Position numbers and translations under genes: made by a program. Below, piece by piece: positions 1 through 64,000 of a stretch of 64,000 nt of DNA. The DNA comes from Desulfofundulus salinus. GTDB lineage: Bacteria; Bacillota; Desulfotomaculia; Desulfotomaculales; Desulfovirgulaceae. Each line of letters begins with the position of its first letter. Positions within the stretch are counted from its first letter, which is position 1. The stretch covers positions 1,480,769-1,544,768 of the forward strand of contig NZ_RBWE01000001.1 in the NCBI RefSeq assembly GCF_003627965.1, given 5' to 3'. Under the pieces are notes generated by a model. It saw only the letters and a program-made list of their open reading frames with translations, did no database searches and had not been told where the DNA came from.

Positions 1-480
1 CTGTACCAGGGAGTTGCGGAAGGGCAGGAATCGGGTGGCGGTGGCCCGACGGTGGCTGTAATCGGCCATCCGTACAATATTTACGACCCCTATATCAGCA
101 TGAACCTTTTGAGCCGTCTTGCAAGGAGCGGGGTACGGGTTTGTAGCGCCGATAACCTCCCGGAAACCCTCATCCGGGAACAGGCCGCCAGGCTGCCCAA
201 GCATCTTTTCTGGAGCCTGGGACAGCGCATGATCGGTGCTGCCTGGCACTACCTGCAGAGCCCGGATGTGGACGGCATCATCCACGTGGCTTCCTTTGCC
301 TGTGGCCCCGATTCCCTCACCGGGGAACTGATCTCCCGGGAGGTAAGGCGCCGGGGTAAGCCCTTCCTCAACCTGACCCTGGACGAACATTCGGCAGAAG
401 CCGGGGTGGTGACCCGCCTGGAAGCCTTTTTGGACATGATGGAACGCCGGCAGTTTCTTCCAGTAAGGGAGAGTGTATAA
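1..480 (+). CDS. HgdB/DUF2229-like dehydratase-associated protein, 5'-truncated by the window edge
   Basis: The reading frame is open from base 1, so only the C-terminal ~160 residues are visible and the true start lies upstream. The fragment contains FACGPDS, a cysteine-bearing motif after a hydrophobic strand, and ends with DEHSAEAG followed by VTRLEAF. The next gene has the matching pair FTCMPE and DEQSGEAG-VTRLEAF, so the two are paralogous in their C-terminal halves. This pattern belongs to the DUF2229 / 2-hydroxyglutaryl-CoA dehydratase D-component superfamily, whose cysteines hold Fe-S clusters. The stop overlaps the next start by one base (TAATG), showing tight translational coupling. 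The substrate is unknown. Confidence 0.75.
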   Translation: MYQGVAEGQESGGGGPTVAVIGHPYNIYDPYISMNLLSRLARSGVRVCSADNLPETLIREQAARLPKHLFWSLGQRMIGAAWHYLQSPDVDGIIHVASFACGPDSLTGELISREVRRRGKPFLNLTLDEHSAEAGVVTRLEAFLDMMERRQFLPVRESV

Positions 481-1562
481 TGAAGGTTACCTTTCCTCAC
501 ATGGGACATATGTGGATCTGTCTTTCGGCCATGCTGGAATACCTGGGGGTGGAGGTGGTGGTACCGCCGCCTTCCAGCAAACGCACCCTGACCCTGGGAG
601 CCAGGCATGCCCCCGAATTTGCCTGTTTACCCCTTAAATTAAACCTGGGCAATTTCATGGAGGCCAGTGAACTGGGGGCGGACACCATTCTCATGGCCGG
701 TGGGTGCGGGCCCTGCCGCTTTGGCTACTATGCCCAGGTGGAGCACGCCATCCTGGAAGACCTGGGTTACAAATACCGCCTGGTGGTGATGGAACCTCCC
801 CAAAAACATGTGGGGGAGCTGCTTTCTAAGATCAAATATATCACCGGCCACAGTTCCTGGTGGGAAGTGGTACGGGGTATTCGCTTCGGGTACCAGAAGG
901 CCCGCATGGTGGACGAGCTTGAAAGACAGGCCAATTACCTGCGTCCCCGGGAGATCCACCGGGGCAGCACCGATAAAGCGTTCAAACGGGCCCTGCAGGA
1001 AATCATCGCCGCCAAACACCCGCGGGATTTGCCTCAAGCCGGGGAACGGGTGCGCAAGATCATGGCCCAGGTGGTTATAAAGCCCCGGCCGGTTCTGCGC
1101 GTGGGTATCGTCGGTGAAATCTTCACCCTTTTGGAGCCCTTTGCCAATTACGATCTGGAAAGGAGGCTGGGCTACCTGGGTGTGGAGACCGACCGGTCCA
1201 TTTATTTGAGCGAGTGGATCAACGATCACCTTTTCCTGGGCCTGGTCAGAGGGCTGCGCAGCCGCAAGGAGGCCTGCCAGGCGGCGCCTCCTTACTTGAA
1301 CCATTTTGTAGGAGGCCACGGACAGGAAACCGTCGGTAGCACGGTCATGTACGCTAAGCAGGGCTATGACGGCGTAATCCAGCTCCTGCCCTTTACCTGC
1401 ATGCCCGAAATTGTGGCCCACAGCGTGCTGCCCAGGTTGAGCACCGAGCTGGGCATTCCCACGTTAACCATCACCGTAGATGAGCAGTCCGGGGAAGCGG
1501 GGCTGGTGACCCGCCTGGAGGCTTTTATAGATTTGCTGGCCAGAAAAAAAGGGGTGGTATAA
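480..1562 (+). CDS. 2-hydroxyacyl-CoA dehydratase-like protein (HgdB/DUF2229 superfamily), 360 aa
   Basis: A protein of about 360 residues with two cysteine regions: GGCGPCRFGYYA near residue 80 and LPFTCMPEIVAHS near residue 305. Its C-terminal DEQSGEAG-VTRLEAF block is shared with the gene upstream. Members of this superfamily carry a [4Fe-4S] cluster and receive electrons from an HgdC-type ATPase, which is encoded next. In many anaerobes these parts form one ~1400-residue protein (activase plus DUF2229 modules); here they are separate genes with one-base overlaps at both ends. Whether it dehydrates a 2-hydroxyacyl-CoA or does other low-potential chemistry cannot be told from sequence. Confidence 0.8.
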   Translation: MKVTFPHMGHMWICLSAMLEYLGVEVVVPPPSSKRTLTLGARHAPEFACLPLKLNLGNFMEASELGADTILMAGGCGPCRFGYYAQVEHAILEDLGYKYRLVVMEPPQKHVGELLSKIKYITGHSSWWEVVRGIRFGYQKARMVDELERQANYLRPREIHRGSTDKAFKRALQEIIAAKHPRDLPQAGERVRKIMAQVVIKPRPVLRVGIVGEIFTLLEPFANYDLERRLGYLGVETDRSIYLSEWINDHLFLGLVRGLRSRKEACQAAPPYLNHFVGGHGQETVGSTVMYAKQGYDGVIQLLPFTCMPEIVAHSVLPRLSTELGIPTLTITVDEQSGEAGLVTRLEAFIDLLARKKGVV

Positions 1563-2539
1563 TGAAAGGATACCTGGGCATCGATGTTGGTTCCGTAAGC
1601 ACCAACCTGGTCTTTATGGATGAAAACGGTAAAATCAGGGAAGCCATTTACCTGCGCACCCGGGGGCAGCCCATTTTTGCTTTGCAGGAGGGATTGCGGC
1701 AGCTGGCCGAACGCCTGCCCGCAAATACTATTGTCCGGGGGGTAGGCACCACCGGCAGCGGCCGTTTTTTGGCCGGGATAATTGCCGGGGCCGATGTGGT
1801 AAAAAATGAAATTACCAGCCACGCCGTGGCTGCCTCCACCCTGGTACCGGGAGTGCAGACCATCCTGGAGATTGGGGGCCAGGACTCCAAAATCATTATC
1901 CTGCGCAATGGCGTGGTGACCGACTTTGCCATGAACACTGTTTGTGCCGCAGGCACCGGCTCTTTCCTGGACCAGCAGGCGGCCCGGTTGAATATTCCCA
2001 TCGAAGATTTCGGTGAACTGGCCCTGAAATCCACCGTTCCAGTACGTATAGCCGGTCGTTGTGCCGTTTTTGCCGAGTCGGACATGATCCATAAACAGCA
2101 GATGGGTTACAGCCTGCCCGATATCCTGGCCGGTTTGTGTGAGGCCCTGGTCCGCAATTACCTGAACAACGTCGGCAAGGGTAAAGAGATTCTCCCCCCG
2201 GTTGTCTTTCAGGGCGGAGTAGCGGCCAACGCCGGTATGCGGCGGGCCTTCGAACAGGCCCTGGGCCTGGAAGTACATGTACCCCCCCATTATAACGTGA
2301 TGGGGGCGGTGGGGGCGGCCCTTTTAGCCCGGGAGAAAATGGCCGGCGGAGGAACCAGCCGGTTTCGGGGATTCGGGGTGGCTAAAACCCGCTTTAAAGC
2401 CGGGGGCTTTGAATGTGAAAATTGCCCGAACCTGTGCGAAGTGGTGGAAATCACCCGTGAAGGCGAAGTTATTGCCCGCTGGGGGGATCGTTGCGGCCGA
2501 TGGTCCGGCTCCCTGGGGTATCAAGAGAACGCCGTTTAA
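1562..2539 (+). CDS. Acyl-CoA dehydratase activase (BcrA/BadF/BadG/HgdC family ATPase)
   Basis: A 325-residue ASKHA-fold ATPase. The phosphate-1 loop GIDVGSVSTNLV is at residues 6-17, GGQDSK near 104, CAAGTGSFLD near 127, and AGRCAVFAESD near 163; the last two cysteines are those that bridge a [4Fe-4S] cluster between the two subunits of HgdC-type activators. The family uses ATP hydrolysis to push low-potential electrons into a dehydratase or reductase. The C-terminal ~45 residues add a CENCPNLC...DRC cysteine cluster also found in DUF2229-linked activases, perhaps a second Fe-S or zinc site. ATG overlaps the upstream stop (TAATG), so all three genes are one transcript. A hairpin with a T-rich tail follows. 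Confidence 0.88.
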   Translation: MKGYLGIDVGSVSTNLVFMDENGKIREAIYLRTRGQPIFALQEGLRQLAERLPANTIVRGVGTTGSGRFLAGIIAGADVVKNEITSHAVAASTLVPGVQTILEIGGQDSKIIILRNGVVTDFAMNTVCAAGTGSFLDQQAARLNIPIEDFGELALKSTVPVRIAGRCAVFAESDMIHKQQMGYSLPDILAGLCEALVRNYLNNVGKGKEILPPVVFQGGVAANAGMRRAFEQALGLEVHVPPHYNVMGAVGAALLAREKMAGGGTSRFRGFGVAKTRFKAGGFECENCPNLCEVVEITREGEVIARWGDRCGRWSGSLGYQENAV

Positions 2540-2599
2540 TAGGCAGGGCTGTCCCCGCTCACTCCAGGGGACAACCGACGCCCAGGTAGTTATATCAAC

Positions 2600-2632
2600 A
2601 AGGGACGGTTTAATAACCCGTCCCTTTTCCGT
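2600..2632. terminator. Bidirectional terminator between activase and CBM gene
   Basis: AAGGGACGG pairs with CCGTCCCTT across a 9-nt loop. It is followed by TTCC on the plus strand and preceded by an A-rich stretch, and lies between convergent genes, so it could end both transcripts. The plus-strand T tract is short. Confidence 0.6.
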
Positions 2633-2931
2633 TAAGCCCGCACTGTCCAGTTGTAACCGTTGTTGTTATCCCAGTTGTTGGCCGAATCCTTGAAACAGAA
2701 AGACATCATGCCGTTTTGCATGCGCAGGGTACTTTCCCAGCCCCGCTGGGTGCGTTCCATTTTAATGGTGTTAACATTTTGCCAGTTTTTCGGGTCACCA
2801 AACCCGCAGTGTAAGTAAACCTGGTCGGCACCACTTTTGGCCAGAAGTCCGTTGTAAATAATGTTCACTTCATTAAAGCCAGCCGGCCTCACCTCTACGC
2901 CTTTCGGAGTATCAGACCAACCCTGAATCAA
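2632..2931 (-). CDS. Stand-alone carbohydrate-binding module protein (CBM25/53-like), 99 aa
   Basis: A small protein made only of a beta-sandwich-like domain with the aromatic pattern of starch-binding CBM25/CBM53 modules: VNIIYNGLLAKSGADQVYLH near the N-terminus, then GWESTLRM, SFCFKDSANNWDNNNG and YNW at the end. It has no signal peptide, transmembrane segment or catalytic domain, so it is probably cytoplasmic. The start is TTG at 2931, preceded by a strong AGGAGGT on the minus strand. It is convergent with the activase gene. It could bind glycogen or granulose-type storage polysaccharide, but this is inference; the family assignment is by motif only. Confidence 0.7.
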   Translation of the reverse strand: MIQGWSDTPKGVEVRPAGFNEVNIIYNGLLAKSGADQVYLHCGFGDPKNWQNVNTIKMERTQRGWESTLRMQNGMMSFCFKDSANNWDNNNGYNWTVRA

Positions 2932-3192
2932 AATAAAGCACCTCCTGCTTTGTTTTGCATTTCAATTTTTAGATTCTCCCGTAGCTCATAAGGTATACAC
3001 GGACATTTCTTCCTGCCATGGAAAATGACACTTAACGTTAATTTGCATCATCCAGGAGGAATTGCCCAAACGCCGGCGAAATTAAAAGAGGTGCGCTTAC
3101 GGCGCACTATAAGGTATTTTTTATAGAAGAAGCATAGAAGAGATGAGCGAAACCAAAATCTCACTTACAACCATAGAAGAGTTAGAAAGCTG

Positions 3193-3221
3193 TTGACAGC
3201 ACCCAGCACCCATGTTACAAT
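3193..3221 (+). promoter_or_regulatory. Sigma-A-type promoter of lysA
   Basis: TTGACA (3193-3198), a 17-bp spacer and TACAAT (3216-3221). It sits about 30 bp upstream of the L-box aptamer. Confidence 0.8.
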
Positions 3222-3248
3222 GGGACAAAATTGTATACATTATGCCTC

Positions 3249-3455
3249 ATCTCCCTTTGGAGGTGAGGTAGAGGTTGCGGACAACAAGAGTACCCCGGTG
3301 GAGGAACCGGGTTCCGCAGAAGCCGGGGGAAAGGGTTGCCCGCCGAAGTTCAGCCGTTGCCCGGAACGGCTGGGCTGGGCCGTCATCGAACAGGTGCCGG
3401 ACTGTCACCCGGTGGCTGCCCTGCTGCCGGGTGGAGCGCTATCTCACCAGGGGAG
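3249..3455 (+). promoter_or_regulatory. Lysine riboswitch (L box)
   Basis: The L-box signatures occur in order: GAGGTAGAGG, AAGAGTACC, a GC-rich arm, CCGCCGAAG, GGCTGGGC, GGACTGTCAC and TGGAGCGCTATCT. The helices between them are GC-rich and self-complementary. An intrinsic terminator and then lysA follow, the usual arrangement in which lysine binding favours termination. The boundaries are approximate. Confidence 0.93.
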
Positions 3456-3482
3456 GGGAGGGTGTTTTTCCATTGTGCATAA

Positions 3483-3516
3483 GACGGCCCCTCACCCGGG
3501 AAGCCGTCTCATTTTA
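3483..3516 (+). terminator. Lysine-riboswitch expression platform terminator
   Basis: GACGGC (3483-3488) pairs with GCCGTC (3503-3508), followed by TCATTTTA. It lies just downstream of the lysine aptamer and 60 bp before lysA. The T tract is interrupted, consistent with a regulated terminator. Confidence 0.7.
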
Positions 3517-3573
3517 TGTTGCCGACACCAATGACCTTTTTCCGGGCGTATTATATCCGTGGGAGGTTTTGAA

Positions 3574-4917
3574 ATGAAGCTACACGGCACCATGACCATT
3601 AACAGCCGGGGCCACCTGGAAATTGGTGGCTGCGATACCGTAGAGCTTGCTTCTACCTTTGGCACCCCCCTTTATGTTGTGGATGAAGAGCTTTTCCGGC
3701 AAAATTGCCGGGAGTACTACCGGGCCTTCACCGAAAAACACGGTGCCGAGGTCATCTATGCGGCCAAGACATTGCTCAACCTGGCCATCTGCCGCCTGGT
3801 GGAGGAAGAAGGGCTGGGCATGGATGTGGTTTCCGGCGGCGAACTATATACTGCCCTGCAGGCCAAATTCCCCATGTCCCGGGTTTATTTCCACGGGAAC
3901 AACAAGTCCAGGGAAGAACTGCGCCTGGCCCTGGAAGCCCGGGTGGGGCGGTTCATGGTGGATAATCTTTACGAGCTGGAAATGCTCAACCAGCTGGCCG
4001 GTGAGATGCACACCAGGGCAGACGTTATCCTGCGCTTAACCCCCGGCATTGAGGCCCATACCCATGAGTACATTAAAACCGGTCAGATTGACAGCAAATT
4101 CGGCCTGGTTATTGAAAACGGCCAGGCTCTGGCCGGGGTAAAACGGGCCCTGGAGATGGATCATATTGTCCTTCACGGTTTGCATTGTCATATTGGTTCG
4201 CAGATTTTCGAGCTGGATTCTTACGCCCACGCGGCCGGAGTAATGATGGATTTTGCCGCCCTGGTGGCCAGGGAGACCGGCTGGGCTCCGTCCGAACTTG
4301 ATCTGGGAGGCGGGCTGGGCATCTACTACGCCGAAGGGGATCAACCCCGCCCGGTGGCCGAGTATGCCGATGTAGTTATGCGGTCCGTCCGGGAAAAGGC
4401 CATGGCGCACGGCCTGCCCGTACCCAGGGTTATTGTGGAACCCGGGCGTTCCATCAGTGGTCCGGCGGGTACTACCCTTTACACCGTCGGGGCGGTAAAG
4501 GACATTCCCGGGGTGCGCAAGTACGTGGCCGTGGACGGCGGTATGGGTGATAACCCCCGCCCGGCCCTTTACCAGTCCCGTTACGAGGCCTGCGTGGCCA
4601 ACAAGGCCGCCGCACCGGCGGAAGAAGTGGTCTCCATCGCCGGCAAGTGCTGTGAATCCGGGGACATGCTCATCTGGGATATCGCCCTGCCCGGGGTCCA
4701 ACCCGGGGATATCCTGGCGGTCAGCTGTACCGGTGCCTACAACTACTCCATGTCCATGAATTACAACCGCCTGCCCCGGCCGGCCATGGTGCTGGTTAAG
4801 GACGGCCGTGCCGATATCATTGTAGAGCGGGAGACCTACGCCGATCTTCTGCGTAATGACGTGATCCCGGAAAGGTTGCGCAAGAGCCGGCGGCTAAATG
4901 TGGCTTCGGCACGCTAA
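3574..4917 (+). CDS. lysA: Diaminopimelate decarboxylase
   Basis: Fold-type III PLP enzyme of 447 residues converting meso-diaminopimelate to L-lysine, the last step of lysine synthesis. Visible features: YAAKT with the PLP-binding lysine near residue 58, HCHIGSQI near 208, DLGGGLGI near 245, EPGRSI near 290 and CCESGD near 360, which carries the substrate-contacting cysteine. The start chosen is ATG 3574 after GGGAGGT, not the upstream GTG at 3559. The lysine riboswitch and terminator directly upstream independently support the identification. A strong terminator follows the stop, so it is a single-gene unit. Confidence 0.96.
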   Translation: MKLHGTMTINSRGHLEIGGCDTVELASTFGTPLYVVDEELFRQNCREYYRAFTEKHGAEVIYAAKTLLNLAICRLVEEEGLGMDVVSGGELYTALQAKFPMSRVYFHGNNKSREELRLALEARVGRFMVDNLYELEMLNQLAGEMHTRADVILRLTPGIEAHTHEYIKTGQIDSKFGLVIENGQALAGVKRALEMDHIVLHGLHCHIGSQIFELDSYAHAAGVMMDFAALVARETGWAPSELDLGGGLGIYYAEGDQPRPVAEYADVVMRSVREKAMAHGLPVPRVIVEPGRSISGPAGTTLYTVGAVKDIPGVRKYVAVDGGMGDNPRPALYQSRYEACVANKAAAPAEEVVSIAGKCCESGDMLIWDIALPGVQPGDILAVSCTGAYNYSMSMNYNRLPRPAMVLVKDGRADIIVERETYADLLRNDVIPERLRKSRRLNVASAR

Positions 4918-4931
4918 ACCTTCCGCCCGTC

Positions 4932-4960
4932 AGCACCCCTAAAAAAGGGGTGCTTTTTTT
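4932..4960 (+). terminator. Intrinsic terminator of lysA
   Basis: AGCACCCCT pairs with AGGGGTGCT over an A5 loop and is followed by seven T. Confidence 0.92.
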
Positions 4961-5016
4961 ACGGCGCAAAGCGACAAGGCGGAGCGAAAGGTCCAAAGCT
5001 GGTAAAAGCGGGGGGT

Positions 5017-5082
5017 GAATGTTCAGCAAAACCGTAATGACGAGGACAGCGCCGCATCCAACCTGGTTCGCTGAACATTTAC
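5017..5082. repeat. Deletion remnant of a hairpin element (family B)
   Basis: TGAATGTTCAGC and GCTGAACATTT form the ends. The inside, AAACCGTAATGACGAG then GACAGCGCCGCATCC then ACCTGGTTC, matches the two outer edges of the copy at 22632-22925, with about 230 bp of the middle missing. Both outer ends survive. Confidence 0.65.
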
Positions 5083-5131
5083 AGGGGGGCTGCGAAGGAG
5101 TATTTTTGGTTATGAAGAAAGAAGAGTATGA

Positions 5132-5137
5132 TATAAT
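5132..5137 (+). promoter_or_regulatory. Probable extended -10 element upstream of the DHH-CBS-CCA gene
   Basis: TATGATATAAT contains a TG-extended consensus TATAAT 44 bp before the start codon. No good -35 is seen at 17 bp; TTGGTT lies about 20 bp upstream. Confidence 0.4.
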
Positions 5138-5180
5138 CAAAAAATAGTGTACCACGAGGTCTAGGAGAGAGGAGCCGCCC

Positions 5181-7817
5181 ATGGATATTATTACCACCCA
5201 CACCAATACGGATCTGGACGCCCTGGCTGCCATGGTGGGAGCCCAGAAACTCTATCCCGAAGCCGTGATGGTCTTCCCGGGTAAGCTTTCCAGGAACGTA
5301 GAGGAATTTATGGCTTTGCACAAGGACGCCCTGGCCGTGTCCAGCCTGCGGGATATCCAGCTGGAAAAGGTGCGGCGGGTGGTGCTGGTGGACACGAAAA
5401 ACCCCAGACGGCTGGGCAAACTGGCGGAAGTGTTCAACCGTCGCGGGGTGGAAGTACATATTTACGATCACCATCCCTGGGCCGAAGGGGATGTGCGGGG
5501 CACGGTGGAAGTGGTGGAGACGGTGGGGGCCACCGCCACCCTGCTGGTGGAAAAAATACGGGAGCAAAACGTACCCTTGAACCCCCTGGAAGCCACAATT
5601 CTGGCCCTGGGTATTTACGGGGATACCGGTTCTTTAGTGTTTACCAGTACCACTCCCCGGGACGTGGCGGCGGTGGCCTATCTTTTGGAAAAGGGGGCCA
5701 ACCTGGGAGTGGTGGCCGAATTTCTCGGCCGGCCCATGACCGAAGAACAAAAGTCCCTGCTCAAATCTTTACTGCTATCTGCCCGCCGCCACCAGGTCAA
5801 CGGGGTCAAGATCCTCCTGGCCACGGCATCGGTGGAAGAATTTGTGGTTGGCCTGGCCCTGCTCACCCACACCATCTCGGAAATCGAAAGGCTGGATGCG
5901 GTATTTACTGTGGTGGAAATGGAGGACCGTGTATACATAGTGGGCCGCAGTAACGTGGCCCAGGTGGATGTTGCCGAAATTCTGGGCCCCTTTGGAGGGG
6001 GCGGCCACCCGGCGGCAGCCTCGGCCACCATTAAAGGGGCACCTCTAAACCAGGTGGCAGAGACACTCATGAAAATCATCCAGCAAAAGGTGCGTCCTCC
6101 CCTGACGGCAGCGGGGATCATGTCCAGCCCGGTTAAAACCGTCACTCCCGAAACTACCATTAAGGAAGCCGGTCGCATCATGATGCGCTACGGCCATACC
6201 GGCCTGCCCGTAGTACAAAAGGACCGGCTGGTAGGTGTAATATCCCGGCGGGACGTGGAAAAGGCCAACCTCCATGGTTTGGGACATGCTCCGGTAAAGG
6301 GTTTTATGAGCCAGAATGTGGTCTGGGTGACTCCCGACGTTCCCGTGGCCGAAGTGCAACAACTGATGATTGAACACGATATCGGGCGCGTGCCCGTGGT
6401 GTCGGAAGGGCGCCTGGTGGGTATTGTTTCCCGGACCGATGTCCTGCGTACCATGCACGGCGATTTTCCCTCCCGTTACCGGGCCATTTACTCCGGCCAC
6501 TTACCTGCCGCCGGGGCAAATATATCCGACCTCATGCACCAGGTGCTGAATCCCAGGGAATGGGAGATTATGTGCCGGGCCAGGGAAATTGCCGCCCGTC
6601 TTGGCTACCGGGTTTTTGCTGCCGGCGGGGTGGTACGGGATATATTGCTTAAAGCGGGCAATCTCGACATAGATCTGGTGGTGGAAGGGGATGGCATAGC
6701 CCTGGCTGAAGCTCTGGCCGGGGCCTACGGTGCCCAGGTACGCGCCCACCACAAATTTGGCACTGCGGAAGTGCTGTTCCCCGATGGCTTCAAGGTCGAT
6801 GTGGCCACGGCACGGGTGGAATTTTACGAGTACCCGGCAGCTCTGCCCCGGGTGGAAAGTTCCTGCGTGCGCCATGACCTTTACCGGCGGGACTTTACCA
6901 TCAACGCCATGGCCGTTGACTTAAACGGGGAACATTTCGGTGATTTAATAGACTTTTTTGGTGGGCGTCAGGATTTACAGCAGGGGCTGATCCGGGTATT
7001 ATATAACTTGAGTTTTATCGAGGACCCCATCCGGCTGTTGCGGGCTGTGCGCTTTGAGCAGCGCTACGGGTTCAAGATCGAGCCTCAGACTTTAAAGCTG
7101 GCGCAGGAGGCCGTGCGCCGGGAAGTTCTCGCCCGCGTTTCTCCCGAACGCTTGTGGGAAGAGTTAAAGCACATCCTGATGGAAGAAAAAGCCGGGAGAA
7201 TGCTGGAGCGCCTGCACCAACTGGGCATGTGGCCCTTTGCTTTCCCCGGGGTAACTTACTGGGAAGTACAGCCGGTGCTGCATGATTTAGGTGAATCCAT
7301 GCAACTGCTGGAAGAATGGGGCTTTCCCCCGGGGAATGAACCATGGCTTTGTTATTTTATTGCCGCTTTGCACTGGACCGATCCGGAAACCGTTCGGAGC
7401 TTGTGTGAGCGCTACCATCTGAACAAGCGCCAGACCGGAAAGGTTCTGGCCACCCTGGCCAACTGGCGTCTTGTTTTGTCCCGGCTGTGCCTGCGTGATG
7501 GGGCGCGCACCAGTGAGCTGGTCCGGACCCTTCTCCTTTTGCCCCCGGAGGCCCACCCCCTCATTCTTACCCTTATGGATGAGGAATGGTTGAAGGAACG
7601 TTTCCGGCAGTTGCTCGTACTCCTGCGGGAGAGCAAGCCAACCGTGGACGGTACATACATTAAGAGTCTGGGCTACCGGCCCGGGCCCATTTTCCGCAGG
7701 GCCCTGGATGCGGTCTGGCAGGCCCGGCTGGACGGCCTGGTGAAAAACAGCGACGAGGAAAAGGCGTTTGTGCAGGAATTTCTGCGCCGTCACCAGGGAG
7801 AGGATTCACATGTTTAA
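5181..7817 (+). CDS. DHH phosphoesterase - CBS pair - tRNA nucleotidyltransferase fusion, 878 aa
   Basis: Three modules are fused. Residues 1 to ~310 are a DHH/DHHA1 phosphoesterase with an HTNTDLDAL start, VDTKN, DHHPW near 95 and the DHHA1 signature FGGGGHPAAA near 275. Residues ~312-430 hold two CBS domains (SPVKTVTPETT... and SQNVVWVTPDV...), which usually bind adenine nucleotides. Residues ~470-870 are a class II poly(A) polymerase/CCA enzyme with GGVVRD, the metal-binding DIDLV and RRDFTINAMA. Similar fusions in Aquifex and clostridia act as A-adding or CCA-adding enzymes. The DHH part resembles NrnA/oligoribonuclease-type enzymes. The good RBS AGGAGAGAGGAG precedes the start, and the stop overlaps the next gene. 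Confidence 0.88.
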   Translation: MDIITTHTNTDLDALAAMVGAQKLYPEAVMVFPGKLSRNVEEFMALHKDALAVSSLRDIQLEKVRRVVLVDTKNPRRLGKLAEVFNRRGVEVHIYDHHPWAEGDVRGTVEVVETVGATATLLVEKIREQNVPLNPLEATILALGIYGDTGSLVFTSTTPRDVAAVAYLLEKGANLGVVAEFLGRPMTEEQKSLLKSLLLSARRHQVNGVKILLATASVEEFVVGLALLTHTISEIERLDAVFTVVEMEDRVYIVGRSNVAQVDVAEILGPFGGGGHPAAASATIKGAPLNQVAETLMKIIQQKVRPPLTAAGIMSSPVKTVTPETTIKEAGRIMMRYGHTGLPVVQKDRLVGVISRRDVEKANLHGLGHAPVKGFMSQNVVWVTPDVPVAEVQQLMIEHDIGRVPVVSEGRLVGIVSRTDVLRTMHGDFPSRYRAIYSGHLPAAGANISDLMHQVLNPREWEIMCRAREIAARLGYRVFAAGGVVRDILLKAGNLDIDLVVEGDGIALAEALAGAYGAQVRAHHKFGTAEVLFPDGFKVDVATARVEFYEYPAALPRVESSCVRHDLYRRDFTINAMAVDLNGEHFGDLIDFFGGRQDLQQGLIRVLYNLSFIEDPIRLLRAVRFEQRYGFKIEPQTLKLAQEAVRREVLARVSPERLWEELKHILMEEKAGRMLERLHQLGMWPFAFPGVTYWEVQPVLHDLGESMQLLEEWGFPPGNEPWLCYFIAALHWTDPETVRSLCERYHLNKRQTGKVLATLANWRLVLSRLCLRDGARTSELVRTLLLLPPEAHPLILTLMDEEWLKERFRQLLVLLRESKPTVDGTYIKSLGYRPGPIFRRALDAVWQARLDGLVKNSDEEKAFVQEFLRRHQGEDSHV

Positions 7818-8439
7818 CCTGCCCAGTTTATACGAAATGGGCATCATGTTGCCGGCCATTGTATTGGGGCTTACTTTCCACGAACTGGCCCACGGCTGGG
7901 TGGCCGATCGCCTGGGGGATGCCACGGCCCGCTATCAGGGCCGGCTGACATTAAACCCCCTGGCCCACGTGGATGTTATCGGTTTGATCATGCTCTTTGC
8001 CGTTGGTTTTGGCTGGGCGAAGCCGGTACCCGTCAACCCCTATAATTTCCGCGGCGATATGCGGCAGGGCATAATGCTGGTCTCCCTGGCCGGGCCGGCT
8101 GCCAATATGTTGCTGGCAATAGCGGGGACGGTGGCCCTGGGCCTGGGGGCGTGGAAGCTGCCCTATGGCCAGGATATTGTTTTAAAAATTATATACATCA
8201 ATGTCATTCTGGCGGTTTTTAACCTTCTACCGATCCCTCCGCTGGACGGTTCGAAAATACTGGCCGGGCTCTTGCCTGGCCGGCAGCAGTGGCTTTATGC
8301 GTTGGAAAATTACGGTACAATTATACTTTTGCTTTTGTTGTTTACCGGTATTATCGGGAAGGTGCTCAGGTGGATTATTGTTCCCCTGTACCATGCCCTC
8401 ATTGATCTGGCGAAAGCGGTTGCTTTCCTGGTTTCTTAA
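7810..8439 (+). CDS. Site-2 protease family membrane metalloprotease (M50B, YwhC-like)
   Basis: A 209-residue polytopic membrane protein with the zinc-binding HELAH motif near residue 22 inside the first transmembrane segment. A second active-site motif, NLLPIPPLDGSK near residue 140, contributes the aspartate ligand. There are four to five hydrophobic segments and no PDZ domain, typical of the short YwhC-like group of unknown substrate. The start ATG 7810 follows GGGAGAGG within the end of the upstream gene (8-base overlap), indicating coupling. The neighbouring trpS is conserved with this protease in many clostridia (from general knowledge). Confidence 0.9.
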   Translation: MFNLPSLYEMGIMLPAIVLGLTFHELAHGWVADRLGDATARYQGRLTLNPLAHVDVIGLIMLFAVGFGWAKPVPVNPYNFRGDMRQGIMLVSLAGPAANMLLAIAGTVALGLGAWKLPYGQDIVLKIIYINVILAVFNLLPIPPLDGSKILAGLLPGRQQWLYALENYGTIILLLLLFTGIIGKVLRWIIVPLYHALIDLAKAVAFLVS

Positions 8440-8473
8440 TGCAAAGCAAGATGGGAAAGGAGATACCACACCA

Positions 8474-9457
8474 ATGCCTGCACAAAGAATTCTAAGCGGC
8501 ATGCGTCCCACCGGCCGGTTGCACATCGGCCACCTGAGCGTGCTGGAGAACTGGATTGAACTGCAAAAGGACAACCAGTGCTTCTTTTTTGCCGCCGACT
8601 GGCACGCCCTGACTACGGCTTTTGAACATACCGCCGGAATCAAAGACAATGTCCGGGAAATGGTCGCTGACTGGCTGGCCGTGGGTCTGGACCCGGAGAA
8701 GAGCGTGATCTTCGTCCAGTCGGATGTTCCCGAAACGGCAGAGTTACACCTGCTCTTTTCCATGATTATTCCTCTGGGCTGGCTGGAAAGGGTGCCCACA
8801 TACAAGGATCAGGTGCAGCAGTTCAAACAACAGGGTAGGGATATTATGACCTACGGTTTCCTGGGTTACCCTGTTTTGCAGGCTGCGGATATTTTGCTTT
8901 ACCGGGCCGATGCCGTGCCCGTGGGCGAGGATCAGCTTCCCCACCTGGAACTGTGCCGGGAACTGGCCCGGCGGTTTAACCACCTTTACCGACCCATTTT
9001 CCCGGAACCGCAGGCCAAACTGTCCCGTGTTTCCGTTCTTCCCGGCGTGGACGGCCGCAAAATGAGCAAAAGCTACGCCAATGATATTGCTTTAATGGCT
9101 GAGCTGGATGAAATCAGGGGGCGGGTAAACGCCATGATTACCGACCCGGCCCGCATTCGCAAAACCGATCCCGGCCACCCGGAGGTGTGCGTGGTGCACA
9201 AGTACCACGGCATTTATACCGGCCACCGGCTGGCCGAAATCGAGGAGGACTGCAGGGCGGGCCGGGTGGGCTGTGTGGCCTGTAAAAAGTTGCTGGCTGA
9301 ATCCCTGGAGGCCGTGCTGGCTCCTTTGCGGGAGCGGCGACGCCAGATAACCAGCCGTCCCGGCTATGTCGAAGAGGTGCTCGCCGAAGGCGCCCGCCGG
9401 GCCCGGGCAGAAGCGGCGAAAACCATGGCCATGGTGCGGGAGGCCATGCAAATCTAG
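8474..9457 (+). CDS. trpS: Tryptophanyl-tRNA synthetase
   Basis: Class Ic aminoacyl-tRNA synthetase of 327 residues, charging tRNA-Trp. The HIGH motif appears as LHIGHLS near residue 16 and KMSKS as GRKMSKS near 195. Other family blocks are ADWHALTT, GFLGYPVLQAADIL, and VPVGEDQLPHLELCRE, which contacts the indole and adenylate. The start ATG 8474 follows GGAAAGGAG; longer open frame upstream overlaps the protease gene and is not used. Length is normal for the bacterial enzyme. No T-box is visible; it appears to be co-transcribed with the protease. Confidence 0.96.
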   Translation: MPAQRILSGMRPTGRLHIGHLSVLENWIELQKDNQCFFFAADWHALTTAFEHTAGIKDNVREMVADWLAVGLDPEKSVIFVQSDVPETAELHLLFSMIIPLGWLERVPTYKDQVQQFKQQGRDIMTYGFLGYPVLQAADILLYRADAVPVGEDQLPHLELCRELARRFNHLYRPIFPEPQAKLSRVSVLPGVDGRKMSKSYANDIALMAELDEIRGRVNAMITDPARIRKTDPGHPEVCVVHKYHGIYTGHRLAEIEEDCRAGRVGCVACKKLLAESLEAVLAPLRERRRQITSRPGYVEEVLAEGARRARAEAAKTMAMVREAMQI

Positions 9458-9511
9458 ATGCATGATTTCCCCCTTTCCGGTAAACAATGTTGTCGAAAGG
9501 GGGAATTTAAT

Positions 9512-10360
9512 TTGCGCAGTTCACTTTTGCTTATTGTCTCTCTGCTTTTGGTTTGGGGCATGGCCGGTTGCGCCGTAGCCAGAAAACCGGCCCCGCCGGA
9601 ACAACCCCGGACTGTGGTCATTCCCGAAACTACCCGGGTTTCCTTTGAGCAGACGGACCTGGCCAAGGCACCGGACGCAGTCAAGGATGTGGCCAAAGCC
9701 CTGGAAAACACCGATGCCAGCACCTGGGTACGGGCGGGAAATGACCTCTACCTGCTGTTCAGCATGAGTCCCCGTAACAGGGAGTACAGGGCGGAAGTCA
9801 CCGAAATCCGCCAGCGCAATCCCAGGGCGGACTTCAGCTGGCTGGATGTGCAGGTCAGATATACCAGGCAGGACACCGGGCAGGCGCCCCCCAACGCTCC
9901 CGTTTTTACTGTGGTACGGGTGGGACGGTTGGACCGGCCGGTAAGTGGCGTGGCTTTTCAATTTAACCGGGAGAAGGGTCCCGGACCTGCCCCAATGCCG
10001 GCTGCCGGGCCGCAGCCCGCTGTAAAACCTGCTCCGGCGGGATCCCCGGAAACGACCCTCCGGGTAGAGGGGGAAGCAAGCATAGATGAACCCGCCCCGG
10101 GCCAGGAAACCACCAGCCCGGTAAAGGTAGTGGGCCGGGCCAGACACTCTGCCGGGGAGGTGCGGGTTCGTCTGGTTGATGAGGGGGGCATGGTCCTATC
10201 GGAAAAAACCATTGCTGTTGGACGGGAGAGTTTCACCGATTTCGAAACTTCCCTTAGCTATGGGCCTCCTGCTTCCCCAAAGAGGGGATTTGTGGAAATA
10301 GTAGCTCCTGCCCGGGGCAAGGAGCAAAGCCTGGCCCGGGTACCGGTAACCCTTAAATAA
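9512..10360 (+). CDS. Putative lipoprotein with C-terminal Gmad2-like immunoglobulin domain
   Basis: A 282-residue protein starting at TTG 9512 after GGGGGAA. Residues 2-19 are a hydrophobic signal ending in MAGC, a plausible lipobox, so it is probably anchored to the outer face of the membrane. The middle (residues ~60-150) has alternating charged and hydrophobic segments and could be a PrcB-like domain. A Pro/Ala-rich linker follows, and the last ~95 residues (VEGEASIDEP...VKVVGRAR...VRLVDEGG) fit Gmad2, a beta-sandwich seen with spore-germination (GerMN) proteins. Function is unknown; a sporulation or cell-envelope role is guessed from the domain and from the ytfIJ-spm genes downstream. 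Confidence 0.6.
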   Translation: MRSSLLLIVSLLLVWGMAGCAVARKPAPPEQPRTVVIPETTRVSFEQTDLAKAPDAVKDVAKALENTDASTWVRAGNDLYLLFSMSPRNREYRAEVTEIRQRNPRADFSWLDVQVRYTRQDTGQAPPNAPVFTVVRVGRLDRPVSGVAFQFNREKGPGPAPMPAAGPQPAVKPAPAGSPETTLRVEGEASIDEPAPGQETTSPVKVVGRARHSAGEVRVRLVDEGGMVLSEKTIAVGRESFTDFETSLSYGPPASPKRGFVEIVAPARGKEQSLARVPVTLK

Positions 10361-10383
10361 CCATCCTGGAGTAGAAGTCCGTC

Positions 10384-10427
10384 AATGGCCGGAAAGTGCA
10401 TGTTTAACTTCCCGGCCATTTTCTTTT
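10384..10427 (+). terminator. Intrinsic terminator after lipoprotein gene
   Basis: AATGGCCGG pairs with CCGGCCATT across a ~19-nt loop, followed by TTCTTTT. Confidence 0.75.
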
Positions 10428-10472
10428 GCATACATTTACATACATTTAAAGGCCGGCGGGAAAATATGAGCG

Positions 10473-11144
10473 GTGGTGTTTGGTGTGTGGTTGTGGTGGT
10501 TGATTTTAATCCTCTTTTTCCTGTTCTGCGTTCTCGTTGTGGTACCCCTGAACCTGGAGTTATATTACCGCCGCCGGGGACAGGACCATTGCCTGTCCCT
10601 GGTAGTCAGCACCTGGTTCAATATTAAATACCAGCTTATACCGCGGGAGCGCCCGCCAAAACCGGCCCCCGGGTCAAAGGCGGAAATGAAGGAACTACAG
10701 GGTGTTTTGCCGGAAAAAGAGAAAGGGAAGTCTCCTGGCGGACCTTTAGAGTTATTCCGCCGCCTGATCAGCTATGTCCAGTTAGGACAAAGGGTATGGC
10801 CTGCCCTGAAGTTTCTCCTGCACCGCACCGAACTCCGCCGGTTTGAATGGCGAACCCTCGTCGGCCTGCCCGATGCCGCCCATACCGGCATGGCCGTGGG
10901 AGGGCTGTGGTCCATTAAAGGAGTGGTTTTGACTGCCCTTTACCGGCTGGTCAGCAAAAAATCCGTCCTGCCCGAAGTAGCCGTGGTGCCTCACTTCACC
11001 GGCTCATCCTTCGGGCTTTTGATTCACTGCATATTTACCATCCGGTTGGGCCATATTATGGTTACAGCAGTAAAGCTGGCTTTCGTGTTCATCCGCGATG
11101 GTTTAAGAAAGTCCTTGCCTTTTAAGAGACTCCTCAAGGGGTGA
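10473..11144 (+). CDS. ytfI: DUF2953 membrane-anchored protein (YtfI-like)
   Basis: A 223-residue protein with a strong N-terminal transmembrane segment (residues 4-26). A variable charged linker rich in Lys/Pro/Glu follows, then a soluble domain with LVGLPDAAHTGMAVGGLWS near residue 130 and VVPHF near 172, characteristic of DUF2953. In Bacillus the gene ytfI (DUF2953) directly precedes ytfJ, and here the next gene is the ytfJ/gerW homologue seven bases downstream, so the assignment rests on both sequence and context. The GTG start at 10473 is weakly supported by an upstream GGCGGG. Confidence 0.75.
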   Translation: MVFGVWLWWLILILFFLFCVLVVVPLNLELYYRRRGQDHCLSLVVSTWFNIKYQLIPRERPPKPAPGSKAEMKELQGVLPEKEKGKSPGGPLELFRRLISYVQLGQRVWPALKFLLHRTELRRFEWRTLVGLPDAAHTGMAVGGLWSIKGVVLTALYRLVSKKSVLPEVAVVPHFTGSSFGLLIHCIFTIRLGHIMVTAVKLAFVFIRDGLRKSLPFKRLLKG

Positions 11145-11151
11145 TATACAG

Positions 11152-11601
11152 GTGCCGGAACATCCAATTGAAGGTTTAATGAAAACGGCCATGGAAAGCA
11201 TCAAGGAAATGGTGAATGTGAACGTGGTGGTGGGCGACCCCGTGGAAACAGCCGATGGAACAGTAATCATACCCATCTCCCGGGTGGCCTGTGGCTTTGG
11301 TGCCGGCGGCGGTGAACTGGAAGCCCAGGGCCGGCAGGCCCAGGACGGGGAGCAGCTCCCGTTTTTCGGTGGAGGCAGCGGGGCAGGGGTATCGGTCCAG
11401 CCGGTGGGATTTTTGGTGGTGGGACAGGGTCAGGTCCGCCTTTTGCCCGTGGATGGCAATGCCGTAATTGACCGCCTTATCGACTTGGCCCCCCAGCTGG
11501 TTTCCCAGATACAATCCATGTTTAAACGGGAACACAACCGCAACCAGGTGGCCATGTCTCCTCCACCGCCGCCCCCCGGAGCAACTATTCCGCCGATGTG
11601 A
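11152..11601 (+). CDS. ytfJ: Spore protein YtfJ (GerW family)
   Basis: A 149-residue protein of the GerW/YtfJ family, needed in Bacillus for normal spore germination and made in the forespore. Visible features: an N-terminal helix HPIEGLMKTAMESIKEM, a conserved VVGDPVETADGTVIIPISRV strand region, a Gly-rich stretch with GFGAGGG, and GFLVVGQGQVRLLPVD. A Pro-rich tail follows. The start is GTG 11152 after GGGGTGATA. It forms an operon with the DUF2953 gene and ends at a clear terminator. Confidence 0.9.
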   Translation: MPEHPIEGLMKTAMESIKEMVNVNVVVGDPVETADGTVIIPISRVACGFGAGGGELEAQGRQAQDGEQLPFFGGGSGAGVSVQPVGFLVVGQGQVRLLPVDGNAVIDRLIDLAPQLVSQIQSMFKREHNRNQVAMSPPPPPPGATIPPM

Positions 11602-11630
11602 CGCAACCATTGGGGCGTCAAAACGTAGAA

Positions 11631-11658
11631 GTCCGCCTGGGAGAGGCGGGCTTTTTTT
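11631..11658 (+). terminator. Intrinsic terminator of ytfI-ytfJ
   Basis: GTCCGCCT pairs with AGGCGGGC over a 5-nt loop, followed by seven T. Confidence 0.9.
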
Positions 11659-11752
11659 GTGTCCTCAACCGTTTGCCCCTGATCAATGACCTTTTGCTTG
11701 CCTTCGGAATATACTGGCAAAAATGAACAGAAAGAAGGAGGAAGTGCGGGAA

Positions 11753-13030
11753 ATGGTTATCGTCGTCGGCGGCGGTTGGGCGGGATGTGCGGCGGCCTTT
11801 GCCGCTGCCCAGGCCGGCGCGCGGGTCACTCTACTGGAAAAGACCGATATGCTCCTGGGCACCGGCCTGGTAGGTGGAATAATGCGTAACAACGGACGTT
11901 TTACGGCCCTGGAAGAAGTATGGGCCATGGGGGCCGGCGACTTCCTGCGGCATATCGAGGGCGTGGCCAGGCACCGCTGGCTGGATTTTCCCGGCCACCG
12001 CCACGCAACCCTTTACGATGTAACCAGAATCGAACCGGTAATACGCCGGGCTCTTTTGGATATGGGCGTTGACGTACAGTTACAGAAAAGGGTGATAGGG
12101 GTCTTTAAAAGGGGCCGCATTATTACAGAGGTTTACACAGCCCAGGGTAACAACTTCCGCGGGGATGTGTTCATTGATACCACCGGCACTGCCGGTCCAA
12201 TCAAGAATTGCTCCCGGTACGGCTCCGGGTGTGCCATGTGCATATTACGCTGCCCCGCCTTCGGGCCCCGGGTAAGCCTGACGGCAAAAGCGGGCATTGA
12301 AGAAATCAAGGCCGGCGACGGCTTCCCCCATTTTGAGGCCATGAGCGGCTCCTGTAAACTGGACAAAAAATCCCTGGCTCCCTGGCTGGTGGAAAAGCTG
12401 GAAAGAGAAGGCAAGGTGGTGCTCCCCCTGCCCGAACACCTCCAGAAGCACGAATTGCTGGCCAAAAAGGCCTGCCAGCAGTATAACCTGGAAGAATTCG
12501 CCCGCAACCTTGTTTTGCTGGACACAGGTCACGCCAAGCTGATGACACCCTATTTCCCCCTGGAAGTATTGCGGAACCTGGAGGGTTTCCAGCAGGCCCG
12601 TTATGCCGATCCCTATTCCGGCAGCAAGGGGAACTCCATCCGTTTTATGGCCATTGCCCCCTGTAATGATGCCCTGCAGGTGGAAGGCGTGGAGAATCTC
12701 TTCTGTGCGGGCGAAAAGACCGGTCTACTGGTAGGCCATACCGAAGCCATTGCCACCGGTTTTTTGGCTGGACACAATGCGGTCCGCTATCTCGCCGGCA
12801 AAAAACCCCTTGTCCTGCCCGATGACCTGGCTACCGGAGATATCATTGCTTTTATGCACCGGGAAATGAAAACATCCGAGGGGCTGAAGAAAAAATATAC
12901 CTTTTCCGGTTCGGTCTACTTCCAGCGCATGCAGGAGCGGGGGGCATACACCACTGACGTCCAGGCCATCCGGGAGCGGGTGGCCCGGCTGGGTTTGCTT
13001 GATGTTTACAGGGAAAAGCTCTTGCGGTAG
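11753..13030 (+). CDS. FAD-dependent oxidoreductase with Cys-rich motif (sporulation-linked)
   Basis: A 425-residue flavoprotein. The dinucleotide-binding GGGWAGCAAAFAAAQAG with a following acidic strand end (LLEK) is at residues 6-33, and a late FAD motif, GVENLFCAGEKTGLLVGHTEA, is near 310. Residues ~145-170 contain SGCAMCILRCPAFGP, a CxxCxxxC cluster that may hold Fe-S or be redox active. Start ATG 11753 follows AAGGAGGAAG; an upstream ATG at 11723 lacks a good RBS. It lies between ytfJ and spmAB, which suggests expression during sporulation, but the substrate is not known. It resembles the GidA/FAD_binding_2-like group without the full tRNA-modifying domains. Confidence 0.72.
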   Translation: MVIVVGGGWAGCAAAFAAAQAGARVTLLEKTDMLLGTGLVGGIMRNNGRFTALEEVWAMGAGDFLRHIEGVARHRWLDFPGHRHATLYDVTRIEPVIRRALLDMGVDVQLQKRVIGVFKRGRIITEVYTAQGNNFRGDVFIDTTGTAGPIKNCSRYGSGCAMCILRCPAFGPRVSLTAKAGIEEIKAGDGFPHFEAMSGSCKLDKKSLAPWLVEKLEREGKVVLPLPEHLQKHELLAKKACQQYNLEEFARNLVLLDTGHAKLMTPYFPLEVLRNLEGFQQARYADPYSGSKGNSIRFMAIAPCNDALQVEGVENLFCAGEKTGLLVGHTEAIATGFLAGHNAVRYLAGKKPLVLPDDLATGDIIAFMHREMKTSEGLKKKYTFSGSVYFQRMQERGAYTTDVQAIRERVARLGLLDVYREKLLR

Positions 13031-13137
13031 ATATATTTCCACTAAAGGAAACATTAACCTGGCCGGTTCTATTCCTCTGCTTCCCCTCATAAAACTGAAA
13101 ATATAAAGAGCAGTGGTTTTTTTCGGGGGTGGCAGAA

Positions 13138-13728
13138 ATGGTCAACTATATCTGGCTGGGTATGATTGTCTTTGGCATTCTGGTGGCCGGGGCCAACGGA
13201 CAGGTAGAGGTGGTGACCAGGGCGGCCCTGGAAGGAGCGGATAAAGCGGTCAAAACCTCTTTAAATCTTATTGCCATAATCTCCTTCTGGCTGGGCATCA
13301 TGAAACTGGCCGAAGCCGCCGGGTTGGTGCGCGCCCTGGCCCGCCTGGTCAGGCCCGTAACCCGGTTTCTTTTCCCCGATGTTCCGGCCAACCATCCGGC
13401 CATGGGTGCCATCATCATGAACCTGAGCGCGAACATTCTGGGACTTGGGAACGCCGCCACCCCCATGGGTCTGATTGCCATGCAGGAGTTGCAAAAATTA
13501 AACCGGGGCGATCCCAGAACGGCCACCGGCGCCATGTGTACCTTTCTGGCCCTCAATACTTCTTGCATTACCCTCATTCCCACCACCATCATCGGTATCC
13601 GGGTGATGTACGGCTCTACCGATCCCACGGCTATTGTGGGGACAACCATCTTTGCCACGGCCTGCGGGATGACCGTGGCCGTAATTGTGGACCGGATGCT
13701 GCGCGTTTTCTACGGTCGCCAGGAGTGA
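13138..13728 (+). CDS. spmA: Spore maturation protein A
   Basis: A 196-residue polytopic membrane protein of the nucleoside-recognition (Gate) domain family. In Bacillus, SpmA and SpmB are required for proper spore-core dehydration. Visible motifs are ANGQVEVVTRAALEGADKAV near residue 18, FWLGIMKLAEAAG, MNLSANILGLGNAATPMGL near 100 and TSCITLIPTTIIGIR. There are about five hydrophobic segments. The start ATG 13138 follows GGGGGTGG. It lies six bases upstream of spmB, the usual partner. Confidence 0.93.
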   Translation: MVNYIWLGMIVFGILVAGANGQVEVVTRAALEGADKAVKTSLNLIAIISFWLGIMKLAEAAGLVRALARLVRPVTRFLFPDVPANHPAMGAIIMNLSANILGLGNAATPMGLIAMQELQKLNRGDPRTATGAMCTFLALNTSCITLIPTTIIGIRVMYGSTDPTAIVGTTIFATACGMTVAVIVDRMLRVFYGRQE

Positions 13729-13734
13729 ACCGCC

Positions 13735-14268
13735 GTGTATGAGCTGATTAACGAAATTTCCCGCTGGGCCATTCCCCTTACCCTGCTCCTGGTACCCCTG
13801 ATTGCCATGTTAAGGGGTGTTTCCGTTTTTGAAACCTTTGTGGAAGGGGCGGCGGAAGGCTTTACCACAGCCGTCAAAACCATCCCCTATCTCGTAGCCA
13901 TGCTGGTGGCCATCAGTATTTTCAGGGCTTCCGGGGCCATGGAAGTCCTGGTGCACGTCCTTTCCCCCATCCTTGACCCCCTGGGTTTTCCCCCCGAGGT
14001 GCTGCCCCACGCAGTGATGCGCCCGCTGTCCGGCGGCGCCGCCCTGGGGATCGCCACGGATCTCATTGCCACCCACGGGCCGGACAGTTTTATCGGCCGC
14101 CTGGTTTCCACCATGCAGGGAAGCACCGACACCACCTTTTATGTCCTGACCCTGTATTTCGGCTCCGTGGGGATAACCCGCTACCGCTACGCCATTATCT
14201 CCGGTCTGGCCGCGGATCTCACCAGCCTGGTGGCTTCGGTGTTTATTGTCAACCAGTTGTTCAGGTGA
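13735..14268 (+). CDS. spmB: Spore maturation protein B
   Basis: A 177-residue membrane protein paired with SpmA. It carries the second Gate-domain half: FVEGAAEGFTTAVKTIPYLV near residue 34, FRASGAMEVL, MRPLSGGAALGIATDL near 97 and STDTTFYVLTLYFGSVG near 130. Together SpmA and SpmB probably form one transport-like complex in the spore membranes. GTG start at 13735 with AGGAG overlapping the end of spmA; length matches the Bacillus protein. Confidence 0.93.
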   Translation: MYELINEISRWAIPLTLLLVPLIAMLRGVSVFETFVEGAAEGFTTAVKTIPYLVAMLVAISIFRASGAMEVLVHVLSPILDPLGFPPEVLPHAVMRPLSGGAALGIATDLIATHGPDSFIGRLVSTMQGSTDTTFYVLTLYFGSVGITRYRYAIISGLAADLTSLVASVFIVNQLFR

Positions 14269-14328
14269 GGCAAAACTCCCTGAATCTTTCGCCCTGTTTT
14301 GTGGTAAAATGCTCCTGGGGTGATGCCC

Positions 14329-15057
14329 ATGGAGCGCCTGCAGAAAGTGATGGCCCGGGCCGGGGTGGCCTCGCGAAGGCATTGCGAGGAACTGATTGCT
14401 GCCGGCATGGTTAAAGTAAACGGGCAGGTGGTGACCCGGCTGGGAACCCGGGTGGATCCCGAAAGGGACACCATCGAAGTGGCCGGCCGTGTTTTGCCCC
14501 GTCAACCGCAAGAGAAAGTGTACATTTTACTGCACAAACCCCGGGGCTATGTGACCACGGTTAAGGACCCCCAGGGCAGGCCCAAGGTAATGGACCTGCT
14601 GCGGGGGATAAAGTTACGGGTATATCCTGTAGGACGGCTTGATTATGATAGTGAGGGGTTGCTTTTGCTGACCAATGACGGGGAACTGGCCTTTGCCCTT
14701 ACCCATCCCCGGCACCAGGTACCCAAGACCTATCTGGTGCTGGTAAAGGGCCTCCCCGACAATGATAAACTTGCCCGCATGGCCGGCGGCCTTGTACTGG
14801 AGGACGGCCCTACAGCGCCGGCTAAAGTACGCCTGGTAGGGAAGAAAAACGGCAATGCCCTTCTGGAAATCACCATCCACGAAGGCCGCAAGCGCCTGGT
14901 GCGAAGGATGTGTGCCCATATCGGTCATCCCGTGCTTCGATTAAAAAGAATTCGTATCGGTCCCCTCACCATGAAGGGACTCAACCCCGGCCGGTACCGC
15001 TTTTTAACCCGGGAGGAGATCCGGCAGTTACGGCAGGCGGCAGGACTCGGGACATAA
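14329..15057 (+). CDS. rluB: 16S/23S rRNA pseudouridine synthase (RluB/RsuA family)
   Basis: A 242-residue protein. An N-terminal S4 RNA-binding domain (residues 1-60, RLQKVMARAGVASRRHCEE) is followed by an RsuA/RluB catalytic domain with the conserved GRLDYDSEGLLLLTNDG containing the catalytic Asp near residue 106, and EGRKRLVRRMCAHIGHPV near 190. It isomerises uridine in rRNA; RluB-type enzymes modify 23S rRNA near position 2605. Firmicute genomes often place rluB beside spmAB, as here. The start ATG 14329 has GGGGTGA upstream; GTG 14320 is an alternative. Confidence 0.92.
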   Translation: MERLQKVMARAGVASRRHCEELIAAGMVKVNGQVVTRLGTRVDPERDTIEVAGRVLPRQPQEKVYILLHKPRGYVTTVKDPQGRPKVMDLLRGIKLRVYPVGRLDYDSEGLLLLTNDGELAFALTHPRHQVPKTYLVLVKGLPDNDKLARMAGGLVLEDGPTAPAKVRLVGKKNGNALLEITIHEGRKRLVRRMCAHIGHPVLRLKRIRIGPLTMKGLNPGRYRFLTREEIRQLRQAAGLGT

Positions 15058-15076
15058 TGTACGCCATTCCATAATC

Positions 15077-15490
15077 CTACAGGTCGTTCATATAAGCCCG
15101 GAACATAGGCAGGCAGTCAAAGTATTCACGCCACGTATCTTCCAGAAAGGTGAACCGGATTGGCTCGTTTCTGCTGAAAAGCACTTTCCCGCGAGTTGCA
15201 TGATAGCGCAGGGCTACAGGGGCATAGTTGAGCGTTAATACATCCACCGGCATGCCCACCAGGTGATCCAGGGACATGGCCAGCTTTGCCTCATATTCCC
15301 AGTGTTTCTGCGACAGTGCGCTGTCTTCCAGATAAATTGCAATGTCTATATCTCCACAAGGCACCGGCAAAAGAAAAGAGCCGTGTATATAGGCAAAAAT
15401 AATTTCCTTACGACGGGACAATTCCCGCTTCAGGATTTTTTCAACCTTCTTTTTCTCTGCGGCTGTCATCAATCGTTTTTCCCTTTCCAT
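15077..15490 (-). CDS. mntA: MntA-type nucleotidyltransferase antitoxin
   Basis: A 137-residue minimal nucleotidyltransferase. The polymerase-beta-like active site reads HGSFLLPVPCGDIDIAIYL near residue 36: GS followed by only eight residues before DxD, whereas the common form has about ten. In HepT/MntA (type VII) systems the antitoxin uses ATP to AMPylate a tyrosine on the HepT toxin. The gene is downstream of hepT on the minus strand with a 50-base overlap. Starts at 15490 (preceded by AAGGAACGG) or at an internal Met at 15469 are both possible. The pair is convergent with rluB and separated from it by 20 bases. Confidence 0.85.
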   Translation of the reverse strand: MEREKRLMTAAEKKKVEKILKRELSRRKEIIFAYIHGSFLLPVPCGDIDIAIYLEDSALSQKHWEYEAKLAMSLDHLVGMPVDVLTLNYAPVALRYHATRGKVLFSRNEPIRFTFLEDTWREYFDCLPMFRAYMNDL

Positions 15491-15947
15491 CTTTCCGTTC
15501 CTTTTCCCAAACAGTTCTCAGGAATAACTTGATTTCATCAATATATCTGATCAGATCCCCGGTGTCATTTTTCATTATACGATATACAATTGAATCATCC
15601 ACCTTCCCGTATTGGTGCACCAGGAGGTTCCTGAATTTAGCCATGGAGACCATCTTTTGCGCTAACTCCTGGGAGATAATCCGGCTTTTCCCTAAAATGC
15701 GAAAGCAGTCTGCATAGCTGTCAGGAGTCTCCCTGGCCACCCGGGCAGCCAGGTGGTTGCAGATATTCTGGGCTGCTTCGATAGACAGAACGAGTTGATA
15801 TTTCGCCCCCGAAATCAGTATCTGATCTTCCAGGAAATCCTGTTCCGGTGTCAGGGCAATTTGATCCAGCAGGGCAAGGGCTTTTTCAATGTCGGTGATC
15901 TTTTCCCTGATTAAGTCATGGTTGATATAAAGCTTTTTCCCTCCCAT
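15441..15947 (-). CDS. hepT: HepT-family (DUF86) toxin
   Basis: A 168-residue helical protein of the HEPN/DUF86 family. The conserved Rx4HxY motif appears as RNLLVHQY near residue 115; in HepT toxins R and H form the RNase active site and the Tyr is the AMPylation target of MntA. Typical upstream helices include EDQILISGAKYQLVLSIEAA. It is the first gene of a two-gene minus-strand unit with mntA; an AGGAGGT lies 16 bases before the ATG. The 50-base overlap suggests translational coupling. All key residues are present, so the system looks intact. Confidence 0.87.
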   Translation of the reverse strand: MGGKKLYINHDLIREKITDIEKALALLDQIALTPEQDFLEDQILISGAKYQLVLSIEAAQNICNHLAARVARETPDSYADCFRILGKSRIISQELAQKMVSMAKFRNLLVHQYGKVDDSIVYRIMKNDTGDLIRYIDEIKLFLRTVWEKERKDGKGKTIDDSRREKEG

Positions 15948-16205
15948 AAGACCTGCTTCATACCTCCTGCATCGCGCCGAATAAAGCGTTTATGATTAAA
16001 TTATATCGCATCCTTCCAGACTCTGGCAATAGTTTGTCAATGGCCATTATACCAGCATCAGGACCGGCCGGCGCCCCGCGCTCCCCATTTTTCTTAAAGC
16101 AGCTCAAACGACAGTATTTCTTGCTGCTTTTACCATCCGGCAGGAATTTCCCGGTCCCCAGCGAAATAACAAGAAATGCGTATTTTTTTGCTGGGGGGTG
16201 AAGTT

Positions 16206-16649
16206 TTGGAAGACCTCACCACCGGGATCAAAGCTAAAGTGAGGTTGGATTTTAAAGGAGTAGGGCGACCCGGCCGTCTTTTTTTTGGCGGTAAATCAAC
16301 CGATAAAGCTGCTGAAGAAGCCCGGGAGCAGCAGCTGGCCTTACTGCGCAACGTACCCATACAGGGCATACATATTGAGGATGTGGATTTAAGTTTGGAT
16401 GTTTATACCGTCTACGACGACGTAAACAACCAGGAGGTTGCCTATGCCCCGGTGATTTTACAGTTAACCGCCGATACCCTTGAAGATCTGGTTCGTTTTG
16501 TCGCCCGGGATGAATTTCGCAAAATCGAAATTATTGCCCCTGGTGCCTTATCATTAAACAAGCATGAGGTAGAAAGGCTGATGTTTCGCATTTATGAAGA
16601 GTTTACAAACTACCGCCAGCATTTAGAGCGCAAGTACAACGTGAAGTGA
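16206..16649 (+). CDS. Conserved-looking hypothetical protein, 147 aa
   Basis: I do not recognise the family. The product is soluble with no signal peptide or membrane segment. It begins with a beta-rich half (TGIKAKVRLDFKGVGRPGRLFFGG), followed by a charged helix (DKAAEEAREQQLALL). The second half alternates acidic strands and helices (VYDDVNNQEVAYAPVILQLTAD..., LEDLVRFVARDEFRKIEII). Coding is supported by a strong GGGGGGTGA eight bases before TTG 16206, by codon use like the neighbours and by the absence of competing frames. Upstream is a 258-bp gap with no clear promoter; downstream lie hairpin elements and a HutP-family gene. Confidence 0.6.
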   Translation: MEDLTTGIKAKVRLDFKGVGRPGRLFFGGKSTDKAAEEAREQQLALLRNVPIQGIHIEDVDLSLDVYTVYDDVNNQEVAYAPVILQLTADTLEDLVRFVARDEFRKIEIIAPGALSLNKHEVERLMFRIYEEFTNYRQHLERKYNVK

Positions 16650-16679
16650 TTCTTTCCGGAAAACACGAAAACCGCTTTA

Positions 16680-16807
16680 AGGTTTGAGATCTCCAATTTA
16701 AGGCAAAAGGCCACCGGGCCACGGGAGAAGCCGGGGGGAGCCCCGCCCGGTGCGGGGGAGGGGAGCAAGCCGGAACCCGGCGTCAACTGAAAGTGGAGAT
16801 GCTACAG
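16680..16807. repeat. Possible diverged hairpin element next to the copy at 16817
   Basis: TTGAGATCTCCA on the left mirrors TGGAGATGCTACA on the right, replacing the ATCCCC/GGGGAT pair of the other copies by ATCTCC/GGAGAT. The interior is very GC-rich (CCACCGGGCC ... GGAACCCGG). It is adjacent to the next element, and no target duplication was found for it. Confidence 0.4.
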
Positions 16808-16816
16808 GTTTGCGCC

Positions 16817-16955
16817 CTGAAGTATCCCCTGTTTTTTAAAGCCCCTGTTTTGGCTCGTTAGCGAGCGACTTGAGCCGAGCAATAGTTTGGCCCGCGAGGC
16901 TCACCGGAGCGAGCGGGAGCCAAAACAGGGTAGTTGGAAAGTGGGGATAACTCAG
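16817..16955. repeat. Short hairpin mobile-like element (family A) with 9-bp target duplication
   Basis: The ends are CTGAAGTATCCCC and GGGGATAACTCAG. The core stem is CCCTGTTTTGGCTC (16843-16856) paired perfectly with GAGCCAAAACAGGG (16917-16930). The internal-loop strands AGCGAGCGACTTGAG and CGGAGCGAGCGGG match the other copies, but the distal arm is deleted. An exact direct repeat, GTTTGCGCC, flanks the element at 16808-16816 and 16956-16964. Confidence 0.85.
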
Positions 16956-17044
16956 GTTTGCGCCCCGTTGTTTTTTTGCCCTGGTTGTCCTATAATGTTT
17001 GTACCAGCGATCCCGGTTTCATGGCCCGAATGGAGGTGGGCGGG

Positions 17045-17464
17045 ATGGTCTCGCAGGGAAGCAGGCAGGTAGCCCGGGTAGCCCTGACCATGGCTTTGAG
17101 CGAGGACAGGGAACAGGAGCGGGAGTTAAAGTCCCGTTTTGCCCGGGAGGGTTTTAAAACAGCTGCAGTGGATTACGGTGGTGATTTTATCTCTTCGGTA
17201 AATAAAATTACCGAGCGGGCGGTGGTAGCCGCCAAGCGGGAAGGCGTGATCAGGGAAGTCCACGCCGAGGAAGGAGCAGTGGCCGGAGCAACCCGGGAGG
17301 CCCTCTCCCAGATCATGCCCAAGGCCATCGGTTTAAACGTAGGAGGCAAAATAGGTATTGCCCGGCACGAGGATCATATCAGTGTTGCCGTTTTCTTTGG
17401 GGTGGGACTTTTACACCTGGATGATGTGGCTGTAGGACTGGGACACAGGGCGGTTTCTTCGTAA
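17045..17464 (+). CDS. HutP-family RNA-binding antiterminator homologue
   Basis: A 139-residue protein matching the HutP family along its length: [20 protein letters not shown] at the N-terminus, [18 protein letters not shown] near 60-77, and a C-terminal [25 protein letters not shown]. HutP of Bacillus is a hexamer that, with L-histidine and Mg2+, binds UAG-rich hut leader RNA and prevents termination. His73 and a C-terminal His (134) are kept, but position 77, a metal-ligand His in the Bacillus protein as I remember it, is Gly. Start ATG 17045 follows GGAGGTGGGCGGG. The gene lies directly before aroH and the trp leader, with no hut genes nearby, so a role in aromatic amino acid control is a reasonable inference. 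Confidence 0.82.
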
Positions 17465-17543
17465 ACAACATTTAAGGTGTCATGTAATTGCTTGTTGTAA
17501 GTGCTTGTATTTTTATATTTATTATTACCAGGGGGACGGTAGG

Positions 17544-17921
17544 ATGGCAAAAACCTATTTGCGGGGTATCCGGGGAGCCATAACGGTAGAACGGAATACG
17601 GCTGAGGATATCATTCAGGCCACGGGAGAACTGTTGCAGGCTATTATGGCGGAAAACGATCTTGACCCCGAGGACATTGCCAGTGCCTTTTTTACCGTTA
17701 CTGCCGATCTTAATGCTGAATTTCCGGCTACGGCAGCCCGGGAACTGCTGGGGTGGAAATATGTGCCCCTTTTATGTGCCCGGGAAATTGATGTGCCGGG
17801 GCGCCTGCCCCGGTGCATACGGGTACTGGTTCACGTGAACACAACCCGCTCCCAGCGGGAAATCAAGCATGTTTATTTGCGGGAAGCTGCGCAACTGCGC
17901 ACTGATTTACTTCCCCAGTAA
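17544..17921 (+). CDS. aroH: Chorismate mutase, AroH type
   Basis: A 125-residue monofunctional chorismate mutase of the trimeric AroH class, converting chorismate to prephenate for Tyr and Phe synthesis. Family motifs are present in order: [13 protein letters not shown] at residues 6-18 with the active-site Arg, [16 protein letters not shown] near 60, [13 protein letters not shown] near 76 with the catalytic Arg in CARE, and [11 protein letters not shown] near 93. A C-terminal [15 protein letters not shown] completes it. Start ATG 17544 follows GGGGGACGGTAGG. It probably shares a transcript with the HutP homologue 79 bases upstream. Confidence 0.96.
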
Positions 17922-17964
17922 GGGTACCGTAAGGAATAGAAGCGTCGCAAAACTAAAAGGGGCA

Positions 17965-18217
17965 TGGGCGGCGGTCGTCGCTAAGGAGCGACTTGCGGAG
18001 GGCCGGATACGAAACACGGCGCAGCTGAGGTTAGCGAACCGGCAGCGCGAATCGCGCTGGTAACAGTCTCGCAATAAATGTTTGTACCCAATAAGAAAGT
18101 GTTCCAATCAAATGGCAAACTTCCATGCGCATATGTAGCGCTGCCAGGTTCGCTCCGAAGCAAGCCGATGTTTCGTCCGGCCCGTAGCACGGAGCGACGG
18201 GGGACGACCGCCGCCCA
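17965..18217. repeat. Long hairpin element between aroH and the trp promoter (family B-like)
   Basis: The outer stem TGGGCGGCGGTCGTC (17965-17979) pairs perfectly with GACGACCGCCGCCCA (18203-18217). After an internal loop (AAGGAGCGACTTGCGGAG against TAGCACGGAGCGACGGG), further arms GGGCCGGA / TCCGGCCC, CGAAACA / TGTTTCG and AGCGAACC / GGTTCGCT continue the hairpin for about 100 nt per side. The loop strands resemble those of the other copies, but the outer stem is different. No target duplication was found. Confidence 0.8.
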
Positions 18218-18290
18218 AGTGGTTATGTGACAGTATCTAGAAAGGATCAAAATATCCCGTTTCAGGGCGGAACTCGGGGAAATTGACCCC

Positions 18291-18319
18291 TTGACAAAAC
18301 ATGTTCTCCGTGGTAAGGT
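18291..18319 (+). promoter_or_regulatory. Sigma-A-type promoter of the trp operon
   Basis: TTGACA (18291-18296), a 17-bp spacer and TAAGGT (18314-18319). It is placed just upstream of the NAG-repeat leader. Confidence 0.72.
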
Positions 18320-18339
18320 ACGCTTAGCTAAATATGGTG

Positions 18340-18400
18340 CAGGTTTTTAGTTGAGTTAGCAGAGTTGAGTTGAGGGGAGCTTCAGTTGAGGCGTGGCGAG
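18340..18400 (+). promoter_or_regulatory. Probable TRAP-binding leader (eleven NAG triplets) of trpEGDCFBA
   Basis: NAG triplets start at 18340, 18348, 18353, 18357, 18362, 18367, 18372, 18377, 18383, 18388 and 18398: eleven GAG/TAG/CAG units, nine of them with spacers of 1-3 nt (mostly 2). This is the spacing of a TRAP (MtrB) site. GCGTGGC (18391-18397), between the last two triplets, can pair with GCCGGCGC (18421-18428), the 5' arm of the following terminator, giving a mutually exclusive antiterminator. Bound TRAP would block it and allow termination. No mtrB gene is in the window. Confidence 0.78.
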
Positions 18401-18420
18401 TCTTCGTGCGGGTGTGGGCT

Positions 18421-18455
18421 GCCGGCGCTCATTGGAGCGCCGGCTTTTTGCTTTT
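18421..18455 (+). terminator. trp attenuator terminator
   Basis: GCCGGCGCTC pairs perfectly with GAGCGCCGGC over a 4-nt loop, followed by TTTTTGCTTTT. It lies just before trpE, and its 5' arm overlaps the putative antiterminator. Confidence 0.93.
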
Positions 18456-18475
18456 AGAGCAAGGGGGGTTCAGGT

Positions 18476-20137
18476 TTGATTTTTCCCTCGGAAGAAGAGT
18501 ACTTACAGCTGGCCTGCCATTACCGGCTGGTACCTGTGAGCGCCGAATGGGAGGCGGATATGGAAACACCCATTTCCCTTTTTTCCCGGCTGGCCACCAG
18601 GGGACCTTCCTTTCTTCTGGAAAGTGTGGAGGGTGGTGAAAAGCTGGCCCGCTATTCCTTTATTGGTCTTGATCCCCTGGCCGTGTACCACCAAAAGGGC
18701 GGTCTGGGGCAGATTATCCTTGGGGCAAAAAACTCTTCCGGCCTGATTGATGCCCTCAGGTCAGTTGGAAAAGAATGTATGATAGCATACCGCCCGGAGA
18801 GGGGGTCACTGTTATCCAACAGCGCAGACGGAGTTGCGCCAGGTGGTTCGGAGTACAGGTATTATCTGGAAGGGAACCCATTTGTCATTGTTGAGCAGCT
18901 GATGAGCTATTTGCGAGGTCCCCACCTGCCGGAGTTACCCCGCTTTTACGGTGGTGCAGTGGGCTACTTTGGCTACGACCTGGTGCGCTGGCTGGAAAGG
19001 TTGCCTCTAACGGCCACGGATGACCTGGGATTGCCCGACATGATCCTGCTTTTTACCGGCACCGTGCTCATCCTGGATCACCTGCGCCACACCTTAAGGG
19101 TGGTGGTGAACACACAGCCCGGACCAGATCCTCAAACCGCCTACCTCCAGGCGATAAAAACTATTGAAAAAATACACCGGTTAATTAACGGTTCCCCTGC
19201 CAGCAGGGACACTGCCGGTGGCCCGGGACCGGGTGGGAAGCTAAACACGCATAGATTTCAACAACGGGCCATGAAAGAATGTTCCTCAACAAAGAGAGAT
19301 ACAAACTCCAGTATAAGCACCAACCTGACTCGAGGGGAATTTGTATCCCTGGTGCAAAAGGCTAAGGAATATATCAGGCAGGGGGAAATCCTGCAGGTGG
19401 TTCTTTCCCAGCGTTTGCAGGTGCCCTTTAACGGAGATCCCTTCCAGGTTTACCGGCGGTTGCGCCGCATTAACCCCACCCCCTACCTGTATTACCTGAA
19501 CCTGGGGCAAGTAGTAATGGCCGGTTCTTCACCGGAGATGCTGGTACGCGTGGAGGACGATACGGTAGAAACCCGGCCCATTGCAGGAACACGCCCCCGG
19601 GGAGCTACCGTTGCGGAAGACGAAGCGCTGGCGGCGGAGTTGCTGGCCGATCCCAAGGAGCAGGCGGAACACGTAATGCTGGTGGACCTGGGGCGCAACG
19701 ACCTGGGCCGGGTATGCACTCCGGGGAGCGTAACCGTACCCCAGTTCATGAGCGTCGAGAAATATTCCCACGTCATGCATCTCGTTTCATCGGTACGGGG
19801 CGTTCTGGCCCGTAATGCGTCGGCTTTTGATGCCTTCAAGGCCTGTTTTCCGGCCGGTACGGTTTCTGGAGCGCCCAAAGTACGGGCAATGGAGATTATC
19901 GAAGAACTGGAACCCTTACGCCGCGGTCCTTACGCCGGTGCCGTGGGTTACCTGGGGTATAACGGCAACCTGGATACAGCCATCACTATCCGCACCGTCA
20001 CTTTTTACAGGGGTTTTGCTTACGTGCAGGCGGGGGCAGGCATTGTGGCCGATTCCGTACCGGAAAGGGAGTACCAGGAAACCCTGAACAAAGCCCGGGC
20101 ACTGCTGCAAACCCTTGACCTGGAAAATGAGGGGTGA
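18476..20137 (+). CDS. trpE: Anthranilate synthase component I
   Basis: A 553-residue chorismate-utilising enzyme that makes anthranilate with glutamine-derived ammonia from TrpG. The N-terminal [18 protein letters not shown] (near residue 47) is the tryptophan feedback-binding LLES region. The catalytic C-terminal domain has [21 protein letters not shown] near 365, [36 protein letters not shown] and [19 protein letters not shown] Ser/Gly-rich insertion near residues 230-275 separates the domains. Start is TTG 18476 after GGGGGG. It is the first gene of the attenuated trp operon; its stop overlaps sequence upstream of trpG. Confidence 0.97.
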
Positions 20138-20142
20138 GAGCA

Positions 20143-20784
20143 ATGTTTGCCGCACCGGTAAGGCCCGAACAGTTCAGGTTACCGGCAGGTGAAGAGGTAA
20201 GGCTACTTATGATCGATAACTACGACTCCTTTACTTATAACCTGGTGCAGTATTTTGGGGAACTCGGGATACCCGTCGAGGTAAGGCGCAACGACCAGAT
20301 TACCCTGGATAAAATCAGAGCCTTAAGCCCCACCCACGTGGTCATTTCCCCCGGTCCCGGAAACCCCGACGGGGCGGGGATTTCCCTGGCGCTGGTGAGG
20401 AACCTGGCCGGGAAAGTACCAATCCTGGGGGTGTGCCTGGGCCACCAGACCATAGGCCAGGCCTTCGGCGGCCGCGTTGTTCAGGCTCATCAGCTGATGC
20501 ACGGTAAGACCTCGGCCATTTATCACGACGGCCGGACCATTTTTCACGGGCTGCCTTCCCCCTTTACGGCTACCCGCTATCATTCCCTGGTGGTGGATGA
20601 GCATCACCTGCCCGGTTGCCTTGAGGTAAGTGCCTGGACGGTGGAAGGGGAAATCATGGGTTTACGCCACCGGGAGTTTACCGTTGAAGGGGTGCAATTC
20701 CATCCCGAATCCATTCTTACGGAATACGGGCGGGATTTGCTGGCCAACTTCCTGCGGTGCCGGGGTGGCCGGTGGGCCGCCTGA
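20143..20784 (+). CDS. trpG: Anthranilate synthase component II (glutamine amidotransferase)
   Basis: A class I glutamine amidotransferase of ~213 residues supplying ammonia to TrpE. Visible motifs: [28 protein letters not shown], the nucleophile Cys in [16 protein letters not shown] near residue 92, and the catalytic His-Glu in HPESI near 190. ATG 20143 follows GAGGGGTGAG and would give a 20-residue leader before the usual first strand; an ATG at 20211 is inside that strand and less likely. It could also serve PabB in folate synthesis, as in Bacillus, if no separate pabA exists. Confidence 0.95.
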
Positions 20785-20820
20785 AGCGATTTAACTTTTG
20801 CTGAGGGGAGACGAGTGAAG

Positions 20821-21855
20821 ATGATCAAAGAAGCCATCAGCCGGGCAGTGGCCGGGCAAAGTCTGACCGAAAAAGAAGCGGAACAGGTAATGGATGAAAT
20901 CATGACCGGACAGGCGAGCCCGGCGCAGATTGCCGCGCTGCTCACTGCCATGCGTTTTAAAGGGGAAACTATAGAAGAAATTACCGGCTTCGCCCGGTCC
21001 ATGCGCCGTCACGCCACACCGGTTCGTTCCAGGCACCCCTTGCTGGTGGACACCTGCGGCACGGGGGGAGACGGAGCCAACACCTTTAACATTTCCACCA
21101 TCGCCGCCTTCGTGCTGGCCGGGGCAGGGGTTCCGGTAGCAAAACACGGCAACCGTTCCGTATCCAGCCGCTGCGGGTCTGCCGACGTGCTGGAAGCACT
21201 GGGGGTAAATCTGGAGTTATCTCCCGCGGACCTGGAGGAGTGCCTGGACAGGGTAGGAATAGCCTTCCTTTTTGCCCCGGTTCTGCATAAAGCCATGAAG
21301 TATGCGGCGGGACCCCGGCGGGAAATAGGCATTCGCACGGTCTTTAACGTCCTTGGCCCCTTAACCAATCCTGCCGGAGCAAAAGCCCAGATTATAGGGG
21401 TGTACAGTGCGGAACTGGTACCCGTTATCGCCCGGGTACTGGCCCGGCTGGGGACCAGGCGGGCCTTTGTAGTGCACGGAGCGGGAGGGCTGGACGAAAT
21501 CTCCCCGGCCGGCCCGGCAGTAGTGGCCGAAGTGCGGGAAGAAGAAATCAGGGAATATTCCCTGGATCCGGCCGATTACGGTTTTTCTTACGTTCCCGTA
21601 GAGGCCCTGGCCGGGGGCAGCCCGGAACACAATGCGGCCCTGGCCAGGGAAATACTCCGGGGAGCTCCCGGTCCCTGCCGGGATACCGTGCTCCTTAACG
21701 CCGCTCTGGGCCTGGTGGCTGCCGGCAAGGCCGGGGATCTGGCCGGGGGTCTGGCCCTGGCCGCCGCCAGTATTGACAGCGGCGCGGCTGCAGGAAAGCT
21801 TGACGAACTGGTGGCCTTCACCCGCCGGGCCGGCAGGCAGGTGGTCAGCCTTTGA
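20821..21855 (+). CDS. trpD: Anthranilate phosphoribosyltransferase
   Basis: A 344-residue enzyme that transfers phosphoribose from PRPP to anthranilate. The PRPP-binding DTCGTGGDGANTFNIST is near residue 78, and KHGNRSVSSRCGSADVLEALG near 107 binds anthranilate. FLFAPVLHKAMKYAAGPRREIGIRT-type segments and VHGAGGLDEIS near 220 complete the fold. ATG 20821 begins at the canonical MIKEAI; GTG 20815 is closer to GGGGAG and is an alternative. The last four bases overlap the TTG start of trpC (TTGA), indicating coupling. Confidence 0.96.
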   Translation: MIKEAISRAVAGQSLTEKEAEQVMDEIMTGQASPAQIAALLTAMRFKGETIEEITGFARSMRRHATPVRSRHPLLVDTCGTGGDGANTFNISTIAAFVLAGAGVPVAKHGNRSVSSRCGSADVLEALGVNLELSPADLEECLDRVGIAFLFAPVLHKAMKYAAGPRREIGIRTVFNVLGPLTNPAGAKAQIIGVYSAELVPVIARVLARLGTRRAFVVHGAGGLDEISPAGPAVVAEVREEEIREYSLDPADYGFSYVPVEALAGGSPEHNAALAREILRGAPGPCRDTVLLNAALGLVAAGKAGDLAGGLALAAASIDSGAAAGKLDELVAFTRRAGRQVVSL

Positions 21856-22640
21856 TCCTGGAGAAAATTATTGCCCACAAACACCGGGAGATTCAATCCC
21901 GCCGGGAAATACGCCCCCTTTCCCGTTTAGTTGACCGGATCCATGCGCTTGGACCCACCAGGCCCTTAGGCAGCTTCTTGCGCCGGCCCGGGAAAGTGAC
22001 CCTCATAGCCGAGATCAAGCGGGCATCACCATCTAAAGGCTGGCTGGTAAAAGGCATGAAACCGGTAGAAACAGCCCGGATTTATACCCGGGCTGGTGCC
22101 GCGGCCATTTCCATACTTACCGATAACCGCTTTTTCCGGGGGCATCGCGCGTTCCTGCCCCTGGTGCGCCGGGAAAGCCCGTTGCCCCTTTTGTGCAAGG
22201 ACTTTATCATCGACCCTTATCAAATATACGAAGCCCGCTGTCTGGGGGCAGATGCCGTCCTGCTTATTGTCGCGGCGCTCAATGACCGGCAGTTGACCGC
22301 CTTTCAAGCACTGGCCGGTGAGCTGGGCATGAGCTGCCTGGTGGAAGTGCACACTGCGGAAGAACTGGAGCGCGCCCGGGCATCTGGAGCCACCATCATC
22401 GGCATTAACAACCGGAACCTGCACACGTTTTCTACGGATCTTAGCACTACCTTCCGCCTGCGGGAGAAAATCACCGACCCCGGAGTGGTGGTGGTCAGCG
22501 AAAGTGGCATTAATTCCAGAGAAGATATGCTGGCCCTGGCCCGCTACCGGGTAGATGCGGCCCTGGTGGGAGAGGCCCTGGTGAGAGCCGGTGATGTAGA
22601 GCAAAAGGTGAAAGAACTGCTGGGGGCACATATTCAGTAG
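21852..22640 (+). CDS. trpC: Indole-3-glycerol-phosphate synthase
   Basis: A 262-residue TIM barrel converting carboxyphenylamino-deoxyribulose phosphate to indole glycerol phosphate. Motifs: LIAEIKRASPSKGWL near residue 50 with catalytic Glu and Lys, LCKDFIIDPYQIYEAR near 113 with the catalytic Lys, LVEVHTAEE near 157, GINNRNL near 180 and VSESGI near 210. The TTG start overlaps the trpD stop. The C-terminus ends within the outer arm of a hairpin element that separates it from trpF. Confidence 0.96.
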   Translation: MILEKIIAHKHREIQSRREIRPLSRLVDRIHALGPTRPLGSFLRRPGKVTLIAEIKRASPSKGWLVKGMKPVETARIYTRAGAAAISILTDNRFFRGHRAFLPLVRRESPLPLLCKDFIIDPYQIYEARCLGADAVLLIVAALNDRQLTAFQALAGELGMSCLVEVHTAEELERARASGATIIGINNRNLHTFSTDLSTTFRLREKITDPGVVVVSESGINSREDMLALARYRVDAALVGEALVRAGDVEQKVKELLGAHIQ

Positions 22641-22925
22641 AACCGTTATGACAAGTATGCGGCGCTGTCCGGAGCGAACGACTTGCGAAGCGCCGGTAAC
22701 AGCACCCGGCGAAGCGAGGCTGCCGGCTCGGCTCTCGAGGACGCATGATGGACTACCAGAAGAAATTTTCTTAGACATATTACTTAGAAGAGGTAACAAC
22801 GAAGAATAATTAGTGGCGGGCAATCCGCAGAGAGCCAGAGCCGGCCCGAAGCGAGCCGCGGTGCTGTCGGCGCGAAGCACTGGAGTGAGCGGGGACAGCG
22901 CCGCATCCCGCCAGGTTCATTGAAT
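22632..22925. repeat. Hairpin element inside the trp operon, between trpC and trpF (family B)
   Basis: Nested inverted repeats: ATTCAGTAGAACC with GGTTCATTGAAT, ATGCGGCGCTGTCC (22657-22670) with GGACAGCGCCGCAT (22893-22906, perfect), AACAGCACC with GGTGCTGT, and GCCGGCTC with GAGCCGGC near the tip. CTGGGGG occurs just outside both ends and may be a target duplication. The left end includes the last codons of trpC. The copy at 37734-38000 is about 80% alike by eye; a deleted copy lies at 5017. As part of the operon it would be transcribed. Confidence 0.85.
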
Positions 22926-22951
22926 TTTACTCTGGGGGAAGGTATTGTTCC

Positions 22952-23566
22952 ATGGTAAGGGTAAAAATCTGTGGCATCACTGATATTTCCAGTGCCCTGG
23001 CAGCCGCTGAAGCGGGAGCAGATGCCCTCGGTTTTGTCTTTGCCCCCAGCCCCCGGCGCATCACCCCGTCCCAGGCCTGCCGGATCTGCAGGGAATTGCC
23101 GCCCTTCATCACCCGGGTGGGAGTATTTGTAGATGCCCCGCTGGAAGAAGTGCGGGCCGTGGCGGAATACTGCGGACTGGACGCGATCCAGCTGCACGGC
23201 AGTGAATCCCCGGACTACTGTCGCGCCCTGGGCCGCAGGGTGATCAAGGCCTTCCGGGTTGGTGATGAAATCGACCCGGTAGAGTTATCCCGCTATCCGG
23301 CAGATGCCATATTGCTTGATACCTTTGTGGCCGGTCAAAAGGGAGGCACCGGGCAGCCCTTTGACTGGCAGCTGGCCGCCGGTTTAAAGCTTTCCCGTCC
23401 CCTCATCCTGGCCGGCGGCCTGACACCGGAAAATGTCGGCCGGGCGGTGGCCATAGTGCAGCCCTACGGGGTGGACGTCAGCAGCGGGGTGGAAAAGGAC
23501 GGGCAGCCGGGAAAAAAGGACCCGGACAAAATCCGCCGCTTCATTGCCGCAGCCAAAGGCCTTTAG
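22952..23566 (+). CDS. trpF: Phosphoribosylanthranilate isomerase
   Basis: A 204-residue TIM barrel that isomerises phosphoribosyl anthranilate. The start [15 protein letters not shown] carries the catalytic Cys (residue 7). [53 protein letters not shown] with the catalytic Asp near residue 127, and [14 protein letters not shown] and [18 protein letters not shown] follow. The ATG at 22952 follows GGGGGAAGG. It is separated from trpC by the hairpin element but remains in operon order. Confidence 0.97.
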
Positions 23567-23591
23567 CAATATATACAAGGGGGAAAAACAC

Positions 23592-24782
23592 ATGCCTTTA
23601 CCGGATGAACGGGGCTACTTTGGATCCTTTGGAGGCCGTTACGTGCCGGAAACCCTTATGCCGGCCCTGGAAGAACTGACCGCGGCCTACCAGGAAGCCC
23701 GCCGGGACCCGTCCTTCTGGCAGGAGCTGGAATATTATCTGCAGCAATACGTGGGACGGCCCTCACCATTGTATTTTGCCCGCCGTCTGAGTGAATACTG
23801 CCGGGGGGCCAGGATTTATCTCAAGAGGGAAGACCTCAACCACACCGGTGCCCACAAGATAAATAATACCATTGGCCAGATTCTCCTGGCCCGGCGCATG
23901 GGTAAGAAACGGATTATTGCCGAAACGGGTGCCGGTCAGCACGGGGTGGCCACAGCTACCGCCGCTGCGCTGTTCGGCATGGAATGTGCCGTATACATGG
24001 GCGAAGAGGATATGGCCCGCCAGGCCCTGAACGTCTTCCGCATGCGCATCCTGGGTGCTACGGTGGTTGGTGTGACGGCGGGCAGCCGTACCCTGAAAGA
24101 TGCCATGAACGAAGCCATGCGGGATTGGGTGACCAATGTCGATACCACTTATTACCTGATCGGATCGGTGGCCGGCCCTCATCCCTATCCCGTGATGGTG
24201 CGGGATTTTCAGCGCGTGATTGGGGTGGAGACCCGCCGGCAGGTGCAGGAGCAAACCGGGAGGCTGCCCGATGTAATCGTGGCCTGCGTGGGCGGGGGGA
24301 GCAATGCCATGGGCATATTCCACCCCTTCCTTGAAGATAGGGAAGTAAAACTGGTCGGGGTGGAAGCAGCGGGCTGCGGGCTGGAAACCGGCAAACACGC
24401 TGCCACCCTTAACCGGGGCCGCCCGGGTATTTTGCACGGCTCGAAAAGCTACGTCCTGCAGGATGAAGATGGCCAGATCAACCTGGCCCACTCCATTTCC
24501 GCCGGACTGGATTACCCCGGTGTGGGTCCCGAGCACAGCTATTTGAAAGAAACGGGCCGGGTCGTCTATACTGCCGTAACCGATGGGGAGGCCCTGGAAG
24601 CCTTTCAACTGCTCTGCCGCACCGAGGGAATCATTCCGGCCCTGGAAAGTGCCCATGCCCTGGCCCAGGCAGTGAGGATGGCCGGGGAAATGCCTCAAGA
24701 TGCCATCATCGTGGTAAACCTCTCCGGCCGGGGGGACAAGGATGTGCAAACCGTGGCCCGCGCCCTGGGAGGGGAGGGCTAA
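23592..24782 (+). CDS. trpB: Tryptophan synthase beta chain
   Basis: A 396-residue PLP enzyme that joins indole and serine. [19 protein letters not shown] starts the protein, the PLP lysine is in [10 protein letters not shown] near residue 85, and [10 protein letters not shown] near 108, [10 protein letters not shown] near 190, [10 protein letters not shown] near 233 and LSGRGDKD near 382 are all present. This is the standard TrpB1 type. Start ATG 23592 follows AAGGGGGAA; the frame is open into trpF, but the upstream part is not conserved. Confidence 0.98.
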
Positions 24783-24835
24783 AAAAATTTAAATCTTAAA
24801 GGAAAGGAGTAACCAGGCCCTCCTGGGAAACAGCC

Positions 24836-25645
24836 ATGAAAGGAAACCGCATCACCCAACGTTTTTCTGCCCTGGCCCAAGAAGGGAAAAAGGGTCTGAT
24901 CACTTACATTACCGCCGGGGATCCGGATCTGGATACAACCGCCCGACTGGTTGAGACCATGATTGAGGCCGGGGCCGACCTGGTGGAAGTGGGCATCCCC
25001 TTTTCGGATCCCGTAGCCGACGGCCCGGTTATCCAGCAGGCCTCTGCCCGGGCTCTGGCCAACGGCGTACGGGTTAAGGACATCATCCGCATGTGCGCCG
25101 GCATCCGGCAAAAAAGCACCGGTGTTCCTTTAATCCTGATGACCTACTACAATCCCGTTTTTCAGTACGGGTTGGAAAATTTTGCTCGGGACGCCGCCCG
25201 GGCCGGGGTGGACGGCCTGATCGTGCCCGACCTGCCCTTTGAAGAGAGCGAAGAATTGCTGGGGCATACTGATCGTTATGGACTCGCCCTCATACCCCTG
25301 GTGGCTCCTACCACCACCGAAAAAAGGCTGGCCGCCATGGCTCCCGCGGTCCGGGGCTTTGTCTACTGCGTTTCGGTCACCGGAGTAACCGGTGCCCGGG
25401 AGGAGATTCACACCGACCTGGCGAAATTCATGCAGAAGGTGCGCCGGCACATACAGCTTCCCTGCGCCATTGGCTTCGGCATTGCCGGTCCGGCGCAGGC
25501 TGCCGCGGTGGCACCGTACTGTGATGCCATGGTGGTGGGTAGCGCCATCGTCGACCTGGTGGCCCGGGCGGGTACGGGAGATCCCGCTCCGGCGGTGGCC
25601 TCCCTGGTAAGGGAAATAAAGTGCGCTATCGAAAAGTGTGCCTGA
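24836..25645 (+). CDS. trpA: Tryptophan synthase alpha chain
   Basis: A 269-residue TIM barrel that cleaves indole-3-glycerol phosphate and channels indole to TrpB. The catalytic Glu is in LVEVGIPFSDPVADGPVIQ near residue 48 and the catalytic Asp in GLIVPDLPFEES near 130. YCVSVTGVTGAR, GFGIAGPAQA and VVGSAIVD bind phosphate. ATG 24836 has no strong nearby RBS; an AAAGGAGT lies 26 bases upstream. It is the last trp gene, followed closely by a DAHP synthase. Confidence 0.97.
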   Translation: MKGNRITQRFSALAQEGKKGLITYITAGDPDLDTTARLVETMIEAGADLVEVGIPFSDPVADGPVIQQASARALANGVRVKDIIRMCAGIRQKSTGVPLILMTYYNPVFQYGLENFARDAARAGVDGLIVPDLPFEESEELLGHTDRYGLALIPLVAPTTTEKRLAAMAPAVRGFVYCVSVTGVTGAREEIHTDLAKFMQKVRRHIQLPCAIGFGIAGPAQAAAVAPYCDAMVVGSAIVDLVARAGTGDPAPAVASLVREIKCAIEKCA

Positions 25646-25676
25646 TGTTTAAAGGGTTATTAAGGAGGTACGCACC

Positions 25677-26498
25677 TTGCCTTCCTATGAACTGGTTGGC
25701 CGGGAACGCCAGCCGCAAAACACAGTGATTGATCTAAAAACCTGCCGCCTCGGGGACGGCCAGGTGGTAATTATTGCCGGTCCCTGCGCCGTAGAGAGTG
25801 AGGAGCAGATGCTGGGGCTGGCCCGGACCCTCAAGGAGATGGGGGTACATATCTTAAGGGGCGGAGCCTTTAAACCCCGCACCTCTCCCTATTCCTTCCA
25901 GGGACTGGGAGAAGAAGGTTTGCGTATTCTGGCCCGGGCCCGGGAACTGACCGGTTTGCCCGTGGTCACCGAGGTCACCGACGTGCGCTACCTGGACATG
26001 GTTTTGAAATACACCGATATTCTCCAAATTGGCAGCCGCAACATGCAGAACTTTGACCTGTTGCGGGAAGTCGGACGGGTTCAGCATCCCGTGCTGCTCA
26101 AAAGAGGGTTCGCCGCCACCATCGAGGAGTGGCTGCTGGCCGCGGAATATATTCTGGCCGGGGGCAACCACAAGGTTATCCTGTGCGAGCGGGGCATACG
26201 CACCTTTGAAACCTATACCCGTAACACCCTGGATATAAACGCCATCCCTGCCGTTAAGGAGCTTTCCCACCTGCCTGTAATTGCCGATCCCAGCCACGGC
26301 ACGGGACGCCGCTCCCTGGTGGCCCCGGTGGCCAAAGCGGCGGTAGCGGCGGGAGCCGACGGATTGATGCTGGAAGTTCACCCCTGCCCTCAAGAGGCCC
26401 TTTCCGACGGCCCCCAGTCCCTGTTCCCCGAACAACTGGGGCGGCTGATGGCAGAACTGCGCCCCCTGGCTGAAAGCCTCGGACGCAGGCTGTCCTAA
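25677..26498 (+). CDS. aroF: DAHP synthase, short AroA-beta/KDPS-like type (no regulatory domain)
   Basis: A 273-residue 3-deoxy-7-phosphoheptulonate synthase condensing PEP and erythrose-4-phosphate, the first shikimate step. Motifs: [29 protein letters not shown] near residue 60, [40 protein letters not shown] and DPSHGTGRR. It lacks the N-terminal ferredoxin-like domain present in its paralogue 1.3 kb downstream, so it may be insensitive to feedback. TTG 25677 follows a consensus AAGGAGGT. It lies 31 bases after trpA and is probably the last gene read from the trp promoter. Confidence 0.94.
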
Positions 26499-26539
26499 AA
26501 AAACAGGGCTGCCATAACTTACAATAACCACTATAAAAA

Positions 26540-26798
26540 CTGAGTTATCCCCAGTTTTAAGAGCGTGATTTAGCTCGAAAGCGAGCGACTTGAGCCAAGC
26601 GGAAGACCAAACTTAGCGAAATTGAGGACGGAGGCGGGGCCGAGGCCTTGGATGGCCGAGGCCGGCTCCTGAGGCACGGAAGCCGAATGAGCCGGGAACC
26701 CCGCCGGAGTCCGAAAATTGAGCGCTAGTTTGGTCCGCGAGGCTCATGGAGCGAGCGGGAGCTAAATCACGCTTGGCGAAAAAGTGGGGATAACTCAG
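26540..26798. repeat. Hairpin element with exact 9-bp target duplication (family A), between the two DAHP synthase genes
   Basis: The ends CTGAGTTATCCCCA and TGGGGATAACTCAG are perfect 14-bp inverted repeats. The next stem, GCGTGATTTAGCTC (26563-26576) with GAGCTAAATCACGC (26759-26772), is also perfect but differs from the CCTGTTTTGGCTC stem of the sister copies. The distal arm includes GACCAAAC with GTTTGGTC. The element is flanked by CTATAAAAA at 26531-26539 and 26799-26807. Confidence 0.9.
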
Positions 26799-26810
26799 CT
26801 ATAAAAAGCG

Positions 26811-26839
26811 TTGCCAGCAATGGTGGCACATGCTAAGAT
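26811..26839 (+). promoter_or_regulatory. Promoter of the second DAHP synthase / tyrA unit
   Basis: TTGCCA (26811-26816), a 17-bp spacer and TAAGAT (26834-26839). It lies just downstream of the hairpin element, so the element splits the supercluster into two transcription units. Confidence 0.65.
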
Positions 26840-26890
26840 AAAATTGTGTTACGGTTGCAGGATGGTAGTACGGTAGGGGAGGGATGGTCT

Positions 26891-26902
26891 ATGTATTTTT
26901 GA
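26891..26902 (+). CDS. Candidate three-codon leader peptide Met-Tyr-Phe-stop
   Basis: ATG TAT TTT TGA lies seven bases after AGGGGAGGG, a strong ribosome-binding sequence, between a promoter and a small terminator upstream of a DAHP synthase gene. The only sense codons after Met are Tyr and Phe, the end products of the pathway. An overlapping 23-codon frame from 26884 (MVYVFLTLRAPP...) also begins with Tyr and Phe codons, but the RBS abuts its ATG. Translation is not proven. Confidence 0.5.
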   Translation: MYF

Positions 26903-26908
26903 CCCTGC

Positions 26909-26943
26909 GGGCACCTCCTGAAAGGGTGCCCTGTTCAGTTTTA
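26909..26943 (+). terminator. Weak terminator / attenuator before the second DAHP synthase
   Basis: GGGCACC (26909-26915) pairs with GGTGCCC (26925-26931), followed by TGTTCAGTTTT. The T tract is poor. Its position seven bases after the short leader frame suggests attenuation, in which ribosome position decides folding. Confidence 0.55.
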
Positions 26944-26985
26944 CGGGTAAAATAACGGCAGTACGGACAGTACGGGGGGTCAAAA

Positions 26986-28020
26986 ATGATTGTCGTCATG
27001 CAACAGGATGCAACCAGTGAGCAGGTAGAAGCAGTAGTGGCGCGGCTGGAAAAGAGCGGTTTTCAAGTGCACCTCTCCCAGGGGGTAGAGCGGACCATCA
27101 TCGGGATTATTGGCGACCGCACCCGCCTGGGGGATATGGCCCTGGAAGCCATGCCCGGCGTGGAAAAGATAATGCCGGTGCTTCAACCCTATAAGCTGGC
27201 CAGCCGGGCCTTTCATCCGGAAGACAGCGTGATCATGGTGGGGGATCTGGCCATCGGGGGGGAAAAGATCCATGTGATGGCCGGACCCTGTGCGGTGGAA
27301 AGCCGGGAACAGTTGCTGGAGGCGGCCCGGCAGGTGAAAGCTGCCGGGGCTACCATTTTACGGGGAGGTGCTTATAAGCCCCGTACTTCCCCCTATTCCT
27401 TTCAAGGGCTGGAAGAGGAGGGTTTGAAGCTTCTGGCCGAGGCCCGGGAACTCACCGGGCTAAAAGTAGTCACGGAAGTGATGGATGTGCGCACCCTGCC
27501 CCTGGTGGCGGAATACGCCGACATTCTACAAATCGGTGCCCGGAACATGCAAAACTTCTTCCTCCTGCGGGAAGTGGCCCGGGTCGATAAACCTGTCCTT
27601 TTAAAACGCGGCCTTTCATGCACCATTGAAGAGTGGCTCATGGCGGCAGAATACATTATGTCCGGAGGCAACCATCGGGTGATCCTGTGCGAGCGGGGCA
27701 TCCGCACCTTTGAAAACTACACCCGCAACACCCTGGATCTTACCGCCGTGCCGGTGGTCAAATACTTAAGCCACCTGCCGGTGGTGGTAGACCCCAGCCA
27801 CGGCATCGGTAAATGGCGGTTTGTGCCCACCATGGCCCGGGCGGCGGTCGCCGCCGGTGCCGACGGCCTGCTAATCGAGGTGCACCCCAACCCGGCGGAA
27901 GCCCTGTGCGACGGCCCGCAGTCTTTAACTCCGGAAAATTTTGCCCACATGATGAAGGAATTACGCGGTGTAGCCCGGGCCGTAAACCGCCAGCTGGCCG
28001 GGGGAGTTGCTGATGTTTAA
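26986..28020 (+). CDS. aroF: DAHP synthase with N-terminal ferredoxin-like regulatory domain
   Basis: A 344-residue AroA-beta DAHP synthase. Residues 1-~75 ([20 protein letters not shown]...) form the ferredoxin-like domain which in Thermotoga binds Tyr/Phe for feedback inhibition. The catalytic barrel has [65 protein letters not shown] and DPSHGIGKW. It is a paralogue of the short enzyme upstream; this copy is the probably regulated one. ATG 26986 follows GGGGGGTC. The stop overlaps the start of tyrA by eight bases. Confidence 0.96.
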
Positions 28021-29107
28021 CCAGGTGACCATCATCGGCGTGGGTTTAATAGGCGGCTCTCTGGGGCTGGCCCTGCGCCGCCGCTCCCTGGCCCGCCGGG
28101 TGGTAGGGGTGGATAAAAACCCGGAAAACCTTCGCCTGGCCCGGGAATCAGGGGCCGTACACGAAGCCACATTTGATGCTGCGGAAGCGGTGGCCGGATC
28201 GGAACTGGTCATCCTGGCCACACCGGTGGGTGAAACCCTATCCGTCCTGGCCCGGCTGAAATCACATCTTTCGCCGGGTACGGTGGTCACCGATGTGGGC
28301 AGCACCAAGGCGGTGGTCTGCGCCCGGGCGGCGGAAATAATGCCGCCCCAGGTCTGGTTTGTGGGAGGCCACCCCATGGCCGGCTCGGAATATACGGGCA
28401 TGGCCGGGGCGGATCCCTACCTTTTTGAAAACGCCTTTTACATCATCACCCCCCTCCCGGATACACCCCCGCCGGCCATTGAGCGGGTAAGGTCACTGGC
28501 CGCCGGGGTGGGGGCTAAAGTGGTGGAAATGACCCCTGCAGAACACGACCAGGCCGTGGCCGCCGTCAGCCACCTGCCCCACCTGGTGGCCGTGGCCCTG
28601 GTGAATACCCTGGTGGATTTACCGGGGGGAGAGGATTTTCTCCCCCTGGGCGCCGGGGGGTTCCGGGACACCACCCGGGTGGCCGCCGGCAATCCCCTGA
28701 TGTGGCGGGATATTTTTCTTACGAACACACCGGCCGTTGCCGGGATGCTGGCCGTCTTTCGCCGGCAGCTGGATCAGCTGGAAGAAGTAATCAAAAACGG
28801 TGATGGCGAAAAAATCCTCGCCCTTTTAGAACGGGCCAGCCGGGTGCGCAAAAAAATCCCCGCCCGCATGCGGGGATATTTGGGGGCCATGTACGAAATA
28901 GTGGTGGGGGTTCCCGACCGCCCGGGTATGATTGCTAAAATAGCCGGCCTCTTGGGAGACGCGGGCATCAACATTAGCGACATCGAAATCCTCCGGGTGC
29001 GGGAAGGGGAAGGGGGCTCCATACGCCTGGCCTTCGCCACCGCCACCGAACAGGACGAAGCAGCGAATATCTTAAGACAGGCCGGGTACCAGGTAGTGAA
29101 GCGGTGA
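28013..29107 (+). CDS. tyrA: Prephenate dehydrogenase with C-terminal ACT domain
   Basis: A 364-residue NAD(P)-dependent enzyme converting prephenate to 4-hydroxyphenylpyruvate for tyrosine. The Rossmann motif [13 protein letters not shown] is at residues 8-20, [10 protein letters not shown] near 90, [12 protein letters not shown] near 120 with the catalytic His, and [10 protein letters not shown] near 190. An ACT domain ([20 protein letters not shown], residues ~295-364) probably binds tyrosine. ATG 28013 follows GGGGGAG and overlaps the upstream gene, so both form one unit. Confidence 0.96.
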
Positions 29108-29141
29108 CATCATCCCCTTAATACAATCGGGGGATTCCGAT

Positions 29142-29478
29142 CTAAAGTATCCCCAGTTTTTTAGCCTGTTTTGGCTCGGTAGCGAGCGACTTGAGCCGAG
29201 CGGCCGGCCAAACTTAGCGAGGTGAAAAGCGAAGGCAGGCCCGAGGGCATGGATGCCGAAAATGGAGGTTAGAGGTCGGAAGTTGGAAGTCAGAAATTAG
29301 GAAGGAATTCGCGCAGCGAATTCCAACAGCAGTTCTAACCTCTGACATCTGACTTCTAACTTCCAAATTGGCCGGGAAGCCTGCCGGAGCTTTGAACCGA
29401 GCACTAGTTTGGCCCGCGAGGCTCACTGGAGCGAGCGAGAGCCAAAACAGGCCAGGTTGGAAAGTGGGGATAACTCAA
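29142..29478. repeat. Hairpin element (family A) between tyrA and aroA, carrying a nested insert
   Basis: The ends are CTAAAGTATCCCC and GGGGATAACTCAA. The stem CCTGTTTTGGCTC (29165-29177) pairs with GAGCCAAAACAGG (29439-29451). Loop strands TAGCGAGCGACTTGAG and CACTGGAGCGAGCG match the family. GATTCCGA flanks both ends (29133-29140 and 29479-29486), an eight-base direct repeat consistent with target duplication. The tip is interrupted by a second inverted repeat. Confidence 0.87.
29262..29368. repeat. Nested palindromic insert made of short GGTTAGAGGTC-like units
   Basis: The left side contains GGAGGTTAGAGGTCGGAAG and TTGGAAGTCAGAAATTAGG; the right side contains their rough complements CTAACCTCTGACATCTGAC and TTCTAACTTCC. 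The centre GGAATTCGC-GCA-GCGAATTCC is a perfect palindrome. It sits at the tip of the host hairpin; the copy at 48525 has no such insert. Confidence 0.75.
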
Positions 29479-29518
29479 GATTCCGAGAGATATTTTGTAA
29501 ATGAAAGGCAGGCAAGGT

Positions 29519-30811
29519 ATGAACCTGGAAATTACCCCACCCCGGGCGCTGCGGGGGAGCACCAGGGTTCCCGGGGATAAATCCATCTCACACCGGGCGG
29601 CCATGCTGGGCGCCCTGGCTGAAGGTGATACACAAATTGAAAATTTTCTTATGGGTGCCGATTGCCTGGCCACGGTGAAATGCCTGGCCGAAATGGGAGT
29701 GTCTTTCACCGGCCCCGATGAAAACGGCCGGCTCACGGTACACGGCCGGGGCCCTGCGGGCCTGAAGGAACCGGAAAACGTGCTGGACGCGGGCAATTCC
29801 GGCACAACCATACGTCTTATGCTGGGCATCCTGGCCGGGTTGCCCTTTTTTACCGTGATTACCGGGGACGCCTCCCTGCGCCGGCGGCCCATGAAACGGG
29901 TCACCGCCCCCTTATCCATGATGGGTGCCCGCATCTGGGGGCGCCAGGAGGCCAATCTGGCTCCCCTGGCGGTGCGGGGTGGTGAACTGCAGGGTGCAGG
30001 CTTTTCCCTGCCCGTAGCCAGCGCCCAGGTGAAGTCGGCCCTGTTGCTGGCCGGCCTTTCGGCCCGGGGTGAAACCCGGGTCGTTGAACCCGCCCCGTCC
30101 CGGGATCATACGGAACGCATGCTGCAGTACTTCGGCGCTGAAATACATAAAGAGGGGCTTACCGTCTGGATAAAGGGCGGGCAGGTCCTGGCGGGGCGGC
30201 GGGTAACCGTACCGGGCGACATCTCCTCGGCCGCTTTCCTTATGGTGGCGGCGGCGGTGGTACCAGGCTCCGACGTGACCATACGGGAAGTCGGGGTCAA
30301 CCCCACCCGGGACGGCATTCTGGAAGTGCTGCGGGCCATGGGTGCCGATCTGGAGGTTTCCAACCAGCACCAGCTGGGTGGTGAGCCGGTAGCCGACATC
30401 CGGGTTCGCCATTCCCGTCTCAAAGGGGTTACCATTGGTGGGGAATTGATTCCCCGCCTTATCGATGAAATTCCCATTCTGGCCGTGGCCGGTGCCCTGG
30501 CAGAAGGAGAACTGGTGGTACGGGATGCCGCGGAGCTGAAGGTGAAAGAAAGCAACCGCATTGCCACCGTGGTGGGAGAATTAAGGAAATTTGGCGTGGA
30601 AGTGGAGGCGCTGGCCGACGGCCTGCGGGTACGGGGTGGCCGGCCCCTCACGGGGGCCTCATGCGCAAGCCACGGGGATCACCGCATAGCCATGGCCATG
30701 GCCGTAGCCGGTCTGGCAGCCCGGGGCAAAACGGTAATTCATGATGCGGGATGTGTGGATGTTTCCTTCCCTGGTTTCGCCAGTATTTTAAGCTCTTTAC
30801 GGGTAGACTAA
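29519..30811 (+). CDS. aroA: 3-phosphoshikimate 1-carboxyvinyltransferase (EPSP synthase)
   Basis: A 430-residue enzyme joining PEP to shikimate-3-phosphate. The substrate-binding GDKSISHRAAML is near residue 20, LDAGNSGTTIRLMLG near 93, RRRPMKR near 122, SAQVKSALLLAGL near 168, and DEIPILAV near 315 contains the catalytic Asp. SNRIATVVGELRKFG and ASHGDHRIAMAMAVAG close the fold. ATG 29519 begins the canonical MNLEI; 29501 is an alternative. A terminator follows, ending the aromatic block. Confidence 0.97.
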   Translation: MNLEITPPRALRGSTRVPGDKSISHRAAMLGALAEGDTQIENFLMGADCLATVKCLAEMGVSFTGPDENGRLTVHGRGPAGLKEPENVLDAGNSGTTIRLMLGILAGLPFFTVITGDASLRRRPMKRVTAPLSMMGARIWGRQEANLAPLAVRGGELQGAGFSLPVASAQVKSALLLAGLSARGETRVVEPAPSRDHTERMLQYFGAEIHKEGLTVWIKGGQVLAGRRVTVPGDISSAAFLMVAAAVVPGSDVTIREVGVNPTRDGILEVLRAMGADLEVSNQHQLGGEPVADIRVRHSRLKGVTIGGELIPRLIDEIPILAVAGALAEGELVVRDAAELKVKESNRIATVVGELRKFGVEVEALADGLRVRGGRPLTGASCASHGDHRIAMAMAVAGLAARGKTVIHDAGCVDVSFPGFASILSSLRVD

Positions 30812-30812
30812 T

Positions 30813-30846
30813 GCCGGGAGAGTTTCCCCCGGCTTCTTTTTTCTTT
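30813..30846 (+). terminator. Intrinsic terminator after aroA
   Basis: GCCGGG pairs with CCCGGC over a 9-nt loop, followed by TTCTTTTTTCTTT. Confidence 0.85.
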
Positions 30847-30917
30847 ACATTGAAGGAAAAAATTTTGCGGTGTCGAAATAAAAAGGATATTTGTGTTACT
30901 ATAATGGGGAGATGACC

Positions 30918-31595
30918 ATGGTTCCCAGGATGTCTGTTGCCATCGATGGTCCGGCCGGGGCGGGTAAAAGTACGGTGGCCCGGGAACTGGCCCGGCGGTT
31001 GGGCTTTTTATATATCGATACCGGAGCCATGTACCGGGCAATAACCTTAAAGGCCCTGCGCCGGGGATTAAACCTTACCGATGAAGAGTCTTTAAAGGCA
31101 CTGGCCAATGAGAGCCGGATAGAATTAACCACTGATCCCGACCGTCTGACCCGGGTATTTCTTGACGGCGAAGACGTAACTCAGGCCATCCGGGAACCGG
31201 AAGTCTCACGCCACGTTTCACTGGTGGCCGGGTTGCCCGGCGTGCGGGAAGTCATGGTGCGCCGGCAGCGGGAGCTGGCGAGATGTGAAAATGTGGTTAT
31301 GGATGGGCGGGATGTGGGTACAGTGGTTCTCCCAGACGCACAGGTGAAAATTTTCCTTACCGCATCGCCCGAAGTCCGGGCCAGGCGCCGCCAGCTGGAT
31401 TTGCAGGCCCAGGGGCACCACGTTCCTCTGGATTCCTTAATCCAGGAAATCACGGAACGGGACAGGCAGGACAGCTGCCGTTCCGTGGCTCCATTAATGC
31501 CGGCCCCTGATGCCTGGGTTATTGATAGTTCACACCTGAATGCCGAACAAGTGATTGAAATGATTGCCGCCCGGGTCCTGGGGAGGTTGTCCTGA
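30918..31595 (+). CDS. cmk: Cytidylate kinase
   Basis: A 225-residue P-loop kinase that phosphorylates CMP and dCMP. The Walker A AIDGPAGAGKSTVAREL is near residue 7, the CMP-binding YIDTGAMYRAIT near 34, MDGRDVGTVVLPDA near 125, and the lid RARRRQLDLQ near 153. Start ATG 30918 lies six bases after GGGGAG. The stop overlaps plsC by one base (TGATG); the cmk-plsC-ispH-rpsA order is a well-known clostridial cluster. Confidence 0.96.
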   Translation: MVPRMSVAIDGPAGAGKSTVARELARRLGFLYIDTGAMYRAITLKALRRGLNLTDEESLKALANESRIELTTDPDRLTRVFLDGEDVTQAIREPEVSRHVSLVAGLPGVREVMVRRQRELARCENVVMDGRDVGTVVLPDAQVKIFLTASPEVRARRRQLDLQAQGHHVPLDSLIQEITERDRQDSCRSVAPLMPAPDAWVIDSSHLNAEQVIEMIAARVLGRLS

Positions 31596-32173
31596 TGTTT
31601 TACCGTTTTGCCCGGGCAGTATGCCGGGTGATCCTGGTCCTTATCCGTCGCTGGGAAGTGGTGGGAGCACATCACCTTCCCCGTTCGGGAGGGGTGCTGG
31701 TGGTCAGTAACCACGTCAGCTACTGGGATCCCGTTGTGGTGGGCTGCGCCCTGGACCGCCAGGTGCATTTTATAGCCAAGGCCGAACTGTTTCGCATACC
31801 CCTTTTGGGACCGGTAATACGGGCTTTAGGCGCCTTTCCCGTGCGCCGGGGCGGTGGCGACAGGCAGGCCATCCGGCGGGCACTGGAACTGTTAAAGCAG
31901 GGCCGGGTGGTGGGTATTTTCCCCGAAGGAACCAGAAGCAAAAGCGGTGAACTCCTGGAACCACATCTGGGGGCGGCCATGCTGGCCCTGCGGGCAAAGG
32001 TTCCCGTACTGCCGGTGGCGGTACTCAACACCCGGGGAGTCTTCGGCAGGGTCCGGGTACATATAGGTAAACCGCTGGTGTTTTCCCGTGACGACCAAAC
32101 TGGCCGGCCGGATTACCAGGCGGTCAGCCGGGAATTAATGCGGGAAATTGCCAGGCTTATGGATAGCGGGTAA
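31595..32173 (+). CDS. plsC: 1-acyl-sn-glycerol-3-phosphate acyltransferase
   Basis: A 192-residue membrane-associated acyltransferase that makes phosphatidic acid. The catalytic Hx4D motif is NHVSYWDPV near residue 36, and the second motif FPEGTRSKSG near 110 binds the glycerol phosphate. An N-terminal hydrophobic stretch (ARAVCRVILVLI) probably anchors it. It is translationally coupled to cmk through an overlapping TGATG. Confidence 0.94.
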   Translation: MFYRFARAVCRVILVLIRRWEVVGAHHLPRSGGVLVVSNHVSYWDPVVVGCALDRQVHFIAKAELFRIPLLGPVIRALGAFPVRRGGGDRQAIRRALELLKQGRVVGIFPEGTRSKSGELLEPHLGAAMLALRAKVPVLPVAVLNTRGVFGRVRVHIGKPLVFSRDDQTGRPDYQAVSRELMREIARLMDSG

Positions 32174-32192
32174 GTAAGACGGTGATTTGTCA

Positions 32193-34433
32193 ATGCAAGT
32201 GCGGCGGGCTGCAAAAGCGGGTTTTTGTTTTGGCGTAAAAAGAGCACTGAATCTGGCGTTGCAAACGGCCAGGGAGCGGGACGGGCCCGTTTACTGCCTG
32301 GGCCCCCTGATCCATAACCCGCAGGTGATGGAAAAATTGGTGGCAGTGGGAATACAGGAAATAGCCGGGGTGGAAGAAGCCTGTCCCGGGGGGAAGCTGA
32401 TCATTCGCTCCCACGGCGTGGGTCCCGGTGTACTGGCTGCCGCCAGGGAACGTGATTTGAAGGTAGTGGATGCCACTTGCCCCTTTGTGGGCAGGGCACA
32501 AAAGCTGGCCCACTCGGAAGCCACCGGCGGCACGCTGGTGGTGGTAGTGGGCGATAAAAATCATCCCGAGGTTCAGGGTATTGTGGACTGGACCGGTGGG
32601 CGGGCGGTAGTGGTGGAGGGGCCCGGGGAAGCCCAAAAGTTGCCGGCGGTGCCCCAGATGGCCGTGCTGGCCCAAACCACCCAGCCGCTGGCCAACTTCC
32701 AGGCAGTGGTGGATGTCCTGCAACAAAAAGCGGGACAACTGAAAGTATACAATACCATCTGTCATGCCACCGGGGCCAGGCAGCAGGCCGCCCTGGAACT
32801 GGCCCGGGAGGTGGATATGATGGTGGTGGTTGGCGGAGCAGCAAGCGCCAATACCCGCAAGCTGGCCACCCTGTGCCGGCAGGCGGGTGTACCAACCTAT
32901 CAGGTGGAAACCGCCCGGGAACTGGATCCCGCCTGGTTCAGGGGGGTGAAGGTAGCGGGATTGACAGCAGGGGCATCCACACCTGACTGGATTATCGAGG
33001 AGGTAGAACGACGGATGAAGGAGTTGGGCGAGATGGTAGCTGTGGAGGAAAGCATCAAAGACACAAATGTTGACGGGGAGGAAAGACAACAGGTAGCCCC
33101 CAGCGGTGCTGCCGGAGAGACTGCCGGGGAAGCTCCGCATGCCGCCCAGGATACCACCGGGGACAAAAATGACGAAGCCGCCAGCGCTGTCGCCCGGGAA
33201 GCTGCGCAAGGCATACCCGCCGCTGACTGCACAACCGGCGCTGCAGCCAGCACGGGGGGAAATGCCGCCGAAACCGCCAGTGTAGAGGACGGCATGAAAG
33301 AAGCCGTAGAGGTAAAATCCCTGCGTCCGGGGCAAATCGTGAAGGGTGTAGTGGTCCAGGTAGGTCCCGACGAAGTGCTGGTGGATGTGGGTGCCAAGTC
33401 GGAAGGCATTATTCCCTTAAGGGAATTATCCTGCTACAATGTAAGTTCCCCCGCAGAAGTGGTAAAAGTCGGGGATGAAATAGAAGTAGCCGTCATCAAA
33501 GCAGAAGACAATGAAGGCCGGCTCATCCTTTCCAAAGAACGGGCCGATGCGGAAAGGGCCTGGGTTAAATTAAATGAGCATTTGGAGAACGGCGAGCCGG
33601 TGGAAGGCACCGTGCGGGAAGTTGTCAAAGGTGGACTTCTGGTGGATGTGGGCTTAAGAGCCTTTTTGCCTGCCTCTTTAGTTGAAAGGGGCTACGTGGA
33701 GGATCTGGGCAAGTATGTGGGAGAAACGGTCAGGGCCAAGGTAATCGAGTTGAACCGGGGCAAGCGGAAAGTCATCCTGTCCCGCAAGGCCGTACTGGAA
33801 GAAGAAGCAGTCCGCAGGCGCAAGGAAATGCTGGAAAGTTTACAGGAGGGCCAGGTAGTACGGGGCGTGGTACGCCGGCTCACCAGCTTTGGCGCCTTCG
33901 TGGACATTGGCGGCGTGGATGGACTCCTGCACATTTCGGAAATGGCCTGGTACCGGGTTAACCATCCCTCCGAAGTGGTGAATGTGGGCGACGAAGTAGA
34001 CGTGATGGTCCTCCGGGTGGACCGGGAGAATGAAAAAATTTCCCTGGGCTTAAGACAGGTGTTACCCAACCCCTGGGATAACGTGGAAGAAAAATATCCC
34101 GTGGGCAGCATCGTACGGGCAAAGGTAGTCAGACTCGCACCCTTTGGGGCCTTTGTACAGCTGGAGCCAGGGGTGGAGGGACTGGTACACATTTCTCACC
34201 TGGCCGACCGGCATGTAGCTACTCCCGATGAAGTGGTCCAGGAAGGAGACGAGGTGGAAGTCAAGGTACTCAGTGTGGACCGCGCCGAAAAGCGGATCCG
34301 CCTGTCCATCCGGGAAGTCAACCGGGAGCGGGAAAGGGAGAGCCGGCGCGCTAAGGAGCCGGGACACCAACACACCGACAACGGTGCCAGTGTAACTATA
34401 GGTGAGGTAGTAGGAGACCTTTTTGAAAAATAA
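32193..34433 (+). CDS. ispH: Bifunctional IspH (HMBPP reductase) - ribosomal protein S1 fusion
   Basis: A 746-residue fusion. Residues 1-~280 are IspH, the last enzyme of the MEP isoprenoid pathway, with the three cluster cysteines in AGFCFGVKRAL (near 12), DATCPFVGRAQ (near 95) and NTICHATGARQQ (near 190). A low-complexity Ala/Gly/acid-rich linker spans ~285-370. Four S1 RNA-binding domains follow (GQIVKGVVVQVG, GEPVEGTVREVV, GQVVRGVVRRLT, GSIVRAKVVRLA). Such fusions are known in clostridia and keep both activities. Start ATG 32193 is preferred over TTG 32187 because GGTGA lies eight bases upstream. A strong terminator follows. Confidence 0.95.
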   Translation: MQVRRAAKAGFCFGVKRALNLALQTARERDGPVYCLGPLIHNPQVMEKLVAVGIQEIAGVEEACPGGKLIIRSHGVGPGVLAAARERDLKVVDATCPFVGRAQKLAHSEATGGTLVVVVGDKNHPEVQGIVDWTGGRAVVVEGPGEAQKLPAVPQMAVLAQTTQPLANFQAVVDVLQQKAGQLKVYNTICHATGARQQAALELAREVDMMVVVGGAASANTRKLATLCRQAGVPTYQVETARELDPAWFRGVKVAGLTAGASTPDWIIEEVERRMKELGEMVAVEESIKDTNVDGEERQQVAPSGAAGETAGEAPHAAQDTTGDKNDEAASAVAREAAQGIPAADCTTGAAASTGGNAAETASVEDGMKEAVEVKSLRPGQIVKGVVVQVGPDEVLVDVGAKSEGIIPLRELSCYNVSSPAEVVKVGDEIEVAVIKAEDNEGRLILSKERADAERAWVKLNEHLENGEPVEGTVREVVKGGLLVDVGLRAFLPASLVERGYVEDLGKYVGETVRAKVIELNRGKRKVILSRKAVLEEEAVRRRKEMLESLQEGQVVRGVVRRLTSFGAFVDIGGVDGLLHISEMAWYRVNHPSEVVNVGDEVDVMVLRVDRENEKISLGLRQVLPNPWDNVEEKYPVGSIVRAKVVRLAPFGAFVQLEPGVEGLVHISHLADRHVATPDEVVQEGDEVEVKVLSVDRAEKRIRLSIREVNRERERESRRAKEPGHQHTDNGASVTIGEVVGDLFEK

Positions 34434-34453
34434 ACCTGCCTTTACTCCAGGAA

Positions 34454-34483
34454 CAGTGGCGTGTAAGACGCCGCTTTTTTTTT
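34454..34483 (+). terminator. Intrinsic terminator after ispH-rpsA
   Basis: AGTGGCGT pairs with ACGCCGCT over a 5-nt loop, then nine T. Confidence 0.93.
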
Positions 34484-34543
34484 GCATATTTACACCCGGC
34501 CGGGGCAGTCTAAAAAAAGAATTAATAACGAGGAGGATTGCAG

Positions 34544-35308
34544 ATGACCGGCTTTCCCGTGGGTTTCACCGCACTGATTATTGTTTCCCTTTTGATCTTT
34601 TTTGGCCTGGCACACCGGGCCCTGGACCGCATGCGCCTAACCGACCGGGGTGCCCTGGCGGTAATTGTTGCCATGATCATAGGCAGTTTTATCTCCATAC
34701 CCATTCCGGGCGGCCGCTACCCCGTTTCCATTAACGTCGGCGGCGGTCTGATTCCCCTGGGTTTGGCCATTTACCTGCTCTCCAAAGCAGGTACCGCTGC
34801 AGAACGCACCCGTGCCCTGGTGGGAGCGGGGGTGACCGCCCTGGCGGTCTATGCCGTGGGCTCCCTGGTGATGCGCGGCCTGCCGGAACCCGGGGGCAGG
34901 TACGAAATCCTTGATGCCCTGTGGCTTTACCCGCTGGTGGCCGGATTGGTGGGTTACCTGGCCGGACGTTCCAGGCGGGCCGCCTTTGTTTCAGCCACCC
35001 TCGGGTTACTGGCTCTGGATATAGGTTACTATTTCTGGCTGGTCGCCCGCGGTGCCCCTGCAGGCCGGGTGGCCATTGGCGGAGCCGGCGCCTTTGATGC
35101 CATTGTACTGGCGGGAATCCTGGCCGTACTCCTGGCCGAAGTGGTGGGCGAGGTACGGGAACGGCTTCAGGGAGGTCCTGCGATGAAGGGGCGGCCGGAA
35201 GCGCTGCTCAAGGCTTTACGCAAACCAGGAACGGATCCCGGCGACGGCGAAGAGGACGCAGCCGGGAAAGAGGATCGCAAAACCGGTGAAAGGGGGTCAT
35301 TAAAGTGA
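34544..35308 (+). CDS. DUF1614 family integral membrane protein
   Basis: A 254-residue protein with about six hydrophobic segments in the first 210 residues. It begins with FTALIIVSLLIFFGLAHRAL and contains IVAMIIGSFISIPIP followed by a glycine-rich NVGGGLIPLGLAIYLL, the pattern of DUF1614. The C-terminal ~45 residues are charged and likely cytoplasmic. The function is unknown. ATG 34544 follows GAGGAGG. The stop overlaps the GTG of the next, SpoIIP-like gene, so it belongs to the YIEGIA operon. Confidence 0.75.
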   Translation: MTGFPVGFTALIIVSLLIFFGLAHRALDRMRLTDRGALAVIVAMIIGSFISIPIPGGRYPVSINVGGGLIPLGLAIYLLSKAGTAAERTRALVGAGVTALAVYAVGSLVMRGLPEPGGRYEILDALWLYPLVAGLVGYLAGRSRRAAFVSATLGLLALDIGYYFWLVARGAPAGRVAIGGAGAFDAIVLAGILAVLLAEVVGEVRERLQGGPAMKGRPEALLKALRKPGTDPGDGEEDAAGKEDRKTGERGSLK

Positions 35309-36585
35309 CCGGGGCAAAAAGCAGGATCATTTGGGGAATCGGCCTGTTACTGGTAGGGATATCCTTGCTGGTGGGTTTATCGGCTTCCCGGCTCACCCAA
35401 CCTGTATGGTCATTGGCTTCCTTTTTCAAAGAAGCAGAAAACGACCACCGGGTGGGCAACGTATGCACGGTAAAGGACGAGCATGGCCGGGTAATCAGTC
35501 AGGTTTCACGCCGGGTCGCGGTGGGTGACGAAATCTTCACCGCCGAAGGCCGTCATTACCGGGTGGTCCGAATCCAGGGTAATACCGCCTGCGCCCGCTT
35601 TATCGGGATGGACAAAGACCTGCTGGCCTACAACGAATTTTACAGCCGGCTGGAGGTCCCCGTCGTCCAGATGGTCCGCAACACCCGGCCGGTGGGTATC
35701 TACCATACCCATAGCGATGAATCCTATGTGCCTACGGACGGCTCGGAATCCATCCCCTTTAAGGGAGGCATTTATCAAGTAGGGGAAACCCTGGTGAACC
35801 GCTTGAAAAATGGTGGGGTGAGAGTGGATTACGACAAAACTCCCCACGACCCCCACGATGATAACGCCTACTACCGTTCCCGGAGAACGGCAGTAAGATT
35901 GATGCAAAATAACCCCATTGCCCTTTTTGATGTGCACAGGGATGGCGTACCCGACTCCACCTATTACCGGCGTTACATTTCCGATCAGCAGGTGGCTCAA
36001 GCACGGCTGGTGGTGGGACGGGAAAACCCCCGGATGCAGGCCAACCTTGATTTTGCCAAGAGGCTTATGTCCTATGCCAACAGCGTGCACAAGCCGATAG
36101 TGAAAGAAATTTTCACCGCCCAGGGTGACTACAACCAGGATCTCATGCCTACCGCCCTGCTCATTGAAGCGGGTACCCACACCAACACCAGGGAGGAGGC
36201 CGAGCGGGGCGTCGCCCTCCTCGCCGACGCCGTCCCGGTCGTGCTCGGTCTCACCGGACCCGCGCCTGAAGGAATGCCCAAACCAATTACCGACCGCACG
36301 GCGGGAACACCGGGCAGCTGGAAAGCCCTGGGCTGGATTATCGCCTTGACCCTGTTGGGCGGTAGTGCCTTCCTGCTCATCAGCGCCGGCAGCTGGGAGA
36401 GGGCCAAAAGCAGGCTTGGCGACTTCTTTGGCCGGGAATTTACCAGCTTCTTTGCCCCCCGGCGGGCCAGAAAACCTGATCTGGACACTGCTGAAAAGGC
36501 CACCCATATCCCTGCCCCGGGTCATGAAGATCCCGATGCCAGCGAAGCGGCCAGGGACCACCTGGAACGCATCCGGCAGGATTAG
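35305..36585 (+). CDS. SpoIIP-like N-acetylmuramoyl-L-alanine amidase with two membrane anchors
   Basis: A 426-residue protein. An N-terminal membrane segment (IWGIGLLLVGISLLVGL) is followed by a ~300-residue extracytoplasmic region matching the SpoIIP amidase/endopeptidase: YHTHSDESYVP near residue 133 (zinc His and Glu), LFDVHRDGVPD near 210 (second His) and LIEAGTHTNT near 286 (catalytic Glu region). SpoIIP degrades septal peptidoglycan during engulfment with SpoIID. Unusually, a second hydrophobic segment (LGWIIALTLLGGSAFLLISAG) and an ~60-residue tail follow. It may be a specialised paralogue working with YIEGIA rather than the engulfment SpoIIP. GTG start after GGGGGTC. Confidence 0.82.
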   Translation: MTGAKSRIIWGIGLLLVGISLLVGLSASRLTQPVWSLASFFKEAENDHRVGNVCTVKDEHGRVISQVSRRVAVGDEIFTAEGRHYRVVRIQGNTACARFIGMDKDLLAYNEFYSRLEVPVVQMVRNTRPVGIYHTHSDESYVPTDGSESIPFKGGIYQVGETLVNRLKNGGVRVDYDKTPHDPHDDNAYYRSRRTAVRLMQNNPIALFDVHRDGVPDSTYYRRYISDQQVAQARLVVGRENPRMQANLDFAKRLMSYANSVHKPIVKEIFTAQGDYNQDLMPTALLIEAGTHTNTREEAERGVALLADAVPVVLGLTGPAPEGMPKPITDRTAGTPGSWKALGWIIALTLLGGSAFLLISAGSWERAKSRLGDFFGREFTSFFAPRRARKPDLDTAEKATHIPAPGHEDPDASEAARDHLERIRQD

Positions 36586-36598
36586 GGGTGGAAGTAAA

Positions 36599-37489
36599 TT
36601 GGAACATTACCTTGGTACCATCATTGCCGGGACACTGGCCGGGACTGTGGCCCGCATGGTCATGCTGCACCTGGACTACCGCCAGTATCCCGGCTACCCC
36701 CACGGCTATCTTTCCCACCTGTCCCTTGGTTTTATTGCTTCGGCCCTGGGGGCGGTGGCCATCCCGGCCATCCTGAAACCGGATTATACAGCGGTGACCT
36801 TTCTGGCCCTGGCCGCCAGCCAATTCCGGGAAATCCGTGGTATCGAAAGAAAAACCTTAGAACATCTGGACGAAAACGAGCTGGTCAAGCGGGGCAGCGA
36901 TTATATCGAGGGGATAGCCCGCACCTTTGAAGCCCGCAACTACCTGACCATGGCCTGCGCCCTTTTTACCAGCATTGCCTACGAGCTGGGGAAGGCCCCG
37001 GCAGCGATTATCATGGCCCTGCTGGCCATCCTCTTTGTGCGCACCTTTATGGCCGGGGAGACCATCGGGGATATATGCGAGGTTGTCCCGGCCAGAATAT
37101 GGTTTAAAGATTCCATCCTCATGGTGGAGAACATCGGGTTTATCAATATTGGCTTAAAGGAAATGCGCGAAAAAATTACGGCTGAAGGCCTGGCGGTTTT
37201 AATCAAACCAAAGAATGCCGATGCCCGGGCCACCATCCATGATCTGGGACAGCGCCAGGCCATGGCCCACACTGTCACGGTGCTCCTGGGAACCAAAAAG
37301 GACGTGGATCTTCCCGAATTCACCCCTCTGGCCCGCATCGACCCCGACAGCGGGGCGGTGGGACTGTATACGGTGCCGGTGGAAAGGGACATGGATGCTT
37401 TGATCCTGGCGGTGAAGCGCACTCCCGTACTGGAAAGCGCCCGCTCCAGGCCCTTGAAAACCGAAGCGGGACGCATGGCCGCCAGGTAA
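36599..37489 (+). CDS. YIEGIA family membrane protein
   Basis: A 296-residue protein containing the signature DYIEGIARTFEARNYLTM near residue 101. Hydrophobic segments lie at residues 5-25, near 45-65 and near 120-150, with a C-terminal ~120-residue soluble domain. The family is recognised in spore-forming Firmicutes and is named for the motif; its role is not established. The probable start is TTG 36599 following GGGGTGGAAG; the long upstream open frame overlaps the SpoIIP-like gene and is not conserved. It is followed directly by its small partner. Confidence 0.82.
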   Translation: MEHYLGTIIAGTLAGTVARMVMLHLDYRQYPGYPHGYLSHLSLGFIASALGAVAIPAILKPDYTAVTFLALAASQFREIRGIERKTLEHLDENELVKRGSDYIEGIARTFEARNYLTMACALFTSIAYELGKAPAAIIMALLAILFVRTFMAGETIGDICEVVPARIWFKDSILMVENIGFINIGLKEMREKITAEGLAVLIKPKNADARATIHDLGQRQAMAHTVTVLLGTKKDVDLPEFTPLARIDPDSGAVGLYTVPVERDMDALILAVKRTPVLESARSRPLKTEAGRMAAR

Positions 37490-37510
37490 AAAACGGTGGA
37501 GAGGATGGCA

Positions 37511-37690
37511 ATGGCAGACCGCATACTGGCCGTGGTAACCTTAAACATGGATATTGTCGCCGGAGGAGCGCCTATTTTTTTTGCCCGTAACCAGGAAGAA
37601 CAGGAAAAGATGGCCCGTTATTTAGCCCGCACCCTGGACGCCATGGTTCACGACCTGGAAAACGGCGTCTACGTCATTGTGAAGCACTAA
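37511..37690 (+). CDS. Capping complex subunit for YIEGIA, 59 aa
   Basis: A small soluble protein beginning MADRILAVVTLNMDIVAGGAPIFFA and ending DLENGVYVIVKH. Size, sequence and placement 21 bases after the YIEGIA gene fit the family known as the capping complex subunit for YIEGIA. GGAGAGG precedes ATG 37511; upstream GTG 37496 and ATG 37505 are possible starts. It is likely translated with YIEGIA as a stoichiometric partner; the biochemical role is not known. Confidence 0.78.
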   Translation: MADRILAVVTLNMDIVAGGAPIFFARNQEEQEKMARYLARTLDAMVHDLENGVYVIVKH

Positions 37691-37733
37691 TTCACATCAT
37701 TGGTATAATGTTTAGTGAAACCGCTCTGTTAAT

Positions 37734-38000
37734 GCCAAAGGCACGGCGTTGTCTAGAGCGAACGATTTTGCGGAGCGCCGGTCACAGCACCCGGTGAAGC
37801 GAGGCTGCCGACTCGGCTCTCGAGGACGCATGATAAACTACCCGGAAGAAGACTTTTAAGACATATTTATTTCAACAGGTAACAACAAAGAATGATTGGT
37901 AGCGGGCAATCCGCAGAGAGCCAGAGCCGGCCCGAAGCGAACCGTGGTGCTGTCGGCGCGGAGCATATGAGTGAGCGGGACAACGCCGTGCCTTTGTGGC
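37734..38000. repeat. Hairpin element between the YIEGIA operon and the DUF512 gene (family B)
   Basis: GCCAAAGGCACGGCGTTGTC (37734-37753) pairs with GACAACGCCGTGCC-TTTGTGGC (37979-38000). The interior follows the copy at 22632-22925 closely (ACAGCACCCGGTGAAGCG, CTCGGCTCTCGAGGACGC, GCAATCCGCAGAGAGCCAG), but the outer stem carries paired changes. Divergent short repeats containing CACGCCGTG lie just downstream. Confidence 0.85.
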
Positions 38001-38059
38001 AGCCCAAAGATTTGCGACACGCCGTGTTCCAAATAACATGACACGCAGCATTCCAATAC

Positions 38060-38089
38060 TTGCGATACGGCGTGAAATTACAATATAAT
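38060..38089 (+). promoter_or_regulatory. Promoter of the DUF512 gene
   Basis: TTGCGA (38060-38065), an 18-bp spacer and TATAAT (38084-38089), 43 bp before the start codon. Confidence 0.65.
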
Positions 38090-38132
38090 ACTGTTACCTA
38101 TTCGTAACGTTTTCCAGCAAAAGGTGACGATC

Positions 38133-39470
38133 ATGACGGTGCAGGGTCTTGTAATAGAAAGAGTAGCCCCCGGCAGCATTGCCGCCGAACTGGGCATGGA
38201 ACCGGGGGACCGGCTGGTGGCCGTAAACGGCCTGCCGGTGGAGGACATTCTGGACTACCGCTTTTTGACCTGCGACGAGGAACTGACCATCACCCTGGTC
38301 AAGGCCAGCGGCGAAGAATGGCTCTGCGATGTGGAAAAGGATTTTGACGACGACCTGGGCGTGGATTTTGCCGGCGGGGGACTGGAACCCATCCGCCGCT
38401 GCCAGAACCGCTGCCTTTTCTGTTTCGTTGATCAAATGCCCCGGGGCCTGCGCCCCACCCTGTACGTCAAAGACGACGACTACCGCCTTTCCTTCACCCA
38501 GGGGAACTTTATTACCCTGACCAATTTGAGGGAGAGGGATCTGGAACGGATCATCCGGCAGCGGTTGTCGCCCCTTTACATATCGGTGCACACCACCAAC
38601 CCCGCCTTAAGGGAAAAAATGCTCGGCCACCCCCGGGCCGGCAAAATCATGGAGCAACTGCACCGGCTGGCCCAGGGGGGAATAGAAATGCATACCCAGG
38701 TGGTCCTGTGCCCGGGGATAAACGATGGGGTGGAACTGGAACGCACCGTGAGGGACCTGGTGAACCTCTGGCCGGCGGTACGTTCCGTGGCCATCGTTCC
38801 GGTAGGCCTTACCAGTTACCGGGAGGGGCTTTTTCCCCTGCGCCCCTTCACCCGGGAAGAGGCCACTTTGATAGTGGAACAGGTGCAAACCTGGCAGGAC
38901 CATTGCCTGGAACGCTGCGCCCACGCGGTGGTCTTTGCCAGCGATGAATTTTACCTGCTGGCGGGAAGGAAAGTTCCCCCTGCCTTGCGTTACGATGATT
39001 TTCCCCAGACGGAAAACGGTGTGGGACTGGTGCGTCTCTTTCTGGATGAATGGGAGAAGATCTCCCAGTCCCTGCCCCGGGCACTGCCCTGCCCCCGTAA
39101 GGTGACCGTGGCCACCGGTATGCTGGCCGAAAGTGTCCTGGCGCCGGTGGTGGCCAGGTTAAATGAAATTAACAATCTGGCGGTGGAACTGGCCGTCATC
39201 CCCAACCGTCTATTTGGCCCGCAGGTGACCGTGGCCGGCCTTGTTTCCGGAAAAGACATTTTAGAAGCCCTGGAAGGCCGCAATCCGGGACAAACCTTAG
39301 TCCTGCCCGCAGTCATGTTGCGCCAGCCGGAGCAGGTTTTTCTGGATGGTATGACTGTGCAGGAACTTTCCGGCCGTCTGAACCGCCCCGTGATAGTGGT
39401 TGATGGACCGGCGGAACTGGTGGAGGCCTGTTTGGAAAGTGAGGGATTTTGCCCTTGTCCAAGCCAATAG
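38133..39470 (+). CDS. DUF512 family radical SAM protein with N-terminal PDZ-like domain
   Basis: A 445-residue protein. A PDZ-like domain starts it ([27 protein letters not shown]). A radical SAM-type cluster motif follows near residue 90: [12 protein letters not shown], CxxxCxxC. The downstream [32 protein letters not shown] and VGLTSYR blocks are typical of DUF512/YtvG-like proteins. The family is widespread in anaerobic Firmicutes and is conserved beside der, as here; its substrate is unknown. ATG 38133 follows AAGGTGA. Its end overlaps the der start by about 20 bases. Confidence 0.9.
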
Positions 39471-40768
39471 TAGCCATTGTAGGACGCCCCAATGTGGGAA
39501 AATCTACCCTTTTTAACCGCCTGGTGGGGAGCCGCATAGCCATAGTGGAAGATGAGCCTGGAATAACCCGCGACCGGCTCTATCAGGATGCCGAGTGGGC
39601 GGGGCGCGTTTTTACCCTCGTGGATACCGGCGGGCTGGACTTTGTGGAATCGGGGGATATTCCCCGGCAGGTGCGGCGGCAGGTAGAGCTGGCCATAGAA
39701 GAAGCCGACGTCGTGATCTTTCTGGTGGATGCCCGGGCGGGATTAACGAGTACGGATGAGGACGTGGCCGCTCTGCTGCGGCGCACCAGCAAGCCCGTAT
39801 TGCTGGTGGCCAACAAGGTGGAAAATTTCCAGCGCACCGGTCAGCTGGTGGACTTTTTCCGCCTGGGCCTGGGCGAGCCCATCCCCATTTCTGCGGCTCA
39901 GGGGATGAACACCGGGGACTTGCTGGACCGCCTGGTGTCGGTTTTGCCTCCCGTAGCCGCGGAGGAAGGGGAACCCGATACCATCCGCATTGCCGTCATC
40001 GGACGGCCCAATGTGGGTAAGTCTTCCCTGGTTAATGCCATTCTGGGTGAAGAGCGGGTGATCGTTAGCGACATCCCCGGCACCACCCGGGACGCCATTG
40101 ACACCTACTTTGAGCGGGAAGGGCGCCGCTATATGCTGGTGGATACGGCGGGCATCCGGCGCAAGAGCCGTATAGAGGAGGCCATAGAAAAATACAGCGT
40201 AATTCGTTCCTTAAGGGCGGTAGACCGCTGCGAGGTGGCCCTGGTTGTGCTGGACGCCCTGGAAGGCGTAACCGATCAGGACAAGCGCATTGCCGGCTAT
40301 GCCCATGAGCAGGGCAAGGCCAGCGTGCTGGCTGTGAATAAATGGGACCTGGTGGAAAAGGATACCCATACCTCCCGGCGCTTCACCGAGCTTATTCGCC
40401 GGGAACTGGCCTTCATGACCTATGCCCCGGTAGTTTTCATCTCCGCCCTTACCGGAAAGCGGGTGCACAGGCTTTTAGAAATGGTTGACCTGGTGGCACA
40501 GCAGCAGTGTTTGCGCATCAGCACGTCAGAGCTAAACAGGCTGATCAGGGACGCCGTTTTGCATAACCCGCCGCCGGCCGACAAAAACCGGCGTTTGAAA
40601 ATACTCTACGCCACCCAGGGCGGGGTAAAACCACCCACTTTCATCCTGTTTGTCAACGATCCGGAGTTGATGCACTTTTCTTACCTGCGCTACCTGGAAA
40701 ACCAGCTCCGGGCGGCCTTTGGCTTTGAAGGAACGCCCATCCGTTTTGTACTGCGGCAGCGGGATTAA
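39449..40768 (+). CDS. der: Ribosome-associated GTPase Der (EngA)
   Basis: A 439-residue protein with two GTPase domains in tandem, essential for 50S ribosome assembly. The first G1 motif is [16 protein letters not shown] near residue 10 with DTGG and NKVE; the second, [16 protein letters not shown] near 183, has [12 protein letters not shown] and NKWD. The C-terminal KH-like domain ends with [12 protein letters not shown], the conserved Der tail. TTG 39449 or TTG 39455 is the start; GAGGG lies upstream of both within the DUF512 gene. Confidence 0.97.
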
Positions 40769-40782
40769 AAGGGGGGAGAAAA

Positions 40783-41355
40783 ATGGCTGTTCTGGCCGTT
40801 ATGGTCAGCTATCTGATTGGCTCAATTCCCGTAGGCTACCTGTTGGGACGCGCCCGGGGGGTAGACATCCGGCAACACGGCAGCGGCAATATCGGAACCA
40901 CCAATGTCTGGCGGAACCTGGGCCCTGTGGCGGGCGCAATTGCCCTCACCGGTGATGCCGGCAAGGGTCTGGTGGCCGTACTCCTGGGGCGTTACCTGGG
41001 GGGGCACGGTCTTGAGCTGGCCTGTGGCCTGGCCGCAATCGCCGGGCACAGCTGGCCGGTGTTCCTGGGCTTCAGGGGAGGAAAAATTATTGCCACCGGT
41101 CTGGGAGTTTTCCTCGGCCTTACTCCGGCGGCCGCCCTTTTGGCCCTGGGGCTTTGGGTGGTAGTGGTGGCGGCTTTTCGTTACGTCTCCCTGGGTTCCA
41201 TAGTGGCTGCCGTTTCAATGCCCCTGTGGATGCTCCTTTTACACCGGCCCCGTGAGTACCTGGCTTTTGCCCTGGTGGTGGCGGTAATTGCCGTATACAA
41301 ACACATACCCAATATCCGCCGGCTGCTGGCCGGCACCGAATCTAAAATCCGTTAA
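40783..41355 (+). CDS. plsY: Acyl-phosphate glycerol-3-phosphate acyltransferase
   Basis: A 190-residue polytopic membrane enzyme that acylates glycerol-3-phosphate from acyl-phosphate. The three family motifs are present: SYLIGSIPVGYLLGR near residue 7, GSGNIGTTNVWRNLG near 35 and GHSWPVFLGFRGGKIIATGLG near 90. Five hydrophobic segments are visible. It follows der by 14 bases with GGGGGGAG as RBS and precedes gpsA, which makes its substrate. Confidence 0.96.
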   Translation: MAVLAVMVSYLIGSIPVGYLLGRARGVDIRQHGSGNIGTTNVWRNLGPVAGAIALTGDAGKGLVAVLLGRYLGGHGLELACGLAAIAGHSWPVFLGFRGGKIIATGLGVFLGLTPAAALLALGLWVVVVAAFRYVSLGSIVAAVSMPLWMLLLHRPREYLAFALVVAVIAVYKHIPNIRRLLAGTESKIR

Positions 41356-41373
41356 AGGGAAGGGTTGGCGGTA

Positions 41374-42426
41374 GTGAAACAAAAGGTAGCCATCCTGGGA
41401 GCCGGCAGCTGGGCCACGGCCCTGGCCGTGCTGCTGGCCGGTAAAGGAATACCGGTGGACATGTGGTCGCGCCGGGCGGGCCTGGCCGCTCAAATTAATG
41501 CCGAAGGTCAGAACAGCCGCTACCTGCCGGGAGTTTCTCTCCCCCCAAACGTGCGCGTGACCCCGGATCTTCCCGCGGTGGTAAAAAACGCCCGGGCGGT
41601 TATTTTCAGCGTGCCTTCCCATGCTTTCCGGGAAGTCCTGCGCGCCTCACTCCCGCACCTGCCGGCCCGGGCACTGTTGATCAATGCAGCCAAGGGCATT
41701 GAAGAAGACAGCCTCCTCACCCTTTCCCGGGTATTTGCCGCGGAAGCCGGGGAAGAGGAAACCAACCGTTACGTGGTCCTTTCCGGACCCAGTCACGCCG
41801 AAGAAGTGGGGCGGGGGATACCCACCGCCGTCGTGGTGGCCGGCCGGGATATGGCGGCGGCCGAGGCCGCCCAGGACCTGTTCATGACCGGCAACTTCCG
41901 GGTTTATACCAACCCCGATGTGGCCGGGGTAGAGCTGGGGGGAGCCCTGAAAAATATTATTGCCCTGGGCACGGGTATTGCCGACGGGCTGGGTTTTGGG
42001 GACAACACCAAAGCAGCTTTGATGACCCGGGGCCTGGCCGAAATCACCCGCCTGGGGCTGGCCATGGGGGCCAACCCCCTCACTTTTGCCGGTCTGGCCG
42101 GGGTGGGGGATTTAATTGTCACCTGCACCAGCATGCACAGCCGCAACCGCCGGGCCGGGATCGAAATCGGCCGGGGGAAGAGCCTTTCCGAAGCGGTGGC
42201 CAGTGTGCAGATGGTGGTGGAAGGGGTGCGCACCACCCGGGCGGCCTACCGCCTGGCGGCCCGGTACCAGGTGGAAATGCCCATTACCGAGCAGATGTAC
42301 CGGGTGCTTTTTGAGGGATTACCCCCCCGGGAAGCGGTGGTTAACCTGATGAGCAGGGGCCGCCGGCGCGAGATGGAAGAGGTGGCCCTGGCAGCTGCAT
42401 TGTGGCGTGAAAAAAACTGCAAATAG
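41374..42426 (+). CDS. gpsA: NAD(P)-dependent glycerol-3-phosphate dehydrogenase
   Basis: A 350-residue enzyme that reduces dihydroxyacetone phosphate to glycerol-3-phosphate for phospholipid synthesis. Rossmann motif [17 protein letters not shown] is near residue 6. [21 protein letters not shown] and [38 protein letters not shown] with the catalytic Lys near 193 follow, then [12 protein letters not shown] 41374 is preferred because the AAGGG lies nine bases upstream; TTG 41365 abuts it. Functionally coupled to plsY. Confidence 0.97.
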
Positions 42427-42430
42427 CAAA

Positions 42431-42462
42431 CGCCCGCTCGTCCAGGGCGGGCGCTTTTGCTT
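42431..42462. terminator. Terminator between gpsA and the convergent NlpC/P60 gene
   Basis: CGCCCGC pairs with GCGGGCG over a 9-nt loop, then CTTTTGCTT on the plus strand; the minus strand has only a modest T tract (TTTG). Confidence 0.8.
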
Positions 42463-42465
42463 AGA

Positions 42466-43332
42466 TTACCGCAGGATTCTGGTTGCTCCCCGGTAATTGG
42501 CGGCGTAGTAAGACTCGTTGAGGGAAGAATATTTAACCCCTTTACTGGAAGAAGCATGAATAAACCGGTCCTGGCCTGCATAAATACCTACATGGTCAAT
42601 GCCACCGCTGCCGTAATAGCTGAAGAAAACCAGATCCCCGGGGGATAAATCATCGCGACCAACCCGGGTGCCGAGCCGGGCTTGAGCAGCCGCGTTATGG
42701 GGCAAGCTTATTCCCACTGTTTCCCGAAACACATAGGAAGTAAAGCCGGAGCAGTCAAAAGCTTCCGGGCCACTGCCCCCGTATGCATAGGGCTTGCCCA
42801 GCAGGGAAACAGCCCTGGCAAGCACTGCCCTTACGTCGTCCGTTTCGCCGCGGGAAACCTGACGGCCAGGAGACACTCCGGTGGTGCCACCGGGTATAAT
42901 TAAAACCTGTTCCGGAAAAATCAAGTCGGAGGTTAAATTATTAGCCTCCCTGATGGCTTGTACGCGCACGCCGTAACGCTGTGCGATCACATACAGTGAA
43001 TCCCCCGGACGGACTGTGTATTTGTTAACCCCGGCACGGGTATTTTTACTGGCCGCCACGGTGTTCCGGGCTGGCTTTGCCTTTGCCGAACCGGGGATAA
43101 TCAGTGTCTGACCAGGGTAGATCAGATGTCCGTTTAAACCATTGGCTGCCTGCAAAGCCTCAACGGTGATTCCATACCGCCGGCTCAGTTCGTAAAGTGT
43201 TTCGCCGGCCGCCACCGTGTGCTTGAGGGCAGCCCACGAAACTGAAGGAACCAGGCACACCAATAAAAAGCTCAACAGAAAGGCCCGCCACAGGAGCCCT
43301 GCCTTTACCGGCGGGCAAGGCATCCTTTTCAT
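42466..43332 (-). CDS. Secreted LysM-LysM-NlpC/P60 cell-wall endopeptidase
   Basis: A 288-residue exported hydrolase. A signal peptide (residues 1-~35, hydrophobic LLWRAFLLSFLLVCLVP, cleavage near SWA) is followed by two LysM domains (HTVAAGETLYELSRRYGI and YTVRPGDSLYVIAQRYGV), which bind peptidoglycan. The C-terminal NlpC/P60 domain has the catalytic Cys in EAFDCSGFTSYVF near 195, His in IDHVGIY near 245 and a third residue in FIHASS. Family members cut D-Glu-mDAP bonds. A GGAGAGGAG precedes the ATG on the minus strand. It is divergent from spoIVA. Confidence 0.95.
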   Translation of the reverse strand: MKRMPCPPVKAGLLWRAFLLSFLLVCLVPSVSWAALKHTVAAGETLYELSRRYGITVEALQAANGLNGHLIYPGQTLIIPGSAKAKPARNTVAASKNTRAGVNKYTVRPGDSLYVIAQRYGVRVQAIREANNLTSDLIFPEQVLIIPGGTTGVSPGRQVSRGETDDVRAVLARAVSLLGKPYAYGGSGPEAFDCSGFTSYVFRETVGISLPHNAAAQARLGTRVGRDDLSPGDLVFFSYYGSGGIDHVGIYAGQDRFIHASSSKGVKYSSLNESYYAANYRGATRILR

Positions 43333-43460
43333 GCATCACTCTCCTCTCCTGACAACTTTTTCTTGACTTAAAAATTGTTCGACATCAAGCGTGGGATTCC
43401 TGCCGGAGTGGCCAAATTTTTTCCTTAATTCAGTTGCCAGCGGCATGGAATTCCCGGCAT

Positions 43461-43496
43461 AAAAAAGTTCCCCCGGTCATAATCCGCCGGGGGCTT
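43461..43496 (-). terminator. Minus-strand terminator-like hairpin between spoIVA and the NlpC/P60 gene
   Basis: Read on the minus strand, AAGCCCCCGG pairs with CCGGGGGAACTT over a ~10-nt loop and runs into TTTTTT. It lies ~130 bp upstream of the NlpC/P60 start codon, so it is either a leader attenuator for that gene or a block to antisense transcription from spoIVA. The remaining 255-bp gap holds no recognised aptamer. Confidence 0.6.
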
Positions 43497-43587
43497 AATA
43501 TATATATATTGTTAATGTATGCCATTGGAAAAAACTAGTCTCGTAAGCTCCCGGCTGCAAAACCTTTATTAAGGAGGGAATACGTCC

Positions 43588-45066
43588 ATGGAAAAAGTGG
43601 ATATCTTCCGGGATATCGCGGAACGTACCGGCGGCGATATCTACCTGGGCGTGAGTGGCGGTGTCCGCACGGGCAAGTCCACTTTTATCAAGCGTTTTGC
43701 CGAACTGCTGATGATACCGAACATCGAAAACCCCTACGACCGGGAACGGGCCAAGGATGAGCTGCCCCAGAGTGGTGCCGGCAGGACGGTAATGACTACA
43801 GAACCCAAATTCGTGCCCAATGAGGCTGTGGAAATCACCATTTCACCCAACCTCAAGGTGAAAATGCGTCTGGTTGACTGCGTGGGTTACCGGGTGGAGG
43901 GTGCCCTGGGCTACGAGGATGAAAGCGGCCCGCGGATGGTATCAACCCCCTGGTTTGACGAACCCATTCCTTTCCAGGAGGCGGCGGAAATCGGCACCCG
44001 CAAGGTAATTGCGGATCACTCCACCATGGGTGTGGTGGTCACCACCGACGGCAGCATTACCGATATCCCACGGGAAAATTATGTTGAAGCGGAAGAAAGG
44101 GTTATTGCCGAGTTCAAGGACATCAACCGTCCCTTTCTGGTGCTTTTGAACAGCACCCGTCCCCAGGACCCTCAAACGATAGCCCTGGCCGAAGAACTGG
44201 CCGAAAAATACGATGTTCCCGTTTTGCCGGTGGATTGCCTGCAGATGACCCAGCAGGACGCCCTTTTTATTCTGGAAACGGTACTGATGGAATTTCCCGT
44301 CAACGAGGTTAACGTACTGCTCCCGCAATGGGTGGAGGAACTGGACAGCAGCCACTGGTTAAGGCAAAAAGTGGAGGAGTCGGTTCGCGAGACCATCCAG
44401 AACGTGCGCCGTTTACGGGATATTAACGGCGCGGTGGAAAGGCTTGGAGACTACGATTTTGCCGGGTCAGTCAGTATCACCAAAATGGATATGGGTACCG
44501 GGGTGGCAGCCATTGAAATAACTTCTCCCCAGGAGCTTTTCTTCCAGGTCTTGAGCGAAGAATCTGGCTTTAAGATTAGCGGAGACCATGAACTGTTCAG
44601 GCTGGTCAAAGAACTGGCCGTGGCCAAGCGGGAGTACGACAAGGTAGCCCAGGCGCTGGCGGAAGTGCGGGAAACCGGTTACGGGGTGGTAACTCCCAGC
44701 CTGGACGAAATGGTTTTGGAGGAGCCGCAGTTAATCCGTCAGGGCAGCCGCTTTGGTGTCAAACTTAAGGCAACGGCTCCCTCCATTCACATGATCAGGG
44801 CTGATATTGCCACCGAAATTACTCCCATTATCGGTACTGAACGGCAATGCGAAGAACTGGTTCGTTACATGCTCACCGAGTTTGAATCCAACCCGCAGAA
44901 AATCTGGCAGTCCGAGATATTTGGCAAGTCTGTGCATGATCTGGTCAGGGAAGGAATTCAAAACAAGCTCTATCGCATGCCTGAAAATGCCCGGGCAAAA
45001 CTGCAGGAAACCATCCAGCGCATCGTAAACGAGGGAAGCGGTGGACTTATCTGTATAATTATTTAA
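43588..45066 (+). CDS. spoIVA: Stage IV sporulation protein A (spore coat morphogenetic ATPase)
   Basis: A 492-residue coat-basement protein that polymerises on the forespore surface using ATP hydrolysis. A TRAFAC-like P loop, GVSGGVRTGKSTFIKRF, is near residue 22. DCVGYRVEGALGYEDE, TTDGSITDIPRENYVEAEERV and LLNSTRPQ follow. The C-terminal region ends with GGLICIII, the conserved membrane-contacting tail of SpoIVA. ATG 43588 follows AAGGAGGG. Full length, so the organism very probably sporulates. Confidence 0.97.
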   Translation: MEKVDIFRDIAERTGGDIYLGVSGGVRTGKSTFIKRFAELLMIPNIENPYDRERAKDELPQSGAGRTVMTTEPKFVPNEAVEITISPNLKVKMRLVDCVGYRVEGALGYEDESGPRMVSTPWFDEPIPFQEAAEIGTRKVIADHSTMGVVVTTDGSITDIPRENYVEAEERVIAEFKDINRPFLVLLNSTRPQDPQTIALAEELAEKYDVPVLPVDCLQMTQQDALFILETVLMEFPVNEVNVLLPQWVEELDSSHWLRQKVEESVRETIQNVRRLRDINGAVERLGDYDFAGSVSITKMDMGTGVAAIEITSPQELFFQVLSEESGFKISGDHELFRLVKELAVAKREYDKVAQALAEVRETGYGVVTPSLDEMVLEEPQLIRQGSRFGVKLKATAPSIHMIRADIATEITPIIGTERQCEELVRYMLTEFESNPQKIWQSEIFGKSVHDLVREGIQNKLYRMPENARAKLQETIQRIVNEGSGGLICIII

Positions 45067-45090
45067 CCGGTCCCAGGCCGGTTTTTTATT
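45065..45090 (+). terminator. Intrinsic terminator after spoIVA
   Basis: AACCGG pairs with CCGGTT over a 7-nt loop, followed by TTTTATTT. Confidence 0.85.
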
Positions 45091-45167
45091 TGCCCTCAAC
45101 CAGTTAACGATGATAAAATATTCATGGCTGTACCAGGGACAAGTGTTTGAAGGAAGGAGAGAGGGTT

Positions 45168-46457
45168 TTGCAAGAACCGGTAAAAATAGCACTTTTAGGC
45201 CTGGGAACGGTAGGCCGCGGGGTTTACCGCATTCTCACCGGCAATGCGGAAAACATTGCCCATAAGGTCGGCGCACCCGTTGAAATTTCCCGCATCCTTG
45301 TCCGCGATCTGACCAGGGACCGGGGCATCCCGCTGGATCCGGCCCTGCTTACTGATAATTACCAGGACATTCTGGACGACCCGGAAATAGCCATTGTGGT
45401 GGAGGTAATGGGAGGTATCCACCCGGCGCTGGACTATGTCATGGCCGCCCTGAAGCGGGGCAAAAGTGTGGTTACGGCCAACAAGGACATGATTGCCCTG
45501 CACGGTAAGGAACTCTTTGCCACCGCTGCGGCCAGCGGTGCCGGCCTCCTTTTTGAAGGCAGCGTGGCCGGAGGCATCCCCATCATCCGTCCTTTGAAAC
45601 AATGCCTGGCGGCCAACCGCATTCAGGAGATTATGGGCATTATCAACGGTACAACCAACTACATGTTGAGCAAAATGACCCGGGAAGGAGTGGATTTTGA
45701 CCGGGCACTGCGGGAAGCGCAGGCCAAAGGTTATGCCGAGGCCGATCCCACCGCCGATGTGGAGGGGCTGGACGCGGCGCGCAAACTGGCCATCCTTGCT
45801 TCCATCGCCTTTAATTCCCGCATCACCTTAAACGATGTCTACGTGGAAGGGATCAGCAAAATCACCGCCAGGGATATTGCCTATGCCCGGGAGTTGAATT
45901 ATGTGATCAAGTTGCTGGCCATTGCCAAGGAAACTCCTGAGGGCATCGAGGTGCGGGTGCATCCGACCATGATCCCCCAAAATCACCCCCTGGCTTCAGT
46001 TAACGACGTCTTTAACGCCATTTTTGTCCGGGGCGATGCCGTGGGTGACACCATGTTTTACGGCCGCGGCGCGGGGGAATTACCCACTGGAAGCGCTGTT
46101 GCGGCAGATATCATGGATGCGGCCCGCCACATTTTATATAAAGTGCCGGGTTTCATCGGCTGCACCTGTTACGACGAAAAACCGATCAAGCCCATGGCCA
46201 TGACCGAAAGCAAGTTTTACATTCGCCTGATGGTGGCCGACAGGCCGGGAGTGCTGGCCTCCATAGCCTATGCCTTTGGGGATAAGGAAGTTAGCCTGGC
46301 TTCGGTAATCCAAAAGCATACCGATGGCGACAGGGCGGAAATCGTGATGGTTACCCACCGGGTGCGGGAACAAAACCTGCAGGATGCTTTACGCCTGGTT
46401 GGATGCCTGAGTTCGGTTGACCGGATCGCCAGCTGTATTCGGGTAGAAGGTGAGTAG
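45168..46457 (+). CDS. hom: Homoserine dehydrogenase
   Basis: A 429-residue NAD(P)-dependent enzyme reducing aspartate semialdehyde to homoserine. The nucleotide-binding GLGTVGRGVYRIL is near residue 11, VVEVMGG near 72, TANKDMIALHG near 100 with the catalytic Lys, GIINGTTNYMLSKM near 163 and AEADPTADVEGLDAARKL near 195. The C-terminal ACT domain (MVADRPGVLASIAYAFGD) probably mediates threonine inhibition. TTG 45168 lies right after GGAAGGAGAGAGG; upstream TTG 45147 has no RBS. It is paired with thrB. Confidence 0.96.
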   Translation: MQEPVKIALLGLGTVGRGVYRILTGNAENIAHKVGAPVEISRILVRDLTRDRGIPLDPALLTDNYQDILDDPEIAIVVEVMGGIHPALDYVMAALKRGKSVVTANKDMIALHGKELFATAAASGAGLLFEGSVAGGIPIIRPLKQCLAANRIQEIMGIINGTTNYMLSKMTREGVDFDRALREAQAKGYAEADPTADVEGLDAARKLAILASIAFNSRITLNDVYVEGISKITARDIAYARELNYVIKLLAIAKETPEGIEVRVHPTMIPQNHPLASVNDVFNAIFVRGDAVGDTMFYGRGAGELPTGSAVAADIMDAARHILYKVPGFIGCTCYDEKPIKPMAMTESKFYIRLMVADRPGVLASIAYAFGDKEVSLASVIQKHTDGDRAEIVMVTHRVREQNLQDALRLVGCLSSVDRIASCIRVEGE

Positions 46458-46476
46458 AAAGGGGCAGGGTAAGAGA

Positions 46477-47391
46477 ATGGTCCGCGTACAGGTACCTGCC
46501 ACCACGGCCAACCTGGGCCCGGGTTTTGATTGCCTGGGGATGGCTTTGAAATTTTATAACATAGTAGAAATGGTACGTCTATCCAGCGGCCTGGTTATTG
46601 AGGTGCATGGGGAGGGTGTTCAGGAGATTGCCCGGGACGAAAGCAACGTGGTTTACCGGGCAGCCATGTATCTCTTCAAACAGGTGGGTTTTGATCCCGG
46701 GGGCCTGCGCATTCGTTTGATCAACAACATTCCGGTAGCCAGGGGGCTGGGCAGCAGTGCCTCGGCCATTGTGGGTGGCCTGGTGGCGGCCAACATTCTT
46801 TCCGGAAACAAGCTTTCCTGCCGGGAACTGCTCACCATGGCCTCGCAGCTCGAGGGCCATCCCGATAACGTGGCCCCGGCCCTTTTGGGCGGAATTGTTA
46901 TTTCCACTACGGTGGAAGGGGAGACCCGCTATGTGAAAATTGATCCTCCCGCAGGTCTGAAGGTGGCGGTAGCCATACCCGATTTTCACCTGAGTACCAG
47001 GGCCGCCCGGGAGGTGTTGCCCCAGCATGTCAGCCTGGCGGATGCCGTTTTTAACCTGGGGCGGGTGGCCCTGCTGGTGGCCGCCCTGCAGCAGGGCAAA
47101 CTGGACCTGCTGGCCACGGCCATGGAGGACAGGCTCCACCAGCCATACCGTGCATCCCTGGTACCCGGAATGAAAAAGGTGCTGGCGGCCGCCCGCCTGG
47201 CTGGAGCCCGGGGAGTTTGCTTAAGCGGTGCCGGTCCGAGTTTAATTGCCCTGGCCGACAGCAATTTGGAGCTTATTGCCCGGGTGATGAAGGATACCTT
47301 CCGGGAAAGCGGCATTATGGCCCGGGCCCTGGTTTTGGAGCCCAGCCCGGTGGGTGCCCGGGCCCTGGAAATTAAGACAAAGCCTTCGTAG
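46477..47391 (+). CDS. thrB: Homoserine kinase
   Basis: A 304-residue GHMP kinase phosphorylating homoserine. MVRVQVPATTANLGPGFDCLGMAL opens it, the ATP-binding PVARGLGSSASAIVGG is near residue 85 and EGHPDNVAPALLGG near 125. GVCLSGAGPSLIAL lies near the C-terminus. GTG 46450 is also open, but ATG 46477 gives the canonical N-terminus. No thrC is adjacent in this window. Confidence 0.96.
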   Translation: MVRVQVPATTANLGPGFDCLGMALKFYNIVEMVRLSSGLVIEVHGEGVQEIARDESNVVYRAAMYLFKQVGFDPGGLRIRLINNIPVARGLGSSASAIVGGLVAANILSGNKLSCRELLTMASQLEGHPDNVAPALLGGIVISTTVEGETRYVKIDPPAGLKVAVAIPDFHLSTRAAREVLPQHVSLADAVFNLGRVALLVAALQQGKLDLLATAMEDRLHQPYRASLVPGMKKVLAAARLAGARGVCLSGAGPSLIALADSNLELIARVMKDTFRESGIMARALVLEPSPVGARALEIKTKPS

Positions 47392-47464
47392 CTTCCCCAT
47401 TCGAAGGGGGGAATATCCTTGTCCAAAATGCCGGGGGCACTGCCAACCTGGCATTATTTGTCAC

Positions 47465-47494
47465 TTGGCATTGCTGGCGACGGGCCTGTATAAT
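47465..47494 (+). promoter_or_regulatory. Promoter of the ydaO riboswitch-sleB unit
   Basis: TTGGCA (47465-47470), an 18-bp spacer and the consensus TATAAT (47489-47494). Confidence 0.75.
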
Positions 47495-47512
47495 TACACT
47501 TGTAATTGAATT

Positions 47513-47664
47513 ACCAGTGGCCGAATCCCCGGGAACCCGGGGTACGGGGGAATTTTTACCCGGAGCGGGGTGAATCCGCGCGTTATTAAGGAGGTGAAAA
47601 TAAGACGCGCGGTAGGGTGCCCTCTACCCGAACCCATCAACTAACCCCGGAGGCTAGAGGAGGG
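47513..47664 (+). promoter_or_regulatory. ydaO-yuaA riboswitch (cyclic di-AMP)
   Basis: Conserved blocks of the ydaO class occur in order: CCGAATCC, GGGGTACGGGGGA, GGAGCGGGGTGAATCCGCGC, AGGGTGCCCTCTACCCGAA, CCCATCAACTAACCCCGG and GAGGCTAGAGG. It lies directly upstream of a LysM-SleB wall hydrolase, the classic context in which c-di-AMP turns off cell-wall hydrolase expression. An expression-platform terminator is not obvious; AGGAGGTG inside the aptamer loop is probably fortuitous. Confidence 0.92.
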
Positions 47665-47669
47665 AAAAA

Positions 47670-48485
47670 ATGAGCAGGCTGTTGTTTTACGTCCGTTACT
47701 TTCTGGCAACTCTGGCGGCACTTGTGTTGCTGCCCGTGGGTGCTGCGGCAGCGGCCACCCATACCGTCAGTCCCGGTGAATCCCTGTTTCTGATCAGCCG
47801 CGCCTACGGAACCACCGTGGATGCCCTGCGCCAGGCCAACGGTCTTTACACCGACCTGATCTACCCGGGGCAAAAGCTTTACATTCCGGAAGGGAATGGG
47901 AAGGGAAGTCCGGGTACATATACCGTGCGGCCCGGGGATACCCTTTATCTGATTGGCCTGCGTTATGGCGTGAGCTTTCAGTCAATAAAAGCAGCCAACG
48001 GTCTGAGAAGTGATTTAATCTACCCGGGACAGAAACTGATTATCCCCGCCGCGAATAATTGGGGGACAAGCCCGGCGCCGGTAAGCCGGAGCGCCATCAA
48101 CTCCGGTCCCGTTAATTATAGTCGTTCCGACTTTGACCTTCTGGCACGGTTGATTACCGCTGAAGCCGATTCCGAATCCTACATCACCAAGGTGGCAGTA
48201 GGAGCAGTGGTATTAAACCGCGTAAAAAGCAGCATTTTCCCGAATTCCATTCCCGCGGTCATTTACCAGGTGGACGAAACTGGATCTTACCAGTTTGAAC
48301 CCGTATTAAACGGCTGGATCAACCGTCCGGCCAGCGAGGAAGCCAAACGGGCTGCGCTGGATGCCCTCAACGGGGTTGACCCCACCAACGGCGCCCTTTA
48401 CTTCTTTGAATCCTGGGTGCCGAACAGCTGGCTGCAATCACGTCCTGTAAGTGTGATTCTGGACAGCTTTACATTTACTTACTAG
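47670..48485 (+). CDS. sleB: LysM-LysM-SleB-type cell wall hydrolase
   Basis: A 271-residue exported protein. A signal peptide (LLFYVRYFLATLAALVLLPV, cleavage near AAAA) is followed by two LysM repeats (HTVSPGESLFLISRAYGT; YTVRPGDTLYLIGLRYGV). The C-terminal Hydrolase_2/SleB domain has LLARLITAEADSESYITKVA near residue 155 with the catalytic Glu, VVLNRVKS and FEPVLNG. SleB-type lytic transglycosylases break spore cortex or vegetative wall. The c-di-AMP riboswitch upstream suggests a vegetative, turgor-linked role rather than pure germination. The start follows AGGAGGG. Confidence 0.92.
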   Translation: MSRLLFYVRYFLATLAALVLLPVGAAAAATHTVSPGESLFLISRAYGTTVDALRQANGLYTDLIYPGQKLYIPEGNGKGSPGTYTVRPGDTLYLIGLRYGVSFQSIKAANGLRSDLIYPGQKLIIPAANNWGTSPAPVSRSAINSGPVNYSRSDFDLLARLITAEADSESYITKVAVGAVVLNRVKSSIFPNSIPAVIYQVDETGSYQFEPVLNGWINRPASEEAKRAALDALNGVDPTNGALYFFESWVPNSWLQSRPVSVILDSFTFTY

Positions 48486-48524
48486 TTGAATACTTAGTTA
48501 AGGATAGATTTATATGACTTACAT

Positions 48525-48774
48525 CTGAAGTATCCCCAGCTCCTGTTTTGGCTCGGTAGCGAGCGACTTGAGCCGAGTGGCCAGCCAAACTTAGCGAGGC
48601 GAAAAGCGAAGGCAGGCCCGAGGGCATGGATGCCCGAGGCCGGCAACTGAGGCAGGATGCCGAATTTGCCGGGAAGCCTGCCGGAGCTTTGAGCCGAGCA
48701 ATAGTTTGGCCCGCGAGGCTCACTGGAGCGAGCGGGAGCCAAAACAGGGTAGTTGGAAAGTGGGGATTACTCAG
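48525..48774. repeat. Hairpin element downstream of sleB (family A)
   Basis: The ends are CTGAAGTATCCCC and GGGGATTACTCAG. The stem CCTGTTTTGGCTC (48542-48554) pairs with GAGCCAAAACAGG (48736-48748). The distal arm CCAAACTTAGCGAGGCG / AGTTTGG and GGCAGGC / GCCTGCC is complete, making this the best reference copy. The flanks GACTTACAT and AACTTCCAT agree at seven of nine positions, a possible decayed target duplication. Confidence 0.87.
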
Positions 48775-48922
48775 AACTTCCATACAGAAACAGGCCCTGC
48801 CCGGAGCAGGGCTTATTTCTTTAAGCGAAAGTTAATAAATTCTTAACACAAATGCAGTAAGTTTTACACATTTGTGGGGTAAAATGATCAATATGACAAA
48901 CCTGTGATGTGGAGGTGTTTTT

Positions 48923-49003
48923 ATGCATAGATTTATCCTTTTTGTGCTGCTTCTGGCATTAATGGTCATCATGATCCCGGGCCTGCGCCCGCCGGGGATT
49001 TAA
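48923..49003 (+). CDS. Small single-span membrane peptide, 26 aa
   Basis: ATG 48923 follows GGAGGTG at ideal spacing. The product is MHRFILFVLLLALMVIMIPG followed by LRPPGI: one hydrophobic helix with a basic N-terminus and a short Pro-rich tail. There is no competing frame and no homology I recognise. It lies alone between the hairpin element and the convergent ABC1 kinase gene. The excellent RBS and membrane-helix pattern argue for real translation. Confidence 0.55.
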   Translation: MHRFILFVLLLALMVIMIPGLRPPGI

Positions 49004-49012
49004 CCATCATAA

Positions 49013-50689
49013 CTAAAATCTCCGGGAACGCAAAATGGAAAAGATCAGGGCCACGCCCAGCACTCCCCCGACAACAAAAGCGGCCTCCACTACAGGCAAA
49101 CCCCAGAGAATGGTATAACCCCGCCCCAGCAGCAGAGAAGAACCCACGATCAAAGAACCCAAAAGGATACCCAGAACCAGGCGGTTAACCATGGCGTTGA
49201 GCTGGCCGAACATGCGGTTCAGGTCCGGGTTTACCGCTTTTATTTTTAATTCACCCCCTGCGGCCAGGTCCAGCACCCTGTCCAGGCGGTGAGGCAGGTG
49301 GGTCAAAAGCTGGTGGTAGTCTTCCAGGTGCTCCAGCACCAGCCTTTTTATCCCCGGCAGGCTGAAACGGCGCGCCAGCAGGCGTTTGCCCATGGGACGG
49401 GCAATCTCCACGATGCTCAATTCCGGGTCCAGCTGCGCAACTAAACCTTCAGCGGTAACCAGGGACTTCACCAGCAGGGTGAACTGGGTGGGAACGCGGA
49501 TACGGTATTTGAAGGCCACCGCCATTACATCCCCTAAAGATTCGGCCAGGCTAATCCGGCTCAAGGGGATTTCATAATATTTTTCCCTCAGGGCGTCGAT
49601 ATCCCGGTGCAGGGCGGCCCGGTCCACATGGGGTGGCACTACGCCCAGGTCTTCCACCGCCCGTACCACCTGGGAAGTGCTCCGCCGGACCAATCCCAAA
49701 ACCAGAGCGCCGATTTTTTCCCGCACCTCTTCATTCAGGCGCCCCACAATGCCAAAGTCCATAAAGGCCACCCTCCCGCCGGGCAGGGCGGCCAGGTTGC
49801 CCGGGTGGGGGTCGCCGTGGAAAAAACCGTGCAGCAGGATCTGCCGCAGCAGGGCATCGGCGAGGTGCCGGGCCACCACCTGCCGGTCAATGCCCCGGCG
49901 GGCCAGCTCTTCCGGGTTAGTCAGTTTCACTCCCTCTACGTACTCCATGGTCAGCACCTTGCTGGTGGTGTAATCCCAGTACACCACCGGGAAATAGACC
50001 GTGTTGTCGCCGGCAAAATGCTGGCGAAAGGTATCGGCATGGCGCCCTTCCACAGTGAAGTCCATCTCTTCCCGCAGGATCTTTTCAAACTCCTCCACCA
50101 TTTCCTCGAAGCGATAAAGCTCCCGCCAGGGCCCGTGCCTGTCCACCAGCCGGGCCACATCATGGAGGATTTCTATATCTGTGGAGAGAATTTTTTCCGT
50201 GCCCGGCCGCTGGACCTTGACCACCACCGGCCTGCCGTCCCGCAGGTTTGCCCGGTGGACCTGGCCGATGGAAGCGGCAGCCAGGGGGGTAGCTTCGAAA
50301 TGGGCAAAGATTTCCTCCAGGGGCAGCCCCAGCTCCATTTGAATGCGTTCCCGCACCTGGGCAAAGGGGAAAGGGGGCACCCGGTCCTGGAGCTTTTCCA
50401 GCTCGGCAATATATTCCGGGGCCAGCAGATCGGAGCGGGTGGAAAGCACCTGTCCCATCTTGATAAAAGTCGGGCCCAGTTCCTCCAGGGCCAGGCGCAG
50501 CCTTTCGGGCGGGGAAGGCCGTTCCACCACGGGGGCCTGGCGTGCCGGTTTGTGCCGGCGGCCAGGGCCCAGGAACTCGCCAAGACCCAGCTGTTGTGCC
50601 AGGTACCCGAAACCGTGGCGCACCAGGACGTTGGCAATTTCCCGGTAGCGGGCAAAATGCTTGTACCTCTTGCGCAGGTGCAGCTGCAT
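49013..50689 (-). CDS. ABC1/UbiB family atypical protein kinase-like membrane protein
   Basis: A 558-residue protein of the ABC1 (ADCK/UbiB) family. The KxGQ motif region FIKMGQVLSTRSDLLAPEYI is near residue 85, the nucleotide-binding VVKVQRPG near 155, HGFFHGDPHPGNL near 290 and MDFGIVGRL near 318. Two C-terminal transmembrane helices (LVLGILLGSLIVGSSLLLG; AAFVVGGVLGVALIFSIL) anchor it. UbiB proteins support quinone synthesis; in Gram-positive anaerobes the role is uncertain. The start MQLHLRKRYKHF at 50689 follows GGGGAGG on the minus strand; a longer frame to 50746 is less likely. Confidence 0.9.
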   Translation of the reverse strand: MQLHLRKRYKHFARYREIANVLVRHGFGYLAQQLGLGEFLGPGRRHKPARQAPVVERPSPPERLRLALEELGPTFIKMGQVLSTRSDLLAPEYIAELEKLQDRVPPFPFAQVRERIQMELGLPLEEIFAHFEATPLAAASIGQVHRANLRDGRPVVVKVQRPGTEKILSTDIEILHDVARLVDRHGPWRELYRFEEMVEEFEKILREEMDFTVEGRHADTFRQHFAGDNTVYFPVVYWDYTTSKVLTMEYVEGVKLTNPEELARRGIDRQVVARHLADALLRQILLHGFFHGDPHPGNLAALPGGRVAFMDFGIVGRLNEEVREKIGALVLGLVRRSTSQVVRAVEDLGVVPPHVDRAALHRDIDALREKYYEIPLSRISLAESLGDVMAVAFKYRIRVPTQFTLLVKSLVTAEGLVAQLDPELSIVEIARPMGKRLLARRFSLPGIKRLVLEHLEDYHQLLTHLPHRLDRVLDLAAGGELKIKAVNPDLNRMFGQLNAMVNRLVLGILLGSLIVGSSLLLGRGYTILWGLPVVEAAFVVGGVLGVALIFSILRSRRF

Positions 50690-50812
50690 AAAACATCCTC
50701 CCCGGGCCGCCGGCAGGCGCCGCTGGTTATTACTTATTTTTTCCACAACCGCCTTTTAAAACCCTCTTCGGGTGCGGCATATTTGTATACTGTGGAAGCC
50801 CTTTAAATTTTC

Positions 50813-50841
50813 TTGCCGCCAGAGATAGGAAGCAGTATAAT
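50813..50841 (+). promoter_or_regulatory. Promoter of comB
   Basis: TTGCCG (50813-50818), a 17-bp spacer and TATAAT (50836-50841). Confidence 0.72.
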
Positions 50842-50908
50842 ATTTGCGGTCCCCCGGACCAAATTCAATGCAAAGCCATAATCACTTTGGTGAAAGGGTT
50901 TTTAAATC

Positions 50909-51685
50909 ATGCGCATCGACCTTCTTCCCACTGCCGAAAGTATAGTTCCGGCCGAACTGGCCGGGTGTACCGCGGTGGTTTTTGATGTGTTACGGGCCAC
51001 AAGCACCATTGTCACTGCCCTGGCCCACGGCTGCCGGAGGGTGGTTCCGGTGGTAGACGCATCCGGAGCCAGAGAGCTGGCGGGCAGGCTGGCCGGGGAA
51101 AACACACCGGTACTGCTGGCAGGTGAGCGGGGTGGTCAAAAAATCCCTGGCTTTCCTTACGGCAACTCTCCCCTGGAATACCCGCCGGAAGTGGTGGGCG
51201 GCAAAGTGCTGGTCCTTACCACCAGCAACGGCACCCGGGCCCTGAACGGCGCGGCAAAAGAGGCCCACACTGTGCTGGTGGGAAGCCTGCTCAATGCCCG
51301 GGCCGTGGCTCAAAAGGCCTGCCGTCTGGGCAGGGATATAACCATGGTTTGCGCGGGCACGCAAGGTCAATTTTCCCTGGAGGATACCCTGGCAGCGGGA
51401 ATGGTGGTGCTGGAGATTGTGGAGATGCTGGACCCGGGCTGGCTTTGTTCAAACCACCAGCCGTCTTCCTCCCTGGACCTTGCCGACTTCGCCGTAGCCG
51501 CCCTGCACCTGGCCCGAACCTACCGGGACAACACCCGCCGGGCTTTTGACCACTCCCGCCACGGGCGCAGGCTTTTAAACATGGGGCTGGCGGCTGATCT
51601 GGACTGGTGCGCTTCCCTGAACACCTTCCAGGTGGTGCCGGTGGTAAAAAAGGAGAGTAGCTATTTAATCATTGAAAAGTGTTGA
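50909..51685 (+). CDS. comB: 2-phosphosulfolactate phosphatase family protein
   Basis: A 258-residue Mg2+-dependent phosphatase of the ComB family, first defined in coenzyme M synthesis (phosphosulfolactate to sulfolactate). Family blocks: VVFDVLRATSTIVTALAHGC near residue 25, LLAGERGGQKIPGFPYGNSP near 70, LTTSNGTRAL near 107, and MVCAGTQGQFSLEDTLAAG near 150. ComB homologues are common in clostridia that do not make coenzyme M, so the true substrate may differ; sulfolactate use is possible. It has its own promoter and GAAAGGG upstream of ATG 50909. Confidence 0.88.
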   Translation: MRIDLLPTAESIVPAELAGCTAVVFDVLRATSTIVTALAHGCRRVVPVVDASGARELAGRLAGENTPVLLAGERGGQKIPGFPYGNSPLEYPPEVVGGKVLVLTTSNGTRALNGAAKEAHTVLVGSLLNARAVAQKACRLGRDITMVCAGTQGQFSLEDTLAAGMVVLEIVEMLDPGWLCSNHQPSSSLDLADFAVAALHLARTYRDNTRRAFDHSRHGRRLLNMGLAADLDWCASLNTFQVVPVVKKESSYLIIEKC

Positions 51686-51786
51686 AAACTGCTATATTCG
51701 GTTCGCCAGGAGCAACAAGGCCAGGAAAATAAACTCCGCCGCTCTTGAGCTTTGGACGATGGCACGAAAAAACAGGTGACCCCCTC

Positions 51787-51815
51787 TTGCGTTTGGCCGG
51801 CAAATATGCTAAAAT
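51787..51815 (+). promoter_or_regulatory. Promoter of tRNA-Val
   Basis: TTGCGT (51787-51792), a 17-bp spacer and TAAAAT (51810-51815), 41 bp before the mature 5' end. Confidence 0.65.
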
Positions 51816-51856
51816 AACACATGCAAGCGGGTTGGCCCCGCGGTAAACTACAAAAC

Positions 51857-51931
51857 GGGCGCGTAGCTCAGTGGGAGAGCGCTTGACTCACATTCAAGAG
51901 GTCGCTGGTTCGAAACCAGCCGTGCCCACCA
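51857..51931 (+). tRNA. tRNA-Val (anticodon CAC)
   Basis: A 75-nt cloverleaf. Acceptor GGGCGCG pairs with CGTGCCC and the CCA is encoded. The D arm is GCTCAGTGGGAGAGC, the anticodon stem CTTGA/TCAAG with loop CTCACAT gives anticodon CAC (codon GTG), and the T arm CTGGTTCGAAACCAG is standard. The gene stands alone with its own promoter and terminator. Confidence 0.96.
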
Positions 51932-51941
51932 GCAAAATCAG

Positions 51942-51970
51942 AGCCCCGGAAAACGGGGCTTTTTGCTTTG
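51942..51970 (+). terminator. Intrinsic terminator of tRNA-Val
   Basis: AGCCCCG pairs with CGGGGCT over a 5-nt loop, followed by TTTTGCTTTG. Confidence 0.88.
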
Positions 51971-51981
51971 CCCGAAAAACC

Positions 51982-52012
51982 TTGATTTTAAAGGACTCAA
52001 GTATGCTAAAAT
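51982..52012 (+). promoter_or_regulatory. Promoter of the c-di-GMP riboswitch transcript
   Basis: TTGATT (51982-51987) and a TG-extended TAAAAT (52007-52012) with a 19-bp spacer; the extended -10 compensates for the long spacer. Confidence 0.55.
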
Positions 52013-52065
52013 TATGTCGAAATAAGGTAGTGGGGTCGAAAAGTTAAAAAGCTATTTTGTTCAAT

Positions 52066-52168
52066 CCGAATCCTGGAGGGCAAACCCGGCGAAAGCCGGG
52101 GGCGCAAAGCCACAGGTCTAAGGTTCCCCAAAGGGTTGCTACGGGGAACTATGACGGCTGGGTTGCAA
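52066..52168 (+). promoter_or_regulatory. GEMM-I riboswitch (cyclic di-GMP)
   Basis: The GEMM-I core is clear: GGAGGGCAAACC, a GCGAAAGC tetraloop arm (GNRA), GGCGCAAAGCCACAGGTCTA, then a second GC arm (GGTTCCCC / GGGGAACT) and closing GACGGCTGGGTTGC. It is followed by a terminator-like hairpin and then an HD-GYP gene, fitting control of c-di-GMP turnover. The exact P1 ends are uncertain. Confidence 0.9.
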
Positions 52169-52171
52169 GGG

Positions 52172-52225
52172 AGAAAGGTAGCTGCAGGAAAGCGTATACT
52201 TGTCTCCCTGCGGCTTTCTTAATTT
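52172..52225 (+). terminator. Expression-platform hairpin after the GEMM-I aptamer
   Basis: GCTGCAGG (52181-52188) pairs with CCTGCGGC (52207-52214), extended by AAAG with CTTT, and followed by TTAATTT. Confidence 0.65.
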
Positions 52226-52288
52226 GGAATAACGTAAAAGGCGGAGGTTTGAGCAAGTATGAAAGAATCCCTTATAGAACGTCAGTTC

Positions 52289-52301
52289 GGGGGGGGGGGG
52301 G
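52289..52301 (+). other. Poly-G tract of 13 bases between the riboswitch and the HD-GYP gene
   Basis: Thirteen consecutive G follow a possible short frame with its own RBS (GGAGG, ATG 52259). In the frame from ATG 52259 it encodes glycines and runs to a stop at 52433; in the neighbouring frame it stops at 52330. Such tracts slip easily, so length variation is likely. No protein family is recognised in either frame. Confidence 0.8.
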
Positions 52302-52350
52302 TAACCTGTCTACATCTGGCCTTATTTATTAGCCCTATAAACAACTCTTT

Positions 52351-52395
52351 TGGGGTTCCCCTTCTTTGGTTCCCTCCTTTTTGGTTCCCCTTTTT
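52351..52395. repeat. Three tandem TTTGGTTCCC-like units
   Basis: GGTTCCC recurs at 52354, 52368 and 52383, at 14-15 bp spacing, each within T-rich sequence. It lies between the poly-G tract and the HD-GYP gene. The pyrimidine-rich composition differs from surrounding DNA. Confidence 0.65.
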
Positions 52396-52498
52396 ACGCT
52401 CCCCACCCTTGTACCCGCCACCATCATTCCTATAAGAAACTGTTCTCATGAGTTTTTTCTACCGTTTCCATGGTAATTTCCATGATAGAGGTGTTTCC

Positions 52499-53116
52499 AT
52501 GAAGCCCACACTTATTAACGCTGCTCGGGTACTGGTTCGGGTGCAGGAATCTCGATTTAAGTCGGACTGCCTGCATTCTCAGCGCGTGGCCTTTTATGCG
52601 CTCCTGCTGGCCAGGGAATTGGGATTGGACGAAAAATACCAGAAACGCGTCTACTTAGCTGGCCTTCTGCACGACATAGGCAAAATAGGAATCCCTGACT
52701 ATATACTGTTTAAACAGGGCAAGTTGACTGCCGAGGAATGGGAGGAGATAAAAAAGCACCCGGTTTTCAGTTATGAAATTCTCTCAACCATTCCCGGTAT
52801 GAAAGAAATTAGTCTCATGGTACTGCATCACCACGAGAGATACGATGGAACGGGCTATCCCGCTGGACTTGTAGCTCAAGATATACCTCTGGGGGCGCGC
52901 ATTTTAGCCGTTGCCGACAGCTTCGACGCCATGACCACGGAGAGGATCTACCGACCTTTTCCATTATCCCGGGAAGAGGCTCTGAAGGAAATGCACTGCT
53001 GTGCCGGAGGGCAGTTTGATCCACTTTTGGTGGAAGTTTTTAGTCGCTTGATAGGACGGGGAGAAACTGATTTGAGCCTCTACGAACGAGAATTTACGAC
53101 TAGTTTTTATCCCTGA
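52499..53116 (+). CDS. HD-GYP domain cyclic di-GMP phosphodiesterase
   Basis: A 205-residue protein consisting almost entirely of an HD-GYP domain. The metal-binding residues are in HSQRVAFYALLLA near residue 24, GLLHDIGKIGIPD near 60, HPVFSYEIL near 92, LHHHERYDGTGYPAGL near 115 (the GYP motif) and ILAVADSFDAMTT near 140. The domain hydrolyses c-di-GMP. No sensory domain is attached. ATG 52499 follows GAGGTG; an upstream in-frame ATG 52448 lacks an RBS. The GEMM-I riboswitch 330 bp upstream implies feedback by its own substrate. Confidence 0.92.
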   Translation: MKPTLINAARVLVRVQESRFKSDCLHSQRVAFYALLLARELGLDEKYQKRVYLAGLLHDIGKIGIPDYILFKQGKLTAEEWEEIKKHPVFSYEILSTIPGMKEISLMVLHHHERYDGTGYPAGLVAQDIPLGARILAVADSFDAMTTERIYRPFPLSREEALKEMHCCAGGQFDPLLVEVFSRLIGRGETDLSLYEREFTTSFYP

Positions 53117-53240
53117 ATCCGGGCGAACTTAAGCGTTTGAACCAGAGGGTGCAAATCCCGACTGTACGGACCAGCAGGTAAATAGTTCACCAGTTGGACT
53201 TAAATTTAAACGTTCACGAAAAGGAAAGGGTGGGGTTAAG
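53117..53240 (+). other. Intergenic leader with possible RNA structure before the chemoreceptor gene
   Basis: The 124-nt gap contains local hairpins (GGG-TGCAAAT-CCC; CTG-TACGGACCAG-CAG) and a possible long-range pairing of AAGCGTTTGAA with TTTAAACGTT near its ends. GAACCAGAGGGTGCAAATCCC is reminiscent of part of a cobalamin aptamer, but the B12-box elements are absent. No known class fits. Confidence 0.35.
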
Positions 53241-54452
53241 TTGCTGTTCTTTAGAAAGAAAAGTGAGCCGGGTACCTCCAATACCTTCAATTCGGGTGAT
53301 TTGCTTTTTGGGCTTAGCGTAGGTCGTTTCATTATGGCGCACACAGATCTCCTGGCCCTGTGGAGCCGCTTGAGGGCAGATGAAGCGGCCCGCGAGGCGG
53401 AGGTTCAGGCATCGGGTTCTCAAGAACTCTCTGCCACTATCGAGGAAGTCAATGCTTCCGTGGAAGAATCGGCTGCCGCTCATCACCAAATGAAACAGCT
53501 GGCAGAAGCCAATCGCTCGGCACTGGCGGAGATGGACAGGCTTTTAAAAGTTGTGGCTACCGGTATACAGTATATGAGAGACCAGTTGAATGAAGTAAGC
53601 CAGCGTTTTAATCAGGTCAACCAGATTGGCGAAGAAGTTGCGGAGATTGCAGAACAGACCAACCTCCTGGCACTGAACGCTGCTATAGAAGCTGCCCGGG
53701 CTGGCGAACACGGGCGTGGTTTTGCCGTAGTAGCTGAAGAAGTAAGGAAGCTGGCGGGGAAAACGAAGGATGCGGTAGGGACTGTGAAAGAATTAACTGC
53801 AGAAGTGGGTCAATTATCAGAGTCAGCCAACCGCAGCAGCAAAGAGGTAACGGATTCCTTTGAGGTTTATTCCAGGCAGGTTACCTCTGTAGTACAAAGC
53901 ATAGACGAAAGCATGAAGCAGGTGGAACTTGCAACCAGCGCCCTCGACGAAATAACCCGGGTCATGAATCAGGTTGCCACTACGACAACAGATCTTGCCC
54001 AGTCGTCCCAGCGGCTTGCCCAAATAACAGCCTTCGGTGACTCCTGTACGGCCAATGCCAGCCACATCCGTGAAGTCACCATGCCGGTTCTGGAAGAACT
54101 CCTGGTCGAGATAACCGAAGATACGCCGGTTCATACCCTGGCAGCCAGGCTTTTCGACCATGCCCGGTTCATTAACACTGTAGTGGCGAAAGTTGGAACA
54201 GGTGAAAAATTATCCGACCATACCGAATGCGCCTTTGGACGCTGGTATATAGGTGAGGGCGGCAGACAGTTCGGCCACTTGCCTGCCTGGCGGGCTATAG
54301 ACGAGCCTCACCGCCTGGTTCATACTGTCGGTGCTGCTCTGGTGAGAGAAGCCCGGGCAGAAGCAGCCGAAGAATTGGCCCAGGCATCCCTGGAACTGCT
54401 ACGTTGCTTCGTGGCGCTGAAAAAAGAGATTGCCAAAATAGCCAAAAGTTAA
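53241..54452 (+). CDS. Soluble methyl-accepting chemotaxis protein with C-terminal CZB zinc-binding domain
   Basis: A 403-residue chemoreceptor with no transmembrane segment. Residues 50-~270 are a coiled-coil MCP signalling domain with the CheA/CheW-contacting tip [38 protein letters not shown] near residue 138-175 (split here by function, not by sequence). Residues ~290-390 are a CZB domain: FDHARFIN, then [15 protein letters not shown] with the zinc Cys, then [13 protein letters not shown] receptors sense zinc or hypochlorous acid in other bacteria. There is no PAS or globin sensor, so CZB is probably the input. TTG 53241 start; GGAAAGGGTGGGG precedes it. Confidence 0.88.
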
Positions 54453-54500
54453 AAAGAGAAGGACTTAGGTAAAGGAATTGTTTCGGAACCCTATTTCGAC

Positions 54501-54765
54501 CTGGAAACACGGCTAAAGATATGGACATTTTGTTATTTCCTGGGTGACGACCTGTACCTGTTTATTGACAGCCGGGTGAATTAAAAAAGATTTCAGCCAC
54601 CACAGAAAGGTTAAAAACACCTGGAAGGAAGTACGGGCGAAGATGTACAACGCGGAGCTACTGCTCCAGGGGTATGCCCAGGTCATGACGGTCCCGCCCA
54701 ATGTCAAGTGCGCGGACATGTTCCTGAAGTTCCAGAGAGAAGCCAGGAAAATAAGAAACTATTTC
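54501..54765 (+). pseudogene. Degraded C-terminal fragment of a thermonuclease-like (SNase) gene
   Basis: One frame (54501-54584) reads FLGDDLYLFIDSRVN and stops. An adjacent frame then reads KMYNAELLLQGYAQVMTVPP followed by NVKCADMFLKFQREARK, which closely follows the C-terminal part of staphylococcal-nuclease-like proteins (NAELLxxGYAxVxxxPPN, then a leafy helix with QREAR). No N-terminal catalytic part remains, and there are stops and a frame change. It is a remnant, not a functional gene. The real downstream gene starts at 54789 in another frame. Confidence 0.6.
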
Positions 54766-54788
54766 TTCAAGAAAGGAGTTGGTTCAAC

Positions 54789-56558
54789 GTGGAGTGTGCG
54801 AAATGCAACGCCACGGTCGAGAATAAGGAGGCAAAATTTTGCCCCTTCTGCGGCACTCCCCTGAATGAGTTCGCACCACCGCCCAGTCCTTCGAAATCAA
54901 AAAAGGCCATCTGGATTGGGCTCGGCGTACTCACCTATCTTCTTCTTGTTATCGGTTTTGTTGCCCGAGAATCCCTCGCCCAAGTACTCCCATTCCTTAG
55001 CCCGTCTAACAGTGCCCGCGCAGCCAAACTGGCACCAGGCAATACCGACCTGTTTTTGGTCGTTAATCCCAATCTGGACCAGGTAAAAAATTTTGCCCGT
55101 ATCAGAGACATTTACCTTTCCATCCCGGAAGTTAAAGATGCTTTCGACGATTTGCGAAGGGACTTTGAGGATGAATTCGGTTTAGACTTCAATGAAGACG
55201 TAAAACCCTGGCTTGGCAGGGAAATAGCCCTAATTGTCCCTAATTACAGCCACGAGGAGTTATACCTGCTCGCTGTTTCTACCACCAATATGAAAAAAGC
55301 TTCGGCCTGCTTACAAAAAGTGCGCCAGCACTGGGAAAAAGAAGGTATGGCATTCAAGGACCGGACTTATCAGGGGGTCGAGATAACCGTTGAAACCGGG
55401 GGTTCTTCACCGGTAGCCTACGCCCTGCATGAGGGGTTTTTGCTGCTGGCGGAAAGCGAGGAAGCCATCGAAAAGGCAATAGACATGACCAGGCAAAAAG
55501 GTGCGGCCACCCTGGCCAAAAATGAAAACTACAAAAAGGTAATGAAAAAGCTGCCAGCAAACAGGTCGGGTGCTTGCTATATCAACGCTGAAAACATTCC
55601 CGATATTATAAAGGACGAGTTGAACACGGATTTTCCCGTTGAAAGCCTTCACCACCTGGAAGCATATCAGGGGTTGGGCTTTTCCATAAGCTTTACCGGA
55701 GAAGGGGTGCGCTTTGACTACTCGCTGGCCTACGATAAAGAAAAATTACCCAAAGACCTTCCCCCTCCCGAAAAAGTTGAGAAGACCATCACCCTGGCTC
55801 CCGAAAACTCCCTGGTATTCATAGGGGGCGTTCACCTGAATTACGTAATGGAAAAAATTCTGGAAGACATTCAAAAAGAACCCGATTTTAAAGACATCGA
55901 CGCGGAAATCGAATACAATTTGGGTATAGATATTGAAAGTGATCTCCTTTCCTGGTTGGGCAGTGAATATGGTCTGGCTATTGTCCCGGATAGAGACGGG
56001 TTATTGGGTAAAGAAACTCACCTGGGGATGCTCGCCATGTTTTCCGTAAAGGATATCCAGAAGGCAAAAAGGTTAATGGACAAGATAGCTGATTTGCTAG
56101 ATGAAGAAGGATTTGTTTCGGATTCTGTGAAGGTTGACGGCAAGAACATCAAATATTTCTATGACCCGTATACTGAGGCATTTATGCTGGGCTACGGTTT
56201 CACGGATAATATTTTGGTTATTGGATCCTCGGAAAATCTTGTTAAGGAGGCCGTAACGGGCGACGGCAGCTCCCTGGCCGACAGCAATACATATAAAAAA
56301 GCATTTGCCAGCCTTCAGCCCAAATACGAGGGTTGTATTTTCATTGACGTGGAAAGAATTGTTGACACGGTACGTAGCAACCTGGACAGATTGGACCGGA
56401 GATCTTTTGATCGAGAAGTCTACCCATTTGTAAAGCCCCTACAGGCGGTAAGCTACCGGCAAGCAAGGACGGATGACAACTTCCTCTCCGGTACGTTGGT
56501 CGTTTTCGTGGAAGAGCCTGTAAACTTTTCAAGAAAGGAACTTAGCTACGAACTCTAA
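54789..56558 (+). CDS. Zinc-ribbon-anchored DUF3352 protein, 589 aa
   Basis: A 589-residue protein with an N-terminal zinc ribbon (ECAKCN...FCPFCGTPL: two CxxC pairs at residues 3-6 and 17-20). A Pro/Ser linker, one transmembrane helix (AIWIGLGVLTYLLLVIGFV) and a large external region follow. That region has repeated DUF3352 features: LAPGNTDLFLVVNPNLDQV, WLGREIALIVP, GFLLLAESEEAIEKAI and later a second copy (LAPENSLVFIGGVHLN, WLGSEYGLAIVP, NILVIGSSENLVKEAV). The function is unknown. GTG 54789 follows AAAGGAG. Its base composition is poorer in GC than the core genes. Confidence 0.8.
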   Translation: MECAKCNATVENKEAKFCPFCGTPLNEFAPPPSPSKSKKAIWIGLGVLTYLLLVIGFVARESLAQVLPFLSPSNSARAAKLAPGNTDLFLVVNPNLDQVKNFARIRDIYLSIPEVKDAFDDLRRDFEDEFGLDFNEDVKPWLGREIALIVPNYSHEELYLLAVSTTNMKKASACLQKVRQHWEKEGMAFKDRTYQGVEITVETGGSSPVAYALHEGFLLLAESEEAIEKAIDMTRQKGAATLAKNENYKKVMKKLPANRSGACYINAENIPDIIKDELNTDFPVESLHHLEAYQGLGFSISFTGEGVRFDYSLAYDKEKLPKDLPPPEKVEKTITLAPENSLVFIGGVHLNYVMEKILEDIQKEPDFKDIDAEIEYNLGIDIESDLLSWLGSEYGLAIVPDRDGLLGKETHLGMLAMFSVKDIQKAKRLMDKIADLLDEEGFVSDSVKVDGKNIKYFYDPYTEAFMLGYGFTDNILVIGSSENLVKEAVTGDGSSLADSNTYKKAFASLQPKYEGCIFIDVERIVDTVRSNLDRLDRRSFDREVYPFVKPLQAVSYRQARTDDNFLSGTLVVFVEEPVNFSRKELSYEL

Positions 56559-56574
56559 GAGAGTTTAGCGGGTT

Positions 56575-56751
56575 ATGAGAGGAAGTCACAATTTAGCCGA
56601 AGGACAATCTTCAGGGGTGTTCGCTATGTTCAATCCCCAAAAACAAAAACAATCGGAAACGCGGAGGCAGATTGCCCGGAGGAAAGCAGCTGCTGAAGCA
56701 CTAAAGGGTATTTGGGCTGATAAGGATGATTCCTTCTTTTCGGGGCGGTAA
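56575..56751 (+). CDS. Short antitoxin-like protein (VapB-type tail)
   Basis: A 58-codon frame from ATG 56575; a second in-frame ATG at 56626 would give 41 residues. It is rich in Arg/Lys/Gln (NPQKQKQSETRRQIARRKAA) and ends AAAEALKGIWADKDDSFFSGR (split at the Ala run), where GIWADKDD is typical of the toxin-binding tails of VapB/AbrB-type antitoxins. It lies three bases before a VapC fragment, fixing the context. The DNA-binding N-terminal domain is missing or very diverged, so it may itself be a remnant. Confidence 0.5.
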   Translation: MRGSHNLAEGQSSGVFAMFNPQKQKQSETRRQIARRKAAAEALKGIWADKDDSFFSGR

Positions 56752-56754
56752 CTC

Positions 56755-56928
56755 ATGCGAATTTTGCTGGATACCAATATTTTGGTTGATGATTGTTACA
56801 TAGCGGCCACCGCCATAGCCTATAAATTGCCGCTATATACCAGAAACCCGGACGATTTTAAATATGTCCCGCATCCGGATTTGAAAATAGTGGTTCCGTA
56901 TCAGTATGAGGTTGACGTAACTTCATAA
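56755..56928 (+). pseudogene. VapC PIN-domain toxin with an internal deletion
   Basis: A 57-codon frame that starts as an intact PIN domain, MRILLDTNILVDD, with the first catalytic Asp. It then jumps directly to DCYIAATAIAYKLPLYTRNP followed by DDFKYVPHPDLKIVVP, which is the C-terminal part of a PIN domain (DxxIAATA and TRNxxDF motifs). Normal VapC proteins are about 130 residues; roughly 70 central residues, including another catalytic acidic residue, are absent without a frameshift. The toxin is therefore probably inactive. Confidence 0.72.
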
Positions 56929-57010
56929 ACAAAATCTAATACAGCTTGCAGGCTCTTAACGAGGCGATGATGCTGAAGAACAGTTAGTTAACAAAGAAAG
57001 CGGTCAGACC

Positions 57011-57043
57011 CGGCAGGTGTAGAGCTGCCGGCGTTTTCTTTTG
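57011..57043 (+). terminator. Intrinsic terminator after the VapBC remnant
   Basis: CGGCAG pairs with CTGCCG over an 8-nt loop, followed by GCGTTTTCTTTTG. Confidence 0.75.
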
Positions 57044-57093
57044 TGTGGATCTGGTCAAGCGCCATATAAAGAAGCACTTCCCGGAGGATCAGA

Positions 57094-57306
57094 ATGAGCA
57101 TCACCAGCGCCATTGCCCGCGCTACAGCGGTGATCGCCGGCTTCAACATGCTTTCCGAGGTACTGAAGTTTATACGGGAAATGGCCCTGGCCTGCGTTTT
57201 CGGGGTCAGCGCGGCCACCGACGCCTACCTGGTGGCGTACACCGTGCCCAATGTGGTTTTTGCGGTGCTGGGCGGGGTGACGGCGGCTGGCAGGGCGCTT
57301 TACTAA
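57094..57306 (+). pseudogene. N-terminal stub of a MurJ/MviN-type lipid flippase
   Basis: The 70-residue product matches only the first ~60 residues of MurJ-type flippases: AVIAGFNMLSEVLKFIREM, then FGVSAATDAYLVAYTVPNVV, then FAVLGGVTAAG, after which it ends GRALY-stop. The full protein has about 500 residues. The RBS (CCGGAGGA) and start are intact, so a membrane peptide of two helices could still be made. It lies 210 bp upstream of the rml genes, where a polysaccharide flippase gene would be expected. Confidence 0.78.
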
Positions 57307-57518
57307 TGGACATCGAGCTCCGTGATGGTTATAATTGTTCATAATGAAAGGAAAAACGAACCACTGCATCCATATGGAAACCGTCTGGAACAATCCCGGC
57401 CAGCGCACCGTTCGGCCGGTGGGTGACCCGGCGTTGCCGCCGCGGGACGCGCGGCACCCGCGCCTGCGGGATGCCGGCAATAACTTTGTTTACGGTGTTC
57501 TGAAGGGGGAGGAGCAGT
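57307..57518. other. Intergenic gap before rmlA
   Basis: No family is recognised in any frame. The segment is GC-rich near 57430-57480, with small complementary blocks (GCCGGTGGG, CCGCGGGACGCG, CCCGCGCC). No clear promoter or terminator was found. It may be the eroded remainder of the flippase gene. Confidence 0.4.
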
Positions 57519-58586
57519 TTGAAAGCTCTGGTACTGGCCGGCGGGAAGGGAACGCGCCTGCGGCCCCTTACCTACACCACGGCCAAACAATTGATCCCGG
57601 TCGCCAACAAGCCCATCATCTTCTACGTGCTGGAGCAAATCGCAGCGGCGGGGATAGATAATGTGGGGGTAATTATTTCACCGGAAACGGGCGAAAACGT
57701 GAAAGACGCCGTAGGGGACGGCTCCCGCTGGGGAATAAAGATCACCTACATACTGCAGGAGACTCCCGCCGGGCTGGCCCACGCCGTGAAGACGGCCCGG
57801 GAATTCCTGGGAGAGTCGCCCTTTTTGATGTTTTTGGGGGATAACCTCATCCAGGGCGGCGTCGAGGCCTTCGTGCGGGACTTTGCCGCCGGTGAAGCCG
57901 GCGCCTTCATCCTGCTCAAAAGGGTAAAAGATCCCCGGGCCTTTGGCGTGGCCGTTCTGGACGGCCGGAACCACGTTGTCCAGTTAATTGAAAAGCCAAA
58001 GGAGCCGCCCAGCGACCTGGCCCTGGTGGGCGTGTATCTCTTCAGGCCGGCGATACATATGGCTATTGAACGTATCAAACCCTCCTGGCGGGGGGAGCTG
58101 GAGATCACCGATGCCATCCAGGAGCTCATCCATATGGGCTGCCCGGTGGAAGCCCGCATCCTGGAGGGCTGGTGGCTGGACACCGGCAAAAAGGACGATA
58201 TCCTGGAGGCCAACCGGGTGGTGCTGGACGAGTTCGCCCGGCGGGACGTCAAAGGAGAGGTAGACGGCAAAAGCCAGGTGGTGGGCCGGGTGGAAATAGG
58301 GGAGGGCGCGCGGGTGATAAACAGTGTCATCCGGGGGCCGGTGGTCATCGGCAGTGGAGTTAACATCATTGACTCTTTTGTAGGCCCCTACACCGCCATT
58401 GCCGGCGGCAGCCACCTGGAACGGGTCTCCCTGGAACATGCGGTGGTGCTGGAGAACTGCCGCCTGGTGGACGTGGAGCACATCGAGGACAGCCTTATCG
58501 GGAGCAACACTCGCGTGGTCCGGGCCGGCGGCCGCCGCCGGGCCCTGCGCCTTTTCGTGGGCGACGACGCGGAAGTGGTAATTTGA
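57519..58586 (+). CDS. rmlA: Glucose-1-phosphate thymidylyltransferase, long (StrD/RmlA-long) type
   Basis: A 355-residue enzyme making dTDP-glucose. The nucleotidyltransferase half has [20 protein letters not shown] at residues 4-23, with FLGDNLIQ near 107 and [10 protein letters not shown] near 190. The C-terminal ~100 residues form a left-handed beta-helix ([20 protein letters not shown]), which marks the long form often found in streptomycin-type and rhamnose clusters. TTG 57519 follows GGGGGAGGAG. It is the first of four genes for dTDP-sugar synthesis. Confidence 0.95.
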
Positions 58587-58603
58587 GAGCAGGAGGGGTT
58601 TTT

Positions 58604-59065
58604 ATGGAGCTGATCGACGGCGTGCAGGTAAAGAAGCTGCGCTTGATCCCCGACGAGCGGGGTTTTCTCATGGAGATGCTGCGCTCCGACTGGCCGGAGT
58701 TTGATAAATTCGGCCAGGCCTACATCACCGCCTGCTACCCGGGGGTGATCAAGGCCTGGCACTACCACAAAATCCAGTGGGACCACTTCGTCTGCGTGGG
58801 CGGCATGGCCAAAGTGGTGCTTTACGACTCCCGCGAGGACAGCCCCACCAAAGGCATGGTCAACGTCTTTCACATCGGCTACCTCAATCCCTGCCTGGTA
58901 AAAATCCCGCCCCTGGTCTACCACGGCTTCACCGCCGAGGGCAACCAGACGGCCTTAATTGTCAACTTTCCCACCGAGCTGTACAACTACGAGAACCCCG
59001 ACGAATACCGCCTGCCCTATAACGACCCCTCCATTCCTTACACCTGGGAGGTGCGGCATGGCTAG
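58604..59065 (+). CDS. rmlC: dTDP-4-dehydrorhamnose 3,5-epimerase family protein (short RmlC)
   Basis: A 153-residue cupin-fold protein. The catalytic His is expected in GVIKAWHYHKIQWDHFVCVGG near residue 45-60 (split: AWHYH then WDHF), and FTAEGNQTALIVNFPTELYN lies near 115. It is shorter than typical RmlC (~180 residues) and has KAWHYH instead of the usual RGLHYQ, so it may be a single-position epimerase or a ketoisomerase relative. The position between rmlA and rmlD supports the pathway assignment. ATG 58604 follows AGGAGGGG; the end overlaps rmlD by eight bases. Confidence 0.82.
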   Translation: MELIDGVQVKKLRLIPDERGFLMEMLRSDWPEFDKFGQAYITACYPGVIKAWHYHKIQWDHFVCVGGMAKVVLYDSREDSPTKGMVNVFHIGYLNPCLVKIPPLVYHGFTAEGNQTALIVNFPTELYNYENPDEYRLPYNDPSIPYTWEVRHG

Positions 59066-59909
59066 GCGGGTGCTGGTCACCGGCGCTGCCGGCATGCTGG
59101 GCCGGGCGGTGACCGCGGAGTTCGGGCGGCGCGGGGAAGAAGTGCTGTCCCTTTCCCGCCAGGAACTGGACATCACCGACTTCGCGGCGGTGCGGTCCGC
59201 CCTGCGGCAGCTGCGGCCCCGGGTGGTGGTTAACTGCGCCGCCTACACCGACGTGGACGGTGCGGAAGCCAGCAGCGAGCGGGCCTTCCTGGTCAACGGC
59301 CTGGGACCCCGGAATCTGGCCCTGGCCTGCCGGGAAGTGGATGCCGTGCTGGTGCATGTGAGCACCGACTACATTTTTGACGGTCAAAAGGGCGAACCCT
59401 ACGGCGTGTACGACCCCCCGAATCCCCTGAACGTCTACGGTAAGAGCAAGCTCTGGGGCGAGCGGGCGGTGGCGGAGGCCGGCGGCAGCTGCTTCATCGT
59501 GCGCACCAGCTGGCTCTTCGGCCACGGGGGCAGGAATTTCGTGGAGACCATGCTCCAGATCGGCCGGGGAAAGGGTGCCGCCCGGGTGGTCAGCGATCAG
59601 CGGGGCTGCCCCACCTGCACGGTAGATCTGGCCCGGGCCATTGCCGACCTGGTGGAAAGCGGCCGGTACGGCACCTACCACGTCACCAACAGCGGCAGCA
59701 CCACCTGGTACGAATTTGCGGCGGCAATATTCAAACTGGCCGGCCTGGAGGTGGAACTGGCCCCCTGCTCCACGGCGGAGTTTCCCCGCCCGGCCAGAAG
59801 ACCGCTCTACTCGGTGCTGGACCCGTTTCCCTTGAAGGAAACCACCGGTTACCTGCTCCCGCCGTGGGCAGACGCCCTGGAAAGGTACCTATCGGAAAGA
59901 CAAAAATAA
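59058..59909 (+). CDS. rmlD: dTDP-4-dehydrorhamnose reductase
   Basis: A 283-residue short-chain reductase, last step of dTDP-L-rhamnose synthesis. VLVTGAAGMLGRAVTAEFG is at residues 5-23, VVNCAAYTDVDGAE near 58, STDYIFDG near 98 and the catalytic YGKSKLWGE near 125. RTSWLFGHGG and DQRGCPTCTVDLARAI follow. ATG 59058 overlaps the rmlC end with GGGAGG upstream. Confidence 0.95.
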   Translation: MARRVLVTGAAGMLGRAVTAEFGRRGEEVLSLSRQELDITDFAAVRSALRQLRPRVVVNCAAYTDVDGAEASSERAFLVNGLGPRNLALACREVDAVLVHVSTDYIFDGQKGEPYGVYDPPNPLNVYGKSKLWGERAVAEAGGSCFIVRTSWLFGHGGRNFVETMLQIGRGKGAARVVSDQRGCPTCTVDLARAIADLVESGRYGTYHVTNSGSTTWYEFAAAIFKLAGLEVELAPCSTAEFPRPARRPLYSVLDPFPLKETTGYLLPPWADALERYLSERQK

Positions 59910-59931
59910 CTTAAAAGGAGCAATGTGATCA

Positions 59932-60960
59932 ATGAAACTGCTGGTTACCGGCGGAGCCGGATTCATCGGCTCCAACTTTATCCGCTATATCCTTGCGGCC
60001 CGCCCCGGAGTTTCGGTCATCAACCTGGATAAGCTCACCTATGCGGGCAACCTGGAAAACCTGGCCGATCTTGCGGACCACCCCCGCCATGCGTTCATCC
60101 ACGGTGACATCTGTGACCGCCGCCTGGTGGGGGAGATTTTTTCCCGCGGCGTGGACGCGGTGATCAACTTTGCCGCCGAGTCCCACGTGGACCGCAGCAT
60201 AGTGGACGCCTCGCCCTTTGTCGAGACCAACGTGCGGGGCACCCAGGTGCTGCTGGACGCGGCTGCGGAATACTGGAGGGAGAGGTTCGACGGGCAGGCG
60301 GCAGCCGGGGCTGAAAGGCCCGTGATCTTCGTCCAGGTCTCCACCGACGAGGTTTACGGCTCCCTGGGGCCGGAGGGGCGCTTTACCGAGGAGAGCCCCT
60401 TGAAACCTTCCAGCCCCTACTCCGCCAGCAAGGCCGCCGCCGACCTTCTGGCCCTGGCCTATCACCGCACCCACGGCCTGCCGGTGGTCATCACCCGCTG
60501 CTCCAACAACTACGGTCCCTACCAGTTCCCGGAAAAGCTCATCCCCCTCATGATCACCAGCGCCCTGGAGGATAAACCCCTGCCCGTGTACGGCGACGGC
60601 TTGAACGTGCGGGACTGGCTGCACGTGGAGGACCACTGCCGGGCGCTGGAGCTGGTTCTCTTCCGGGGGAGGCCCGGGGAGATCTACAACATCGGCGGCC
60701 ACGGGGAGCGCACCAACCTGGAAGTGGTGCGGATGATCTTGCAGCTTTTGGACAAGCCGGAAAGCCTCATCCGGTTTGTGAAGGACCGCCCCGGCCACGA
60801 CCGCCGCTACGCCATCGACCCCTCGAAGATTACCCGGGAGCTGGGCTGGCGGCCCCGGCATACCTTCGAGGAGGGGCTGGCGGCAACAGTAGAGTGGTAC
60901 AGGCAAAACCGCTCCTGGTGGGAGCGGATTAAGTCCGGGGCAGCCCGTCACTGCCGCTGA
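59932..60960 (+). CDS. rmlB: dTDP-glucose 4,6-dehydratase
   Basis: A 342-residue NAD-dependent enzyme producing dTDP-4-keto-6-deoxyglucose. LLVTGGAGFIGSNFIRYIL is at residues 3-21, FAAESHVDRSI near 82, STDEVYGSLG near 132, and YSASKAAADLLALAYHRTHG near 163 contains the catalytic YxxxK. NNYGPYQFPEKLIPL and VRDWLHVEDHCRAL complete the signature. The gene order A-C-D-B indicates a complete dTDP-rhamnose pathway, probably for wall polysaccharide or flagellin glycosylation. Confidence 0.97.
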   Translation: MKLLVTGGAGFIGSNFIRYILAARPGVSVINLDKLTYAGNLENLADLADHPRHAFIHGDICDRRLVGEIFSRGVDAVINFAAESHVDRSIVDASPFVETNVRGTQVLLDAAAEYWRERFDGQAAAGAERPVIFVQVSTDEVYGSLGPEGRFTEESPLKPSSPYSASKAAADLLALAYHRTHGLPVVITRCSNNYGPYQFPEKLIPLMITSALEDKPLPVYGDGLNVRDWLHVEDHCRALELVLFRGRPGEIYNIGGHGERTNLEVVRMILQLLDKPESLIRFVKDRPGHDRRYAIDPSKITRELGWRPRHTFEEGLAATVEWYRQNRSWWERIKSGAARHCR

Positions 60961-61072
60961 GAACCTGGCGAAATTTAACCCCTCATGGGGAAGGAAGTCT
61001 TCCATTGGAGGCGAATAATGGGTATGGGCGTCCTTTGGAAAAGGAGTACAGTAGAAAAGGAGTACGTTTATT

Positions 61073-61834
61073 ATGAAAAGAGAGAGTAAAAAGTCAAGTT
61101 ACGGAAGCATGGAACGCTGGTTAATCACCTATGCCGACATGATCACCCTGCTGCTGATCTTTTTCATTGTCATGTACTCGTTAAGCCAGGTTGATATCAA
61201 GAAATTCCGCATGCTGGCCGAATCATTAAGTAAGGCCATGGGCGGCGGCGGGGTTATACTGGAAAATCTGGGGCCTTCGGTGGTCCCGGGCATCAGCGGC
61301 ACACAGGTGGAAACGCCGCAGGATGTGGCAGATAAGGCGGAAATGGAAAATATCCGCCAGGAGCTGCTGCGGCAGATTCAAAAGCAGGGCCTGGCAGCCA
61401 GGGTTTCTGCTACCAGCGAGGAACGGGGCATTGTGCTCAGCTTCCAGGATGAGGTTCTTTTTAAACTGGGCTCGGCGGAGCTTACTCCCCGGGCACGGGA
61501 GATTATCGCCGCAGTGGCCCCCGTGCTGCTGAAAACCTCCAACTACATACGCATTGAAGGACACACCGACAATCTACCCATAAACACGGAACGCTATCCT
61601 TCAAACTGGGAGTTATCTACGGCCCGGGCTACAGCGGTGGTGCAGGAACTGATCCGTACGGCCAATTTTCCGCCCCAGCGCCTTTCGGCAGTGGGATACG
61701 GCGAATACCGCCCCCGGGTGCCAAACGATTCGGAGGCCCACCGGCAAATGAATCGCCGGGTTGACCTGGTTATCTTGCGCAGCAAATACAAGGGAGCGGA
61801 GCCGGAATCCTCGCTGCCGGCACCCCGGGATTAA
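61073..61834 (+). CDS. motB: Flagellar stator protein MotB
   Basis: A 253-residue stator subunit. WLITYADMITLLLIFFIVMY near residue 16 holds the single membrane helix with the ion-binding Asp. The plug region follows, then an OmpA-like peptidoglycan-binding domain (IRIEGHTDNLPINTERYPSN near 155, NWELSTARA, LSAVGYGEYRP, NRRVDLVIL). An aromatic-poor helix around the Asp does not settle whether H+ or Na+ is used. It precedes motA, the reverse of the usual order. Confidence 0.95.
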   Translation: MKRESKKSSYGSMERWLITYADMITLLLIFFIVMYSLSQVDIKKFRMLAESLSKAMGGGGVILENLGPSVVPGISGTQVETPQDVADKAEMENIRQELLRQIQKQGLAARVSATSEERGIVLSFQDEVLFKLGSAELTPRAREIIAAVAPVLLKTSNYIRIEGHTDNLPINTERYPSNWELSTARATAVVQELIRTANFPPQRLSAVGYGEYRPRVPNDSEAHRQMNRRVDLVILRSKYKGAEPESSLPAPRD

Positions 61835-61855
61835 ATTACAGGAAAGGGATGACTG

Positions 61856-62632
61856 ATGGACCTTGCCGTATTTGGTTTTGTAATCGCGGTAGTGGCCCTG
61901 GTGGGCGGTTTTATGCTGGAGGGGGGACATGCCAGCGCGCTGTTGCAGCCTACAGCCGCGTTGATAGTCTTCGGAGGTACAATAGGTGCTACCGTTTTCA
62001 GTTTTACTTTAAGCGACTTAAAACAGGTTCCCCGGCTCCTCCGGGTGGGGCTTTTTCGCACCATTCCCGAGCCCACCGACACCATCGAGCTCATTGTCGG
62101 CCTGGCCGACGAGGCCAGACGGGAAGGGCTGCTCTACCTGGAAAACCGCCTGGGTGAAATAGATGATCCCTTCCTGCGCAAGGGCATCCAGCTGGTTGTG
62201 GACGGCACCGACCCCGACTTGGTACGCAATATCCTTGAAGCAGAGCTTTACTCCATTCAGGAGCGCCACCAGGTGGGGGCGGGTATCTTTGAGGCTGCCG
62301 GTGGCTACGCCCCCACCATGGGCATCATCGGTACGGTCATGGGCCTGGTACACGTGCTCAGCTCCATTGATTCTCCGGAAACCCTGGGGCCGGCCATTGC
62401 CGTGGCTTTTATCGCCACCCTGTATGGTGTGGCCAGCGCCAACGTTTTCTGGCTGCCCCTGGCGGCGAAGCTGCAAAACCTGAGCAAAAAGGAAATGCTC
62501 CTGCGCCAGTTGATGCTGGAAGGCATTGTCTCCCTGCAGGCCGGGTACAACCCCATTCTTATTCGCGAGCGGCTGACTGCCTTCCTCAAGCCGGAAGCCC
62601 GGGAGGAGCGGGAGGAAAGATACGAGGAGTAA
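61856..62632 (+). CDS. motA: Flagellar stator protein MotA
   Basis: A 258-residue membrane protein with four transmembrane segments. The N-terminal VVALVGGFMLEGGHASALLQ, FGGTIGATVFSF, the cytoplasmic loop with LENRLGEIDDPFLRKGIQLV, and the third and fourth helices (YAPTMGIIGTVMGLVHVL, IAVAFIATLYGVASANVFWLPLA) match MotA/PomA. It forms the A5B2 stator with MotB, encoded 21 bases upstream. A short GC-rich C-terminal tail is unremarkable. Confidence 0.95.
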   Translation: MDLAVFGFVIAVVALVGGFMLEGGHASALLQPTAALIVFGGTIGATVFSFTLSDLKQVPRLLRVGLFRTIPEPTDTIELIVGLADEARREGLLYLENRLGEIDDPFLRKGIQLVVDGTDPDLVRNILEAELYSIQERHQVGAGIFEAAGGYAPTMGIIGTVMGLVHVLSSIDSPETLGPAIAVAFIATLYGVASANVFWLPLAAKLQNLSKKEMLLRQLMLEGIVSLQAGYNPILIRERLTAFLKPEAREEREERYEE

Positions 62633-62779
62633 TTTTTGTTCTGGTACGCCGCTATACCTGGTGCCGGTTTTAAAACGCGCCCGGCACCTTTGATCTATCC
62701 AGCAGCTTAACCCAAAACACAAGATTAATGCAAAGTCAAAGAGAGTAATTAAAACACCGCGGTAAAAGGAGAGGTTCCC

Positions 62780-63274
62780 ATGGCTGGCGAACAGCAGGGC
62801 GAGTTGCAATTAGTGGTTTTCCGTTTAAAAGAACAAACCTACGGTGTGGATATCGGCCATGTTTTAGAAATTATCCGGGCTTCGGACATTACGGCCATTC
62901 CCGGTGCTCCGGACTTTGTGGAAGGCGTGATCAACCTGCGGGGGCGGGTAATACCCGTAATAGACCTGGCCCGCCGCCTGGGGCTGGCCCCCATCAACGT
63001 AACGGGAAACACCCGCATAGTGATCGTGGAGGTTGGAGGAACCACCGCCGGAATGATGGTGGATGGGGTTTCGGAAGTATTACGCCTGTCACAGGAGAGC
63101 GTCCAGCCTCCACCGCCAATGGTAGCGGGGGTTGCTGCCACTTACTTACAGGGCATTGCTATGGTTGATGATCGTCTGATTATTCTCCTGGATACCACCC
63201 GGATTTTCCGCCGGGAAGAAAAAGAGGCTTTACAGGAGCTTGCAGAACAGGCGGAAGAAAGGGCTGCCTCATAG
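62780..63274 (+). CDS. cheW: Chemotaxis coupling protein CheW
   Basis: A 164-residue SH3-like coupling protein linking chemoreceptors to CheA. LVVFRLKEQTYGVDIGHVLEII is at residues 12-33, GAPDFVEGVINLRGRVIPVIDLA near 48 with the NLRG signature, RIVIVEVGGTTAGMMVDGVSEVLR near 82, and GIAMVDDRLIILLDTTRIF near 132. The acidic/Glu-rich C-terminal tail is normal. Clear AAAAGGAGAGG precedes the ATG. It is followed directly by cheA. Confidence 0.96.
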   Translation: MAGEQQGELQLVVFRLKEQTYGVDIGHVLEIIRASDITAIPGAPDFVEGVINLRGRVIPVIDLARRLGLAPINVTGNTRIVIVEVGGTTAGMMVDGVSEVLRLSQESVQPPPPMVAGVAATYLQGIAMVDDRLIILLDTTRIFRREEKEALQELAEQAEERAAS

Positions 63275-63318
63275 ATCCTGGCTTACGAGAGCAGGTTCAA
63301 GCAAAGGATGGTGAATGA

Positions 63319-64000
63319 ATGTTTACGGAAGAAGAAGTGGCCGTCTTTTTAGAAGAACTGGAAGAAAAGCTTCAGGTCATCAACGACAACGTTTTAATTC
63401 TTGAACGGGAAGGGGGCAACCCCGAGGTAATCCAGGAAATCTTCCGGGCCGCCCACACCATCAAGGGCTCCTCGGCCGTTATGGGTTACGAGAAGATGTC
63501 CACCCTGACCCACGAAATAGAAAATCTTTTTGACCGCCTGCGCCAGGGAGAAATGGAGGTTTCCGAAACCCTGGTGGATGTCCTTTTTGAAGCCCTGGAT
63601 ACCTTAAAACTTTTAAAAGACGAAATCACCGGCCCGGCCGGTGAGGTGGACGTTTCAGCGGTAATTGAAAAACTGCGCGTCTGCCAGCTGACCTGCGGGG
63701 CGGGAGGGCCGGGTGGTGCCCCGGCAGGTGGCGGGACTGTGCCGGCCCCGGCGAAGATGAGTGATTCGCGTGAGTTGGGGGATACGCCCACCCCGGCTCA
63801 GGGCACCGGGTCGGACCTGTTGCTGCCGGTAGGCCAGGTTGCCGGAACTGCCGCCGGGCTTTCAGCCACCGGTACTTTTAACGGGTACCAGACCTACCAC
63901 CTCACCCTGGAACTGGAAGATGCGGTGGAGGAGGTGGTGCGGGAAGCGGAAGTGCGGGGCTTCCAGGCCTACCAGGTGGACATCGGCATCGACCAGGGCT
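63319..64000 (+). CDS. cheA: Chemotaxis histidine kinase CheA, 3'-truncated by the window edge
   Basis: Open from ATG 63319 to the window end, 227 codons seen. Residues 1-~110 are the HPt (P1) domain with the phosphorylated His in FRAAHTIKGSSAVMGYEKM near residue 45. A flexible linker rich in Gly/Pro/Ala follows (~120-190). Near the end, TYHLTLELEDAV begins what looks like an ACT-like or P2-type domain. The kinase core lies beyond the window. It is expected to act with the CheW upstream and with receptors such as the CZB protein at 53241. Confidence 0.93.
   Translation, partial: MFTEEEVAVFLEELEEKLQVINDNVLILEREGGNPEVIQEIFRAAHTIKGSSAVMGYEKMSTLTHEIENLFDRLRQGEMEVSETLVDVLFEALDTLKLLKDEITGPAGEVDVSAVIEKLRVCQLTCGAGGPGGAPAGGGTVPAPAKMSDSRELGDTPTPAQGTGSDLLLPVGQVAGTAAGLSATGTFNGYQTYHLTLELEDAVEEVVREAEVRGFQAYQVDIGIDQG

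Follow-up and report, generated by a model that had tools for sequence, protein, structure and literature searches.

A probable TRAP-dependent attenuator in the trp leader of Desulfofundulus salinus and indications of a wider TRAP regulon in Desulfotomaculales

The window analyzed here, a 64,000-nucleotide stretch of the Desulfofundulus salinus genome, contains a trp operon on its forward strand. The genes trpE (18476–20137; TIGR00564, E 1.5e-162), trpG (20134–20784; TIGR00566), trpD (20815–21855; TIGR01245), trpC (21852–22640; NF001377), trpF (22952–23566; NF002298), trpB (23544–24782; TIGR00263) and trpA (24836–25645; TIGR00262) follow one another, with the conserved start codon of trpD probably being the ATG at 20821. 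The first-pass annotation of this DNA had placed aroH upstream of the operon and trpF apart from it. The chorismate mutase gene aroH (17505–17921; TIGR01796) indeed lies upstream of the promoter, but trpF belongs to the operon as well, being separated from trpC by a gap of 311 nt and followed by trpB. Two DAHP synthase genes are found in tandem downstream of trpA (25677–26498, NF006421 and TIGR01361; and 26986–28020). Related palindromic GC-rich intergenic elements occur beside the trp promoter (17965–18217) and in the trpC–trpF gap (22650–22910); one of the two includes a perfect 15-bp inverted repeat (17965–17979 and 18203–18217), and the pair possibly represents a repeated mobile element. 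Elsewhere, the window carries lysine (3261–3449), c-di-AMP (47509–47669) and c-di-GMP-I (52069–52170) riboswitches.

The promoter ahead of trpE, identified from the sequence, consists of a −35 element TTGACA (18291–18296), a 17-nt spacer and a −10 element TAAGGT (18314–18319). The former hexamer is kept in all 7 aligned leaders of the family; the latter is weak and was missed by a consensus scan. At the start of the transcript, RNAfold predicts a possible stem-loop (18326–18352; AGCUAAA...UUUAGUU), which also covers the first TAG triplet. This stem-loop is kept in genomes G001, G003, and G005 and absent from G002, G004, and G007, a distribution that speaks only weakly for it.

Downstream of the promoter, 9 NAG triplets follow one another with a period of 4–6 nt (18348–18390, the first starting at 18348 and the last at 18388), as the first-pass annotation had described. 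This chain scores 15.8, the highest value in the window on either strand (runner-up, 8.8), compared with a maximum of 9.6 in shuffled 64-kb windows, and none of the 5000 dinucleotide shuffles of the leader reached it. NAG triplets start at positions 18340, 18348, 18353, 18357, 18362, 18367, 18372, 18377, 18383, 18388, and 18398, with a further CAG at 18360 overlapping the GAG at 18362. When 11 slots are fitted, the best register spans 18348–18400 (last slot starting at 18398; 0 of 2000 shuffles match), which constitutes the predicted TRAP-binding array. The array of 11 triplets originally proposed was thus a slightly generous count: 10 NAG triplets do fall in an 11-slot register, but the slot at 18393 is a degenerate GTG, located within the antiterminator strand, and the CAG at 18340 sits 8 nt upstream of the array, out of register. 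The array is further weakened, together with the degenerate slot, by a single 1-nt spacer (18353/18357); apart from this spacer, the leader displays the 9–11 NAG triplets with 2–3-nt spacers by which a TRAP trp attenuator is recognized. A model of the array built from sequence only (R1) matches the trp leader at G000:C1:1499114–1499147 with an E value of 0.005.

Between the array and trpE stands an intrinsic terminator (18421–18444) whose stem of 10 bp is free of mismatches and precedes TTTTT; it was recovered by sequence scan, by RNAfold and through its order-wide core. The predicted antiterminator hairpin (18388–18431; GAG.CGUGGC.GAGUC with GGGCU-GCC(G)GCGCUC) overlaps both the 3′ end of the array and the 5′ arm of the terminator, its core at 18391–18397 pairing with 18422–18429 with 1 bulged G. 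Both the perfect terminator and the singly bulged GCGTGGC pairing, which overlaps the last triplets as well as the 5′ arm of the terminator, had been anticipated by the first-pass annotation. The RNAfold energies are −17.4 kcal/mol for the antiterminator versus −21.9 kcal/mol for the terminator. A local hairpin near 18410–18430 competes with the antiterminator in RNAfold, so that the exact fold of the latter is only provisional. When the 9 strict triplets (18348–18390) were blocked in RNAfold, the antiterminator still formed, whereas blocking of 18348–18400 abolished it; the 11-slot register is thus the mechanistically sensible one.

Comparative support for the antiterminator, derived from aligned sequences, is modest to moderate. 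Within the genus, 97% of the cells in the antiterminator alignment pair. The pair 18393–18426 is G–C in 5 leaders and A–U in 2 (G002 and G005), in which the change in the shared strand turns the competing terminator pair from C–G to the weaker U–G. Weakening of the terminator with the antiterminator pair being kept is as expected under selection for the antiterminator, but this is the sole two-sided change, amounting to 1 event or 2, and 61 to 308 of 500 shuffles score as high. Thermodynamic shuffles were not discriminating, because the GC-rich terminator arms pair with most sequences; an arm-swap test and pair counts were used in their place. In the arm-swap test, pairing was better between arms of one leader than between arms taken from different leaders (p about 0.017), and pairing with the terminator arm is stronger for array 3′ ends (−9.1 kcal/mol) than for mid-array segments (−6.7 kcal/mol).

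The first-pass annotation had made its TRAP site depend on an mtrB homologue in the same genome, and the genome encodes one, in a single copy (G000:C1:1686852–1687052; PF02081, E 3.7e-39). The protein scores 135 bits against PF02081 (cut-off, 21.3) and 139.1 against NCBIfam NF009724 (equivalog cut-off, 117), matches solved TRAP structures and is 97% identical to MtrB of Desulfofundulus australicus, the nearest named relative by MtrB. The RNA-contact residues of TRAP, F32, E36, K37, D39, K56, and R58 in B. subtilis numbering (PMC3184956), are all present, each being found in at least 109 of the 111 homologues; the GLTRG...AQFTEHTSA region around the tryptophan pocket is likewise intact in this protein and almost invariant among the homologues. 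The mtrB gene was detected in 58 of 60 relatives, in 81 of the 85 genomes of the class and in 154 of the 299 genomes that were sampled from the phylum. Accordingly, the description of the site as lying outside Bacillus holds, but with mtrB in about half of the sampled phylum this is not unusual: TRAP outside Bacillus is common rather than an oddity.

Across the order, a NAG chain lies upstream of trpE in all 54 trpE leaders examined, 51 of which score above the shuffled 64-kb maximum; in the 3 lower-scoring leaders (L053, L151, and L158), the visible arrays are broken by a gap. In nearly all 54 leaders, the array is followed by a terminator, the core of which, CCGGyrCTCAT..GAGyrCCGG, is kept across the order (recognized by eye in some leaders, where the U run begins a short distance after the stem). 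The second trpE/pabB-like loci (L166–L169), in which an own array was not found, serve as internal negatives, a use limited by the arrays which pabA operons elsewhere do carry. At 2 of these loci, L167 and L168 (genomes G026 and G033), a T-box-like sequence precedes the second trpE; both genomes retain mtrB.

Outside the class, arrays counted with R1 at E up to 0.02 were found in 18 of 20 genomes with mtrB and in 0 of 20 without it (Fisher p 3e-9, a value that overstates the certainty, the 40 genomes from the phylum not being phylogenetically independent). Inside the class, R1 had no match in G066, G068, and G088, which lack mtrB, or in G065, which has only a truncated mtrB; trpE is itself absent from G065 and G088, and only a distant trpE is present in G066 and G068. 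In G012, the array is present and mtrB was not detected, possibly having been lost to an assembly gap. In 3 genomes outside the class (G122:C14, G106:C7, and G100:C85), the distance between mtrB and a NAG array is about 300 nt or less, so that mtrB may itself be the first gene of an operon under TRAP control.

The layout of Bacillus trp attenuation, which the first-pass annotation had recognized in this leader, is supported by the presence of mtrB, by the array and the terminator, by predicted pairings that exclude each other, and by the conservation and co-occurrence of these elements, all of them read from the genome sequences. We consider it highly probable that transcription of trpEGDCFBA is attenuated at this leader by TRAP. 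By analogy with Bacillus, from which the tryptophan-dependent binding of the ring, the sense of regulation and in vivo termination are taken, MtrB lacking bound tryptophan would not engage the nascent transcript, so that positions 18388–18400 at the 3′ end of the array would pair with the 5′ arm of the terminator (18421–18431) and RNA polymerase, with the antiterminator formed, would read on into trpE. In the presence of tryptophan, the MtrB ring would be wrapped by 18348–18400, preventing the antiterminator, and the 10-bp terminator would form, ending transcription before trpE. TRAP would have to cover the last 2 slots, the 9 strict triplets alone leaving the antiterminator able to form.

Alternatively, MtrB could act mainly by stalling or releasing the polymerase upon binding, or by blocking trpE translation, the antiterminator not being the switch. 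B. subtilis TRAP can cause termination in the leader without the attenuator (PMC3913778), and the moderate pairing statistics, as well as the short array over the trpD start and, in relatives, the arrays over the trpB2 and trpB start codons, leave room for such an action. However, both the core of the terminator and the 5′ arm shared with the antiterminator are kept across the order, and the 1 shared-strand change is matched on the antiterminator side, making this explanation unlikely in our view. Control of the operon by a tryptophan T-box riboswitch or by a leader peptide with Trp codons is far less probable still: the T-box-like sequence noted by eye before the second trpE of G026 and G033 is its main recommendation, whereas Rfam found no T-box in the window or in the leader locus L177 and no other element in the trp leader, and no Trp-rich short frame was seen by eye between the promoter and the terminator. 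Finally, GAG is favored in purine-rich leaders and ribosome-binding sites, so a chance purine-rich run ahead of an ordinary terminator was considered; given the shuffles (0 of 5000), the order-wide conservation and the co-occurrence with mtrB, we reject this explanation, the probability of which is negligible.

TRAP-dependent attenuation appears to extend beyond the trp operon. When the genome was searched with R1 at E up to 10, 3 matches were obtained, namely, the trp leader, G000:C1:667930–667958 and G000:C1:2218048–2218067, all of which lead tryptophan-related operons and in all of which the array is followed by a terminator. The second array precedes dctP-dctQ-dctM-iorA-iorB (G000:C1:667924–673500; L178 1495–1529, L229; TIGR03336, E 6.4e-252), and the other 5 genomes of the genus carry an equivalent array upstream of dctP or iorA. 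The third array, running from G000:C1:2218067 downwards on the reverse strand (L180, L278), precedes a gene for a TrpX-like ABC solute-binding protein (NF041285, 297.9 bits, under the cut-off of 390). In relatives, an array with a terminator was found before TrpP-type S components with ECF ATPases (assigned by PF17099 for L208 and by frame similarity for the others), iorA, pabA/trpG, an amino acid permease, and a trpD-first operon. At trpB2 (L204, L207, L225, and L226) and trpB (L222), the terminator is missing and the array reaches into the start codon, an arrangement suggestive of translational blocking of the type seen at B. subtilis trpG and trpP (PMC4347634). In the window itself, a weak run of 4 NAG triplets lies over the trpD ribosome-binding site (20803–20820); it is longer in L038, L045, and L054 and is a possible second TRAP site. 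Matches with weak E values and without independent support (e.g., L214 and L216) are not to be counted as targets.

Searches with B. subtilis anti-TRAP in the order matched mainly frames of DnaJ length in the 60 relatives, and these were rejected as candidates for a core-genome anti-TRAP. At the family level, the order yielded a single match, a protein of 73 aa encoded in this genome (G000:C1:1839747–1839965; L277 548–769) and absent from the 60 relatives, which passes the Pfam Anti-TRAP cut-off (55 versus 32 bits) and fails that of NCBIfam RtpA (43.6 versus 65). Its neighbors, identified by visual inspection of their sequences, include a serine recombinase, an ImmA/IrrE-like peptidase, a DNA methyltransferase, and a DnaB-like helicase; the region has phage-like genes, and PHROGs returned no function for the small proteins beside the 73-aa protein. 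The 73-aa protein may be an anti-TRAP of a mobile element and is regarded here as a lead only.

The leader resembles that of the B. subtilis trpEDCFBA operon, which is controlled by TRAP (MtrB) (PMC3913778, PMC4027176), in having an array of (G/U)AG type with 2–3-nt spacers, an antiterminator that overlaps the array and shares the 5′ arm of the terminator, and mtrB in the genome. Unlike in B. subtilis, the Desulfofundulus array has 10 NAG in 11 slots, 1 of them degenerate, the terminator is GC-rich with a perfect 10-bp stem, the operon contains trpG, with DAHP synthase genes downstream, and the core genome of the clade is devoid of anti-TRAP. The number of triplets in an array need not equal 11, as illustrated by the trp leader of B. 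halodurans, with a 12-subunit TRAP and 19 NAG (PMC3184956); similarly, several trpE leaders of the order carry 12 or more NAG. The arrays over the ribosome-binding site and start codon at trpB2 and trpB in the clade are reminiscent of the translational sites of B. subtilis trpG (pabA) and trpP, but the genes concerned are different, and pabA and TrpP-ECF of the clade have attenuator-type leaders with a terminator. Searches of the literature on TRAP in Desulfotomaculales, Moorella, Pelotomaculum, and Carboxydothermus found nothing relevant; subscription papers on trp operon evolution lay outside the search, so earlier notice of mtrB in these organisms is possible.

Taken by itself, the trp leader most probably adds one more TRAP attenuator of known type, although it indicates that attenuation by TRAP, work on which has centered almost entirely on Bacillus, is the norm in a large and deeply divergent group of anaerobes. 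It is the regulon that goes further. We think it likely that TRAP serves as the master RNA-based regulator of tryptophan in Desulfotomaculales and related Bacillota. It would act by attenuation and by start-codon occlusion, mostly without anti-TRAP, and its regulon would exceed that known from Bacillus, taking in indolepyruvate:ferredoxin oxidoreductase together with a tripartite DctPQM transporter, a TrpX-like ABC importer, TrpP-ECF, pabA, trpB2, and trpD. Where anti-TRAP is absent, one may ask how the activity of TRAP is adjusted. The leaders with an array and a terminator would assign DctPQM, the TrpX-like protein, TrpP-ECF, the amino acid permease, and IorAB to tryptophan metabolism, with indolepyruvate:ferredoxin oxidoreductase and DctPQM forming a possible route for the salvage of indole acids to tryptophan, and these assignments provide testable predictions of transporter substrates and of the salvage route.
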